Shown one piece after another: positions 1-64,000 of a DNA stretch of 64,000 nucleotides. The notes under the pieces are model-generated. The model was not told the origin of the DNA, ran no database searches, and was given only the letters and a program-made list of their open reading frames with translations. Location of the stretch: assembly GCF_042453785.1 (NCBI RefSeq), contig NC_091671.1, forward strand, positions 14,268,001-14,332,000, in the 5' to 3' direction. The first letter of the stretch is position 1. Each line of letters begins with the position of its first letter. The DNA is from Malus domestica (lineage: Eukaryota > Streptophyta > Magnoliopsida > Rosales > Rosaceae). The translations under genes were made by a program, and so were the position numbers.

Positions 1-2288
1 GTTCTAAAGGCACTAAGGGCAAATCAGTTATACACTAAGTTCAGTAAATGTCAGTTTTGGTTAGATCAAGTGTCATTCTTAGGACACGTGGTATCAGCTC
101 CAGGGGTGCTTGTGGATCCTCAGAAAGTAGCAGCCATGGAGAATTGGGAACAACCTCAGACAGTTACGGAAGTTCGAAGTTTTCTTAGTCTTGCACGTTA
201 TTATCGATGCTTCGTGAAAGGCTTTTCAACCATAGCATTACCTATGACAAAATTGACTACAAAACACGTTCCTTTTGTGTGGAGTAGTGAGTATGAGCAG
301 AGTTTCTAGCAGTTGAAGTACCTTCTCACTCATGCATCTATTTTAGCATTTCCCGATGATGGTGGGAATTTCGAGATCTACAATGATGCATCTTTGAATG
401 GTCTTGGATGTGTGTTAATGCAACATGATAAGGTAATTGCTTATGCATCGCGGCAGTTAAAACCTCATGAAATGAACTATCCTACTCATGATCTTAAATT
501 GGCAGCGATTATCTTTGCTTTTAAATTTTGGAGGCACTATCTTTATGGGGAAAAGTGTTAGATCTTCACTAATCATAAGAGCCTTAAGTACATCTTCACT
601 CAGCCAGATCTCAATCTCAGGCAACAGAGGTGGGTATAGTTGCTCAGTGATTATGACTACACCATTGAGTATCACCCAGGTCGTGCCAATTAGGTAGCTA
701 ATGTCTTAGTAGGAAGTCTCATGGCCAACTTAATGTTCTTTATGCTAGTCGCATTCCTTTTTTGACTGACCTAAGATCCACTGGAATAGCTTTGAAAGAG
801 GGTCGTCGGGGGGCCCTAATTGCCAGTTTTCAAGTCAAACCGGTTCTGTTGGATCATGTTCTCGAAGCCCAGATGAACGACACAAAATCTTAGGAATTGA
901 TACAGGTAATGTCAGACAGGAAAAAGAAGGACCTCTGGATTAGAGATCCTGACGGCATGTTTATGCAAGGTGATCGGATGTATGTATCGAATGTTGAGGA
1001 ACTAAAGAGAGACATATTGGATGAAGCATATATTTCTGCTTATGCGATACATCCAGGGAGCACCAAGATGTATCATACCGTTCGACACTTCTATTATTGG
1101 CTGGGTATGAACAGAGAAATTGCAGAGTATGTTAGTCGTTGTGCAATTTGCCAGCAGGTTAAGGCAGAAAGGAAAAAACCATTTGGATTGCTACAACCAC
1201 TCCAGATACCTTAGTGGAAAGGGGAAGATATTACAATAGATTTCGTGTACAAATTACCTTGTATGCGAAATGGTTACGATGGTATCTGGGTGATAGTTGA
1301 TCGGCTTACCAAGTCAACGCACTTCATACCCGTTCGCAAGAATTACTCGTTAAGTCAGTTGGCTGAACAATTCATCTCTGAAGTGGTTAGGTACCACGGA
1401 GTCCCAATTAGTATCATTTCTAATCGAGATCCCCGATTTACTTCGAAGTTCTGGGTAGTGTTTTAGGAAGTTTTGGGATCGAGATTACTCTACAGCACCG
1501 CCTATCATCCTCAAACTGATGGACATTCAAAGAGAACTATTCAGACTTTAGAAGATATGTTGAGATCGTCAGTTCTACAGTTTAGAGACGCTTGGCATAA
1601 GCACTTACTGTTGATAGAGTTCGCGTACAACAACAGCTTCCATTCTAGTATTGGTATGGCACCATTTGAAGCGTTGTATGGGAAACCATGTCGTACTCCA
1701 CTTGGTTGGTCCGAGGTCGGTGAACGAGTTTTGGTGGGCCCTAAGATCGTGGATGAGACGACACAGAACATTCAGGTAATAAAGGCTAACCTAAAAATAA
1801 CCCAGGATCGGCAGAAGAGTATTGTAGACAGACATTCTACTGACAGAGTTTATAAGGTTGGTGATTGTGTATTCTTGAAGTTATCACCGTGGAAAGGTGT
1901 TGTGCGATTCGGAAAGAAAATGAAGCTCAGCCCTAAGTACATCGAACCGTACCAAATAGTTAAATGAGTTGGTGAAATTGCTTATCGACTTGCCTTGCCA
2001 CCAGAGTTGGCCAGAGTACACAATGTGCTTCACATATCGATGTTGCAGAGATACGTCTCTAATCCGTCACATGTGATCCCTCCTCAGCCACTGGAGATCA
2101 ATCCAGATTTGACCTGTGATGAAGTTCCAGTGACTATCCTTGATTGGAAGGATAAGGTTCTTAGGAACAAGACCGTGAGGATGGTGAAAGTTTTGCGGAG
2201 GAACCACTCGGTCGAGGAATCTACTTGGGAGACAGAAGAGCATATGCGAGATATGTATCCACATCTGTTTTATGGCTTTGATTTGTAG
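1..2288 (+). pseudogene. Ty3/gypsy chromovirus pol, 3' half, decayed
   Basis: This is the end of a gypsy polyprotein, entering from outside the window. In order one sees the end of reverse transcriptase (FLGHVVS, about 79), the RNase H region ([13 protein letters not shown], about 382; TNHKSLKYIF, about 570), the integrase zinc region (HPGSTKMYH ... CAICQQVK, about 1050-1170), the integrase core (about 1215-1960) and a C-terminal chromodomain-like tail (WKDKVLRNKTVRMVKVL ... ESTWETEEHM, about 2148-2250). The tail and order fit the Tekay/Del group of chromoviruses. Reading is broken by many in-frame stops, for example near 309, 561, 1212, 1464 and 1965. In the core the usual SDRD reads SNRD and the usual glutamate before RTIQTLED is lysine, so the catalytic triad is lost. 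It is inactive and old. Lineage is inferred from motif likeness. Confidence 0.9.
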
Positions 2289-2320
2289 TCGATGTTGAAA
2301 TTTCGATGACAAATTTTTTA

Positions 2321-4434
2321 TAAGGGGGTAGATTATGACGACCAGTCCCTGATTTTCCTATATAATTTCTCCCCGAGTATGTATTTTGACGATTATGCCC
2401 TTATGGGCAAGTGACATGGACGTATTTGTATCGCTTTTATTCCATTTCTCCCTATCGTATCTAAATTGTGCACATTGTTGCAAGTGTACGATTATTTTTA
2501 ACAATGTGAAAACACTATTTCAGATAGATTTTTATACCCTTTTTCTATACAAATCTAAAACCCTATCCCTAGCTTTTACCTAGCCCATCCCGTGCATCCT
2601 CCTCCATTATTCACTCTCTCACTAATCACATCTCCCCCTCATTTCTATCACCTAATCAGAAAAGAGAAAAATGAACTCTCTTTCTTTCTATCTCTCTCTC
2701 TCGTATGCTCTCTCTCTGCACAACCTTTAAACGAGCTTCAAAGCTCGCGGATCGAACCCAAAAACCACACCATTGTACTCCTCTCATCTTCACGATCACA
2801 ACCATGTTCTTGAAACGTGGTTTCGACGAGTTTTGACTCGTTAACTCGTGAGGTTCGAACTCGGGCACATTGAGTTCAACGTGTTTTTGAACGAGTTAGG
2901 ACATTTTGAAAGTTGGGAAAGCTTATACACGACATTATAAAGGTCCTAGGCTTGTTTTGGAAGAAGATTGACGTGAAACAACCAAGTTTCGAAGAGTTCA
3001 CTTTTGGCCGGAACTTTCGAGGCTTTTTCTGGCAACCTCCATCCACTTTTTGGACTCTAAACATGTATAACGCGATTCTACTCTTTTCTAGCTTCAAATC
3101 CATATAAAGTACATCGAAAATGGTTGAGAAATGAAGAAGAATAGTGAATTTGAAAATTTTCCAGAAATCCAGGAAAAATCGAGTTGCAGACGGCGACAAC
3201 AGCGAGGCTCACTGGAGAAGGAGACGGAATATTCCATCATAGTTGACGAAATATTCCTGACGGTGTCAGCTAATGCCGTTAACTTCTGTTAGCTTTTAAA
3301 GGAATATTCCGTGGAATATTCCTGACGGACGTCAGGCAATGGCCTATGCGTGAAGCGCATCTGGCCGTGCCCTTGACGGTGCGTGGGGGCGCATGAGCCA
3401 TCCAAATATTTTTTTTTAAATTTGGGGATGTTCGTGACGTCAAGTAGGCCATGATGGTATATTTAAACCCTAGGTTTAAGGAAACTATGAGGGTTTTATT
3501 TAGGTTTCAGTATATGTGCTTTAATTAATTCTATTTTAGTTATATCACGTATAGGGGGGACGTATCCTGAGGACGTTCGAGGCCAAGCTAGACTCAGGGT
3601 TTACGACCCAACGACGTACTTGTGAGTGGGCAGTTTGTTTTCATACTTATACATATTTATAGTTTCCATAAATGCGTATTTATTTCACTTTTGTGTTTAT
3701 TTTGCCAAGTATTGTTCTTGTGATATTAATTGCGATAAATGTTGCTATATTATTGGGATATTATTGTCAAGGCATTCATACATATTTGTACATGCCCATC
3801 TTGGTGCACCTCGGTGTTAGTACTCGTCTTAGGGCCAGGGCCAATCCTTCACTTGTATGTTCACAACGCACCATTCGCTCGCCTTGGATCTAAGTTAGGT
3901 GTCAGTCCTGTGGGGTAGATTGCATTAGGCAATCCGACTTGTATGTGATGTGCTTCTGCACCAGTCTTCACGTGATTGTAGTACTAGAGCATATTGATTA
4001 CACCCAGTCCTGTTCGTGTCAGAAATTATCCATTCGAACTCGTGTGTCAGCTTAGATGGATGAGCACTTAGCTATACTCGTTTATCACTTGATTATATTA
4101 TTGTGGCATTTGATACATCATGACTTGGCATACTTCTGGTTATAATACTGTTGTTTTATTGTTTACATACTTACGTAGTATGTTTTAAGGAAACTATACT
4201 TGTTTTACGGCAAGGGGTTAGTATATTAAAAAATAAAGGATTTCGTATAAGCATTGTTTTGCTGACCCACTCAACTTTGTTTTTTGCCCCTCTATGACCT
4301 AAATAGCTGTACTCTTTTTGGCTATCAAGGAATTTCGACAGTTCTGACATTCTCTTCTGTTTAGACGTACGAACTTATCACTGTTGTGTAATAAGTGTAC
4401 TTAGTTACTTTGACTACTCTTCTGTAGTCTCATT
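2321..4434 (+). mobile_element. gypsy polypurine tract and 3' LTR, first part
   Basis: A purine run (AAGGGGG, about 2322-2328) follows the pol remnant by about 35 bases, and the sequence after it (TTATGACGACCAG, about 2333) resembles the start of Tekay-type LTRs. A TATA-like CTATATAATTT lies at about 2358. The stretch has no credible long ORF. It holds a CT-rich leader (about 2590-2720) and several short GA/CT tracts. The 5' LTR is outside the window, so the exact boundaries cannot be confirmed. Confidence 0.5.
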
Positions 4435-6481
4435 GTCTATTGATGCGAGAATTACTTGACACAAATTTAAACCCTCTTTTTGATAATTGTAGTATAGATG
4501 TAAGTAGGGTATCGTTCTAGGCCGGGGATTAGGAGGGATTGCTAATCTATTAAATTAACTTAAAAATATTAAATAAAACTCAAGGACACAAAACTAGGCT
4601 AAAAACTCTAATAACTCGAAACACACTTAAAATGACTCAAAATAATGAAAACAATTAAATTAAACACTAGGAACTGAAATGGACGGAAATTAAATTAAAA
4701 GACTAACAATAAAGAAAACTAACTAAATAATATAATTTAACAATGGATGGGTGTTTGGTTTTGATGAAAAGTAAATTAAACTTAATTAAATTACAGAATT
4801 GACAAAAACATGAAATTAAGGTGAAATGATAAATGACGGACTAGCTAGAGGGTTCTTCTCCACACATGACACATATGCAACCTAAATTGATTTTCAGTTG
4901 TTCTTTCAATAAATTGTGAATCTCAATACTCCAGATTAACCGTGAACAGCACTTTTTTAATCTTCAAGTTTTCCTTAAGTTATTGAATTGGACGGAAAAA
5001 CGCATACAACAATTCAAAACATTCTTCAAAAGTCCCCTACGTGAAAAGCACAATAGAGATACAATCAAAGATCATTAAACTTTGTGAAAACTATAAGCAT
5101 TGACGAGGCATTCGTAACTATGAAAAAGCATGATACTCTTGCCAAGAATTTACTTAACGTGATTGTGACTAGCAACCTTTACTACTTGTGAAAATAAGTT
5201 CATAACGATTAGGTGAAATTCACTTATATTCTAGCATCAAATTCATGCATGTAAATTAAGCGTGCACTCTCAACCAACATACACAAATCAGTTTTTATAC
5301 GAACGGATAAGTAAATTGAAATCACAACTTATGAAATCACAACCGAAGGTAATCAATTCATATTACAAATATATTCATGGCTTTGAATTAACCTCTAGCC
5401 AAAATAAGTTTATTTACACATTATTAAAACAGAAATAAAAGAGAAGTTTGGAAAGATTAAACCGAAAGAGGAGAACAGCTTTGCTCCTTCTGTTTTTCTG
5501 CTGTGCTTCTGATCTCCCTCTCCCCTCTGCCCTTTGTCGCGTCAGTCTCTTCTCACTCTCCCTGACTTCTTCACGCCACTCATGTCCTCCATTTCTCTCT
5601 CTCCCTTCTATTGTTTCTGACTCCACACCATAACCCCGTGTCTCCTCCAGCTGCCCAAGGGCATCCTTCCTTTCTTCTTCACTTCTTATTTTTTTTTTAT
5701 GTTTTTCTTTTGCCTAAGGCAGCTTTCTGCCTTGCTCTCCTGACCTCTCACTCTCTCCCCAAATTTCCTGCGCCACCTCACCTTTCCTGTCATGCCCGCC
5801 TCTCACTTCTTGCGTTATCTCTCCCCCTCGGTTTCTGCTGCCGCAAGGCAGCTGTCCCAGCCCGAGGCTCTCCTCTCACTCCCTGCACGTTCCTGCGAGC
5901 TGCCCAAAGGGCAGCCCCTTTCTCCCGCTCCCCCGACCCCCTTAATCACGCCAGCCTCTTCTTATTTTTATATCTTTCTTCTTATCTATCTCTCTCTGCC
6001 AAGCCCACCTGTTTTCCCTTTTTTTTATTTATTTCTCTCTTCTGTCAGTCACGCCAGCTGCCAAAGGCAGCTGTTTTTTTATTCTTTTTCGTTTTTGACT
6101 CCCCCCAGTCACGTCCGCTCCTTGCTGCTTTCCTCCAGCTGCAAAGCAGCATCTTTTCCCCTAGTCCCCACGTGTTCTCTTCTTTCCGTCTCTCCCCCTT
6201 ATTTTCTTTGGATTCTTCTTTTCTGCCTTCCTTTTAATATATAGACATAGAGAGGGACAAACCTTGTTTATAAAATGTAAATTAGTATTATCATGTGACA
6301 ATAAAGGGTAAATTTGCATAACAGATCCTATAAACACAAAAATAACGTAAATAGCTCAAAAATATAAGGAACTAACCAAGAAAAGACGAGTGAATTCGAA
6401 GTAAAAATATATATAAATATGATCCGATCATCTATTACGCTCTGAATAATTGTAGTGGGTTCTTCCCATGACTGCGCACGC
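4435..6481. repeat. unclassified repeat probably inserted in the gypsy LTR
   Basis: From about 4435 the character changes to AT-rich DNA of short repeated words (AATTAAATTAAA, about 4650) and then, from 5448, to a pyrimidine-rich block. The bases TCATTGT lie on both sides (about 4427-4433 and 6482-6488), which could be a target duplication. After 6482 the sequence ends like a gypsy LTR. No protein domain was recognised. The ORFs of 208 and 150 codons in the pyrimidine block are low-complexity proline/serine/leucine reading and are not taken as genes. Confidence 0.4.
5448..6235. repeat. pyrimidine-rich block with recurring CAGCTGCC hairpins
   Basis: The + strand is strongly C/T-rich. At irregular intervals of roughly 70-160 bases it carries a short palindromic core built from AGCTGCC and GGCAGC: about 5648 (CAGCTGCCCAAGGGCA), 5717 (AAGGCAGCTTTCTGCCTT), 5843, 5899 (GAGCTGCCCAAAGGGCAGC), 6056 (CAGCTGCCAAAGGCAGCTG) and 6137 (CAGCTGCAAAGCAGC). 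Short words such as TCACGCC recur near them, which suggests a degenerate tandem array. Function is unknown. Confidence 0.6.
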
Positions 6482-6613
6482 TTTCATTGTTTAGTATAAT
6501 CTAGTTCTAATTAGTTTTAATTTCATTCACTTTCTACATCACTTACCCTTATGGTTGTGTCACCTCACGGTGATGGCCAGCATGTTTCGACCTTTCCAGG
6601 TCAGGGTGTGTCA
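6482..6613 (+). mobile_element. probable tail of the interrupted gypsy LTR
   Basis: The segment ends in CAGGTCAGGGTGTGTCA (about 6597-6613), a typical-looking end for plant gypsy LTRs, and follows the possible target repeat TCATTGT. It is read as the distal part of the LTR that starts near 2333. This is an inference without the second LTR for comparison. Confidence 0.4.
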
Positions 6614-7120
6614 TTTATAGTTGTTTATGTTAATGAGATTTTAAATAAAAACTCATAATTTGTGGGATTAAAAATATTAAATATAAAATTATATTATTGT
6701 GTGTATGTGTGTGTATATATATGGGTACATTCATCAAAATTAACAAAAAAAATTATTTTACCAGAACATAAGTACATTATTCAAAACCATCGGAAAAAAA
6801 AAGAAAGGAAAAGAAAAGATATTAGGCTTAATAACATTAATAAATTTCTTTAATAAAACTTGACATGGATACATTCTCAAATCAAAGAAAAAGAATGTAC
6901 TCATATAAATTTAAAAAGGGTATAAAAAAAATTGAATAGATTTTATATAAAAAAAAATGATACATTTTACATATAACAAATTGGTATATTTAAGGATGGG
7001 TACATTTTAAGATTAAAAATGTGAAAAAAGTACGTGAATAGTTACATATAAGATTAAAAAATGTTTTATAATGGGTACAAACTTATTCTAATTTTTTATT
7101 TATTTTGGAAATGTTTTGGA
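6614..7120. other. AT-rich intergenic DNA
   Basis: Very AT-rich. The word GGGTACA recurs (about 6722, 7001, 7072) among A and T runs, and a TG/TA microsatellite lies at 6700-6722. No gene is supported. Confidence 0.6.
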
Positions 7121-7129
7121 TTAAAAATT

Positions 7130-7283
7130 GGGAACTTTAACGAAAAGCACCCGGTACTGTTCACTTTAACGAAAAACCACATTTTTACACTAAAAAGTCA
7201 ATCCTGATACTATTCACTTTACCCTTTATTTTGTCCTTATCATTAAAACTCAAAGTTTTTAAGCCCTTTTCATTAGTTTTCCT
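7130..7283 (+). mobile_element. Mutator-type MITE, copy 1 of 3
   Basis: A 154-bp element with imperfect inverted ends (GGGAACTTTAACG at the left, AGGAAAACTAATG as the complement of the right end). It is flanked by a perfect 9-bp direct repeat, TTAAAAATT, at 7121-7129 and 7284-7292. A 9-bp duplication is characteristic of Mutator-like elements. Copies with the same ends and their own 9-bp repeats are at 35895-36047 and 45800-45953. Confidence 0.85.
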
Positions 7284-7292
7284 TTAAAAATT

Positions 7293-8073
7293 AGTTAGGA
7301 GTTTAATAAAGGTGTGAGTATTAAAATCCTAAATCAATTATTAATTTTTATTTTAAAAAATTATGTAACTAACATGTAAATTCATTATTACATTAATGCT
7401 ATGAACTTGGATCAAAATCTGAAAAACTAATAAGGTTTCAATCAATAAACATTAGTAACTAGAGATCGAATATTAATTTTTCCTTATTTTAAACTACTTT
7501 AATTTACGATGTGTTGGATATGAACAAGTCATCAAACTCATTTGAAGCAATTCTGTCACACAGCACCTCGATGGAAGCGGAGAGGAAAGCCTCTCCAATC
7601 AAAGTGCCAGCCATTTTTCTCTTGGTTTTCTCTTGGTTGCTAAGTTTGCTAATAGCTCAATGTAGAATGAAAGGCTTTTGGGATTGTAAATATTGATGCA
7701 CCCCCCAATTTGCAATGAACTTCTGATTGCTCAGTTGACCGAGAATGAACTTGTGAGCCAGAACCCGATCTTTCTGTGTGGAACCTGCGGCCCACAACAT
7801 CATTGTCGTTGATTCAAAGTAGTAGCAAATCGTGCGGCCAATAATGTTTTTAATTTATTTCACAAAAAAAACGAGGGCCTCTCTTTTCTAGAAATGTGAC
7901 ACTTTGTATCACGTGACAATTGATACTAATTAAATGACACTAATCAATATCTTTTTTATTAATATTTCATTAACTATTGATAAATACGAAGCTTCTCTCT
8001 CCTCTTTGTTTACGGGAAAATCACGTGACAATCTCACCTCTTCTTTTAAAACTGTAATTATATATGCCAACAA
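7293..8073. other. intergenic DNA, no gene recognised
   Basis: AT-rich, with a 61-codon ORF at 7511-7696 that resembles nothing I know. A short run of CACGTGACAAT words recurs (about 7910 and 8020). Nothing else is supported. Confidence 0.5.
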
Positions 8074-8276
8074 AATCCTCTCCGGATCATTTTGGTGAGA
8101 ATCTTGAGAATCTATGAATTTTATTTGTTCATCGCACATCATGTGGTTAGTTTTTATTAAATATTATTTTTGTTTAATTTTAAATAAAAATGTTTAAAAT
8201 AATTTCTGACTGCACGATGTAGATGAACAAACACAATTCATGAATTCTCTAAATCCTTGCAAAGAGGATCCAGATT
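8074..8276. mobile_element. foldback MITE (GATCC family), copy 1
   Basis: The two halves are imperfect reverse complements. The left arm runs AATCCTCTCCGGATC ... TTTGTTCATCG, and the right arm runs GATGAACAAAC ... AAAGAGGATCCAGATT. An AT-rich loop lies between them. The same arrangement recurs at 10378-10570 and 59886-60110. Confidence 0.65.
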
Positions 8277-8306
8277 CATTATATATGCACGTAAAAAACC
8301 TGTGAT

Positions 8307-9401
8307 TAGGGGTGGGCAAACGGTTCCTGGACCTATGGGTCGGGGCGGATCCTTGCGGTTCTGGGCGAGTCTAAAAATTATAAATACAAAACGGAGCGAG
8401 GCGGCCCGGTTCTTGGTAAATAACGGGTAAAAATTGGAGAAAACGAGCCCCCAGCCTGGACCGTTCATTGCTTACTTGATTAAATATTTACCATATAATC
8501 TCTATCATCCTCTCTCTCTTACTCTCAAACTCACCCAATTCACTTAACTCTCCACTCATCCTCTCTCTCTCTATCCCAACTTCAAGTTTCCTCCCTCGAT
8601 CTCTCCTCCTTGAATCTCATTTCCTCTCTCGTCTCAAACCTCAATCTCGAGCCCAGGCTCCCATCTCCGTACATCGACTCTCCACGTTTTCTCTTTCTCT
8701 CTCCCACCCGTAGTGACTGTTTCGACATCACAGCAGCCTGCCACCATCACCATCGTAGCATCCTCTCCTGACTCTCCATCGTGGCATCCCTAGGTAATTT
8801 ATGAATTAGGGTTTTTGATTTAGAAATTTAGGGTTTTTGAATAAGCTTTTTGATTGATTTAGGAATTATGTGGGTTTCTGATTTAGGAATTTTGTGGGTT
8901 TCTGATTTTGTTTTGATTCCTCAACTGATGTAATTTGTAATGGCGAGGGTGGAGGTCTTGGATCCGTGAGGAAGACGATGTCTTTGGTTCGATTTGTGCA
9001 TCAGGGTCAGCGAGAAATGCTTGAAGACAAAGTCTGTGGTTCAACCCATAAGGAAAACGACATCTCTGGTTCTCATAGGGATTCAATTTTATTTTATTTT
9101 TTGATGAATTCGAAATTGTATTTGAAGATTTTGTATAGGAGGTGCTTGATGGAAGTGGCAGGGATCTCCGGGGTTGTGAAATTTAGGTTAGGGTTTTGCC
9201 CACCAAAAAGGGTCACAAATAGGTTGTAGGTATTGGATTTGGCGATGGTGGATATTGGGGATCTGAATATTGAAAATTAGAAAGAAGAAAAAAATTGTAC
9301 TCGTTGGACCCGTAGGAACCGGCCCGTTTTATACGGGCTGGGTTAAGTTCGGTTCTCAGTTTTAAAATAGTAAAATCCATCTCGGCCCGTGCCTATCCCT
9401 A
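8307..9401. mobile_element. non-autonomous hAT element with 8-bp target duplication
   Basis: The ends are TAGGGGTGGGCAAACGG at the left and GGCACGGGCC-type sequence closing in GCCTATCCCTA at the right, forming inverted termini. A perfect 8-bp direct repeat, CCTGTGAT, flanks them at 8299-8306 and 9402-9409, as expected for hAT transposition. The interior (1,095 bp in all) has CT-rich leader-like DNA (8500-8720) and T-rich DNA. It encodes no transposase, so mobilisation would need an autonomous partner. The short ORFs inside are not supported. Confidence 0.85.
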
Positions 9402-9409
9402 CCTGTGAT

Positions 9410-9867
9410 TGGTCACTTAACATAAAAAGAAGCTTTGCGACTGGCCTGTAATAAGTCTTTGGTCGAATCTCTTGCAATCAACCTTTGAATAGTCATCTGC
9501 TTTCACTTTAAAGGTCGTTTGGGGACAACTTTTGAAACTTTCTATGTGCTCACAAGAGGATGTCGTCCATTGACACATAACTTGTACAGTGAACATGGAC
9601 AACAACTGTTTTTTATTTTATTTTGTATCAAGAGACAAATTTAGCATTTCTAGTGGAGTCGTTAAATAGGAACAACCACATTATAAAATGAGTATAAATA
9701 AATACAGAGACAAAATGAATATTTAATGGATCGGAAAGTGAATCCCTAAAATATAGAAATTGTATAAAGACAAAACCTTGAGTAGAAAACGTAACTCATA
9801 ACCTTGAATTTGTTGTTTTTACTTGATTGTTGCTTTTAATGTTCTAATCAACACATTAAATTTATCA
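9410..9867. other. intergenic DNA, no gene recognised
   Basis: AT-rich spacer between the hAT element and the SINE. No domain, long ORF or clear repeat was seen. Confidence 0.5.
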
Positions 9868-10029
9868 CTTAATACTTCGGTCTAGTGGTATTCCTCTTCA
9901 CTTGTAAGTGAGAGGTCTTAGGTTCAATTCTCGCCGAATGCGAATTCAAACCATATTATTGCTAGCTCATTGTGAGGCTAAGTCAACCCCCTCCCTCTTA
10001 GTGTAAATACTATCCTATGCTAAAAAAAT
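9868..10029 (+). mobile_element. tRNA-derived SINE
   Basis: A pol III A-box-like segment (GTCTAGTGGTATTCC, about 9890) is followed about 38 bases later by a B-box-like segment (GGTTCAATTCTCGCC, about 9931). The element then has a body with CTAGCTCATTGTGAGGCTAA and a short A-rich end (CTAAAAAAATG, 10019-10029). The spacing and order match plant tRNA-derived SINEs. Flanking duplications were not resolved. Confidence 0.75.
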
Positions 10030-10377
10030 GTTAGATTTAAAATTTGTTAAATAAGCACTTTTTTCTACTGTCATTGATAACACTTTTTTTAATAAGCATT
10101 TTATTTTATTTTTTGTTTTACCAAACATGTTTGATGTTTCAAATTTTAACTTTTTAAAAAAGCTGGAGTTAAAATTGTATTTGATAAATGAAAAAAAAAG
10201 TGATTATTTTTTTGTCAAAATCATGGGTCCAAACAACACAATGTTATACTATTTATCTAAACCTAATTAATTGAAGTTCTCGAGGTTTGAGCTAAACGAC
10301 ACAATGTTATATTATTGATTTGCTCTTAAAAAAATGAACAAACTGAATACTTGCTAGAGAAAGAAATATAGAGATGG
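10030..10377. other. intergenic DNA with a short duplicated phrase
   Basis: AT-rich. The phrase ACACAATGTTATA, each time followed by an ATT/TTG-rich run, occurs twice (about 10237 and 10299). No gene was seen. Confidence 0.4.
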
Positions 10378-10570
10378 TCCTCGCCGGATCCTCTTTGTGA
10401 GGGTCCCAGAAATCCCCCAATCACATTCGTTCATCGTACATCATGAGATCAGTTTTTGTCAAGTACTGTTTATATTCAATTTTAAATAAAAAAAATTTAC
10501 AATGATTTTTTACCGCACAATATACGATGAACGAATGTGATTGAAGGATCTGGCTAGAATCCAGCTGGAA
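10378..10570. mobile_element. foldback MITE (GATCC family), copy 2
   Basis: Left arm TCGCCGGATCCTCTTTG ... TTCGTTCATCGTACAT and right arm ATATACGATGAACGAATG ... AGGATCTGGC are imperfect reverse complements around an AT-rich loop. It is related to the copies at 8074-8276 and 59886-60110. Confidence 0.65.
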
Positions 10571-10639
10571 AGAAATAAGAAACTTAGAAATTGTAATTAA
10601 CACAAAAACATATTGTGGCTAGTCCTAATGAAAGGCTAC

Positions 10640-11314
10640 GCTTGGAGCCTGAGAGCTTAATGTTGTACTACAACATACATTCCTCTCCAGTGGTGCCAAG
10701 GGCTCCATTATTCATCGTGATGTGAAGAGCACAAACATTTTATTGGATGAGAAAATGGTGGCCAAGGTATTGGATTTCGGGTTGTCAAAAATGGGCACGG
10801 CCAGCACGTCCAAAACGCACATCAACATAGTGGTGAAAGGTAGTTTCGGGTATTTAGACCCGGAATACTACAAACGTCAACAGTTGACTGGGAAATCTGA
10901 TGTATATTCATTTGTTTAGTAGTTCTGTGGGAGGTATTGTGTGCGATGCCAGCTTTGATGCAAAAGGTGGAGGCTACGCAAATCAACCTCACTGAGTTGG
11001 CGAACAGTTGTCATGGAGATGGGACATTTGATCAAATCATTGACCCGAATGTGAACGGTAAGATTGAAGTCGAGTGCTTGAACAAGTTCGTTGACATTGC
11101 TATAAGTTGCTTACATGATAAAGGAATCGAACGACCGTCGATGAATGATGTTGTGAGGGGGCTTGAATTGGCATTGCAGCTTCATCAAAAGGGCATTGGA
11201 AGTAAGGGCGACAATGGGGTTGCCTATGGCAATGACAACGGTGATGACGAATATTCCGAACACTGTATATTTGTGACAATTTTCTCTGAGATCAACGATA
11301 CGGATGGAAAATGA
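10640..11314 (+). pseudogene. malectin-type (CrRLK1L-like) receptor kinase, C-terminal relic
   Basis: Only the C-terminal half of a receptor-like kinase domain is present. Visible parts are the catalytic loop [13 protein letters not shown] (about 10713), the metal-binding LDFGLSK (about 10773; the family usually has a D-F-G preceded by S or A), the activation segment [17 protein letters not shown] (about 10840) and KSDVYSF (about 10892). A stop and frame change follow at about 10917. The remaining lobe resumes in another frame (VLWEVLCA, then GIERPSMNDV, to a stop at about 11314). The sequence [11 protein letters not shown] followed by QQLT is typical of the FERONIA/CrRLK1L group. The extracellular and transmembrane parts and the ATP-binding loop are missing. 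It is a broken fragment, not a functional kinase. Confidence 0.8.
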
Positions 11315-11534
11315 TGAGCAACATTTTACAAAATGCAAGCAATATTCTGGAAACGATATCTCAAAGGATATAATGTAATGTTGTATACTGTTCGGTAACA
11401 CTCCAGATTCAACATCAACAACAATGGAACTGAGGAGATCCTCAAAATAAATAAATAAAATAAAATAACATTTTAGTAAAGCACATATAAAGTTTTACCA
11501 AAAAAAAAAAATAAAAAAGAATTAACATATAAAA

Positions 11535-13500
11535 TTCAATATATACTAAAACCCAAATATAACTGATTCACTGTTCATAAGCACAGTGTGCTTCCTATTT
11601 TGTCCCAATTAATTTTGCTTTATTACGTTTCTGCCACTGTTTGAGAAAATATATATACATTTTTTTTTTTAAAAATTTATTCTTCCTCCCTCTTTCCTCT
11701 CACGCTGCCGTGTTGCGACGCACCGTTCATTCTCTTCGACAACAGAGCACAAAAACTCAGTTTTCCTCCTTCCCCTCTTTGTTCCTGCTCACTTCAATTC
11801 TAACCTAAAAGCTCCCTAACAAGTCCGGAGGGCTCCTCCGTATCACTCCCTACTCTTTGCTTCCCCCAACCCTAGAATCCAAATTTCACGAGCCACTTCG
11901 CTCGAGATCGTTCCAATTTTTGAATGAGAAACCCAAAACTCACTCACTCAATAGCCTTTTCAACTGGATCTCAATCTTCAAATCCATTGGTTTTGGTTAG
12001 CATGCAACATTAGATCCAAAACCCTCGAACCCAGTTTGGGTTCGACATTCCCGACGGCTTTCATAAGTTTTTCGGTTGTGGCCGACCCTGCAACCACATC
12101 TATTCGACTCAGCAGAGTCCCACCAACAACATTAGAGAGGTGAAGGTTTGAAGAAGATTGAAGCTGAATACATAACCCAGATTCCGGCAAATCCGCCAGC
12201 TTCCCTGTATTTTTTGAGGCCCTCACAGTCATCCAATCACCAAATCTTAGGTATATTTTGATTCTACGCCTCTTGGGTCTATAGATTGTGATTTACGTCA
12301 AAATTTCGGTTAATAGATTCTTCAACTTTGATTTGAATCAAATTTTGGGTCTTCATGTTGTAATTGATGTTAAAATTTTAAAAATTTGACAATCTTTATT
12401 TGATTCATCAAATTTTGCACTATAAATGATGTAAGAGTTAGTCTTCAGGGGTTTAAGAGAATGGTGGTTTTACAGGAGTTTACATCTGCTTTAGTAAATA
12501 TGAAATTATATTACTAATTAAATTTCATATCTAACAAAACAAGAAAAATATCATAAGATAAATTGTAATATTAGTAAATTGGTTGACTACAATTGTTAGT
12601 ATTTGTAGCAATCCTACGAGATTTTTATTTTTATGCCCTCAAATTGTAATTTTGCCATGTCTACCACTTGCATTATACAGAAAAGACTTAAATTTTTCAC
12701 TTTTATACCGAATTAAGTACTCAAATGTTTTCTAATGCAGACATATGTGGCGTTTAGGAAACCAGAGCTTCTGGGGTTTGAATATTTTCCAATTTTAGCT
12801 TATCCTTGAGTAGAGAATTTTGATGAATTTTTCCCTCCGCTATTTTGTGTTTTCATGTCCAAATAATTCTTTAAATTTGGTTCCCTTATGGCTCGGATAT
12901 GCATCCAATCATTGTTTGGAATTTGGTTTTTACTGCAAATTTGGAATTTGGTGTTTTTATCATTTGATTTTCTCTGATTTTTTATGTGTATTTGTGGTGA
13001 CGGGGGACGAATTCTAGGATGGAAGTGGAAGGATTTGGAAGAATCAGATGTTTATGATGAGAATAGAAGAGTTGCCACAATGCTTGAGGTTGCCAACGCC
13101 AAGAGTTGTAGCTGGTTCAATTCGAAGAAGGGTTAATCTTTTTACAAAATAAGTTCCAATTCCTTAGTGGTTTGGCTTTACAGTAAATACCAAGTGAATT
13201 TTTCATTTGGTAGTTTTTTTAATGCAGTTCATTAACTTGGTAGATTTATGTTGTTTATAGAATACATATGAGTTTTCATGGTTATCAATCGTTCAATACC
13301 TCTATATGGTTACAAAGGGTTGAAGGTAATCTTTATACATTTTGTAAATAGCACTACCTAGCTATGGCATATCAGCGTTCTCAATTTTCGCATCTAATAT
13401 ATGTACATAAACACTATTCTTTAGCACATACTTTTTCAAAATTTTCTACATGTTTAACAAAGTTTTGAAACCCGCGGCATCGCGCGGGTTTAGCTGCTTG
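11535..13500 (+). mobile_element. non-autonomous Helitron
   Basis: The left end reads TTCAATATATACTAAAACCC, close to the usual TC...CTA Helitron start. The right end has a GC-rich hairpin (AAACCCGCG / CGCGGGTTT, 13468-13491) about 9 bases before the terminus (GCTGCTTG, a variant of the usual CTRR). The boundaries are supported by a second copy of the target sequence at about 13865-13915, which reads straight through TATAAAATAGATTA where copy 1 is split by this element. Insertion is between A and T with no duplication, as Helitrons do. No Rep/helicase is encoded. The 11690-12230 part is CT-rich and then has an 84-codon antisense ORF that I do not recognise. Confidence 0.8.
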
Positions 13501-14100
13501 TAGATTACTAGAATAGACGCATTTTAGTAAATCACATTGATTTTCAACCTGATTCATGTAAATTAGTACATAGCTTATAGTTTAGTACTATTCTTACTAC
13601 CATCCCTAAAAATTTGAGTATACAGTTTCTACATGAATATGATTCTGATTCCATCCCATTCCAGCTCCTTCTCAATTCAGTTCCTCTCATTTTGATGACA
13701 GATTTATTTAGCCATGAATTCCGAGTTATTGGGGAAATCTGAATGAAAATTTCCTCCCTATTATACACCCTCACGTATTTCTAAATTCCAAAATTTTCCT
13801 TCCCTTAACCCAACACCAAATTTTGTTCTCTCAGCAAAAAAAACCTAAGTTTTTCTCACAAAGTTAAAAAAAATTACCAAAAAAGAATTAACAATATAAA
13901 ATAGATTATTAGGATAGATGCATTTTAGTAATCACATTGATTTTCATTCCGATTCATGTGAATTGGTAAACAACTTGTGATTCGGTACTATTCCAACCTT
14001 GATCCCTAAAAGTTTTAGTATATAATTTTCTACATGAATCTGATTTTGATTTCACCTCATTCCAAACTCTCCTCAATTCAATTCCTCTCATCCTGATTAC
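13501..14100. repeat. direct duplication of about 200-240 bp
   Basis: Positions 13501-13700 and about 13895-14100 are diverged direct copies. Both run from TAGATTA... through GCATTTTAGTAA(A)TCACATTGATTTTCA and end in TCAATTCCTCTCAT-type sequence. Copy 1 extends leftwards across the Helitron into 11490-11534 (both copies have AAGAATTAACA(A)TATAAAA). The copies presumably predate the Helitron. Confidence 0.75.
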
Positions 14101-17094
<2,994 letters not shown>

Positions 17095-17925
17095 AGTGCC
17101 GGTTCAGGTTTTTTTCGATTCCATGTTTTATGCAATTTGTTTTGTTCTAGTATAGAGCTGTGTTTTTCTCTTCCTCATCTTTTTTCCATTTTACCCGAAG
17201 CGTTGAGCTTTGTTGGTTTTCCACATTCATTTGATAATCCATTTCGTGTTACGTTGACCTGAGCGGCACTTCTGGGTGTACATTCTTAGCTTCTTACTTC
17301 CGAAAGGGTAAAATGAGGTTTATCGTTCTTTTGGGTGTACATTCTTAGTTTCTTACTTCCGAAAGGCTCAGGCACTTGTACAATCCAGCATCCAGGTCGG
17401 CCAAAATATTACAGGGCCACAAACACTAATCACCTTTACTTGTTGCATACTATATATAAGCCTAACGGATTCAACTCGTGAAATCAGCTGCAGTTATGAA
17501 ATCTTATGGGAGAAACTCAGTACAAGTTCATAGAGCCCACAATAATGTTGAAATGTCCCACAGCGACCGTATCAATGAGAAAATAAGAGTTTAAATATTT
17601 TAACCCTACTCCGACTAATACCAAAGCATTTTGTGATAAAACCCCACACCTGAAGATTGTGCAGGTGGTTAAGTGGGAACAATATCGGTGTTGTTGCAGT
17701 GAACCCTCGGCCCGTTGACCTGAAAGTTTTCTACAAATAATTGAAATATGGTACAATCATATCAATGTGTTTGGCAGCTGAACGTTCATGACCTCTGAAA
17801 TCACCTGTAAAATTAACGAGGTGCGATTAAGTTTCCAGAACACAAACGAAAAGCATTTGAATCTCATGGCCTCCATAGTGCATAAGCGAAAATGAAATTT
17901 TTACCTATACTGAATCACTTTCTAT
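17095..17925. other. convergent intergenic region between SRPK and MRS2
   Basis: Holds the 3' untranslated regions of two genes that point at each other (stop codons at 17094 and 17926). A 38-bp phrase (GGGTGTACATTCTTAG then TTCTTACTTCCGAAAGG) is duplicated in tandem with a 60-bp period at about 17273-17308 and 17333-17368. Nothing else was recognised. Confidence 0.6.
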
Positions 17926-20900
17926 TTACAATATTTTCCTTGTCCTGAGATAAGAGTACATTAGAAAAAATCCGACGACGGCGCCAACAACTATCCCTGC
18001 TGTAGTAAACCAAAATGCGAACTGCACCAAACTAAGCAATAAGTAATGGCCATGTTGCAATTACCCGGAAGAAAATGGGAAGAGAATCAATTGAGTTAAT
18101 TCACAAACTTTTACGTACCACATGTTCTTCAAGATAGGACCTTAAGTTCATGCCAAATATACCTGATATTAGAAGAAGACGAGACTGCTGAGTACCGAAA
18201 CATCAATTTAATGACAAATTTGGCTGGCAAACAAATATGGACAATATAAAGAAGTTGTTTGACAAAACAATATTGTAATCTACATTAAATTCATCTAAAC
18301 GACAGGAAGGGGGATTCAAACTTGGGTTCAGTGAGGGAAGCACATACTGCTCTAGCCAACTTACCATTCTAAGGAACTGATATTACAGTTGTTACTTCAT
18401 GGTGTTGAACTGAGATTATATTTGAAATGTACAGAACACCAAAAAGGATTTTGAATTGTTATTGGCACTCCAAAATTCTTATTTTGCGCTCCAACCTTTC
18501 AATATTTAGAAAGAAAAATACATTTGTGAGGAGTGCAAAATGTGATTTTTGGAGTGCCAATAACAGTTCCCTTTTAAAAAAACTACCCATTGCACCATTC
18601 AACTCTTCTGTTTTGAGACGAGTCCAAAAATGACTATATTTCTACAGTAAGAACGAACAAGAAATCTATGTTATCTACCACCTCTAGCAATAGGTTTTTT
18701 TAGTTTCTTAGCCTACAGAAATCATTGACATTCTTAAAACCAACTTAGACATGTCAAAATCCAGTTTGTTGTCTAAAAGTTTGATTGATTCAAAATTCAT
18801 AGATAACTGCAATAGGGATATATACATATATATATATATATGGACATCAGTATTTCCTATGTGGAAAGTTATGTAGTAAATTTTCCACAACAAGGAGAGA
18901 CTGGAAACAAATAGAATCGCACCCGAACCCATGGGAACATTTTTAACAACACAATGCCCAAGCTTATTTTCAGAAGCATTACACATAACTAATACAGGTA
19001 AAGAATAGGGTTTGTAGCAGGTTAAGGACACACCTGCAACCAGAGCGCCAAGTGCCATACAAAATGTCCCAACCTGGAGAAGTAATTCCACTCTGCTAAC
19101 CTCGAGCCTCCGAGAACTGTAAATGAAATCAGTTAAAATTGGTATTAGATAAATGGAAAGCACACAGTGTGGCCTTTAAGCATCTATTAAAATTCAATCC
19201 GGTTGTATGAGAGTGGAAACAGATCAGGAACTAATGGGGAAATCTTTACTTTTTTGTTTTAGGATTATATATGAAACTTTTAACTAATACTGATTCAGCT
19301 GAGGGTGGGGCTGTAAGGTGAGCCGAATGGGCACCTATGTGTTTCTTGTCTGCATCTATGTTTGCCTCTCCATGTGAAGGATGGGGCTGCACGTGGAAGA
19401 GGATGCTGATCTATATACATTGTTGGCCCAATTTTCTAACAACTTAAACGTTTCGGATTTCGTGCTTGTCTAACAACAAGATCAATTAAAGTTTCACATC
19501 CAGACAGAGTATAGAGCTATAAACAAATCAAAAACGACAAAAACATTCAGACCTCAAGTTGACAGCTATAGAATCTTCCATTTCTTTAGCAGAATCAAGA
19601 AGCCTTTCAGCCTGGCCATGACAAGATTCACATCTGCGAATGCAACAAGCACTAAGGTCAACTTCCGTGGTGTAGCACAAGTTTCAAATAATGCTGCTTT
19701 TGCGTTGTACCACAGCATAGAAAAAACAAATCCATCAGTATCCGTTCGTGCTAAAAAAAAAAAATTTGTCTTTGTTTGGGGAAGGTGAGGAGGAGCCTAC
19801 CGTTGAAGATAATTTTCCAAAAGCATCTCAATTTCTTCCTCCTCTTCTGCATATAACAAAATCAAACCAAAGATACACTTAGCTCATTGACCGAATTTAC
19901 AACTTAAACATTGCTCAAGTAAATTACAGACTCGCATCTAAGACTAACCTTCAGCAATCTGCTTCTCTAAAGGAACAGAACATTCCATGTCATCATTCAT
20001 CTTATTGAGTGTACAGTTTCTCCCCATGATGCATATACGGCGTATTTCATGGGGATCCTCCAACAGATCAAACAGCATTTGCCTGAGCGCCCCTGCCCTT
20101 GAACCCAATTCAACCTTTCATAAACAAAGGACAGGTAACCAGATTAATACTAATGTTTGTCAATGCCCATAGACATGGGTTTACCATTAAATCAAAATGA
20201 TCAACTATACCAAGGTTTGCTTGCTAATACGAAGCTCTTCCAGTACGTCAGCAGTTAACCGGTTCGGCAAAACGCTAAGTAAATTTTGAACCTGAAGCAA
20301 ATTGAAGGAGACTAAACATGATAACACTTGAACCACAGAATTTGAAAAAAAATATATATACATTTATTTGGGGGAGGGGAAGAGAGAGAAAGATGTATCA
20401 TCCACATTGCAAAACAAGTACACAAAATTATTTCTATTATTTTACTTGACTCACGAAATCCTTTTTCTAGTTTTCCTTGACAATAGGCAATTTTAATCAT
20501 ATAAATCATTACCATGCAGCATTGTACAAATATGATCAGCATATTTCTTAGCAAAAGTAACATAACATGTGATCTTTAGATTGGTCAACCTACTGATTTT
20601 TTCTTGACAGCTGTAAGCTAAATACATAGAGGATATATTTAGCTTTAAGACAGTTATTTGCTGAGAGAACCTTAGGAAAAAGAATATTAAAACACTCACT
20701 ATCTGGCCATACTCACACGAGGTTCTAAATTTATTAGTCTTTGTTCTAAACGCTGTATTCTTGAGAGCAATGCTGCTTCAACAACCTGAAAGTACCAAAA
20801 ACACAAAATATGTTTTTCATTCAGCACTCTGATAAATTGAGAATCAGAAGCCTAATAGGTGAAAAGATAGGAAGTATATGCATGACAAGGAATATGAATC

Positions 20901-23116
20901 TTATAAACGCAAAAGGTCACATTTTACCTCTTGCCAAACTTTTCGGAAAATGAAGATAAGTAACACAGAAATCAGTCCTTGGTGTAAGCCTTGTTATTGA
21001 AAACGTACAGTTTATTCTAATTTATTGAGAAAGGAGATACAATGAAACATTAAACTCAAAACCATGTATCCTCCTTTCGAAATTTGACATTATCCGAAGC
21101 AGTCACACCTTAACCAAAACAGAAAGCTTTGTCTTTCAGTTTTAATCTCAGTTCAGTTGTCATTGAATTTGTATTAGATGCAGTTCACTGCATGCCACAA
21201 GCTGTCAGGTTCCTAAAAGATACATTCTTCATCTAGAAACCTCCCACAGATTTGGGCACCTGTGACATCCACAACTGGAAGTCACTATAATCTTCCATAA
21301 TGATCTTAAGGGGTTGATTTGCACTCTTAATACAGTTAAACAAATGATAGAGACTTTGAGACAAGTTTTGATCATATGAGTATGAATGCTTCTCCCCTAT
21401 AGGACGAATATTTCTTCCATAAGTAAGATTCTTATTTCTTAAAGAAGTCTTTAGTAATGGTATCCAACATACAAAATATCAAATTAAAGACTAATATATC
21501 TTTGAAGCCAGTCATAAAATAAAGATTGGTGTTTGCATTAAAACTTCAATTCAGTTATATATTTGGCCCTGCAATTCTTTCCAATGCAAACGACAGCCAT
21601 ATTAGAGTTCCTTTAAGGCATAAAAAACTTGCAATAAAATAAAGATTGGAGACATCACAATATTAGCATATTCCAATGCAAACTCCAGGCCCTTTCAAAT
21701 TCTCCAGAACTGAACCCTAATGGGCTAATAATTGAAGAAACTTACAAGGTAGCATTTCTAGGAACCATCTTTGTGTAAGATTTCTACAGGCAGACCTCTT
21801 GCAAATTTGTAATACACACTAATAACATATATTAAAAAACAGAAATGTTATGCTTAAATTCCGAAGAAAAAATAGCGACTTAGCTTGAAGTGAGAGAGCG
21901 ATCAGACAAGAATGCTAACCTCGAGCTCAAATGGCATAGATGGTCCTCCATTCATATGTTTGGGGTTTAGTCGAGGCAACAATGCTTCTATGAAAGCTCT
22001 GCCTCCTATACTGCACATGCAAAATTTCCAATAGTATTATGCTTTGAACTGGATAAGGCAAAATTAGACGTCAATGGGTGCAATATCTTGTTCTGCTCTC
22101 ACTTGTTGTAGTCAAATATAAGGACACGCTCTTGCATTGCAATTGCGCGTAATGAGCCTAGATTCAACAGAATAGCATGCTCGCGGACCTAAGAGGTGAA
22201 CCAAAAGAAGCTCATAAGCATGATAAATATCTGCCATTTAGTATGAATAAGTAATCCACTTACCAAAATTTAAATTTTTATAGAGGTAAGAACACACACA
22301 AAAGCATTACAATTTGCAAGAACTAGCGTGAAATACCAAAATTGGAAGCTGGAACCATACCAGCAACGAAGGCATTGAATTTGTTAGAAACAATGAAGGA
22401 TCAACACTCCGAATATCACGTGGACGAAGACCTGAGGACGAAAGTTAGCACTCAGTAACCCGAAACCGCTTTCAGATCACCAAAAGCACTTCTGATAGTA
22501 TTTGGCATAAAAAATTAAAAGTGCTTCGGTATTGATAAAAGCCCTTGAAGCACTTCCGAGAAGCATTTCCAAACGTATATACTTTACTCACCACTTGACT
22601 TCAATAGCTGACGTCTATTTATTTTTCTAATAGATATCGTCCCATTAGCCTTCACTTCTTCCACCTATAAAATAATTAAATAATATTATTGCTTAATCAT
22701 GTTGATTAGTGCATTAATCACAGTCTATAACTGCAATTAACTGATAACGAAATTGGCTTGCAACAGACCTCGTATACTGGCTCGCGAATTCCGAGCAAAG
22801 AGTCACCGGCGGACGACGTTGCAACCCTTGACGAACCACCATTCGTCTCCGTCGTTTGGTGTTGGCCGTTGACCGGAACGACGTCGTTAGCTCTAGCCTC
22901 GTCATCGGAGATGGTTTCGGTGTCGCTGAAGCGGTCCTCCTCGGTGGCCGATCTAAAGCACTTGGGTCTTGGCGAGACCGAGAGGGAGAGCTTGACCGGA
23001 ATCGGAGAGACGAGAGAGATTTCGGTCTTTCGCGATTGGGAGAAGAAGAGCTGAGAGGAGTGGGGGGAAGAGTGGAGTGGGAGCTGGAGGAGGTACGGCC
23101 ATGGAGTCAGAGCCAT
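17926..23116 (-). CDS. MRS2-11: chloroplast CorA/MRS2-type magnesium transporter (MRS2-11/MGT10-like)
   Basis: Thirteen exons with consistent phases give 444 codons: 22769-23116, 22592-22664, 22361-22431, 22103-22188, 21920-22010, 20717-20785, 20211-20291, 19949-20114, 19801-19846, 19553-19633, 19034-19116, 18119-18162 and 17926-18021. Proteins of this family are pentameric Mg2+ channels, and the MRS2-11 type sits in chloroplast membranes. The first about 60 residues are rich in S, P and hydroxyl or basic residues and poor in acids, as a transit peptide. The cytosol-like domain has RDIRSVDPSLF and IRRICIMGRN followed by a coiled-coil arm. The pore helix ends in the signature GMN (exon 12), preceded by TM1 (TFCMALGALVAGIF) and followed by TM2 (FWFTTAGIVVGAVVGFFLMY). 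The start chosen gives the transit peptide in frame; a further ATG at 23147 is out of frame. Arabidopsis MRS2-11 is of similar length. No defect was seen. Confidence 0.95.
18457..18565. mobile_element. short TIR MITE in MRS2 intron 12
   Basis: About 109 bp bounded by the inverted repeat TGTTATTGGCACTCCAAAA at the left and its complement TTTTTGGAGTGCCAATAACA at the right. The interior is AT-rich. It lies in the intron between exons 11 and 12 and has no coding capacity. A target duplication was not clear. Confidence 0.75.
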
Positions 23117-24191
23117 TGCAGAGTCGCAGAGCCCTGGTTGCGATCATGTAGGTGGAAGAGTTGGGTAGTATCTGTAAGTGTAACGTGCAAAATGGATTTC
23201 TGTAGATATCTTAAAATTGGCTAAACTGTAGCAAAGATGATTGATCTATACCACGAGTTTAGTTTAACTTTATTAATAGTTTTTCTCGAATGTCATTTGT
23301 TGCATCATTAGTCTTTTTTTTTTGTTGTAAAATCAACGGTGTATGAGGTGGAATAAATAAGTAAGATATAAAATTTACAAGGTTCCTCTACAGTCAGTAT
23401 GACTGGGTGTACGTCATCCGTGCAACAGTAATGCTTTTATTTATAATCTGGAATAATAAGATTACAAAGATAACTCTTTTTATTATCTCATTTTTCTTGC
23501 TTCTCACTGGCGTGAGCCTTGTGGCTTCTCTCTTCTTCCTCTCTTCTTCCTTCTATCTTTTCTCTCTTCTCAGCCGTGTAGCTTGAGTTTTTGTGTGTAC
23601 ATTTGCTCTCATCTTCAACAATCCACTTTATAGGCAAATACCAACTAGTTGGATAGTCATGGTGACCAATAGTTGTCAATCAACGAAAACAGTTTGATTA
23701 ACAGCCATTACTTGATTCCTTTTGAGTGGACATCCACATTTTTAAAATTTTAGTTGATGTATAAAATAAGAATTTCATCCAAAAATTTAAGAAAGGGAAA
23801 TTTTTAAAGAGAAAATTTTGGCTCCTCAACCTAAAGTATCTCGTGACTTATTCACAAAACCTTGTTCTTATAATCATAACTTCTTAAGGACTAAGGGTTG
23901 ACTAACTGATTTTTTTTTTAATTATTTTTTTGCAAACTTGATCTTTATATAATAATTTATAATATGAAAATTTTCGACCATAAGCACGAAATTATGCAAT
24001 TAGACCTCGAAGTATTTTGTGGAGGAACTCCTCCTTAACCTTGAAGAGCCAAGCTCCTCTTTTTTAAATAAATTAGTTAGCTTTTTCTATATAAAGAAAC
24101 CAATCTACCTTAAATTTGACAGAAAAAGACAGCTTTGACGGAAGAACCACCCATGCAACGCAGAGTTAAGTTGAAAGACAAGAGAAACTAA
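23117..24191. other. upstream region of MRS2 and spacer
   Basis: The first about 150 bases are presumably the MRS2 promoter and leader on the - strand. The rest is AT-rich with a TC-rich patch (23495-23590). No gene was recognised. Confidence 0.4.
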
Positions 24192-25094
24192 TAGGGTTGG
24201 TTCGGTATGGGATATTGAACCGAAAACCATATCCCGAATCCCAAACTGAAATTTTCAGGAATCCCAATTTCAAGACCGATCCCAAATCAAATTTTCGGGA
24301 TTCCCAAAATAGTTTCGGGATTTCGAAACAAATCGGGAATCCTGAAATAGTTTTGGGCTTTTGGGCTGAAACTTGACATATTGGGCTTTTGGGCTAAAAT
24401 TTAGCCTTTTATATTGAAATTGTTAGCCCAATTTCGTTAATATCAATTTGTCATACATACAAATATGTCATATGTGCGTTTGTGCAATCTATTTTGAGTC
24501 ACCAATGCAATCTATTTTGAACCTTTAACTTCATACATACCAATATGTGCAATCGTAGATTTATAGCCCCAATTGAAATATGAAATTATGAATTGTTCTT
24601 CAAATATTTTCTACTACACATGCATGCAACAAAAATAAATTAAGTAACAAATCCAAAAGCAAAAAAAAAAAATTAGTTACAAGCCAAAGTTTCAAAATAA
24701 ATTATGTAATAAACCCAAAAGCAAAAAAATTAGTTACAAGTCAAAGTTTCAAAATAAATTAAGTTACAAACCAAAAGAAAAAAGAAAAGCTTAAGGTTTA
24801 TGAAGATTGTTGGCCTATTCGGCCCATTGATCTAGTTAATGGTTGTGCTTGCTCCCTTCTTGTTGGTACTCATACTCTTCCCATTGATGTTGATGGTTGA
24901 GCCCTTCCCCTTAAAATGGGTGCTCATGGAGGTAGTGATTGATTTTGACATTGTTGAACTTCAACTTGAGGTGGTCGAGGAGGTGGAGGTGGCATTTCAT
25001 TTCCTTCTATTGTATTCTTCTCACCTCCCAAATTAGCCATGCCTAAAACAATAAACCACAAATCATTTAGATTGAATTATAGAAATAGATAATA
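24192..25094 (-). mobile_element. hAT-like terminal region, left part of a split element
   Basis: Begins with TAGGGTTGGTTCGGTATGGG followed by repeated GGGAT/ATCCC words, a form common at hAT termini. An AT-rich repeat stretch follows (AGTTACAAGCCAAAGTTTC repeated at about 24670 and 24732). A - strand peptide starting MANLGGEKN and rich in prolines lies at about 25039-24930. The LTR element at 25100-29155 was inserted at the right edge, and hAT transposase coding resumes beyond it. The proline-rich peptide is on the wrong side of the C-terminal domain for a simple gene, so internal rearrangement is possible. The far terminus is not seen. Confidence 0.45.
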
Positions 25095-25099
25095 AATAC

Positions 25100-25470
25100 T
25101 GTTAGTACCATATTATATTGGGCATCGTTACTTAGGTTTCCAGACATTGAGCCCATAATCTATGTAAAAGGGGAGGAGCCATTAGTCTATAAAAGTGACT
25201 CCTCACCCTCACAATCCTCAAGCCTTACATCCCCAAACAGAGGCTCTCATATTCAGAGCAAAGCTCTCTCAAACTCTCTCTTTCTCTGGGGGACTCCCCT
25301 TCACACTTGTAATCCATACATACAGTTACAGAGAAATACAATCAACAACAGTGTGGACGTAGCCTAAACATTGGGGTGAACCACGATACATCTTGTATTC
25401 TTTACCATTATTGCAGATTCACGGTCGAATTTACGTTGTTCCAAGACCTCTTCGGTTTTATGCATCAACA
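25100..25470 (+). repeat. 5' LTR of element 1
   Basis: 371 bp, TG...CA. A TATA-like TCTATAAAAGTGAC lies at about 25176, followed by a CT-rich leader and CTTGTAATCC near the probable transcript middle. It differs from the 3' LTR by scattered substitutions (for example GGGCATCG against GGGCCTCG at about 25120), so the insertion is not brand new. Confidence 0.9.
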
Positions 25471-25696
25471 TTTGGCGCCGTCTGTGGGAATCAACACGAA
25501 AAGCTATGTTGATTTTCTTTCATTTTTTCATCTCACCACACTCCACCGTGAATCTACAGAAACCGAAAAACCAAACACCTGCACAGTCACCTCAAGACCA
25601 ATGTCTCCTACTCCAGCTCTTGGTCACGGCAGTAGCAATGGAAACACAATCACAGCCTCTTTCTCTCTCTCTCTAACTCCATGCTTCTGTAGTGCA

Positions 25697-25880
25697 GGCG
25701 GTCTCTCATTGCAAAACGACTACCAGGAAGAACAGACAATGATGTCAAAAACTACTGGAACACCAAGCTAAACAAGAAGCTTTTCAAGATGGGAATTGAC
25801 CCTGTCACCCAGAAACCCTATTCTTAGATCCTCTCCGACTACAGAAACATCAACGGCCTCCCAAGCACTGCCGGGAATCA
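25697..25880 (+). pseudogene. captured R2R3-MYB fragment (end of R3 repeat)
   Basis: Reads [20 protein letters not shown] then [22 protein letters not shown], a stop, then ILSDYRNINGLP. This is the third helix of the second MYB repeat and the adjoining conserved segment of plant R2R3-MYB transcription factors. The bases before it are a pyrimidine tract ending TGTAGTGCAG directly at the codon boundary where the R2R3-MYB second intron normally ends. This suggests that genomic, unspliced DNA was captured. The position before S, usually tryptophan, is arginine. It has no start and an internal stop, so it is not a functional factor. Confidence 0.85.
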
Positions 25881-25954
25881 TCTGTTCTTGTCCCTTTTCA
25901 AGTAATCGAAAAGTGCATTCGCACCCGAATTAAACTCTTCCTGCATCAGAGATC

Positions 25955-26662
25955 ATGCAACCCACTCTCCTTCAGCCAGGCGTCGTGGTATACGATGGAG
26001 TCTGCCATCTCCACCATGAAGGGTTGAAGTGGGTGATCAAAGCTGACAAGTACAAGAAGATCAAATTATGTTGCGTTCAATCGGAGACTGCTAAACCATA
26101 CCTGAGATTATGTGGTCTAGATCGAAAGGACTTTCCTCATCGCCCTCTCTCTTTGCTCCGAGTCACAATCGAGCACCCACTTCTAGTTCTAATGACGTCG
26201 CCGCTCGTTGAAAAACAGAGCAAGAAAACAAAGGAATCAGAAAAATCCAGAAAACCAAATAAGGACGTCGTCGTCGTCGTGAAGATGAAGGAAGCTCAAA
26301 AGGGGTTGATGGATTTTGAGAAAAAGAAGGAGTTAGATAGTGGGAGAAGGCTGTCGGTTTCATCCGCCGGGAGCGATGGCGGAGGAAAGAGAAGATCCCT
26401 ATCTGAACCGCAGGTGCAGTTGGCGAATGTGTTAGCAAGTAATGGGGTGAGAGTTGTTTCAGCTGATATGCCACCATTTATGCAGATCCATGCAGTGGAA
26501 TGTGCAAGAAAGACACATGATAGCCTGGAAAAGTTCACCTCCAAGACTCTTGTTTCGACTCTCAAGAAGCAAGACGTACGACATGGTGGACGACCCGGCT
26601 ACCGACTCGGTTGTGTCCTGGAGCTCCACCAACAGCAGCTTCATGGTTTGGAACCTGCCTGA
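25955..26662 (+). CDS. chimeric 235-codon ORF: DCC-domain start fused to dynein light chain-like
   Basis: An uninterrupted ORF from an ATG. Residues about 1-60 match the start of plant DCC-family (DUF393) thiol-disulfide oxidoreductase-like proteins ([10 protein letters not shown], then [13 protein letters not shown] and [10 protein letters not shown]). The usual second cysteine of the D-G-x-C-x-x-C motif is histidine here (CHLHH), so redox function would be lost. Residues about 80-206 match a plant dynein light chain (LC8-like) protein: its own ATG (26192), a charged linker and [21 protein letters not shown] followed by [13 protein letters not shown]. The last 30 residues are frame-shifted heat-shock factor sequence. 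Both genes are truncated, and no expression evidence can be seen. It may be transcribed from the LTR. Function is unknown and may be none. Confidence 0.6.
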
Positions 26663-26798
26663 GTTTGCTAGGGATCTCCTACAACTCTGGGCTTCTCTGG
26701 GACCTTCTTTCAAGAATATGGTGCCCAATAATCCGGTTCAGAACAACCCAATTCAGACCCAGGGTTTGAACTCTGAGAAGAAGATGATGCTGCAATAA
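26573..26798 (+). pseudogene. captured heat-shock transcription factor fragment plus unknown tail
   Basis: In the frame offset from the chimeric ORF, positions 26573-26683 read [20 protein letters not shown] then [17 protein letters not shown]. This is the N-terminal half of the HSF DNA-binding domain of plant class A factors, cut before the recognition helix. It joins the dynein fragment exactly at CTCAAGAAG/CAAGACG. The frame continues about 38 codons ([15 protein letters not shown] ... EKKMMLQ) to a stop at about 26798. This tail could be a fifth captured piece, but I do not recognise it. Confidence 0.8.
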
Positions 26799-27116
26799 AA
26801 AAAAGAATAAAAAAAAAAGACAGCCTCTGATGATGGGTGAAGTGACAGGACAACAGTCATCCACTATCCCGCTGAAAAACCCACCAACTTCTGCAAAAGA
26901 TAAGATGCTCTCCTTTAATATCCCATCATTATGTTTTTTCAATATTATTGTTTATTTAATTATTTTATTTGTGTCATGATGATTAATTATAAAATAATAA
27001 TTTTATTATTTCTTGATGACTAATTATAAAATAATAATTTTATTATTTTTATGTCATGATTACTTATGATTAAATAATATAATTATTATTTCTCATATCA
27101 CATGATTACTACCACG

Positions 27117-27450
27117 TTGTTGATTTATGCAGCATGTCATTTATCAAACAACTAAATAAATCATTTATTTATGATTATATATATACACACACATTTAGGT
27201 AATACCTAATATATTGTTGATTTATGCAGCATGTCATTTATCAAACAACTGAATAATATATATATATATACACACACACACACATTTAGGCAATACCTAA
27301 TATATTGTTGATTTATGCATCATGTCATTTATCAAACAACTGAATAAATCATTTATTCATGATTATATTTATACACACACATTTAGGCAATACCTAATAT
27401 ATTGTTGATTTATGCAACATGTCATTTATCACACAACAGAATAAATCATT
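27117..27450. repeat. tandem repeat of about 90-100 bp in element 1
   Basis: Three to four copies of a unit containing TTGTTGATTTATGCAGCATG, TCATTTATCAAACAACT and ACACACATTTAGGCAATACC. Copies begin near 27117, 27212, 27305 and 27400, and variable TA/CA microsatellites separate them. No coding. Confidence 0.8.
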
Positions 27451-27671
27451 TATTCACAAAAGGCACATAATACAACATTTTGCCTTAACAAACTTTGTCA
27501 ATTTGATTTATTCATTATACGGTCTTACTTATACTGTCATTTATTGTCAGGAATTATTGAGCAACTAAATGCACTGATCAACATTGTTGCTGATTAAAGA
27601 AGTCTACCAACTTATAGACTGATAAGCCACGTGCTTATGGTGATCTCATGTCTGACCAGACACCCACTTAC

Positions 27672-28160
27672 TTATCACCAACCAGGTGATCAAAAGTACG
27701 TCTAGTACTCCAAAATTATTCGGCAGTCTGCCGCTATTATCACCAACCAGGTGATCAAAAGTACGTCCAGTACTCCAAAATTATTCGGCAGGCTGCCGCT
27801 ATTATCACCAACAAAGTGATCAAAAGTACATCCAGTACTCCAAAATTATTCTGCAGCCTACCGCTATTATCACCAACTAGGTGATCAAAAGTACATCCAG
27901 TACTCCAAAATTGTACATGAGCATGACTCATGTCAATCATGCATAAACATTCATGAGCATCACTCATGTCAACATCATGAGCATCACTCATGTCAATCAA
28001 CATAAACATTCATGAGCATCACTCATGTCAATCAACTTTGAAAGTTTTATTTACAGAGCTCCAGCTTCGAGAGCTCCAGCTTCAAAAGCTTCATTTACAA
28101 AAGCTCTAGCTTCAAAGCTTCACTTGCAAAGCTTCACCTACAAAGTTTCAGTGCAGGGTA
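27672..28160 (+). repeat. three successive tandem-repeat modules of element 1
   Basis: Module A (27672-27915) has four units of about 63-65 bp with ATCACCAACCAGGTGATCAA and AGTACGTCCAGTACTCCAAA. ACCAGGTGAT/ATCACCAAC within it is partly palindromic. Module B (27915-28040) has units of ATGAGCATCACTCATGTCAA, itself a palindrome-like word (GAGCATCACTC). Module C (28050-28160) has units of AGCTTCAAAAGCTTCATTTA. The same three modules in the same order occur in element 2 at 32050-32790. Confidence 0.85.
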
Positions 28161-28249
28161 TACAAAGACCGCCTCTGAACAACCGCCACTTTAGCCCATA
28201 CATGGATTCAATTTGAAGTCTCTAGCTAACAGACTCTATTGACTGAAGA

Positions 28250-28575
28250 CTTGGGGGACTACACTATGTACCATATATTGGGCTTCCGCAACTGAGCCTC
28301 ATGAAAAATACTTGGGGGACTTAGCCCATTATTTATGTACTGAGGAGCGAACCCTTATTCTATAAAAGGGACTCCCTCACTTTCATTAGAGAGCACTCAT
28401 TATTCATGTATTGATGAGCGAACCCTTATTTTATAAAAATGATTCCTTCACCTTCATTAGAGAGCATCCCCGCCTGCTGAGCAACCGCCTCGCCGCGAGC
28501 ATTAACTCTAGTCCATCATTTATGTATTAAGGAGCGAGCCCTTATTCTATAAAAGAGACTCCCTCACCTTCAACG
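28250..28575 (+). repeat. LTR-promoter-like tandem segments before the 3' LTR
   Basis: Three degenerate copies of GAGCGAACCCTTATTCTATA followed by AAAGGGACTCC, with TATA-like cores near 28360, 28432 and 28553, resemble the promoter part of this family's LTR (TCTATAAAAG, then ACTCCTCACC). Two extra purine tracts (TTGGGGGACT at about 28252 and 28313) precede LTR-start-like sequence (TATGTACCATATATTGGGC). This looks like remains of an older LTR or of repeated template switching. Confidence 0.6.
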
Positions 28576-28784
28576 TCACAAGCCGAGCCAACCATGGCAA
28601 CATAAGCCACAAGCCGAGTAGCCTCGCAACATGTGCTACTTCTAGTTGAGCATCATTTCACATTGAACACTGCCTCATATCGAGTATCAGTTCTAGACGA
28701 CATCTATTTACTTCGGCCCACACATGGACTGAATTTCAAGTCTCCAGCCAAAAGACTATCTTGACTGAAGACTTGGGGGACTAC

Positions 28785-29155
28785 TGTTAGTACCATATTA
28801 TATTGGGCCTCGTTACTTGGGCTTCCACACATTAAGCCCATGATCTATGTAAAAGGGGAGGAGCTCTTAGTCTATAAAAGGGACTCCTCACCCTCACAAT
28901 CCTCAAACCTCACATCCCCAAATAGAGGCTTTCATATTCAGAGCAAAGCTCTCTCAAACTCTCTCTTTCTCTGGGGGACTCCCTCTCACACTTGTAATCC
29001 ATACATACAGTTACAGAGAAATATAATCAACATCAGTGTGGACGTAGCCCAAACATTGGGGTGAACCACGATACATCTTGTGTTCTTTACTATTCTTCTA
29101 GATTCACGGTTGGATTTACGTTGTTCCAAGACCCCTCCAGTTTTGTGCATCAACA
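28785..29155 (+). repeat. 3' LTR of element 1
   Basis: 371 bp, TGTTAGTACC ... GCATCAACA, followed by the target repeat AATAC. The TATA-like TCTATAAAAGGGAC is at about 28871. Confidence 0.9.
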
Positions 29156-29160
29156 AATAC

Positions 29161-30040
29161 TAAGAAAATAAAAGAAGAAATTAAATTATTTACTTACTTT
29201 TTTCTAAGCGTTCAAGTTCCTTGAAGAAATTGAATTTGTCGAGTGTAGGCTCCTTATATAAACAAAATTCATTTCCTCCTTTAAGCCAATCACTAGTACA
29301 CACGAAAGCCTCAACTGTTTTAGGTGTTAAGGAAGCTCTAAAATAATCAACAACTCTCCCACCAAAACTAAAGGCATTCTCACTAGCAACAGTGCTACTA
29401 GGAAGGGCCAATACATCCTTAGCAACTTTACTAAGAGTTAGACATGTACCACTATTTCCTTTCCACCAATCCAAAAGATTAAAACCCTCATATATTAGGC
29501 TTTGATGTAGATCATTGAAGTACATATCCACTTCATTGGCTATCTTATTTTGTTGTGCCACCGCTCTCTTTTGTTGGATCTTCCTTGTCATTCTTTTAGC
29601 AATATCAATATCTACCATATCCCCCTCAATCATCTAGTACAACACTTGATCTTTACTCCACATTTAAAGTAACACTACAACTATTACTACTACTACTACT
29701 AAGGATCACTCCCTCCTTATATGCATTATATAACTTGGTTACATAGCTTTTAACCCTTGCTTTCTTCTCCCTTATTTTGTCTCATCCATAGCCGAGCTCT
29801 TCTAGATTTGTCTCCAACATTTTAAATTTGTACCTCAAGTCGAGTGCTTGGGCTACAAAGAGAATAAGGTTCATCTTTTCAATGTCACCCTAATATTTGT
29901 CAAACTTGAGCTTTATTGAGGTAGCTACACTTTGCAAAGTGGCATTAGAGGTGTTTAAAATTTGTTCTTCTATCTCCACTTGCAAAGCAATCATTGTGCT
30001 AAGTATTAAGTGTGACATTGGAGTAAGGGTTGCACTCAAT
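29161..30040 (-). pseudogene. hAT transposase, C-terminal half, decayed
   Basis: On the - strand, the segment starting about 30000 reads IEEQILNTSNATL, then KLKFDKY and, after a stop, EKMNLILFVAQALDLRYKFK and AYKEGVILSSSSS. The ORF 29633-29190 follows with the hAT C-terminal dimerisation domain: NEVDMYFND, LLDWWKGN, LSKVAKDVLALPSSTVASEN, FSFGGRVVDYFRASLTPKTV. This order matches Ac/Tip100-type plant transposases. Stops interrupt it, and the N-terminal zinc finger is missing. The element was split on its left by insertion of the LTR element at 25100-29155 and ends on the right where element 2 starts. Confidence 0.85.
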
Positions 30041-30994
30041 GTCAAGGAAGGGGCAAATATGTAATTATGTAATAAAGGAAGGGGCAAATATGTAATAAGG
30101 AAGGGGCAAATATGTAATAAGTAAGGAGCCCTTATTCTATAAAAGGACTCATCACCCTCACAATTAGGGGAGGCCAATTCCTAAGGCTCATCATCCCCTC
30201 TCAAGGCTCTCACTCTCAGAGCTCTCTCTCCTTCAGAAATATAATCAATGTGGACGTAGCCTAAACCTTGGAGTGAACCACGATACATCTTGTGTTATTT
30301 ACATTTCTTGCAGATTCACGGTCGGATTTACGTTGTTCCAAGACTTCCGATTTTGTGCATCAACATTTGGTGTCGTCTGTGGGAATCAACATGAAAAGTT
30401 ATGTCAGTTCTCTCTCAATTTTTCACCTCCATCGTGAATCTGCAAAGAATCGCAAAAAACCCAGAAACAAAAAAGCTTCAAAGCCCTCTCTCCCTCACTA
30501 CTGAACCACTCTTAGCCAGGCTCCCTCACTAACATTGGACTTATCAACTTATCATATGTCATGTCACCATTAAAAATTGAAAGCATACGAACGTGGCTCC
30601 ACAAGTTTTTGGCAGTCGGCACGTTCCAAACTTCCAATCAGACCACGTGATTGATTTGCAGGTGAGGTGAGGACCTGAGAGGCCCCATTTTGATCGAAAA
30701 TTGATCTTATGGAGTCGAGCGTCTTTGAATTTCCAGGGATTTGAATTTCACACGGTCCGTCAATTAGTGGTACTGGTTTTGTCCCAAATGATGAACCAAA
30801 ATATAAGTCTTCATTGGAAAGGGGACAGCACCAAAAGCGAAAAACGGAAATTGGAAATACAGAAACTCAGCTGTTTAGTGTTTAAGGAGGTTGGGTTTTG
30901 CTGGGCTTCAATGGCTCTCATCTCCGAATCGTTTTTAAAACATAAAGCTTAGGCATCACTAGAGCTACAACCAATCTCAACAGCAGAAGCAAAA

Positions 30995-31545
30995 TCCACT
31001 TGCAACAGTGCAGACCAAGCCCAAATCAGTCTCCCGAGTCCCCGCCTATAATCCCAGCCCACGAAAAGTCCAAGAAGCTCTCTAACGCCGCCATTGTCCT
31101 CATCGTCATGGGGTCCGCTCTAGCCATGTTCCTACTTCTCCTCGTACTCTTCCTCTGCCTTCAGAAACGGTGCCAACATTAGCTAGCGAATGCACCAAAG
31201 CCATCTGTGGCCACACGGTCGGTAGAGGCGGAGGCTAGAACATCATCCTCGAAAGACGACATCACGGGTGGGTCTACCGAGGCGGAGAAAAACAAACTTG
31301 TGTTCTTCAACGGCAGAGTTTACAGCTTCGATTTGAAGGACTTGTTGAGAGCGTCGGCTGAGGTTTTGGGGAAGGAAAACGTGGGAACGTCGTACAAGAT
31401 GGTGCTGGAGGAAGAGACGACGGTGGTGGTGAAGCGGCTGAAGGACGTCGTGGTTACAAAAGAGAGTTCGAGATGACAATGGAGGTTCTGGGAAGATTAA
31501 GCACGACAATGTGGTGTCGCTACGCACATTTTACTTCTCGAAGGA
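30995..31545 (+). pseudogene. captured LRR receptor-like kinase fragment (juxtamembrane and kinase start)
   Basis: Reads a proline/serine-rich stalk, a transmembrane helix (AAIVLIVMGSALAMFLLLL), a stop at about 31180, then [50 protein letters not shown] and [13 protein letters not shown], then a frameshift near 31470 with EMTMEVLG in another frame. This matches plant LRR-III receptor kinases of the RKL1/RLK902 type. The G-K-G of the ATP loop is G-K-E. It lies inside the LTR element and has no LRR ectodomain or catalytic lobe. Confidence 0.85.
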
Positions 31546-32049
31546 CAAGCGATGATGAGCTGTGGACGAGAGCAGAAGAGTTTTTAGAAAGTAAAGCAAA
31601 AGCAAAAATAGAAAAGAAGATGCAAGAAATAGAAACAAAAACGAAAGTAAAAAGAAAAAAACAGCAGAAAGCATGGCTACCCACTAATGCACAGCAGCCC
31701 ACGCTCCAAGTTGATTAAGGGAATCAAGTTGGCACGATGACAGCGCAGAAGATGCCCCCCAACTTTCATTATGCATGTTCCAACTTTTCACAAACGACAC
31801 CACGATGTTAAAGAAAAAGAAAAAGGAGAAGGAAAAGAATAGAAAAAGAAAAAGACATAATTGTGGTGGTGATGGCATGTAGAAAAGGGAATGATGTAAT
31901 TTATTTTTCTTATCTTTGGGAAACATCTGTATAAACCCCATCAGAGGGTAATAATAAAAAATAAAAAATAAAAAAACGACAAGCCCAAAATAATGGGCTG
32001 CAATGTCATGTGGAGGGGCGGAGACCTATATGCCCAAAAGAGCCAAGCC

Positions 32050-32790
32050 CTCTATTATCACCAACCAGGTGATCAAAAGTACGCCCAGTACTCCACAATT
32101 ATTCTGCAACCTGCCGCTATTACCACCAACCAGGTGATCAAAAGTACGCCCAGTACTCCACAATTATTCGGCAACCTGCCGCTATTACCACCAACCAGGT
32201 GATCAAAAGTACGCCCAGTACTCCAAAATTATTCGGTAACCTGCCATTATTACCGCCAACCAAATGATCAAAAGTACGCCCAGTACTCCAAAATTATTCG
32301 GCAACCTGCCGCTATTACCACCAACCAAGTGATCAAAAGTACGTCCAGTACTCCCAAATTATACATGAGCATTACTCATGTCAATCATACATAAACATTC
32401 ATGAGCATTACTCATATCAATCATACATAAACATTCATGAGCATCACTCATGTCAACATTCATGAGCATCACTCATGTCAACATCCATGAGCATCACTCA
32501 TGTCAATCAACATAAACATTCATAAGCATCACTCATGTCAATCAGCTTCAAAAGCTTCATTTACAAAGCTCTAGCTTCAAAAGCTTCATTCACAAAAGCT
32601 CTAGCTTCAAAAGCTTCATTTACAGAGCTCCAGCTTCAAAAGCTTCATTCACAAAAGCTCTAGCTTCAAAAGCTTCGTTACAGAGCTCCAGCTTCAAAAG
32701 CTTCATTTACAGAGCTCCAGCTTCAAAAGCTTCATTTACAAAAGCTCCAGCTTCAAAGCTTCACTTGTAAAGCTTCACCTACAAAGCTTC
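32050..32790 (+). repeat. three successive tandem-repeat modules of element 2
   Basis: Module A (32050-32360) has five units with ACCAACCAGGTGATCAAAAG and TACGCCCAGTACTCCA. Module B (32362-32545) has about six units with ATGAGCATCACTCATGTCAA. Module C (32545-32790) has eight or more units of about 26-30 bp built on AGCTTCAAAAGCTTCATT with AGAGCTCCAGCTTC. Order and content equal those of element 1 at 27672-28160, but copy numbers are higher. Confidence 0.85.
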
Positions 32791-32918
32791 AGTGCAGGGT
32801 ATACAAATACCACCTCTGAACAACCACCATTTCGGCCCAAACATGAATTCAATTTGAAGTCTCTAGCCAACAGACTCTATTGACCGAAGACAAGGGGACT
32901 ACATTATATACCATATAG

Positions 32919-33141
32919 AATATGTCTGCATGCTAAAAATCACTACGAAAAGCGATGTGTATAGTTATAGGGTTGTTCTTTTGGAGATCATAACTGGAAA
33001 AAGGCCAATGAACCCATCATTCACAGACAACCCCAACATCAGCACGCATGCCATATCATCCTCGTCAATGTCTCCATCCATTCTAGAGTCAATAGCTTCA
33101 AGGATCATTCCTCTGCTATAAAGATCCCACAACCAATACAA
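32919..33141. pseudogene. inverted chimera of two receptor-kinase fragments, copy 1
   Basis: The + strand (about 32922-33022) reads KSDVYSY..VLLEIITGKRP, kinase subdomain IX of an LRR-type receptor kinase. Immediately after, the - strand (about 33138-33028) reads WLWDLYSRGMILEAIDSRMD then EDDMACVLMLGL, a late kinase segment typical of L-type lectin receptor kinases. The two pieces face each other. A second copy lies 300 bp downstream. Confidence 0.7.
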
Positions 33142-33218
33142 GCTAAATTTGATGTGTTTAGACCTAATTTCTTTATGGTTTTCCACAACTCAAAAGCTGA
33201 TAATTCAATTGTTACTTG

Positions 33219-33606
33219 CAAAATATGCCTGCATGCTAAAAATCACTGCGAAAAGCGATGTGTATAGTTATGGGGTTGTCCTTTTGAAGATCATAACTGG
33301 GAAAAGGCTAGTGAACCCATCATTCATAGACAACCCCAACATCAGCACGCATGCCATATCATCCTCGTCAATGTCTCCATCCATTCTAGAGTAAACAGCT
33401 TCAAAGATCCTTCATTTGCTATAAAGATCCCACAGCCAATACACTATGTTGTTGTAATTGTTCTATTCGTTTTGATTACCAGGCCTTCGTCCACAGACAA
33501 CTTCTAGCATAAGAACACCAAATGCATAAACATCCGTCTCAACATTAGCCCTTCCAGTAAGAAATGTCTCCGGAGCCATGTAGCCTGGCGTTCCTACAAT
33601 CTCATC
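33219..33606. pseudogene. inverted chimera of receptor-kinase fragments, copy 2, with longer lectin-kinase part
   Basis: The + strand at 33222-33322 repeats the LRR-kinase piece (KSDVYSYGVVLLKIITGKR). On the - strand, 33606-33480 reads [20 protein letters not shown] then [20 protein letters not shown]. It continues in the same frame through one stop (about 33450) into YWLWDLYSKG..FEAVYSRMDG and ACVLMLGL (about 33440-33330). This is the activation segment to subdomain X of an L-type lectin receptor kinase. All pieces are truncated. Confidence 0.75.
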
Positions 33607-34407
33607 TTCTAAACTCTAAAGAATTGAAATCAAACGAACAAAAAATTTATAAATTGAGTCATACCTTGGTTGGAGGATTCAAAACTTCAAAATCATCATC
33701 CATCAATAGAAAAACTTATTTTTCTCTATGAGAGCTATTAGGGTTTTAGTCAGAATGAACGTAGGATAAACAAAGTATGATCGTAGGGTTTAATTATAGT
33801 GTTTGGGTTTATTGATAAATTTGAGTTTTATTATTAATTTCATTTTGTACTTAATAGTAATTATGCAATATGGTAAAATAGACAATTAACTTTTAAAATT
33901 TTAAGTTGGGTGTAAAAAAAAGTTGAATGGGTTTAAATAAAATTTCCCTTTATGGTTTTCATTATAAAGAGAAAATACCAATTTGACATAACCGTATTTT
34001 GAAAGATTCATTGTTAGAAGAATCCCAACTCTCACTACCTGATCACATACCATAATTGGTTGTTCATGTTTAGGTTGTGTGGCTCCCAACTCATCATTCC
34101 CTTAACTAAATTAACTTCAATAGATAGCAACAATAATGCAATTAAATCATAATTTTCATAAAAGATTACGAGTAATAAAAAATTAAATTAACTCATGAAA
34201 AATTATTTAGTACTAATTATATTCTTATTTACTTGTTAAGTAAGAAGTATTGAGTTCGAATATCGAAAAATTTAATATCAAATTTTATTGTAGCATAAAA
34301 AAACTCATAAAAATTGAATAAAAAAACCATTTGATTTAGCTTTACTTCATTCTCTTTTTGGTGCATTCAATTAGAATTTTGAGGCATTTTAATTCTTTTA
34401 ATGAATC
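33607..34407. other. AT-rich spacer
   Basis: No gene recognised. The stretch at about 34215-34300 (TTACTTGTTAAGTAAGAAGT followed by GAGTTCGAATATCG) might be a worn SINE with a B-box-like word, but this is weak. Confidence 0.4.
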
Positions 34408-34793
34408 TAGGGGTATTCAATCAGGATTTCAAGTGATTCTTTGAAATTCAAGGTGTATTTAATTAGAATTTTAAGATAGTTTATTAAAATCCTTAGAAAT
34501 ACAAGTATATTCAATTAGGATTTTAAAGAAGTTTATAACATTTTAGGTGTATTCAATTAGAAATTGATTTTAAAAATATTTGAGAAAGTTGAGGAATTAT
34601 AGGGAATTAAAGAGATTTCGTAGTGTATTTTAAGAATCCACAAATCTTACCTTTCCACATAAGATTTCGAGAGAATTGTATCAAAATTTTATATGAAATA
34701 TCTACAAATCAATTAAACTCCATAAAAATCCATAGATTTATAAATCTATTAAAATCTCTCAAATTCTCAATTGAATATACCCCTTAATTTGCG
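34408..34793. mobile_element. MITE with GGGGTATTCAAT ends
   Basis: The left end GGGGTATTCAATCAGGATTT and the complement of the right end (GGGGTATATTCAATTGAGAA) form an imperfect inverted repeat. Inside, the word GTATTCAATTAGGATTTTAA recurs several times (about 34449, 34508, 34549). A further related word at 34361 may belong to it, so the left border is uncertain. Confidence 0.55.
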
Positions 34794-35167
34794 GAATATT
34801 TAACCGAAAAAATAAATAAACAAAAAAGAAAAAAAAAGGTTTTTTTATTAGCACCCCACAATATGTTGAATACACCCCTCATTAAAATTTAATATTAAAT
34901 GACTTACATATCTAATATATAATAACAATTTCGACCTTATAAGGTTTTAAAAAAAAATAAAAATCCAAATTACTTTTCACATGTATATCCCAAGTTTATT
35001 TATCTTCTTCAACTCACAAAACCACTCTCATCTTCCATTGTAGAATTAATGAAACTACAAACACGTTAATTGGAAAAATTATTCTTGATGAATGAAATAT
35101 GAAATCAACGTTTCGAAAACTTTACATGAGGTAAGACTTTGTATTTTCATTGTTTTAGCGATTTCAG

Positions 35168-35690
35168 TCACCAAAATATTGGTTGTGATATCATACTATT
35201 GATTCTTTTGCAATAATCCAGTTTAATTGTAGTGAGACTAATGAGACGCTCCATTGATGTTATGGGCAATACATCTATTGATGTCCAAGTCAAATCTAAT
35301 ACACTTATATTCCTGAAAAGCTCAGAAAACTCGTCTAGAGGTGAGCAATAGTCAAGACTAAAATAACCGGAGACCTTCAACTTACAACTTTTGTTTGGAA
35401 GTTTCTTAAGGTCTTTGCAATCTCCGATATCCAAAGAAGAAATTTTTTGTTGAGACCAAACTGATGGAGGCAACTCTTTTATACCACTGCCACGTAAACT
35501 TAAAAATTCAATATTGTCTGGCATATTAAAAAGATACTTGAGACTCGTGCACCCTCCAAATTTAAGAAAAGTAAGCTTGTGAAGATATTGAAAATATGAA
35601 GAAACTTCAACCAAACTTTTACAGTAAAAAAGATTTATATGCCCAAGTTTTTTACTCCGAGAAAGATTTGAAACTTTAATTAGGTTTTTT
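35168..35690 (-). pseudogene. TNL disease-resistance gene LRR fragment
   Basis: The - strand reads an LRR region: KLGHINLFYCKSLVEVSSYF, LTFLKFGGCTSLKYL, NIEFLSLRGSGIKELPPSVW, ISSLDIGDCKDLKKLP, ISVLDLTWTSIDVLP, LTTIKLDYCKRI. The pattern of x-G-C-x-x-L-K-x-L and x-x-x-T-x-I-x-x-L-P is typical of TIR-NB-LRR proteins. Upstream of about 35690 the frame is broken, and there is no TIR or NB-ARC domain nearby. Downstream it runs into AT-rich DNA without the usual remaining repeats. Confidence 0.75.
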
Positions 35691-35894
35691 GGAGGAACGC
35701 ATATTGAACACTTTTAATTTCATAAGATTCTGTAAAAAATTGAAAAGAAACAGCCAGAATCAATACCTTAGCATGATTAATTTTCTGCAAGATTGCATAT
35801 TATAAAAGCAGTAAAAAAAAAAGAAAAAAAAAACTGCTGATAGAAAATATGAGGTATATATTGAGATTATGGGGGTGTGAGAGTATTATAAGAA

Positions 35895-36047
35895 AAAAAC
35901 TTTAACGAAAAGCATCCGGTACTGTTTACTTTAACAAAAAACCACATTTTTCGCTAAAAAGTCAATCCTGGCACTATTCACTTTACCTTTTATTTTGTCC
36001 TTATAATTAAAACTCAAAGTTTTCAAGCCCTTTTTATTAGTTTTCCT
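35895..36047 (+). mobile_element. Mutator-type MITE, copy 2 of 3
   Basis: 153 bp in the same orientation as copy 1, flanked by the perfect 9-bp repeat TTATAAGAA (35886-35894 and 36048-36056). It lies about 200 bp upstream of the SAAL1-like gene start, so it may sit within its promoter. Confidence 0.85.
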
Positions 36048-36253
36048 TTATAAGAAAGTAAATGTGATGTATTAAGATATGTTTTAATTAAAAAAATAAA
36101 TGTGGAGTGTATTAGGAGAATACTTAACCGAAATAAATAAATATCACTCTAATTTGAAACCAGTGGAATGGGGTTTTCTTCTTCCCCAAAAAATTTGAAA
36201 ACAGAGGGAAACCTAACCAGACAAACAGAAAGGCTCGTCTGAAGCTGGCGGTA

Positions 36254-39200
36254 ATGGCGCTGGACTCCAATTCAATACCTCTACAGGACCAAGAAGAACA
36301 AGAACCACAGTTACAAGACCACAACGCAACCGCACACCACCCTTCTGCTCCCCCTGATGAGGTAAAATCACCGTTTAATCTCTCTCTCTTTGAATTTCAA
36401 TGGTTCCGTACAAATTCGATGGGCATCTGTGGGTTTTGGAGTTTTTGGGTTCTGGGTTTTGATTATTGTTCTTCGAGTTGCGTTTTATTTGATTAGGAAG
36501 AAAAAGTGGGGGAATTTGTGATGTGGATATTAATCTGCTTTTCGGTTTATTCACTGTTGAAACCTGTATGCTGCTTAGATTTATGTTGGTTTCGATACGA
36601 AAACTAATTTGTTCTACTAAGTAGTAATGGAGGGCCAATTTGGAAACACATTTTTGTCAAAAGAAACTATGCCTACACAAATTCTGTCCCATTTTAATAA
36701 TCCTTTTGGTTTTTTGTTTCAATGATCAATGATGGTACCTTCCCTCACTCAGTGAATTGGGTTTTGGTATCGAAGTTTTTGGCCGTGGCAAAGAGACTTT
36801 TTCAGCTTATCTAGTACAATTGTGTATTTCGTTGCATCTTGACTAAGTAGAAAATTTATGTTGGTGACGATTGACAACTGAAAAGCACACGCTGCCTACA
36901 TGGATAAATTGTAAAGACATGTATAAGAGCAAGATTTTGTTCGTATTAATTGATGCTCAAACTGTTTTTCCATGCACGCATTGCAGCTGTTTGACATCTC
37001 AACAACAGTAGATCCTAGTTATGTGATCTCTCTGATACGGAGACTTCTACCAGCTAATGCAAACCATAAACACAATTCGTCGGGTTTTGAGGCCCTTGTG
37101 CAAGGATTAAATGCTGATTCCATGGAAAAGAGCGAGCCCACTCCACCTGGAGTCATATCACTGCACTCATCAAAAGATGTATCTGAAAGCATGGACATTA
37201 TTGACGATTGTCATAAAAATGCTCCGGAGGAAGGAGAAAACGTTGATTTATATGGTGTCCCAGTGGGAATAGAGGCTTGGGAAGAGTATGGTTGCATTTT
37301 ATGGGATCTTGCTGCAAGTAAAACTCATGCAGAACTCATGGTGCTTGGGATTTTCTTCATCTCTTTATGATTTTTTGCTCATTTTGATTTTGTTTGGATA
37401 TGTTATATTCTCATTTGTGATCATGTTATCCCCAATAATCATTGATTAAAAATTTAAAAGACAAGCATTGCAAATTTATAAACAGTAATATCTAACGTTA
37501 TTTTATTTCTTTGCAAAACAGTCGTTATTGACATGACTTGATGGGTGATAACATTTAACAATATAAAGCAATTTCTAGCTTATCATTTTTGATATGGCTT
37601 CAACTTGCTTGTCACCATGAACAATAGAACTATTTTTGGAAAAGAATATCATATGCAATGGCCACAATTTCGAGGTTTTAGAAATTATAAAAGATTGGTG
37701 CTGGATTTGTAGTTTTGATTTTTTTCTATGTTTCTGGTACTCTTTTCTTATTATGTATTTTCTTTTGTATTCATGAGATAGACATATAAACTTATTTGTG
37801 CAGGTGCAAAACCTTGTACTTGAAGTGCTTTTAGCAAACCTTATGGTTTCACAATCTGTGCGTGCTATGGTTAGTCAATTTTGTCCTTTGCTATGACATC
37901 ATTTTTGTTTTAAGTCGAAATTTTTCCTCTCCCTCTATCTCTGTTTCCCTCCAACTTTCGTGGTGAAAACTAGTGTACATGGTAACTTAGTAGTTTTCGA
38001 AGGTTCTCAGCATGCGACTATATTCTCTTTTCTTATTCCAGGAAATTAGCCTTGGAATTATTGGAAACCTTGCCTGTCATGAAGTTCCCATGAAACAAAT
38101 AATTTCTACAAATGGATTAATTGGAATAATTGTGGATCAATTGTTTTCTGATGATGCTCAGTGTTTATGTGAAATCTGCAGGTAATTTTTAAGTTTCATC
38201 CATGACTCCTATTTAATTTTTCTGGATTTGGTATTATCATATTTGGTGTTGACTTGTATATGTTATTAAAGTTTATCCTTATTTCCTGTCCTATTATGCT
38301 GTATACTGTCTGTGTAATAGTCATTTTCTCAATTGCTTCTTGCATATTCCTGGCTTGGCGAGGAAATATACGACCTTGAAATTCGTTTCTACTTCTGTTG
38401 TTATAAACCAATTTCTGTGTGGTACATAAGGACAGTACGTACTCTATATTTCATATATCTCTAATGAATTATATGGAGCTTAATAATTCCTAATCATTTG
38501 CATTTAGCAAACAAGGTAAGTGGTGGTACATGTCTGTCTTCTTATATGTTGCACTCTTATTTTATTACAGTTTTACAGATAGGACATTGTTGTGGTTATT
38601 ATATCATGTATCTTTATTTCTTCGTGGTGCTAATTTAAAAATGTTTTTCATGCCTTCAACGATACCAAGTGATTTTATAAATGATTTCACAGACCTTTTT
38701 ATGCTTCTTGCCGTAACATGTGCAAAGCGATTTTACAGATACCAAGGATTCATGCAGAGATTAATCTTACAATCATTATATTGACACAGGCTGTTAACTG
38801 TGGGTCTTCATAGTAGTGAACGTATTACTTGGGCCAAGGCATTGCAGTCTGAACACAATCTGAGCCGCATTCTATGGATTGCAGAAAATAGCTTAAATCT
38901 ACAGCTTATAGAAAAGGTAGCAGATACCATTTAAGTTTTTGCTCAAATGAGGTTTGGTACCTCGTCACTTTTTCTTAGACTCATAAGTGAAAAGTTTTTG
39001 CCCGAGTAAATCCTTTGGATGTTCTTGTTTATATAATTGTACTTTTTATCATGCATGTGGTGTTTATTGCTTTTTTATGGATACCTTTACACTTCACCAA
39101 TGAATTACAATGGAATATGAAGTTGAACTGTGTTTGAACTCAGGAATTGGTACCGGATATAGGACCACTTGACTTGAAATAATCATATGGTGTGAAAACC

Positions 39201-41960
39201 CTACCTATATTTGATTTAAACTTTGACAATAGTTTTAGGATCCACACCTTGGATTATGCCTATTATTCTCTTTTTACTGATGCTTCAGAGGGTAAAGACT
39301 GGTAAAACATATCAATAAGTCACTTTTAAACTGTATTACCTCTATTTCCAGGTTGGAATGTTTGCGTTCGTAGTCTTACTGAATTTTTTTTAACAGAATG
39401 TTGAACTCTTGTTAGCCACCATTGAAAACTCAGACGAAGTTGTGCATATTCTCCTTCCACCTTTAATGAAGCTGGGATTAGCAAGTCTACTCATAATTCT
39501 CTTGGATTTCGAAATGAGCAAATTAATGAGTGAAAGAGAACCTGAAAGGTTTGTAGATAATCCATCTGCAGCTGAAGTTTCCTTGTACATGTACCATGTG
39601 TCAAATTGGTTCTGCATTTATTCCATAAGCATTTTGATGTTTTCGTTTTGATTATGCCTTTTAATAGATTATGAAAAGGAGACAATTCTGTTACATTAGC
39701 TTTATTTAGGAAATAATATTGTTGATCATGGTTATTTCAGCCTGCAATTCTTTTACTGTGTAAAATTCTGCAATGTAAAACTTATTTGTAAGTCTGTCAC
39801 CTACAAATGTACTTGCAAATTCGTTCTGATATATGCTCATTTTTGTACGATTCCAGGTACCCAATTCTTGATGTAATCCTCCGTTCCATTGAAGCTCTCT
39901 CAGTTATTGATGGTCATTCCCAACACATCTGTTCAAACAAGAAACTTTTTCAGCTAGCTTGTGACCTAGTCAAACTCCCTGATAAAGTTGAGGTACCTAT
40001 TATCTATCTTAGATATTATGGAGTACGAATCGTAGGTATACTTTATAATTTCCATGTTTATGAAGTTGTTGGTTTTGCTGTTTTGTTCACTGCTTCCAGC
40101 TGATAGTCTGGCAATTGGGTAATTTGCTGAAAGTTAACACCAATCAACTATTCACCACAGAGAATTGACATTCTTACTTTTCTTAGAAGTTTCAGGAACA
40201 ATCTGTTCTTTGTATCAAAAAAATCTAGAGGCTAACCTAAGGATCGTGTACATCAGTTTGTAATTTTGCAATTGGATCTTTGACGAAATAAGGATTTTAG
40301 TAATTTTTCTAAGAAAAAAAACCTTCCATTCAATAGTAATATGAGAAAAGGAGGACCTTGAAAAGAAAGGAAATGATATTGTATACATTCTTATGACTTA
40401 GAAACAACTGAATCTACTGACACCATCTAAATAACTTTACATCAACTGAATTACCCAATAGATATATGGATATTAGTTCTGCTGAAGAATAGTGAAGTTG
40501 ATCATAAGTAACAATCGAGGCTACTATTTTGTGGAGTGAAGGCAGCTATGACATTTCAAACTGCAGTTATCAAATGGTGTTGAACCAAAAAAATAAACAA
40601 AAGGAAAGGACAAAAACTATATTACATTCTGCAACAAAAAAAAAGCTAGGTTGTTGCAGTCTTTATACTATTTTCCTTCTAATTCGCCATTTGTTATATT
40701 GGACCAAAATGTTTGTGGCGATTGACTCCTACTTACGAATTTTTTTGTTTTTAGGTGTCAAATTCTTGTGTTACAGCTGCAATTCTAATTGCGAACATTC
40801 TTTCAGATGAATCTACTCTAGCATCGGAGATAGCGGAGGGTAAACTGTTTATGTTTCCTTCACTTGTTTATTCCTTCCAAGATTTACTATCATGTGCTTT
40901 TGGTTTAATATCACGGCACGACATGGAAGTGACACTTCGTATCCGTCCAGATTTGCCTTTCTTACAGGGTCTGCTTGATTTATTTCCCTTTTCTTCGGAC
41001 GATTTGGAAGCAAGGAGTGCACTCTGGAACATCATTGCAAGGTTAATGGTTCGAGTTAAGGAAAAGGAAATGAGCTCATCAGTTCTCCAGCAGTATGTTT
41101 TGGTTCTAGTCAACAAATCTGATGCGATTGAAGATGATCTTCTTGACTTTCAATTAGGTGACTTACAGTCAAAAGCTAGAACTACAGCTGTATCCTCTTC
41201 TGCCAATTTGTTAACTTACAATAACTATGCAATTAAGTCGATAGTAGAACCTTAAGTTCTTGTTATAGGTGATGTTTATATTGTTTCACGTACCAAATTC
41301 CATGTCTTGCAATATATTTTTCCTTCACTTTTGCTACAGCTTAGAAGGATCGTCAGTATTTTAAATCAATGGACTACTTCAAAGGATTATGCCAAGGATA
41401 ATGACATGACGGACGAACATGCAGATGATTTAAGTGTTGATAGATTGCTGCACTGCTGTCGTAAGCATTCTGAGTAAGTTTGTTCCACAGTTCTTGGTTG
41501 TTACCCATGGTTATTAAATGCTTTTAAGATTCTTCAAAGATCATCTTGTGTCAAAAAGGTTTTAGTTTTCCAATTTTCAGTACATCTAATTAGTCTTTTT
41601 CTCGTTTAAGTATTGCATCATTCTTTTTATATCTAAATTTCAAAACAAAATTATAACCTTCATTTATTTTCTTGGGCTCAGCAGCGCCTAGCCTTTGTCG
41701 TTGCCTTGTTGTCAACTTGTTAGTGTTTCGGGATTCCTTATAATTTCTTATCATTATAAGTGAAAGATGATTTCTTGAATTGACACTCAGGTGTGTCATG
41801 TGTGCTTAGATGGCAAGACTACCGGAAGATAGTAAAAACTGTTGTTATCTGTATCTGACTTTAGTGCTTACTTTCCTTTTGTATTTATGGAAGAACGTCA
41901 TCACTTTGTATTACTTTCAGGCATGAACCGTCTACAGTTTCTCAGGGTACGGAAGAATAG
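36254..41960 (+). CDS. SAAL1-like armadillo-repeat protein
   Basis: Ten exons are proposed: 36254-36361, 36987-37340, 37804-37869, 38042-38181, 38790-38916, 39397-39548, 39857-39992, 40755-41243, 41340-41473 and 41921-41960, about 581 codons. The conserved core reads WEEYGCILWDLAASKTHAEL, LVLEVLLANLMVSQS, EISLGIIGNLACHEVPMKQI and LIGIIVDQLF. This is the hallmark block of the SAAL1 family, helical armadillo-like proteins of poorly known role, implicated in animals in cell proliferation. The N-terminus is acidic and low-complexity; the C-terminus has RRIVSILNQWTTSKD. Phases fit at every junction. The donor of exon 8 (ATA/GTAGAA at 41244) is weak and is the least certain junction, and the last exon is only 40 bases. 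No signal peptide or membrane segment was seen. Its 3' end converges with RMI2. Confidence 0.85.
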
Positions 41961-42501
41961 AGTCATGGCAGCGACAGAATCACCAGGACGAACATAATCT
42001 GTTTGAGATGTAGTTGTAAGAACGGGATTTCCAGAAACCAAAACTACATCTCAAACACAGAAGTGGATATTTGCATATTAGAAAACCTGCTTAATGCAAC
42101 TCGAATAATGTTTTGCTGAGGCAAGGAAAGTCAGGACAGATGGTTGCACCGTCAAAGTTTCTGAAACTGAACAGAGGTACCTAAGATAGGAGAGGATAAC
42201 ATATACGATCTGCCCAATTTGCATCAATGCTGGATGATCTTTGTAATGCTGAAACTGCGCGAGCCGATAGATAAAAGAATCATGCAAGTACATTGGTGTA
42301 TGGCTGCTGATTATGTTTGATACAATAATAAAGCTTACAAATTCCATGTACTAGTAACTTGAGCAAGCTTGACATAATACATGTGCGCTTTCATACGTTT
42401 TCAAACGTTCTTACTTTTGATGCAGGTAAGCAAGGGATTTTCAAATGTCGAGCACAACTGGTAGGAGTTGCTTCAAGGAAAATGTTGTACATAGTTCGGT
42501 T

Positions 42502-42506
<5 letters not shown>
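41961..42506. other. convergent spacer between the SAAL1-like gene and RMI2
   Basis: Contains the 3' untranslated DNA of both genes. A 29-base phrase (TTTGAGATGTAGTT ... TTTCCAGAAACC / AACTACATCTCAAA) forms an inverted pair around 42001-42056. No gene. Confidence 0.5.

Positions 42507-42546
<40 letters not shown>
42507..42546. repeat. (CT)n microsatellite touching the RMI2 stop codon
   Basis: About 40 bases of uninterrupted CT. On the - strand this is a GA run that begins within the stop codon of RMI2 (TGA then GAGAGA) and so opens its 3' untranslated region. Confidence 0.9.
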
Positions 42547-42551
<5 letters not shown>

Positions 42552-43462
42552 TTCCATTAAGCGCCGATAGAAAAGATTGTATGCCTCCATAACTTCGAGG
42601 TACCACATTGCCTCTCGATCATGGGAATCCGAAAGATCAACCATCTTGTGTACCTGATATTCAGTCACAAACGCAGCTTAAATTTCAGTGTTACCGTTTC
42701 TAAATCTGTCCATGTATACAGTAGCCACCTAAATTACTGGAAAAATTCTTCTATCACTGGTTCAGATGACAAATCACAACAAAATATGGTTTCCTACATC
42801 CGAATTTAAGTAACAAATATAATATATGTAACGCTACTTAAATTTGGATGGGTCTAGGTCATACAATGTGAGTAACAAAATTAGTGTAATTTTATTCTCA
42901 AGACGTCAACTAAAAGACCTTAGGTGATGGGTCACACAATACGATTAATATTTTTTTATTATTACAAGCGATATTATTACGCTAAATTACGTTAACGTGA
43001 GTAATAATTTTACCTGAATCATTGGCGGCTCATTCTTACGGAGCGTGTACCGTCCAACAGTCATTACATACATTCCTGCATAAATAAATGAATAAAAAAA
43101 GAAAAAGATGCTAAAATGCGCATAAGGAAGATGCGAGGATGCTAATATGCGCGGGGGTGATACCGATTTTCCAAGTACAATGGCGCAATTCGGGTCTGAG
43201 GGAGAGCTCGATGACTCCGGTGCCGTCGTCGAGGAGCAAGCGCTCTCCGTCGTCGAAGACATGGACCAGAATGCCCTGCGAGTGATCAGTCGGTGTTAAT
43301 TGAGAGTAGGAGGAAGGGAGAACGGTAATTTGGGAAGATTAGAGACCTGCAACCAGGCGCGTTGGAAGGCGATGCCGTGGAGTTCCATGGCGTTCTTGGT
43401 GTCTTCGGTCGCGTCTTTCAGTTGGACGCACAGCAGCTTCAGTGCTGCTAGGTTGTAGTCCA

Positions 43463-43463
<1 letters not shown>
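42546..43463 (-). CDS. RMI2: RMI2, OB-fold subunit of the BLM/RecQ-TOP3-RMI complex
   Basis: Four exons: 43347-43463, 43164-43275, 43014-43075 and 42546-42653, 132 codons, GT-AG throughout with matching phases. RMI2 pairs with RMI1 and stabilises the complex of a RecQ helicase and topoisomerase 3 alpha that dissolves double Holliday junctions and limits crossover. The protein starts MDYNLAALKLLCVQL. It then has the OB-fold strands FQRAWLQGILVHVFDDGERL, LLDDGTGVIELSL, HCTWKIGMYVMTVGRYTLR and PPMIQVHKMVDLSDSHDREA, and ends in a short helix (YLEVMEAYNLFYRRL). Length and motif order match plant RMI2. The 5' leader is a long GA run on the coding strand. No defect seen. Confidence 0.93.

Positions 43464-43518
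<55 letters not shown>
43464..43518. repeat. (CT)n microsatellite directly upstream of the RMI2 ATG
   Basis: About 55 bases of CT with one CC interruption. On the RMI2 strand it is a GA run ending at the start codon, so it is presumably the 5' untranslated leader. GA/CT runs are common in plant core promoters and leaders. Confidence 0.85.
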
Positions 43519-43522
<4 letters not shown>

Positions 43523-44781
43523 AACGCAACCTCGTCTGACTTCTGCTAGTGCGTTTTGGACCGTCTTAGGGAAAAATGAGAGGCAAATTCAAATTGTTTG
43601 AGAATGGAGAGCCAGAGTGAAATTGTCGCATTTTCAGTTTCCGATAATAAAGGCAATAACGGTGTCGTTCAAAGTAATGGAGACGGTGAGATTGCTATAT
43701 GGGAACTATTTTAACTGAAGATTTTTTTAGTGTATCGGAACACGGCGTATCATAAAACAAGTGGTTGAACATTTGAAAAATAAAAAATAAAATATTTGTC
43801 CAATTATATTATGACACGTGGTGTATTGGGTTGTGTTACAATAACATAAAAAAATCTGAATATTTTAAGGGCAGTGCTATCCACACACCTTTTTTACGCC
43901 TTAAACACTTCATGTTAATTTATATCATTTGATGTTCTTTAATTCATTCAATTTGAAGGCCGAAAATTGAAAATATGAATTGAAAATGATGTCTAAGAAA
44001 TAAAAAGAGGTGTGTGGATCGTACCATCCTATTTTAATCTGTTTGTTCACATAAATTATAGAGGCTACAAAATACATTTGTGTGCTATTTTTTGTGTGAT
44101 ATATGATTTTACTGAAGAATACTACTATGAACAACTTTGGTAATCTAATCTAATGTTAGTTTCTTTAGTGCTTCATCAAAAGTCGACTGTTGAGCACATG
44201 AACTCATTTTATAAGGTGTTTTAAATTCGTAATTTGGCTACAAAATTTACATGTTATACAATTACATATATTTACATGAATTATATCTAACCGTTAAATG
44301 ATGATTATTTTAAATACATATAAGTATTGTAGTTATGTCTTCAATTAGTATGTGACCTTTGGAATGTGGGGTACTAACTTTGATCGAATTATTATTATTT
44401 TCTTTAATTTTATAATTTTGGCTTCTAGCTTATGTGTCATGTACATGTCTTTAAATGTTAAATTATTAGAAGGATCCTTTATTTAACCAGATGTAGCAAA
44501 ATATAGATAAATGCACTAGACCTAAACATAAAAACTTAATTAATTTTTTATTTCAACGCAATAACCACAATTCATAATTCATTCTACTAAACTTACATGA
44601 GTGGAGTTTTTAGAACTTTGTCATCTAATTGATCATTTTTTTTCTCTCACGATAATTTAAAAGAAGCACACCAGCCATCAAATTAACAAGAATACAAGCA
44701 ACCAAATACACCAGCCCAGCACTTATTTTAATTTTATAATTAAACAAGAAAAACGATGATTAAGTGCATAATTCAATTTAA
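43519..44781. other. RMI2 upstream region and spacer to the GDSL gene
   Basis: The first about 200 bases are the probable RMI2 promoter. The segment 43869-44032 is probably a foldback MITE (left GCTATCCACACACCTTTTTT, right AAAAAGAGGTGTGTGGATCG). The rest is AT-rich without recognised genes. Confidence 0.55.
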
Positions 44782-47700
44782 TTAGGAGATGAGGGAGATG
44801 CCACTGCTGAGCAAATCATTGGCCAAAATTTGGTTTGCAGCCTCAGAAGGATGAAAGCCATCCCAAAAGACATACTCAGACGCATTGGCGCAGGTCCCTA
44901 CTGACTCTGCATTGCACAGTATTGCTGTTTCTACCAGCCCTGTTCCACAACAAGCCCGCCTTGCCTCCGCAAACCCTGTCAACATCAGTCACTAGTAAGG
45001 GCGACAACTCGTGTCGATGGGTCGTGTTCGTCTCATTGAACTATCAACCCAATTTATAATCGTGTTGTGTTCAAAATTTCGAATTGATCCATTTATATTG
45101 TATGTCATGGGCCCATCAAGAAAAACTAACCAAGAATTATTTGTCGCATTATACTACCAAGTTATGTGATGAAAGAAATAAATATGCAACGTGTTTCATG
45201 TGAGTTTCTCTCCGGCAAAAAATAATGAGTTAGATGTATGCAAAGGTATAATTATCATCCCAATCCATATGTCATATGATAATAATCATATTTCTTATAG
45301 TTTTGGCAGTTGTTTTACATCCGGATTCTCTCCTATCTCACCAACGCCATACAATAATACATGGGTGTTGCTATCTCCTCACCCGATTTTACTTTTTACA
45401 CACACCTCTCAAGTTTTGGCAGTCGAATAAAATCAACTAAAGAAGACCAAAGAATAAAAATTAACATGAAATATGTGAGATAGATGTGTGAACAGTACCA
45501 CCCTAAAATATAACACATCTGCCAAAATATTTTCATTAGACATTAATTGATGTGATAGATTATATAACGGAGAAGAGATCTTCTCTGGATCTCTTCCATC
45601 AAGGCTACCAGATCAAGTGATCTGGACCTTTAAATTTTTATTCAACAGCTAAAACTTATTATAGCTTTTAAGGGATCAAAAACAGGTAGGCCGTTGAATG
45701 AAATTTCAAAGGTCCATATCACTTGATTCGATAGCCTTGGTGGAAGATCTCTTCTCTGTATAATGGTCTTCTTCTAGAAATAATTGAGGTTAATTTAAAA
45801 GGAAAACTAATGAAAGGGGCTTGAAAACTTTGAGTTTTAATGATAAGGACAAAATAAAGGGTAAAGTGAATAGTAGCAGGATTGACTTTTTAGTGTAAAA
45901 ATATGATTTTTCGTTAAAGTGAACAGTACCAGGAGCTTTTCGTTAAAGTTCTCTAATTTAAAATGTAACTAGTTTATCTTACTACTCTAGTTCGTCGTCA
46001 TCTAGTAGTATTTTTCACTTTCAATGCTACAAATGCAGTCCCTAACTCTGAGGAAAGCCGTACTAATATTTATTCTTGTCGCTCATGCTAGCACATTTTG
46101 TGTTAAGCTGCAAAGGTCGTCCCTAGATCGATTTTGAAAGAAAAGTCAAATTTTGTCGTTTCTGCCCCATCGAATTACTTTTAAGTTTTGTTTAAGCTAA
46201 TTTTGGTGCATGACTAACTTTAAACCAAATAAAGGCTCTTCTTCTTCACGTACCATTCTCGGCAGGCTTTGTGACAAGGTCATAGAGCGGTTGGTAGATA
46301 TCAAGGACGACCAACTTAAGACCAGAGAGGTCATTTTGCAAACTCTGAGATGTGGCATTGAGCTTGTTATTGAATGAGATTGCATCATTGTTGACTTTAT
46401 CCACGCACTCATTGCTGTGCGACCCAAATATGGTGATGGCCGCCGGCAGGCATCCAAGTGGCGGCAATGTGGTCACTCCGATTCTCCTTGCTCCCAGTGC
46501 ATATAGATTCTGTAACAAACCATTTTCATTAGTTTTTTAATGGTTAGGGTTTGCAGTAATTCTCACCATTTTTAATTACTATACTTCATAAGATAATTGA
46601 AGGACAAACGATAATATTTCTCTTGTAGTTTGAATTCGATTTCAATTTGGTTATAATTATATTTTTAATTAAGGGCGGAGTGAGAAATTTTAAGTGGAGT
46701 TGTCAGATCTCTTAATAAACTATTATATGCGATTTTAGTCTACTAAGAGGGTCTCACGGTAGCCTTGTCTCCATCTCTGCCGCCTTTGGTTTCAATTGTT
46801 TCCCCTTAGAAATAGTCCAGTCTAAGACAATGAAGGGTAAGAAACGAGGCTTTAGTTTGCTATTGGCTTGAATTGGGTCCAAATTGAAATCTGTTAAGAG
46901 ATTTTTTCTCTTAATTTTCAGTATTAGGAGAGGTCCAATTTCGAATCTCCTCTTCCCGTTCTTTAATAAAAAGGTATGGAGAAGAATTGTGATCTACCTG
47001 TATGAATGTTGCATAAGCTTGCATGAGAATGTCAGAGAACTGGTTGGGCGTATAGAACTTGTAAAGAAGAGGATCAATGTAGTAGTTCTGAAGAAAGTCA
47101 CTGCTCCCAGCACCAACAAGGTAGACTGCATCAGATATTATTGAAGTAAAATTGGCTTTATTTCGTGCTGCAATTCCCACCACCTTGTTTTGGTATTCCT
47201 TGTAGTACTCCAGCTGCTGATTTAGTGAAATTACATCCTGCATGTAAACACCAAGATTTACATACGAAAAATTAAAAAATCATACTACAATGTTCATGTG
47301 TGAGAAATTACAGAGATCTTCTAACTAGTTAAAATTGCAATTGTTTCTTTCTTTTTACATATAATTTTGCTGTATACTCATAATAGCCAGAACCAGCTGA
47401 GCCAAAATTGGCACCAATCAAGAGGTTTGTTCCATTGGCTTCTTTGCTAAGATAAGCTGGAGGGTAAGAAGTAAATCCAAGGTTTTCAGCTGCAGTCAAA
47501 GAAAACAAACCAAGAAAAAAAAAAACCAATTAGTGGGCTAAAAAAATATTGTCTAAAAAGGAGACTTGAGAAATGCATGGCGATTCTAAGATATAAATAG
47601 TTCCAGATGCAAGTTACGCTAGTTAGTGAGTTGGTCAGCGAATGCAATGTACCAATTCCCTTGCACCTAAGTTTGAATCTTTCTTTCTGTAAATTAGAGC

Positions 47701-47964
47701 AGATTAGAATATAAAAATACCAGTGAAGTCTGAAGCAAGCTTTCCATTGCAGAACCTCCCAGTTGGCTTGTGATTGACAAAGTCTCTTCCATAAGGAGGG
47801 AAGTTGGCTTTGATCACGGTGTAGAGGTGGTTGTTGTTACCAGCATCCACAACTGAGTCCCCAAATATGAACATTGCAGGAACCAAGGGCTGCCCATTTG
47901 CCTGCAGAGAAAATGCTATAATCACAAGAAGGAAAGAAACTAATGATCCCATTTTCTTTCTCAT
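44782..47964 (-). CDS. GDSL esterase/lipase, secreted
   Basis: Five exons: 47721-47964, 47359-47489, 46998-47237, 46254-46509 and 44782-44975, 354 codons with consistent phases. GDSL (SGNH) hydrolases of plants are extracellular esterases acting on lipids or acylated wall polymers; the substrate here cannot be told. Residues 1-24 form a signal peptide (MRKKMGSLVSFLLVIIAFSL). Block I is FIFGDSVVDAGNNN with the catalytic serine. Block II is GANFGSAGSG. Block III, where most members have G-x-N-D, reads GAGSSDF, a variant known in one plant subgroup. Block V is WDGFHPSEAAN with the D-x-x-H pair. CCGTG near the end is typical. A second in-frame ATG at 47952 could also start it. Intron 4 (44976-46253) contains two MITEs. 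Confidence 0.93.
45569..45757. mobile_element. foldback MITE in GDSL intron 4
   Basis: The left arm (GAGAAGAGATCTTC ... CAAGGCTACC ... CAAGTGATCTGGACCTTT) and right arm (AAAGGTCCATATCACTTG ... GGTAGCC-type ... GAAGATCTCTTCTC) are reverse complements over about 60 bases with few differences, leaving an AT-rich loop of about 80 bases. Non-coding. Confidence 0.8.
45800..45953 (-). mobile_element. Mutator-type MITE, copy 3 of 3, in GDSL intron 4
   Basis: 154 bp, the reverse complement of copies 1 and 2, flanked by the perfect 9-bp repeat TAATTTAAA (45791-45799 and 45954-45962). It lies about 40 bases from the foldback MITE, within the same intron. Confidence 0.85.
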
Positions 47965-49281
47965 CAGAACTGGGATGGGGGATTTATGAAGAGCTTTGAA
48001 ACAAATATATATATATACCTATGTATATATATTATATTATTATTATTATTACAGTGGAATGTTTAACATTGGAGTGTGAATTTGCCCATAGGCTATGAGT
48101 TGGGCAATTTAGAGGTGCTAAACAGATTACTTAATTGGGGATACCAACCACCAATATATTTAATTGGGGAGAAGGAAAAACCAAACTCACCCTCTTGAGA
48201 TTATAACAGACACGCAACTTTGTAAGGGTAAAAAAGTCTTTTAACTCCAAAATCCATGCATGTTATCTACGTATAGGACTACCCAAAATCAATTTAACTG
48301 CAGAATAAAGGGGGTGGTTCGTGGAGTGTCTTAATGAAGTGTGTTCTTTGAGCTGTCATAGCGTCTAATACACATTGGCATGCAGCTGAATTATATTGAC
48401 ATACATACAACCAGTTGCAGGCCATTTCTTTTGTTCTTTCAGTTTTGTATTGTGTGCCATATTATCAATTTCTATGGCAGTTCTTCAATCACTTTCAAAC
48501 CCCCCTTGTCGAAATCAATTGTCTTTGAACTTTACATCTGAATCACACAGCTTTTCAGACTCAGTGTTAACTGGCACTTGTCGTAGCTATAATTTTTGTT
48601 CTTTTAAATTCAATTTGGAAGCCAACTTGGTCTTTGTTAATTGTTACATGCAGCAATATTTTCAATGTGGACAAGGATGTTATTTTACTAAATGTAATAA
48701 TTTCAGCTCATTGATAAACCAAAACTTTTTTTCCAAAATTAAAGAGCGGAGTAAGAGAAGATTGCAAAAAACTGATATTCATACCCTATAATTGATGAAC
48801 CAAAATCCACCGACATTATTAAACTCAAGATAAGAACCACATACAGCTACACTTCAATTTATGTCTCATATAAAAACTAAGCCCCACCATATGACTCGTA
48901 AATATCTGGTCGGAGCATTGGAAAACGAATTAGGAACATGTAATCATATTTAGCTTAATTATTGAAACTCACTTCGGGGTTAATAAGACTTAATTATTGG
49001 GATATTTAGCTTAAATATATTGTAAATATTATTATTCTTTAGGAATATGATTGTGTAAATTTAGAGTAGGAATCCTAATAGGATTTGGAGACCAAATCCT
49101 CATAGGACTATTACTTATAAAACAAGAAAACTCATTATAATTAAGTACAAATAAAAACATAAGATCAGAATCACGGGATGAAACACATTAACATAACATC
49201 AGAGTCATGAGATGAAACACATTCTCACATATATTTGAGTCATTCTCTCTCTCCATCTCCCGTCGCTCTCTCAGTCTCACC
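47965..49281. other. GDSL upstream region, unknown ORF and LTR-like remnant
   Basis: Upstream of the GDSL start is a TA microsatellite (48006-48040). An ORF of 131 codons at 48396-48791 (cysteine-rich: GQGCYFTKCNN) matches no family I can name and is not supported as a gene. From about 49019 (TGTAAATATTATTATTCTTT) to the copia insertion, AT-rich DNA with a duplicated phrase (ATCAGA(A/G)TCA..G(A)GATGAAACACATT at about 49164 and 49199) resembles an old LTR fragment. Confidence 0.4.
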
Positions 49282-49678
49282 TGTTAGTGTGTAAATTGTG
49301 GTCTGATGTGGCAGTTGGTTTCTAGCTCATATTGCTAGGATTGTGTGTATGCTTTCTTATTAAGTCTCATAGGTCTTAACAAGTGAATGTATATGTGTCT
49401 TCATCTCATAGGATGTAAGATGGATGGCTAGGATTGGATGGATGTATTTTGAATACTGCCAAGTTTAATTGTAATAGCAATTAAGAGGAGTGTGAATTTT
49501 TCTGCACACTCACTCTCGGTGGAATGAAACAGTAACAATATGCAGAGTCACATTCTCTGCATTCTTCATCTCTATCTCACTGCATCATCTTCTTCATTGA
49601 TATAAACCATCCTTGATTTCATATTACCTGTGAGTCATAGCTCACAGGGAAGATTAAAAGTTTGTTCAAACACTAACA
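49282..49678 (+). repeat. copia 5' LTR
   Basis: 397 bp, TGTTAGTGTG ... CACTAACA. Contains CTCATAGGATGTAAGATGG and a CT-rich segment near its end. Confidence 0.93.
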
Positions 49679-49796
49679 TGGCCTCAGAGCCTAGTTGGGT
49701 CTGATTTTTCTGGGCGTAGATTTTGTGAGGTTTGCTCTAGCAACTTTTCGTTGCAGAGAAAGTAAGTGAGAGAGAGAAGTGAGATCTAAGTCTAAC

Positions 49797-52700
49797 ATGG
49801 CTGGATCTGGTGGAGGAGAGCTTCGCGCTCCAATATTCAACGGAGAGAATTTCGATTTCTGGCAAATTCGAATGAAAACAATTTTCCGATCTTACGAGCT
49901 GTGGAGCATTGTTGAGATGGGTTTTCTACCTCCGGCGAAGGCGGAGGGTGAGATAGCAGAGGGGGAGATGAAATTGCATCGTGAAAATTTGGTCAAGGAT
50001 GCGAGGGCTCTTGGAATCATTCAAGGAGCAGTGTCGGATCAAATTTTTCCACGGATTGCAACTCTAGAAACTGCGAAGGCAGCTTGGGATATTCTGAAGC
50101 AAGAGTTCGTAGGAGATAAACAGGTACGATCTGTGAAATTACAAGGTCTTCGTCGTGATTTTGAATATACTCGTATGGGTGAAAGTGAATCTCTAGCTGC
50201 ATATCTAGCTAGTTTGTTTGATTTGATAAATCAGATAAAGAGTTATGGTGAAGATCTTAGTAATCAGAGAATTGTACAAAAGCTGTTGATCAGTTTACCT
50301 AAATCATATGATAGTATTGCTTCTGTTATTGAAAATACTAGAGATATTGATGTAATTGATGCACAAGATGTGGTTGCTATCCTAAAAGGGTATGAACTGA
50401 GATTAACTAGGCATCAAGAGAATAGCACTGAACGTGCATTTTCTAGCTTAGATATTTCATCTAAGAACAGTAAAGTTGGTAATCAGTTTACAAATATTGG
50501 TGGATTGAAATCTCAGAAGAATCTCAAGTTCAAAGGGAAGCAGTGGACTAACAGGTTCACCCCGGGTGTTAGGAATGAAGCAAATAACTCTGGAGGTGCT
50601 TGCAAATATTGTGATAAACTTCATTATGGAGAATGTTGGTTAAAAGGGAAGATTAAATGTCACAAGTGTGGGAAACTTGGTTATATTGCCAGAGTTTGTA
50701 ATCTGAACAAGAATGTCCAACAAGGAAACTTTGCAAACAAAGTGGTAGAACAAAAGAACTTTGCAAATAAGATGGGAGAACCTGGAAATCTGTTTATGGT
50801 TAAGCAATCAACTGAAGTGAAGGCTGTGAGTGATGCTTGGTATATAGACAATGCGTGTAGTAACCATATGACTTCCAGAGAGGAGTTACTTGTGGAAATT
50901 GATAGAAGTATTAAGGCAAAAGTACAAGTTGGCACAGGGGTTCTTGTTGATGTCAAAGGCAAAGGAACCTTAGTCATTGACACTGATAAAGGGAAAAGGT
51001 ACATAAGAGAAGTTATGTTGGTACCTGGAATTGCAGAGAATCTACTCAGTGTTGGGCAAATGACTGAACATGGGTACTTTCTAGTATTTGGTGATTATAA
51101 GGTGGATATATTTGATGACAGAACTCTGACAAACTTAGTGGTTAGTGTGAAGCAAAAGGGGAACAGATGCTTTCCACTTGTGTTCAAATCAAATGATCAC
51201 TTGGTACTGAAACACAATGTGCATCAGAGTAGTACAATGTGGCATAAACGGTTTGGCCATCTGAATTATAGGAGTCTGCAACAATTGCAGGAGCATGATA
51301 TGGTTCTTGGATTACCTGAAATGCATGACAGTGAAGGTGTATGTCAGGGATGTGCATTTGGTAAGAATCATAGAGTATCTTTTCCGAAGGAGTCAATTTG
51401 GAGAGCAAGAATGCCATTGGAACTCATACACTCAGATGTGTGTGGTCCTATGTAAACACCAACCATGGGTGGAAACAGGTACTTTGTTACATTCATTGAT
51501 GATCATTCGCGGATGTGCTGGATATATCTTTTGAGACATAAGTCAGATGTTTTTCATGTATTCAAGAAATTCAAAGCTATGGTGGAACTTCAAAGTGGAT
51601 TTTCTGTGAAGAAATTGAGAACAGATAGAGGAGGAGAATTCACCTCAAATGAGTTTGATCAGTTTTGTGAAGCTTTGGGTTTGGAAAGGCAACTTACTGT
51701 TGCATATTCTCCACAACAGAATGGAGTTGCAGAGAGAAAAAACAGAACTGTAGTGGAGATGGCAAAGTGTATGCTTCACGAGAAAGGTCTTCCTTATAGT
51801 ATTTGGGGTGAAGCTGTGGTTACATCCGTTTATTTGCTCAATAGATGTCCTACAAAAGCTTTGGAAAATGTGACACCTTTTGAGAAATTCAGTGGAAGAA
51901 AACCTGGAATTAAACACTTGAGAATGTTTGGCTCATTAGGGTATTCCCTTATTCCAGGAAATCTGAGACATAAGTTGGATGAAACAAGTGTCATTGGTAT
52001 TTTTATTGGATATGGCACTTGTGAAAAGGGGTATAGATTACTCAATCCTGAAACGCAGAAAGTAATTCTCTCAAGAGATGTTATTTTTGATGAGAATGGT
52101 AAATAGGATTGGGATAAACAGAAGATCAAAGAAGTGTGCATTCCATTTACTGCAAGTGAATCTCCAGAGATGAAAGAAGCTGATGAGGATTCTGGTTTCA
52201 TGGAACAAGTTGTTACTGAAGGTTCTCAGACTCAAATTACAGATTCTCCATTCATTGAGTCTGAAAGTGCTAGTGACTCAATTTCTACACCTCAGGTTGA
52301 TCATACTCCTCTGAGATATAGAAATTTGAGTGAAATCTATGAAAGATGTCATGTGTGTATTGTTGAACCTGAATCTTATCATGAAGCTGCACATGATGAA
52401 TCATGGAGGAAAGCCATGGAAGATGAAATGAGCATGATTGAGAAAAATAAAACTTGGGAATTAGTGAAAATACCATCTGATAAACCTGTGATTGGTGTGA
52501 AATGGGTGTACAAAACTAAGTTGAATCTGGATGGATCAGTTCAAAAGAACAAGGCTAGACTTGTTGCAAAAGGCTATGCACAAAAGCCCGGAATTGATTA
52601 TAATGAAACCTTGCACCGGTTGCAAGGTTGGATACAATCAGAACATTAATTGCACTGGCAACAAAGAACAAATGGAAGTTGTTTCAATTGGATGTAAAAT

Positions 52701-53861
52701 CAGCATTCTTGAATGGTGTGCTAGAAGAGGAAGTGTATGTCGATCAGCCAGATGGGTTCATGGTACAGGGAGAGGAAGATAAGGTCTACAAGTTACATAA
52801 AGCACTGTATGGACTGAAGCAGGCCGAGAGCCTGGTATGGTGAAATAGACTCATATCTTACACTCTGTGGGTTTAAGAAAAGCACCAGTGAAGCAACTTT
52901 GTATACCAATTGGAGGAAAGATGCAGAAATGATTATAGTATCCATTTATGTTGATGATATAATATACACTGGAAGTTGTCAGGAATTGATGGATGCTTTT
53001 AAATCTGATATGATGCTAAAATATGAGATGACTGATCTTGGACTCTTACATCATTTTCTTGGTATGGGAGTAATGCAAACTGAGGAGTATATTTTCATTC
53101 ATCAGAGAAAATATGCTTCCTCTCTACTGAAGAAATTTGGACTTCAAGATTTCAAGTCAGTGAGTACTCCATTGGTTTCAGGTGATAAATTGAGAAAAGA
53201 AGATGGAAGTGGGACTGCAGATGAAGCTCAATATAGACAAATTGTAGGCAGTTTGTTGTATCTCACAGCAACTAGACCTGACATAATGTATGCTGCATGT
53301 TTGCTATCACAGTTTATGCACTGTCCAACCAACAAGCATTTTGGGACAGCAAAGAGAGTACTAAGATATGTTCGAGGAACTCTTGATTTTGGCTTGGAAT
53401 ACAAGAAAGGTGAAGGGGCAATCTTAGTGGGATTTTGTGACAGTGATTGGAGCGGTTCTGAAGATGATATGAAAAGTACATCTGGGTATGCCTTTACGTT
53501 TGGCAGTGGAATTTTCTCTTGGTCTTCGGTCAAGCAACAATGTGTTGCATTATCTACAGCTGAAGCAGAGTACATTAGTGCATCTGAAGCAACTACACAG
53601 GCTACTTGGTTGAGATTTGTGTTGGAGGATTTTGGTGAAATGCAAACAGTTGCAACACCAATGAATTGTGACAATACCTCAGCCATAGCCATCACTAAAA
53701 ATCCTATCTTTCATCAGAAGACCAAGCATATCAACAGAAGATACCATTTCATAAAGGAAGCACTGCAACAAGGAGTAATTGAGTTGTTGCACTGTCCTAC
53801 GAAAGAGCAAATTGCTGATATCTTTACAAAGGCATTGGCAAGGGACAATTCAGTTATCTGA
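49797..53861 (+). pseudogene. copia gag-pol polyprotein with two nonsense changes and at least three frameshifts
   Basis: Begins at the ATG at 49797 (MAGSGGGELRAP). Gag has FNGENFDFWQIRMKTIF and a zinc knuckle at about 50657 reading CHKCGKLGYIARVC, where the usual histidine of C-x2-C-x4-H-x4-C is tyrosine. The protease-like segment has AWYIDNACSNHMT. Integrase has HKRFGHLNYRSL ... CQGCAFGK, FIDDHSRMCW and the region PQQNGVAERKN. Reverse transcriptase has NKARLVAKGYAQKPG and the catalytic YVDDIIYTG. RNase H has ALSTAEAEYISASEA. Breaks seen: in-frame stops at 51453 and 52104, and single- or few-base losses near 52612, 52818 and 53845. The element cannot make a complete polyprotein. Confidence 0.92.
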
Positions 53862-53904
53862 GGGAAATTCTTGGAGTGAAATCAGTTCACAATTTAAAGG
53901 GGGC

Positions 53905-54301
53905 TGTTAGTGTGTAAATTGCGGTCTGATGTGGCAGTTGGTTTCTAGCTCATATTGCTAGGATTGTGTGTATGCTTTCTTATTAAGTCTCATAGGTCTT
54001 AACAAGTGAATGTATATGTGTCTTCATCTCATAGGATGTAAGATGGATGGCTAGGATTGGATGGATGTATTTTGAATACTGCCAAGTTTAATTGTAATAG
54101 CAATTAAGAGGAGTGTGAATTTTTCTGCACACTCATTCTCGGTGGAATGAAACAGTAACAATATGCAGAGTCACATTCTCTGCATTCTTCATCTCTATCT
54201 CACTGCATCATCTTCTTCATTGATATAAACCATCCTTGATTTCATATTACCTGTGAGTCATAGCTCACAGGGAAGATTAAAAATTTGTTCAAACACTAAC
54301 A
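53905..54301 (+). repeat. copia 3' LTR
   Basis: 397 bp, nearly identical to the 5' LTR. It ends 92 bp beyond the stop codon of threonine deaminase on the opposite strand, so it lies in or next to that gene's 3' untranslated region. Confidence 0.93.
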
Positions 54302-57267
54302 TCACCCGCTCTTAAAGTTTAGTTTACAACAGTTCAATTAACTTAAAATAACTCAAGTTTGTTGGGCCGAACCTAGCCCGTTTAGCGGCTTATCTAATGC
54401 AACAACAATTGTAAGGTCTCATTGTTTGTCTCAAATTTATAATCAAACCCTAGAGCATCAGCCAAAGCCTTGAACTTGTTTATCTCAGAGCTTGCAACAT
54501 GTAAACCGACCAACGCATCCGCACCACTTTCACCCTGGTAAGATGAAAACACAACGAAAAAAAATTAGCCTTGTGCAACAAGTTACAATAAGTAAAGTGG
54601 ATTGTCAGCATAACAGGTACAAACCTGTCCACTGTAATGGAACAAGCTTATGTTCCAAAGGGGACTGAAAGCATCTAAGAACTTCAACAAAGCACCTGGC
54701 CTCGCTGGAATGGAAAACTGACAAAGGATCTCATTTTCGATAGAGGACGATCGACCTCCCACCTGATGCATATACCGGAAATTTATGGGATCAAAACCTT
54801 AACCGTGAACCATTTTGGAGAGGCAAATAAAGGAAACAAAGTATGGACGAGTCATTTCATAAATCTCATGTTATACATATGTTTAGATACATATATATCA
54901 CATCATTACATGGGACCTGGGTTGATAGATAGAAGAAAGAAAGAAAACTGTTTGCTGGGGTAATAATTTGGTTAAAACAAAACTTTAAACATGACAGAGA
55001 GAACTAACAACCCTCAATCATTACACATCAAATTTTGTTCATGTTTTTGCATCGATTTGATTCTTTTAAAAACCGAGAGATACAATTGGTGTCTATATAA
55101 TGAAAAAATAAATAAAGGTGAGGAGATTGATTACCAAAAATTGCATATGATCTTTAACTAGTTCCTTATTCGTAAGGTTAATCGTCAGTAGTTGAGCCGA
55201 CTTCATCCGATCCAACATTTCTTCCAACTCCAAAACAGTTTGAAAGCCAACACTGCAACATATATATGACCATAGAGACTCAATGAATATGTGGAACAAT
55301 TATACTACAAACTTTTTTAATGTTGGATTTAGTTGAAAACAATATTTTTGAACGACAAACTTTCATGTTAATAACATCATTTTCTAATTCATTAATATTT
55401 CTTACAGTACTGAGAGAAAGAAACATTAAGGATTTACTTTACAAGAACATAAAGTTAAAGAGTAAGAGGTCCTTGCCTGTACAGAATAAGGCCACTTTCT
55501 TTTTTATCATCATATCTGTAGTTTATCTCAAGAATATTCATTGGACCAACCTGCTAGTCAAATGTTGATATAAGCTAGCGTTCAGAATTGATGAATCAAT
55601 GTTTTTTTTTTTTCCTTATGATAATGATAGGTAGAGTTTCTTTTGAAATACCAGTTCACAAAACTGTTTGAAGCTTCCACGCTTTTCTGGAACAAATGTT
55701 GCAAGGAAAACTTCGCGTCTCCTACCAACATCGGCTAGTTGAGATACCAATCTTAGTCTGTCAAAGTTCATGTTAGCTCCACTACTTATAGCAACAACAT
55801 TTTCACCCTTCAGTCCATAATATTTGCAATATGCTTCTGCTCCAGCGATGGCTACAGCTCCTGCCGGTTCAAGTATGCTCCGTTTTTCCTCAAACATATC
55901 CTGCAACAGAAGCACACGAACTAAAATACAACTAAAGTAGGAGATTGGAATCTCTAAACACAGTCTAAGTAGAAGATATTAAAATAAAACATGATTAGTT
56001 GAAACTTTAATGAGTATAAATTAAGATAAAATTAAGACTCACTTTTATTGATGCACAAACGGCATCACGACTAACAAGAACTACTCCATCAATGAGTTCT
56101 CTGCATAACCGAAACGTTTCTTCCCCTACCTTTTTTACTGCTATTCCATCTGCAAATCCTCCCACTTTCACCAACATAATTCTCTGACCATGATGTATGG
56201 ATAGTGCCATTGCGTTTGCATCGGATACCTCTACCCCAATTATCTTGACCTGCATGATTATGAAACCAATTAAGTCATGCAATCACCAAAGATTAATTGC
56301 GGACGAGCATCTTGATAAATGACTATGATTTCACATAAGAGGCTAGGATCGAGTGTGTGAAGATAGATCATTACATTGAGCATCAAATAATACACATTTA
56401 AAAGGAGATAGATATATTGACAATAAAAAACACTATCTTATTAACACTTGCCAACACATGCTACGTCATTCATTGGGCCAGATATATATCTTACACACAC
56501 ATACATATACCACACATACATCTACCACGCATACATATACGTCCTTGTATGAAATTCTGAAATCATTTCAAAAACATTGCAAACCTTGGATGGTTGTCCA
56601 ATAATCTAGTGGGTATGGTGTTGGATTTTTACTCATACATTGAAATTTGAAACTTTCCCTCTTATAAAATAGTATAATAGTTTCGAACTCTTCCTCTTGC
56701 CTTAATAACGGTCTTTGTTTTCTTTTTTTTTTTGGGAAAAATCACAAACCTCGGGGCGAACTCTCTTGCATGCAATGGACTTTGAATTTGACGCAGAATC
56801 TCCATTCCTATAGTTCCTTGGCCAGCTATGACATCTGGGTGGTCAAAAGGGTGCACAAATATTAAGCCTTCATCTTTGGCCCTTTGTTGTGCATATGCTT
56901 GGGCTTCATCATATGAGTCACCCACAAGCACTACTTGTCCACCTAACTTCTCCACTGTTTTCCACTGAACAGAAAATTCAGGAAAACCCAAAAATCAGAT
57001 TCTTGATAATTAGAGAATTGCATTTTAATCAAAATAGTTTTTGAGAATGGGCCAAAATGATTTGACAGAATTTGAGAATATATATTTTTGTCATTTTGGT
57101 CTTATTTAACGGAGATTTTTCACAGATGACCAAAATAATTGACGGTGGACAAACTCATGGAGCATTTTTACCTATTTTAAATTTCGAGTACCAAATTGAG
57201 GAGTTATACCAATTTCATGGACTATTTTGGCTAAAAAACTTCTAGAATTTTGTTAAACCTGTGTGTT

Positions 57268-57296
57268 TGAGAGAGAGAGAGAGAGAGAGAGAGAAG
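57268..57296. repeat. (GA)n microsatellite beside exon 2 of threonine deaminase
   Basis: About 28 bases of GA on the + strand, within 10 bases of the donor site of exon 2 (intron 2, - strand). Confidence 0.85.
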
Positions 57297-57814
57297 ATGT
57301 CACACTTTGATTTCAGGAGTTGTAATGGGCATGACAATCAGAGCAGTGCAACCAAGTTTTTGTGCTGATAGTGCAACTCCTTGAGCATGATTCCCTGCTG
57401 ATGAACAAATGACACCCATTGCCAATTGTTTCGTGGAAAGCTTTGCCATCATATTGTAAGCTCCTCGAATTTTAAAGGAAAAAATCTGCATGCATTATCA
57501 ACTACCTCAATTAGATTCTTTTAGTATTAACCATGACAGAGAAAAAAAGGCATTTTTATTGAAATTTTAGGAAGTAGTACTAGTAGTAACTTCGTTTTAG
57601 TCAGACATACCATTTATATTAGTTGTTGGTTGAATGTTTTTAATGGCAACTAATACAATAAGGCTCTATGCAGCACAACTCTTACCCATCAGATTTCTTT
57701 TGAATGGTTTAGATTAAAAAGAGGGGTTGGGAGGGGACAGAAATGAATCTAAGTCCAAAAAATGTACACCTATTATGATATTATTGGACCGAAACATTAA
57801 TGTGGTAATAAACT

Positions 57815-58181
57815 TGTTGATGCACAAAACCGGAGGTCTTGGAACAACGTAAATCCAACCGTGAATCTGCATGAAATGTAAATAACACAAGATGTATCGT
57901 GGTTCACCTCAAGGTTTGGGCTATGTCCACACTGATATTGTATTTATCTGAGAGGTGAGGGGAGTGAGGGAGAGAACCTTTGAATATGAGAGGAGGTGTG
58001 AGAGGGGTGAGAAGGCTTCAGAAATGACCTTCCCTAATTGTGACGGTGATGAGTCATTTTATAGAATAAGGGATCCTCACTTATTACATATTTGCCCCTT
58101 CCTTTATTACATAATTACATTTAAGTCTCCCAAATATTTGTACGAGATCTAAATACGGAGGCCCTAAGTATGGTATAAACA
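57815..58181 (-). mobile_element. solo LTR of the short-LTR family in threonine deaminase intron 1
   Basis: 367 bp in reverse orientation: the + strand starts TGTTGATGCACAAAACC (complement of the family LTR end) and ends TATGGTATAAACA (complement of its TG start). A perfect 5-bp repeat AAACT flanks it (57810-57814 and 58182-58186). Conserved words include ACAAGATGTATCGTGGTTCA and the TATA box complement (TTTTATAGAATAAGG, about 58058). No internal region is present, so it arose by recombination between LTRs. It is closer to the LTR of element 2 than to that of element 1 (GGAAGGGGCAAATATGTAAT is shared). Confidence 0.9.
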
Positions 58182-59885
58182 AAACTCATTCTATGTAAAA
58201 CCTTTTCCTACTTAGGTCCTTTATGTCCAGCTTGCCTAATATATAGGTTTCAAAGAGAAATTATTCATATTAGTTAGAATTATTCTTGTATCTAACAAGA
58301 TGTCGTGAACTATTGGGGCAAAAGAATCTAGGCAGGACTTGCTGTAATTTTGTCCCCTGGGACATGTGCGAATTTGGACTGCCTATCAAGCCAGAATCCA
58401 AATATATAGTAGCTGTTGTTTTTGTTTTAAATAATAACTAATAGAAATAAAGTATGTATACCTGTCTGCATATTTACACTTCTATTATTTGTTTACTTAA
58501 CGAACCAATAATAAAGTATTTGGTTCAACGCTATAATCGTGCGTATATATATTTTATGGTACTATGGTTTAAAGATCCGTATTAGAAGATATTTTTAAGT
58601 TGTTTTAAGATTCAGAAAAGAAAAAAATCTATCATCCACTGCCACTCTATCATGTAATCTTTTATCGGATGGAGGTTAAGAAAGTTGAAGTTCCACCATA
58701 AAACTAATTGGCAATATGAGGAGTAACACAACTTTCTTATATGTCCATCAATGTGAGATTCATTCTCAACAAGAGAATACATACTATAGAGTTTTGTATA
58801 CTTTAAATGGATTATAAACGACTTATAGCACTCAAACTGTGAACTTGACAACGTTTTTATTTTCTAGATAGAAACGATAGTAAGAAAATGAGAACTATAC
58901 ATAGAACCTCATACGTAGGATGAATCTCCTAACAACTTGATATACAAGCCCCTCGAAGCACCGTAGAAATGATTATTAAAACCGAACTCTATGTACTGAT
59001 GTTAGTTTAGAACAAAAATTATTAGTGAATCCATATTTATCGGTTAACCTATTCCGACATAGAAAAAGTGATGACTAATTCACTAGACCCTCTAACATAG
59101 CGTGGACTAATTGAATATCATTAGACCAAATGGTTACAACTAGCAGAATGCATACGAGGAAATATCATGTGCCAAATGCAAAACTAAACAAAAGGAAGAA
59201 GAATATTCTCACAGGTTGTAGGTCCTCTCTCTTGAGCCAAATATTAACATGAAGCTTCTCAGAGAGCTTGGAAGCATAGTCCAATGGAGACTCAATGGCA
59301 ACATCATAAGCTTTAGAGGTCAAAATCTTTGTCAAGTAACTCATGGCATCGTGAATATCATCACTACTTCCTTCTCCTTCCACTAATTTATCAGGCACTG
59401 CTCCAAGAAACCCACTCTCGTACTGTAATGTCTCCGGGGCCACTATCTTCAACTCCTGCGGTGTCGTTTTGAAGGGACCGAGTGGTAGTTTGGAAGGTTT
59501 GATGGAGATTACTTCAGCAGCTGGATTTGTTAGTATAGCAGTGGTGATGCATGGTGATTGGTTTATTATGAGGTGTGGGAAGGATGTTGATGATGAACTA
59601 TGCTGCCGTACGTTTGTACGGAACAGAGGTGAGGAGGGTGAAGGAGTCAGGCTGCAGAGAGTCTCCATCTTTATAAAAAAAAAAAAAAATAATGAAACAG
59701 ACAGAAGAAGAGAGACAGACGAATTAATAGAAGAAGAACTAATGCTACTATGTTTGTATATTTGAGAAGGATTTGGGAACTTTGGAGAGTTGGTATCATT
59801 ATATAGAGCCAAAGCTAGCAAGCCACGGTAGCACAGTAACATTTCCTTTGTTTAAAAATTTAAATGAATTAATACTACAAACAAA

Positions 59886-60110
59886 GGGAAAAGGATTCTC
59901 GCCGGATCATTTTCATGGGAATCCTAAAGATTCCGTGATCATGATCGTTTATCGTACATTGTACGGTCAGAAATCATTTCAAAATTTAAAATTTAAAATT
60001 TAATATAAATAGTACCTAACGAAAACTAACCGCACAATATACGATGAACAGTCATGATCACGGGATCTCCAGGATCCCCATGAAAAAGATCCGGCAAGGA
60101 TCCTTTTCCC
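59886..60110. mobile_element. foldback MITE (GATCC family), copy 3
   Basis: The ends GGGAAAAGGATTCTCGCCGG and the complement of the right end (GGGAAAAGGATCCTTGCCGG) are nearly identical inverted repeats that extend inwards through CCGTGATCATGA and ACGATGAACAG. The direct repeat AAACAAA flanks it (59879-59885 and 60111-60117). It lies about 220 bp upstream of the threonine deaminase start codon, thus probably within its promoter. Confidence 0.8.
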
Positions 60111-60117
60111 AAACAAA

Positions 60118-61303
60118 ATGGGAAAGAAAAATGATGCCGGGGATCATTTTGGACATTGATCCAACTTGCAAGCAAGTAAGAAAAGAAAGGGTAATCAAAT
60201 GTGAGCTCTTGATTATATCACAATTTCAAAGAAATGTTTTTTTTTACCTCAGACTCATTAGAGAAAAACTAAACTTACATTATAAAACCAAACAAAATAT
60301 CACAACTACTCAATAGAAAATGCTAGAAATGTCATATTTTTGTACTACATTTATGTATCAACTGATGTAACATGTCATGTATATATGTCATGTCAATTAA
60401 ACCCACCATATTTATTACCGTTTGGATGAGTTTAAACCACGTCAATTAAATCACCCAAAGCCACCAATTAATTACGATTGGATTAGTTTAAATTTCGAGA
60501 TATGTTTAATAAATAGACACAAATCTCAAAATTTAAACTCATCCAACGATAACAAGTCAGGTGGTAAGCATTACCACAACTTGAGGGAGAAATTTTTCAG
60601 TGTCGGTAACACGATTTGGTCACTAAGCGTAATAATACAATTGATTGGAATTTTTTTTTTCAAGTTCTCAATCAATTTGTGTTATTACACTTGATGTACC
60701 TGACCTTGTTCCTAACACACTGAGAAATCTCTTTACTTGAGGGTGGTGAGAAATACAGCCTTATTTCATTAAATGTTGATTATATGCATCACTTGCCACA
60801 TCAGATGATACACTAACATGATATAAATGTATTAAGGGTGATCTACCTAACATTTCTCATAATCAATAAAAAAAAAGGCAAGTGAATAAATGAATATTCT
60901 TTTTTACAATTGATCTCATGAAGCAAAAATGTTACTTGTATCATATTTTTTTATGCCACATTTGTAATAGAGATAGAGCCTACAACACATGTGGGTCTCA
61001 TTTCTATTAGAGATATGGTATAAATATGAAAAATATGATGAGTGTAGAATTACTCTCTCATGAAGTGTTTTACTCTAGAAAAATGTTAGAAAAATCACAT
61101 TTTTGTACCCTATTGGTATATCATTTGGTGTGGTGAGTGATGTGCAGATGTTATGTCAATTAATAAGTTTATCCCTTTTGATATTGGTTATGCGTATTAT
61201 TTATAAAAACTAAAGGCGAAGAATTTTTATAGCATGAATCGGTCATCCACGCAAACGAAGAAGAAAATATCGCAGTAGAACAAGCATATCACACGGTACA
61301 CAA
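60118..61303. other. AT-rich intergenic DNA with MITE-like fragments
   Basis: Two diverged copies of a phrase (AAATGCTAGAAATGTCATATTTTTGTAC at about 60317 and the similar AAATGTTAGAAAAATCACAT at about 61080) suggest MITE remnants. No gene was recognised; the ORFs of 90 codons are not supported. Confidence 0.45.
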
Positions 61304-61985
61304 ATACAACAACAACAACAACAACAAAGCCTTTTCCCACTAAGTGGGGTCGGCTATATGAATCCTAGAACGCCATTGCGCTCGTTTCTGTGTCTTGTCC
61401 TCCGTTAGATCCAAGTACTCTAAGTCTTTTCTTAGGGTCTCTTCCAAAGTTTTCCTAGGTCTTCCTCTACTTCTTTGGCCCTGAACCTCTGTCCCGTCGT
61501 CACATCTTCGAACCGGAGCGTCAGTAGGCCTTCTTTGCACATGTCCAAACCACTGTAACTGGTTTTCTCTCATCTTTCCTTCAATTTCGGCTACTCCTAC
61601 TTTACCTCGAATATCCTCATTCCTAATCTTATCATTTCTCGTGTGCCCACACATCCAACGAAGCATCTTCATCTCCGCTATACCCATTTTATGTACGTGT
61701 TAATGCTTCACTGCCCAACATTCTGTGCCATACAGCATCACTGGCCTTATTGTCGTCCTATAAAATTTTCCCTTGAGTTGTTGTGGCATACGGTGGTCGC
61801 ACAACACGCCGAATACACTATTCCACTTCATCCATCCAGCTTGTATTCTATGGTTGAGGTCTTCATCTAATTCTCCATTCTTTTGCAAGATAGATCCTAT
61901 GTAGCGAAAGCGATCGCTCTTTGGTATTTCCTGATCTCCGAATAATGTGATACAAAAATAATGCGACCTTTCTAGCATTACTCTT
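61304..61985 (-). pseudogene. RTE-type LINE, 3' end with (TTG)n tail
   Basis: The - strand from about 61978 reads IPKSDRFRYIGSILQKNGEL, HRIQAGWMKWNSVFGVLCD and MPQQLKGKFYRTTIRPVMLY then GTECWAVKH, then a stop at 61700. In the same frame it continues MLRWMCGHTRNDKIRNEDIR, ENQLQWFGHVQRRP and GRPRKTLEETLRKDLEYL. This is the end of a plant RTE-clade reverse transcriptase. It is followed by the usual 3' segment (CCCCACTTAGTGGGAAAAGG) and a terminal (TTG)n run at 61304-61327. The 5' part is absent, as in most LINE copies. Confidence 0.88.
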
Positions 61986-62506
61986 TTTCTATAAACTTAT
62001 GGTTCTCGGTGTATGAATTTTGTTGTACCATAGTGATCATTTATGATAAAAGCCATTTTAAGGTGAAAAAAGAAGATGATTCAGATGAAATGTGGGTTAG
62101 AGAAATTATGTTTATGGTATTTATTGTTAGGTATGTACAAAACGTACGGTTGAGTTTCTACATTTTATCATGGAGAGAGTGTTGGAAAATATTAATATTT
62201 AGGATTAGTTTATTGTTTGGGTTTTAGGCTTAGCTCGTTAGGATGAGGTTTTTGTTTAGGAATTAGGGTTTATTATAAATAGGATGTTTGTTATTCACTT
62301 GAAAAAAAAAAGTATGTTATAATGTAGTATCTAAGTGTAGTTATCTCGGCAATCATGTTTCTTTGTTTTTCCGTTGGTCAAATAATATTCGTAATTTGTA
62401 ATCTATTTGTTCGTCTGTTTGTTATGTGTTGAGTTGATATTCAACTAAAAGTCTATCTGTTTGCACTGAGTAAAAGATGAAATGTCAAGCTATATTGTGT
62501 ATGCTA
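61986..62506. other. intergenic DNA, possible LTR remnant
   Basis: From about 62172 (GTTGGAAAATATTAATATTT) to about 62300 the sequence, with TATAAATAGGATG, looks like the U3/R part of a copia-type LTR, but no partner was found. No gene recognised. Confidence 0.35.
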
Positions 62507-63176
62507 TAGGGGTGGGCGCGGGTTGTGTTGGGTCAGTTTTGGGCCAAAATTGAAACTAAACCGACCTAGTTGGTTGAGCCAAAATTGCAAACCGAAACCG
62601 ATTAAGCAGGGTCTAAAATCGATCATGTCGGTTAATCGACAATGGCGGTTTGTTTGGGTTGGTTTTCGGTTTGTGGATGACGACGAAGTGGGAGAGAGCT
62701 ATCATCTGGAGAGATTCACGATGGTGGTGGAGGAAGGAAGAATGGAGGACACAGCTGGGAGGCTACTACGTTAGGTTTGAGAACTAAATCTGAAAGTGAG
62801 AGAAAAGAGAGGGACAAAAAAAAGGCCATAAGAACAAACAGCCAAAACCAAAACGGGGCCACAAGAACAAACAACAAAAAAGTCAAGAAAAGTAAAGAAA
62901 ATGTGCAAACTAGGCAACATAAAAGTCATCTTAGACATACATACAAAACACCACTATCACCACTAAGGTATTTTTTCTAATTAAATCAAATAAAAGCAAA
63001 TGCACGGGTCGGTTCAGTTAATCAATGTCCAAGAATTATAGGAACCGCTCTTCAAACCTACTCTAGTCGGTGCGGTTCGATTTACTCATCCAAAACAAAA
63101 AATAAAAAACCAAACCAAACCGTCGATGCGGTTTGGTCAGTTTAGTCAGTTGTTATTTTTTAATTGCCCAGCCCTA
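62507..63176. mobile_element. non-autonomous hAT element with 8-bp target duplication
   Basis: 670 bp. The left end TAGGGGTGGGCGCGGGTTG and right end ATTGCCCAGCCCTA form inverted termini like those of the element at 8307-9401. The perfect 8-bp direct repeat GTATGCTA flanks it (62499-62506 and 63177-63184). Inside, GGTCGGTT/AACCGAC words recur near both ends. It encodes no transposase; the 83- and 67-codon ORFs are incidental. Confidence 0.87.
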
Positions 63177-63184
63177 GTATGCTA

Positions 63185-63890
63185 TGTCAAGTAATTAGAA
63201 TGGCTTTGCTTTGGTGCAACTAAGGACACTCATTTTTATACCGACATTTTGTAAAGCTCACTTCGTAATATATTTCGATGATCCAACCGTTTTTCTTTTA
63301 GATTTTCTCTCAAAGATCAGGAATACCAAAAATACCCAAATCCGAAACTTTATGACTATTGGATTAAGTGATAGTCATTTGATTGTTTCTTTGCATAACC
63401 GTATTTGTCTATTTTCTTTACTACAAATGAACGTGTTAGTTTTGGATTTGTCTAATATTTTGCAAGAATGATCTATGAATGATGAATTGAAATATAGACA
63501 TTCAGATCTTTGAAAAGAGTTACGGAATGTACCATATAATATGGGTGTCAAAATGTGCATCTACAAATGAGTATCCCCCGATCTTAACACATATGTGTGT
63601 GTGCGAGTGTGTATTCATTTACTTCCGTTTGGTTGGGTGTCAAAAGAAAATGAGTGTGAGTTTACGGACAAAAATGTAAATTCCAGGCTGAATATGAACT
63701 TCACTAAAAAAATAGGTGTGTAAAGAGAATGCTAGTGCAAGATTGGATATGAACTTCACTAAAAAAAAGAAAGAAAGAGAGGTAGGTGTATAAAGAGAAT
63801 GGTAGTGTTAAAAAGGAAATTATGGGTTTAAAGGTTTCATTTCTTGTTCTATTACTAGGGGGGGGGAGAAATAAGGTTTTTTTTTTTTTT
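63185..63890. other. intergenic DNA with a short tandem duplication
   Basis: A phrase with ATATGAACTTCACTAAAAAA followed by AGGTGTRTAAAGAGAATG is present twice (about 63691-63735 and 63747-63805). The 86-codon ORF at 63211-63471 is not recognised. A poly-G (63859) and poly-T (63877) run lie near the end. Confidence 0.5.
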
Positions 63891-64000
63891 TGGGTACATC
63901 GATATTTTTGCATTAAGAGAATGAGGAGTTTGGCTAAGCCACACAATGGGCAACCTAATTTAGTATCGAATTCGCCATCCACGAAATTTGAATCTATGAT
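63891..64000 (-). mobile_element. partial SINE at the window end
   Basis: On the - strand the sequence ATTCAAATTTCGTGGATGGC (a B-box-like word) is followed by GAATTCGATACTAAATTAGG, TTGCCCATTGTGTGGCTTAG and an A-rich end near 63880. This looks like the distal part of a plant tRNA-derived SINE. The A box would lie beyond 64000. Confidence 0.5.

Follow-up and report, generated by a model that had tools for sequence, protein, structure and literature searches.

How pieces of unrelated host genes come to lie side by side, on one strand, between two long terminal repeats (LTRs) is the question raised by positions 25100-29155 of a 64,000-nucleotide stretch of Malus domestica DNA (contig NC_091671.1; hereafter the window).

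Architecture of the element

The 371-bp LTRs with a perfect target repeat described in the original prediction were borne out (25100-25470 and 28785-29155, with AATAC on both sides), and the two copies are identical at 342/371 positions (29 mismatches, 0 gaps, K2P 0.084). The features are listed below, C marking contigs of the same genome and L sibling loci.

25095..25099, no strand: target-site duplication AATAC, left, perfect, read from sequence
25100..25470, +: 5' LTR, TG...CA, with TATAAAAG at about 25188
25473..25490, +: primer-binding-site-like TGGCGCCGTCTGTGGGAA, directly 3' of the 5' LTR, read from sequence
25491..25675, +: family leader with a CT tract at its end, common to sibling elements to about 25675
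25657..25948, +: R2R3-MYB piece, the 3' part of an intron (up to 25697) followed by an exon that carries two in-frame stops
25950..26142, +: DCC thiol-disulfide oxidoreductase piece, made up of two spliced exons; donor C13:5770345-5770663(-)
26136..26218, +: ascorbate peroxidase piece (presumptive name), 5'UTR and first codons (MTSPLV); donors at two places on C5
26210..26569, +: dynein light chain piece; donor C14:27305692-27306051(-), 94% over 360 bp
26568..26680, +: HSF DNA-binding-domain piece (Pfam); donor C16:33782161-33782273(-), 92% over 113 bp
26681..26711, +: spacer, present whole in L040 and in part in L048
26712..26788, +: GRAS (SCARECROW-LIKE) gene piece; donor C7:34546877-34546953(+), 91%
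26783..28770, +: 3' non-coding region specific to the family, holding 97-bp repeats (27117-27456), 65-bp repeats (27672-27912) and LTR-like repeats (28327-28582)
28771..28784, +: polypurine tract region, read from sequence
28785..29155, +: 3' LTR
29156..29160, no strand: target-site duplication AATAC, right, perfect
30060..32917, +: second family member, start approximate, with another variable middle

The element displays the hallmarks of an LTR retrotransposon, namely direct LTRs with TG...CA ends, a 5-bp target duplication and a polypurine tract, ACTTGGGGGACTAC. In agreement with the prediction that gag and pol are missing, 0 of the 29 ORFs of at least 50 codons that overlap the element on either strand matched such models (Pfam, E 0.01), the sole models matched at this threshold being HSF and DCC. 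The absence of gag/pol coding rules out an autonomous LTR retrotransposon and suggests movement in trans. Judged from its sequence, the element is a non-autonomous LTR retrotransposon that appears to contribute cis signals only (LTRs, presumed primer site, leader and polypurine tract). TRIMs are very small elements without coding capacity, an identity ruled out here by the length of 4.06 kb and the 371-bp LTRs.

Captured gene pieces and their donors

Four host gene pieces had been predicted, and all four (MYB, DCC, dynein light chain and HSF) proved real in genome matches; the count itself rises to six with the addition of GRAS and of the piece encoding the MTSPLV start, which we take to be ascorbate peroxidase. 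All are in the sense orientation, and a search of the host genome placed the best donor of each on a separate contig (85-94% identity). Pfam matches to Myb (4.8e-7) and HSF (2.2e-6) are above the curated cut-offs. DCC1-like (2.8e-5) scores 25.7 bits against a cut-off of 27.8 and Dynein_light (0.013) 16.2 bits against one of 29.1, both too low; the identities were decided by the genome matches. The GRAS donor gene on C7 matches the GRAS model at 3.4e-57, and the ascorbate peroxidase piece is 89% identical to C5:24084966(-) and 85% to C5:24101731(-).

The DCC piece matches its two donor exons at 93% and 87% and lacks the 126-bp intron between them, cut exactly at GT-AG; because of this exact loss the sequence indicates that the piece is captured via RNA. 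The MYB piece (93% over 295 bp to C9:2671427-2671721(-)) has the CT tract in common with the leader and begins within a donor intron, a MYB exon being seen upstream in the donor, and its source was thus not a fully spliced mRNA. The dynein piece stops exactly at the donor exon end, a 5' splice site, with the next exon seen in the donor. As DCC is the only piece in the window to span a donor intron, the RNA origin of the others rests on sibling elements.

No LTR or 3'-region matches were found in flanks of about 0.7-1.5 kb beside the best donors of the six pieces; although several pieces recur in siblings, this argues that they match host genes rather than other transposons. Among the best 40 of 144 candidates no other place had the pieces in this order. 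On C14 and C6 a MYB-like gene is located some 5 kb upstream of the dynein gene; as a source this linkage was ruled out by the identity of the MYB-like gene, 72-77% versus 93% for C9.

A continuous 242-codon frame leading from the DCC piece through ascorbate peroxidase into dynein could be taken to signify a working chimeric gene, formed by exon shuffling under selection, rather than cargo. The HSF piece is, however, in another frame, the MYB piece holds two stops, and the five pieces compared with their donors (ascorbate peroxidase excluded) show 26 synonymous against 44 amino-acid or stop changes. No protein with both DCC and dynein domains was present among the 120 listed of 261 matches, and the chance that the element is such a gene appears vanishingly small.

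A family with variable cargo

Siblings were sampled in two ways. From the best 40 places scored of 2885 first-look candidates, 30 LTR loci were obtained, nine of which, self excluded, match on into the leader; L012 and L030 (a nested arrangement on C5) were set aside. From the places that match the leader only, nine further loci were sampled, and L053, a near copy of L052, was omitted. Host domains were detected by Pfam, almost only in sense, in 6/7 LTR-selected and at least 6/8 leader-selected siblings; the scan found none in L014, and L047, L052 and L055 carry one cargo gene in common. In ORFs of at least 40 codons, 11 models in 84 and 15 in 89 sense ORFs (counts that include overlapping EF-hand and Fer4 models) compare with 1 in 129 antisense ORFs, a control without L057 and L058, the sole antisense match being p450. 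In the pooled sense scan New_glue, a weak match in a frame of L019 other than the DUF630 one, was counted spurious. The cargo search for L003 was swamped by another repeat and is donor-uninformative.

These data indicate that the element is, by sequence comparison, a member of a Malus-type family whose copies have leader and 3' arrays in common but vary in the middle. In the second member within the window, a slightly different version of TGGCGCCGTCTGTGGGAA follows a related LTR end at 30365; its 3' LTR was not found. Perfect 5-bp duplications flank five of the seven copies with both outer flanks read, a count that excludes the C5 pair (LTR then primer site) and L040 (one flank only), and the remaining two match at 4/5 positions. 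Searching the genome with the LTR, as suggested in the original prediction, recovered siblings, and cargo differs among copies with their own target duplications. Pol models gave 0 matches in the members scanned (Pfam). Two LTR pairs about 10.7 kb apart, on C4 and C10, were rejected as autonomous copies, as gag in their 5-kb middles is antisense to the LTR pair; these middles look like other inserted elements.

Eight further introns are exactly absent, at GT-AG, from siblings picked by LTR alone: four of a CYP97A-like gene in L009, three of a YKT6-like gene in L011 and one of a DUF630 gene in L019, the introns being inferred from gaps in genome matches rather than annotation. L042 also lacks the DCC intron missing from the window. 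The alternative that host DNA was captured directly, as filler DNA or by gene conversion at breaks, or through a Helitron or Pack-MULE nested within the LTR element, would account for the intron 3' end retained by the MYB piece and draws on the linkage of MYB-like and dynein genes on C14 and C6. It is contradicted by exact splicing of the DCC, CYP97A-like, YKT6-like and DUF630 pieces, by the sense bias of the cargo and by the differing cargo of separately inserted copies; such capture could hold for MYB alone, and as a general explanation it is extremely unlikely.

Joints and shared blocks

Where junctions had been placed at about 25950, 26190 and 26572, five were found (about 25949, 26136-26142, 26210-26218, 26568-26569 and 26681-26711). 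Five of the six joints compared share a few bases, taken as raw overlaps uncorrected for chance: AG, TC.TCG, GA, AG and GATGAT. In addition, the leader-MYB joint overlaps in the CT tract. Three joints overlap by just 2 bp, which is weak alone, and the HSF-GRAS joint has no overlap. A few shared bases are predicted by template switching of reverse transcriptase. At the dynein-HSF joint the donor 5' splice site is joined immediately after an AG. A stretch that L040 has in excess of L074 was ruled out as a splicing product, as it does not begin with GT.

The leader-MYB joint is present in the window and five siblings, the HSF-spacer joint in the window, L040 and L048, and the full HSF-spacer-GRAS arrangement in the window and L040. 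The leader-MYB and HSF-GRAS blocks are shared with relatives. The DCC piece of L042 reaches further upstream than that of the window and MYB is absent from this sibling, while the dynein piece of L044 is donor-like; both therefore look separately captured. One base of L042 agrees with the window against both donors. The recurrence of modules among members indicates that the element was probably assembled stepwise.

Proposed mechanism of capture

It is highly likely that these elements form a non-autonomous LTR family which is mobilized in trans, takes up host mRNAs through template switching and reshuffles the pieces; capture during reverse transcription, as originally predicted, is supported by sense orientation, exact DCC intron loss and the joint overlaps. 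Reverse transcriptase working on element RNA would switch to host mRNAs and back at a few shared bases, leaving sense-oriented cDNA pieces, and the middle would be built up stepwise during reverse transcription. We infer that packaging is provided in trans by a putative autonomous partner and that co-packaged relatives may exchange blocks, such that the window copy would combine its relatives' leader-MYB and HSF-GRAS blocks with the DCC, ascorbate peroxidase and dynein pieces before insertion through the usual integrase reaction.

Sense, spliced pieces would also result from read-through transduction, known for retroviruses, in which element transcripts extending into neighbouring genes, rather than free mRNAs, are packaged and trimmed. 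This requires successive insertions beside six genes; moreover, the pieces are bounded by the leader and the 3' region, with a switch on either side, and one begins within a 5'UTR while others begin mid-exon, making this route very unlikely. With mRNA capture by template switching as the preferred reading, a broader proposal, whose prospects we consider evenly balanced, is that the Malus lineage constitutes a dedicated RNA-level gene-shuffling platform, in which almost all copies habitually capture mRNA pieces, template switching swaps modules between members, and reverse transcription sometimes starts from element RNA that has already been spliced. Such splicing would fit the dynein-HSF joint. 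As relatives hold other plant gene pieces, the family may shuffle plant genes while spreading.

Comparison with known systems

Gene capture by LTR elements is already known; six genes in a single copy, and capture as a recurrent trait of a family, appear to be a novel form of it. Among the titles and abstract openings listed in a literature search, none names such a family in apple or pear, and the primer-site string gave 0 matches in papers. A family with cargo in most sampled copies, several of them multi-gene, would provide many independent captures with known donors, making it possible to measure where switches occur, which donors are chosen, whether they are spliced and how modules are exchanged during plant retrotransposon replication. 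Chimeric transcripts, and small RNAs directed at donor genes, might also arise from such a family.

Pack-MULEs, which carry exons and introns, and Helitrons are mobile elements that gather and mix host gene pieces, and are DNA transposons without LTRs. The likeness is functional only, as the LTRs and 5-bp duplication speak against membership, which for Pack-MULEs would call for terminal inverted repeats with a 9-bp duplication. The multi-gene LTR cases that we found described, Bs1 and GmaRetroS15, have three genes.

Host genes lie inside LTR elements of rice and sorghum (PMC3726574) and, derived from spliced mRNAs through LTR-driven retroduplication, of pepper (PMC5664825), with hundreds to thousands per genome in these accounts; the window element differs in joining short pieces of many unrelated genes. 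A maize survey describes 425 LTR elements that are intact and, like the window element, hold host gene fragments; with the criteria it applied, none had fragments of more than one standard nuclear gene (PMC2774510). A TRIM survey that includes apple and pear describes gene-bearing elements, 1,172-1,449 bp in length, in one Medicago and six soybean subfamilies (PMC4717578). Among these, soybean GmaRetroS15 resembles the window element in being non-autonomous, with 5-bp duplications and intron-free exon pieces of several (three) genes; by contrast, the window element is 4.06 kb long, bears 3' repeat arrays and carries pieces of six genes. Maize Bs1 is an LTR element with segments of three host genes captured as exons (PMC13317346, PMC4717578). 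The window element shows this type of behaviour, its exon pieces from different host genes lying in sense and with introns removed. The window element differs from Bs1, as described there, in having six pieces, one of them (MYB) partly intronic, and in belonging to a family whose cargo varies among copies.

Structure and coding content of the element

The element at 25100-29155 is complete as an LTR element, with two 371-bp LTRs that end in TG...CA and the target duplication AATAC on either side. A primer-binding-site-like sequence follows the 5' LTR, and the 3' LTR is preceded by a purine-rich tract. The two LTRs are mismatched at 29 of 371 sites (K2P 0.084), which, with the commonly applied rate of 1.3e-8 per site per year, would correspond to an age of about 3 million years, and to a greater age at slower tree rates. 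A Pfam scan (E 0.01) of all 29 ORFs of at least 50 codons overlapping the element, on both strands, found no match to gag or pol; HSF and DCC were the sole models matched. At 28188-28582, in the 3' region, the LTR promoter region and the polypurine-LTR joint recur as near-repeats, which looks like a duplication of old LTR starts.

Donors of the cargo

Donors (the best genome match of each piece) were sought by searching 25560-26900 against the same genome (651 Mb, 19 contigs), and 40 of the 144 candidates were scored.

Cargo pieces in order, with the contig (C) and match of the donor
25657-25951, MYB: C9, 93%
25950-26142, DCC: C13, two exons, 93% and 87%
26136-26218, ascorbate peroxidase: C5, two places, 89% and 85%
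26210-26569, dynein light chain: C14, 94%
26568-26680, HSF: C16, 92%
26712-26788, GRAS: C7, 91%

The piece-by-piece matches thus lead to six genes from six contigs, with identical orientation throughout, and among the 40 scored candidates the full six-piece order occurred in the window alone. C16 nearly matches C13 as the DCC donor (90% and 86%). The C5 gene at 24101731 is, judging from its protein start, presumably an ascorbate peroxidase, while the C7 donor is a GRAS gene (Pfam, 3.4e-57). In a protein search with the dynein piece, Pyrus and Malus proteins rank first among the matches listed, and the contig 6 dynein gene appears, by eye, nearest to the Malus proteins; the genome is taken to be that of a Malus species. 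A MYB-like gene lies ∼5 kb upstream of a dynein light chain gene at C14:27305692/27311456 and C6:31043013/31048320; these MYB-like genes are only 72-77% identical to the MYB cargo.

Between the element and its MYB, DCC, dynein, HSF and GRAS donors there are 26 synonymous and 44 other changes, and the MYB piece of the element carries two stops. As the donors are themselves constrained, these simple change counts give no indication that the chimera encodes a protein retained by selection.

Introns and joints

The DCC piece lacks a 126-bp donor intron exactly at GT-AG, with 14 of 16 flanking bases matching, and L042, a sibling selected by its cargo, is without the same intron. Three siblings selected by LTR similarity have also lost introns at GT-AG (15 or 16 of 16 flanking bases match): four from a CYP97A-like gene in L009, three from a YKT6-like gene in L011, the two names being our presumptive assignments, and one from a DUF630 gene in L019. 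These introns were deduced from gaps in the genome matches; Pfam models for the intron-free sibling cargo are p450, Longin and DUF630. The MYB piece is the exception, starting in a CT-rich intron end and running unspliced across the 3' splice site, with the preceding MYB exon visible upstream in the C9 donor.

Bases are shared around the switch in five of the six joints compared (raw overlaps). MYB-DCC has AG, next to a mismatch, DCC-peroxidase 5 of 7 bases, peroxidase-dynein GA, dynein-HSF AG, and the joint of GRAS with the 3' region GATGAT. Between HSF and GRAS there is instead a 31-base spacer. The joint between MYB and the leader, the family region after the primer site, sits in a CT tract found in both the C9 intron and the leader. 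The dynein piece ends exactly at the donor exon end (AAG, then GTAACT), the following donor exon starts GAATTTGATGG, and the HSF piece begins directly after AG. The dynein-HSF joint fits the pattern that a splice within the element RNA would leave, and is also consistent with a 2-base overlap.

A family with variable middles

The siblings have LTR, leader and 3' arrays in common and differ in their middles. Host domains are present in 6 of 7 LTR-selected siblings (seven of the nine LTR loci, other than the element itself, at which the match extends into the leader) and in at least 6 of 8 leader-selected ones (eight of nine loci). These numbers are small, and siblings that carry the same cargo do not count independently.

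Host domains in sibling middles
LTR-selected, single-ORF scans: L003, UQ_con; L009, p450; L011, EF-hand; L023, U-box; L015, Methyltransf_29
LTR-selected, pooled-scan match with translation and donor: L019, DUF630
LTR-selected, no host domain found: L014
Leader-selected: L047, L052 and L055, Fer2_3; L051, SufE; L054, I29; L059, Band_7
Leader-selected, ORFs scanned singly, no domain match: L057, L058

Pooled scans of sense ORFs matched 11 models among 84 and 15 among 89, counts that include some overlapping models and one that is probably spurious; the antisense control (13 of the 15 elements) matched one model, in 1 of 129 ORFs. Retrotransposon models were matched in neither the sense nor the antisense pooled scans. 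Multi-gene copies occur beyond the window, L011 matching three loci (C12, C17 and C2) and L019 two (C2 and C11). Genome candidates for the LTR (2885) and for the L040 middle plus 3' region (3881) are first-look numbers, not copy numbers.

The leader-MYB joint and its derived bases are common to the window element and five further loci (L035, L036, L037, L038 and L039), among all of which the end point of the MYB piece varies. The window, L040 and L048 have the HSF-to-spacer joint in common, and in the window and L040 this extends to the HSF-spacer-GRAS block; in L074 the GRAS piece is present and HSF absent. Because modules are shared in different combinations, we infer from these sequences that the cargo probably grew stepwise, with exchange between members, and not in one event. 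L074 (C11:31201800-31205600) and L040 (C10:36193850-36197076) also both contain a 213-base piece that resembles GPI transamidase GPAA1; it is joined directly to GRAS in L074, while HSF intervenes in L040.

The copies have their own target duplications, perfect in AATAC, ACATG, AGACT, ATCCT and AAAAC and matching at 4 of 5 bases in two others, a count from which a C5 arrangement (LTR, then primer site) was excluded. LTR divergence in eight pairs ranges from 0.026 to 0.084.

Other features in the window
15195-15296: 102 bases, 94% identical to part of the L047 middle, opposite strand
29190-29633 (-): hAT transposase C-terminal domain (Pfam 2.5e-23), the element lying just past its end
30060-32917: second family member, ∼1 kb downstream of the element, with its own variable middle; 3' LTR not found
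31183-31476: frame of the second member that reads, by eye, like a receptor kinase; no Pfam match at 0.001
49770-53861: frames resembling, by eye, a copia-type polyprotein in pieces
57815-58090 (-): related LTR pieces

Comparison with known elements

Literature searches, mostly at title level and covering few subscription papers, found no earlier description of this LTR family. A survey of maize counted 425 LTR elements that carry gene fragments, representing no fewer than 189 captures, and under the conditions used it reported no element combining two or more standard nuclear genes (PMC2774510). The soybean element GmaRetroS15 is described as containing solely exonic fragments, drawn from three genes (PMC4717578). 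In a review, Bs1 is listed with three genes, and switching of templates among packaged RNAs is described (PMC13317346).
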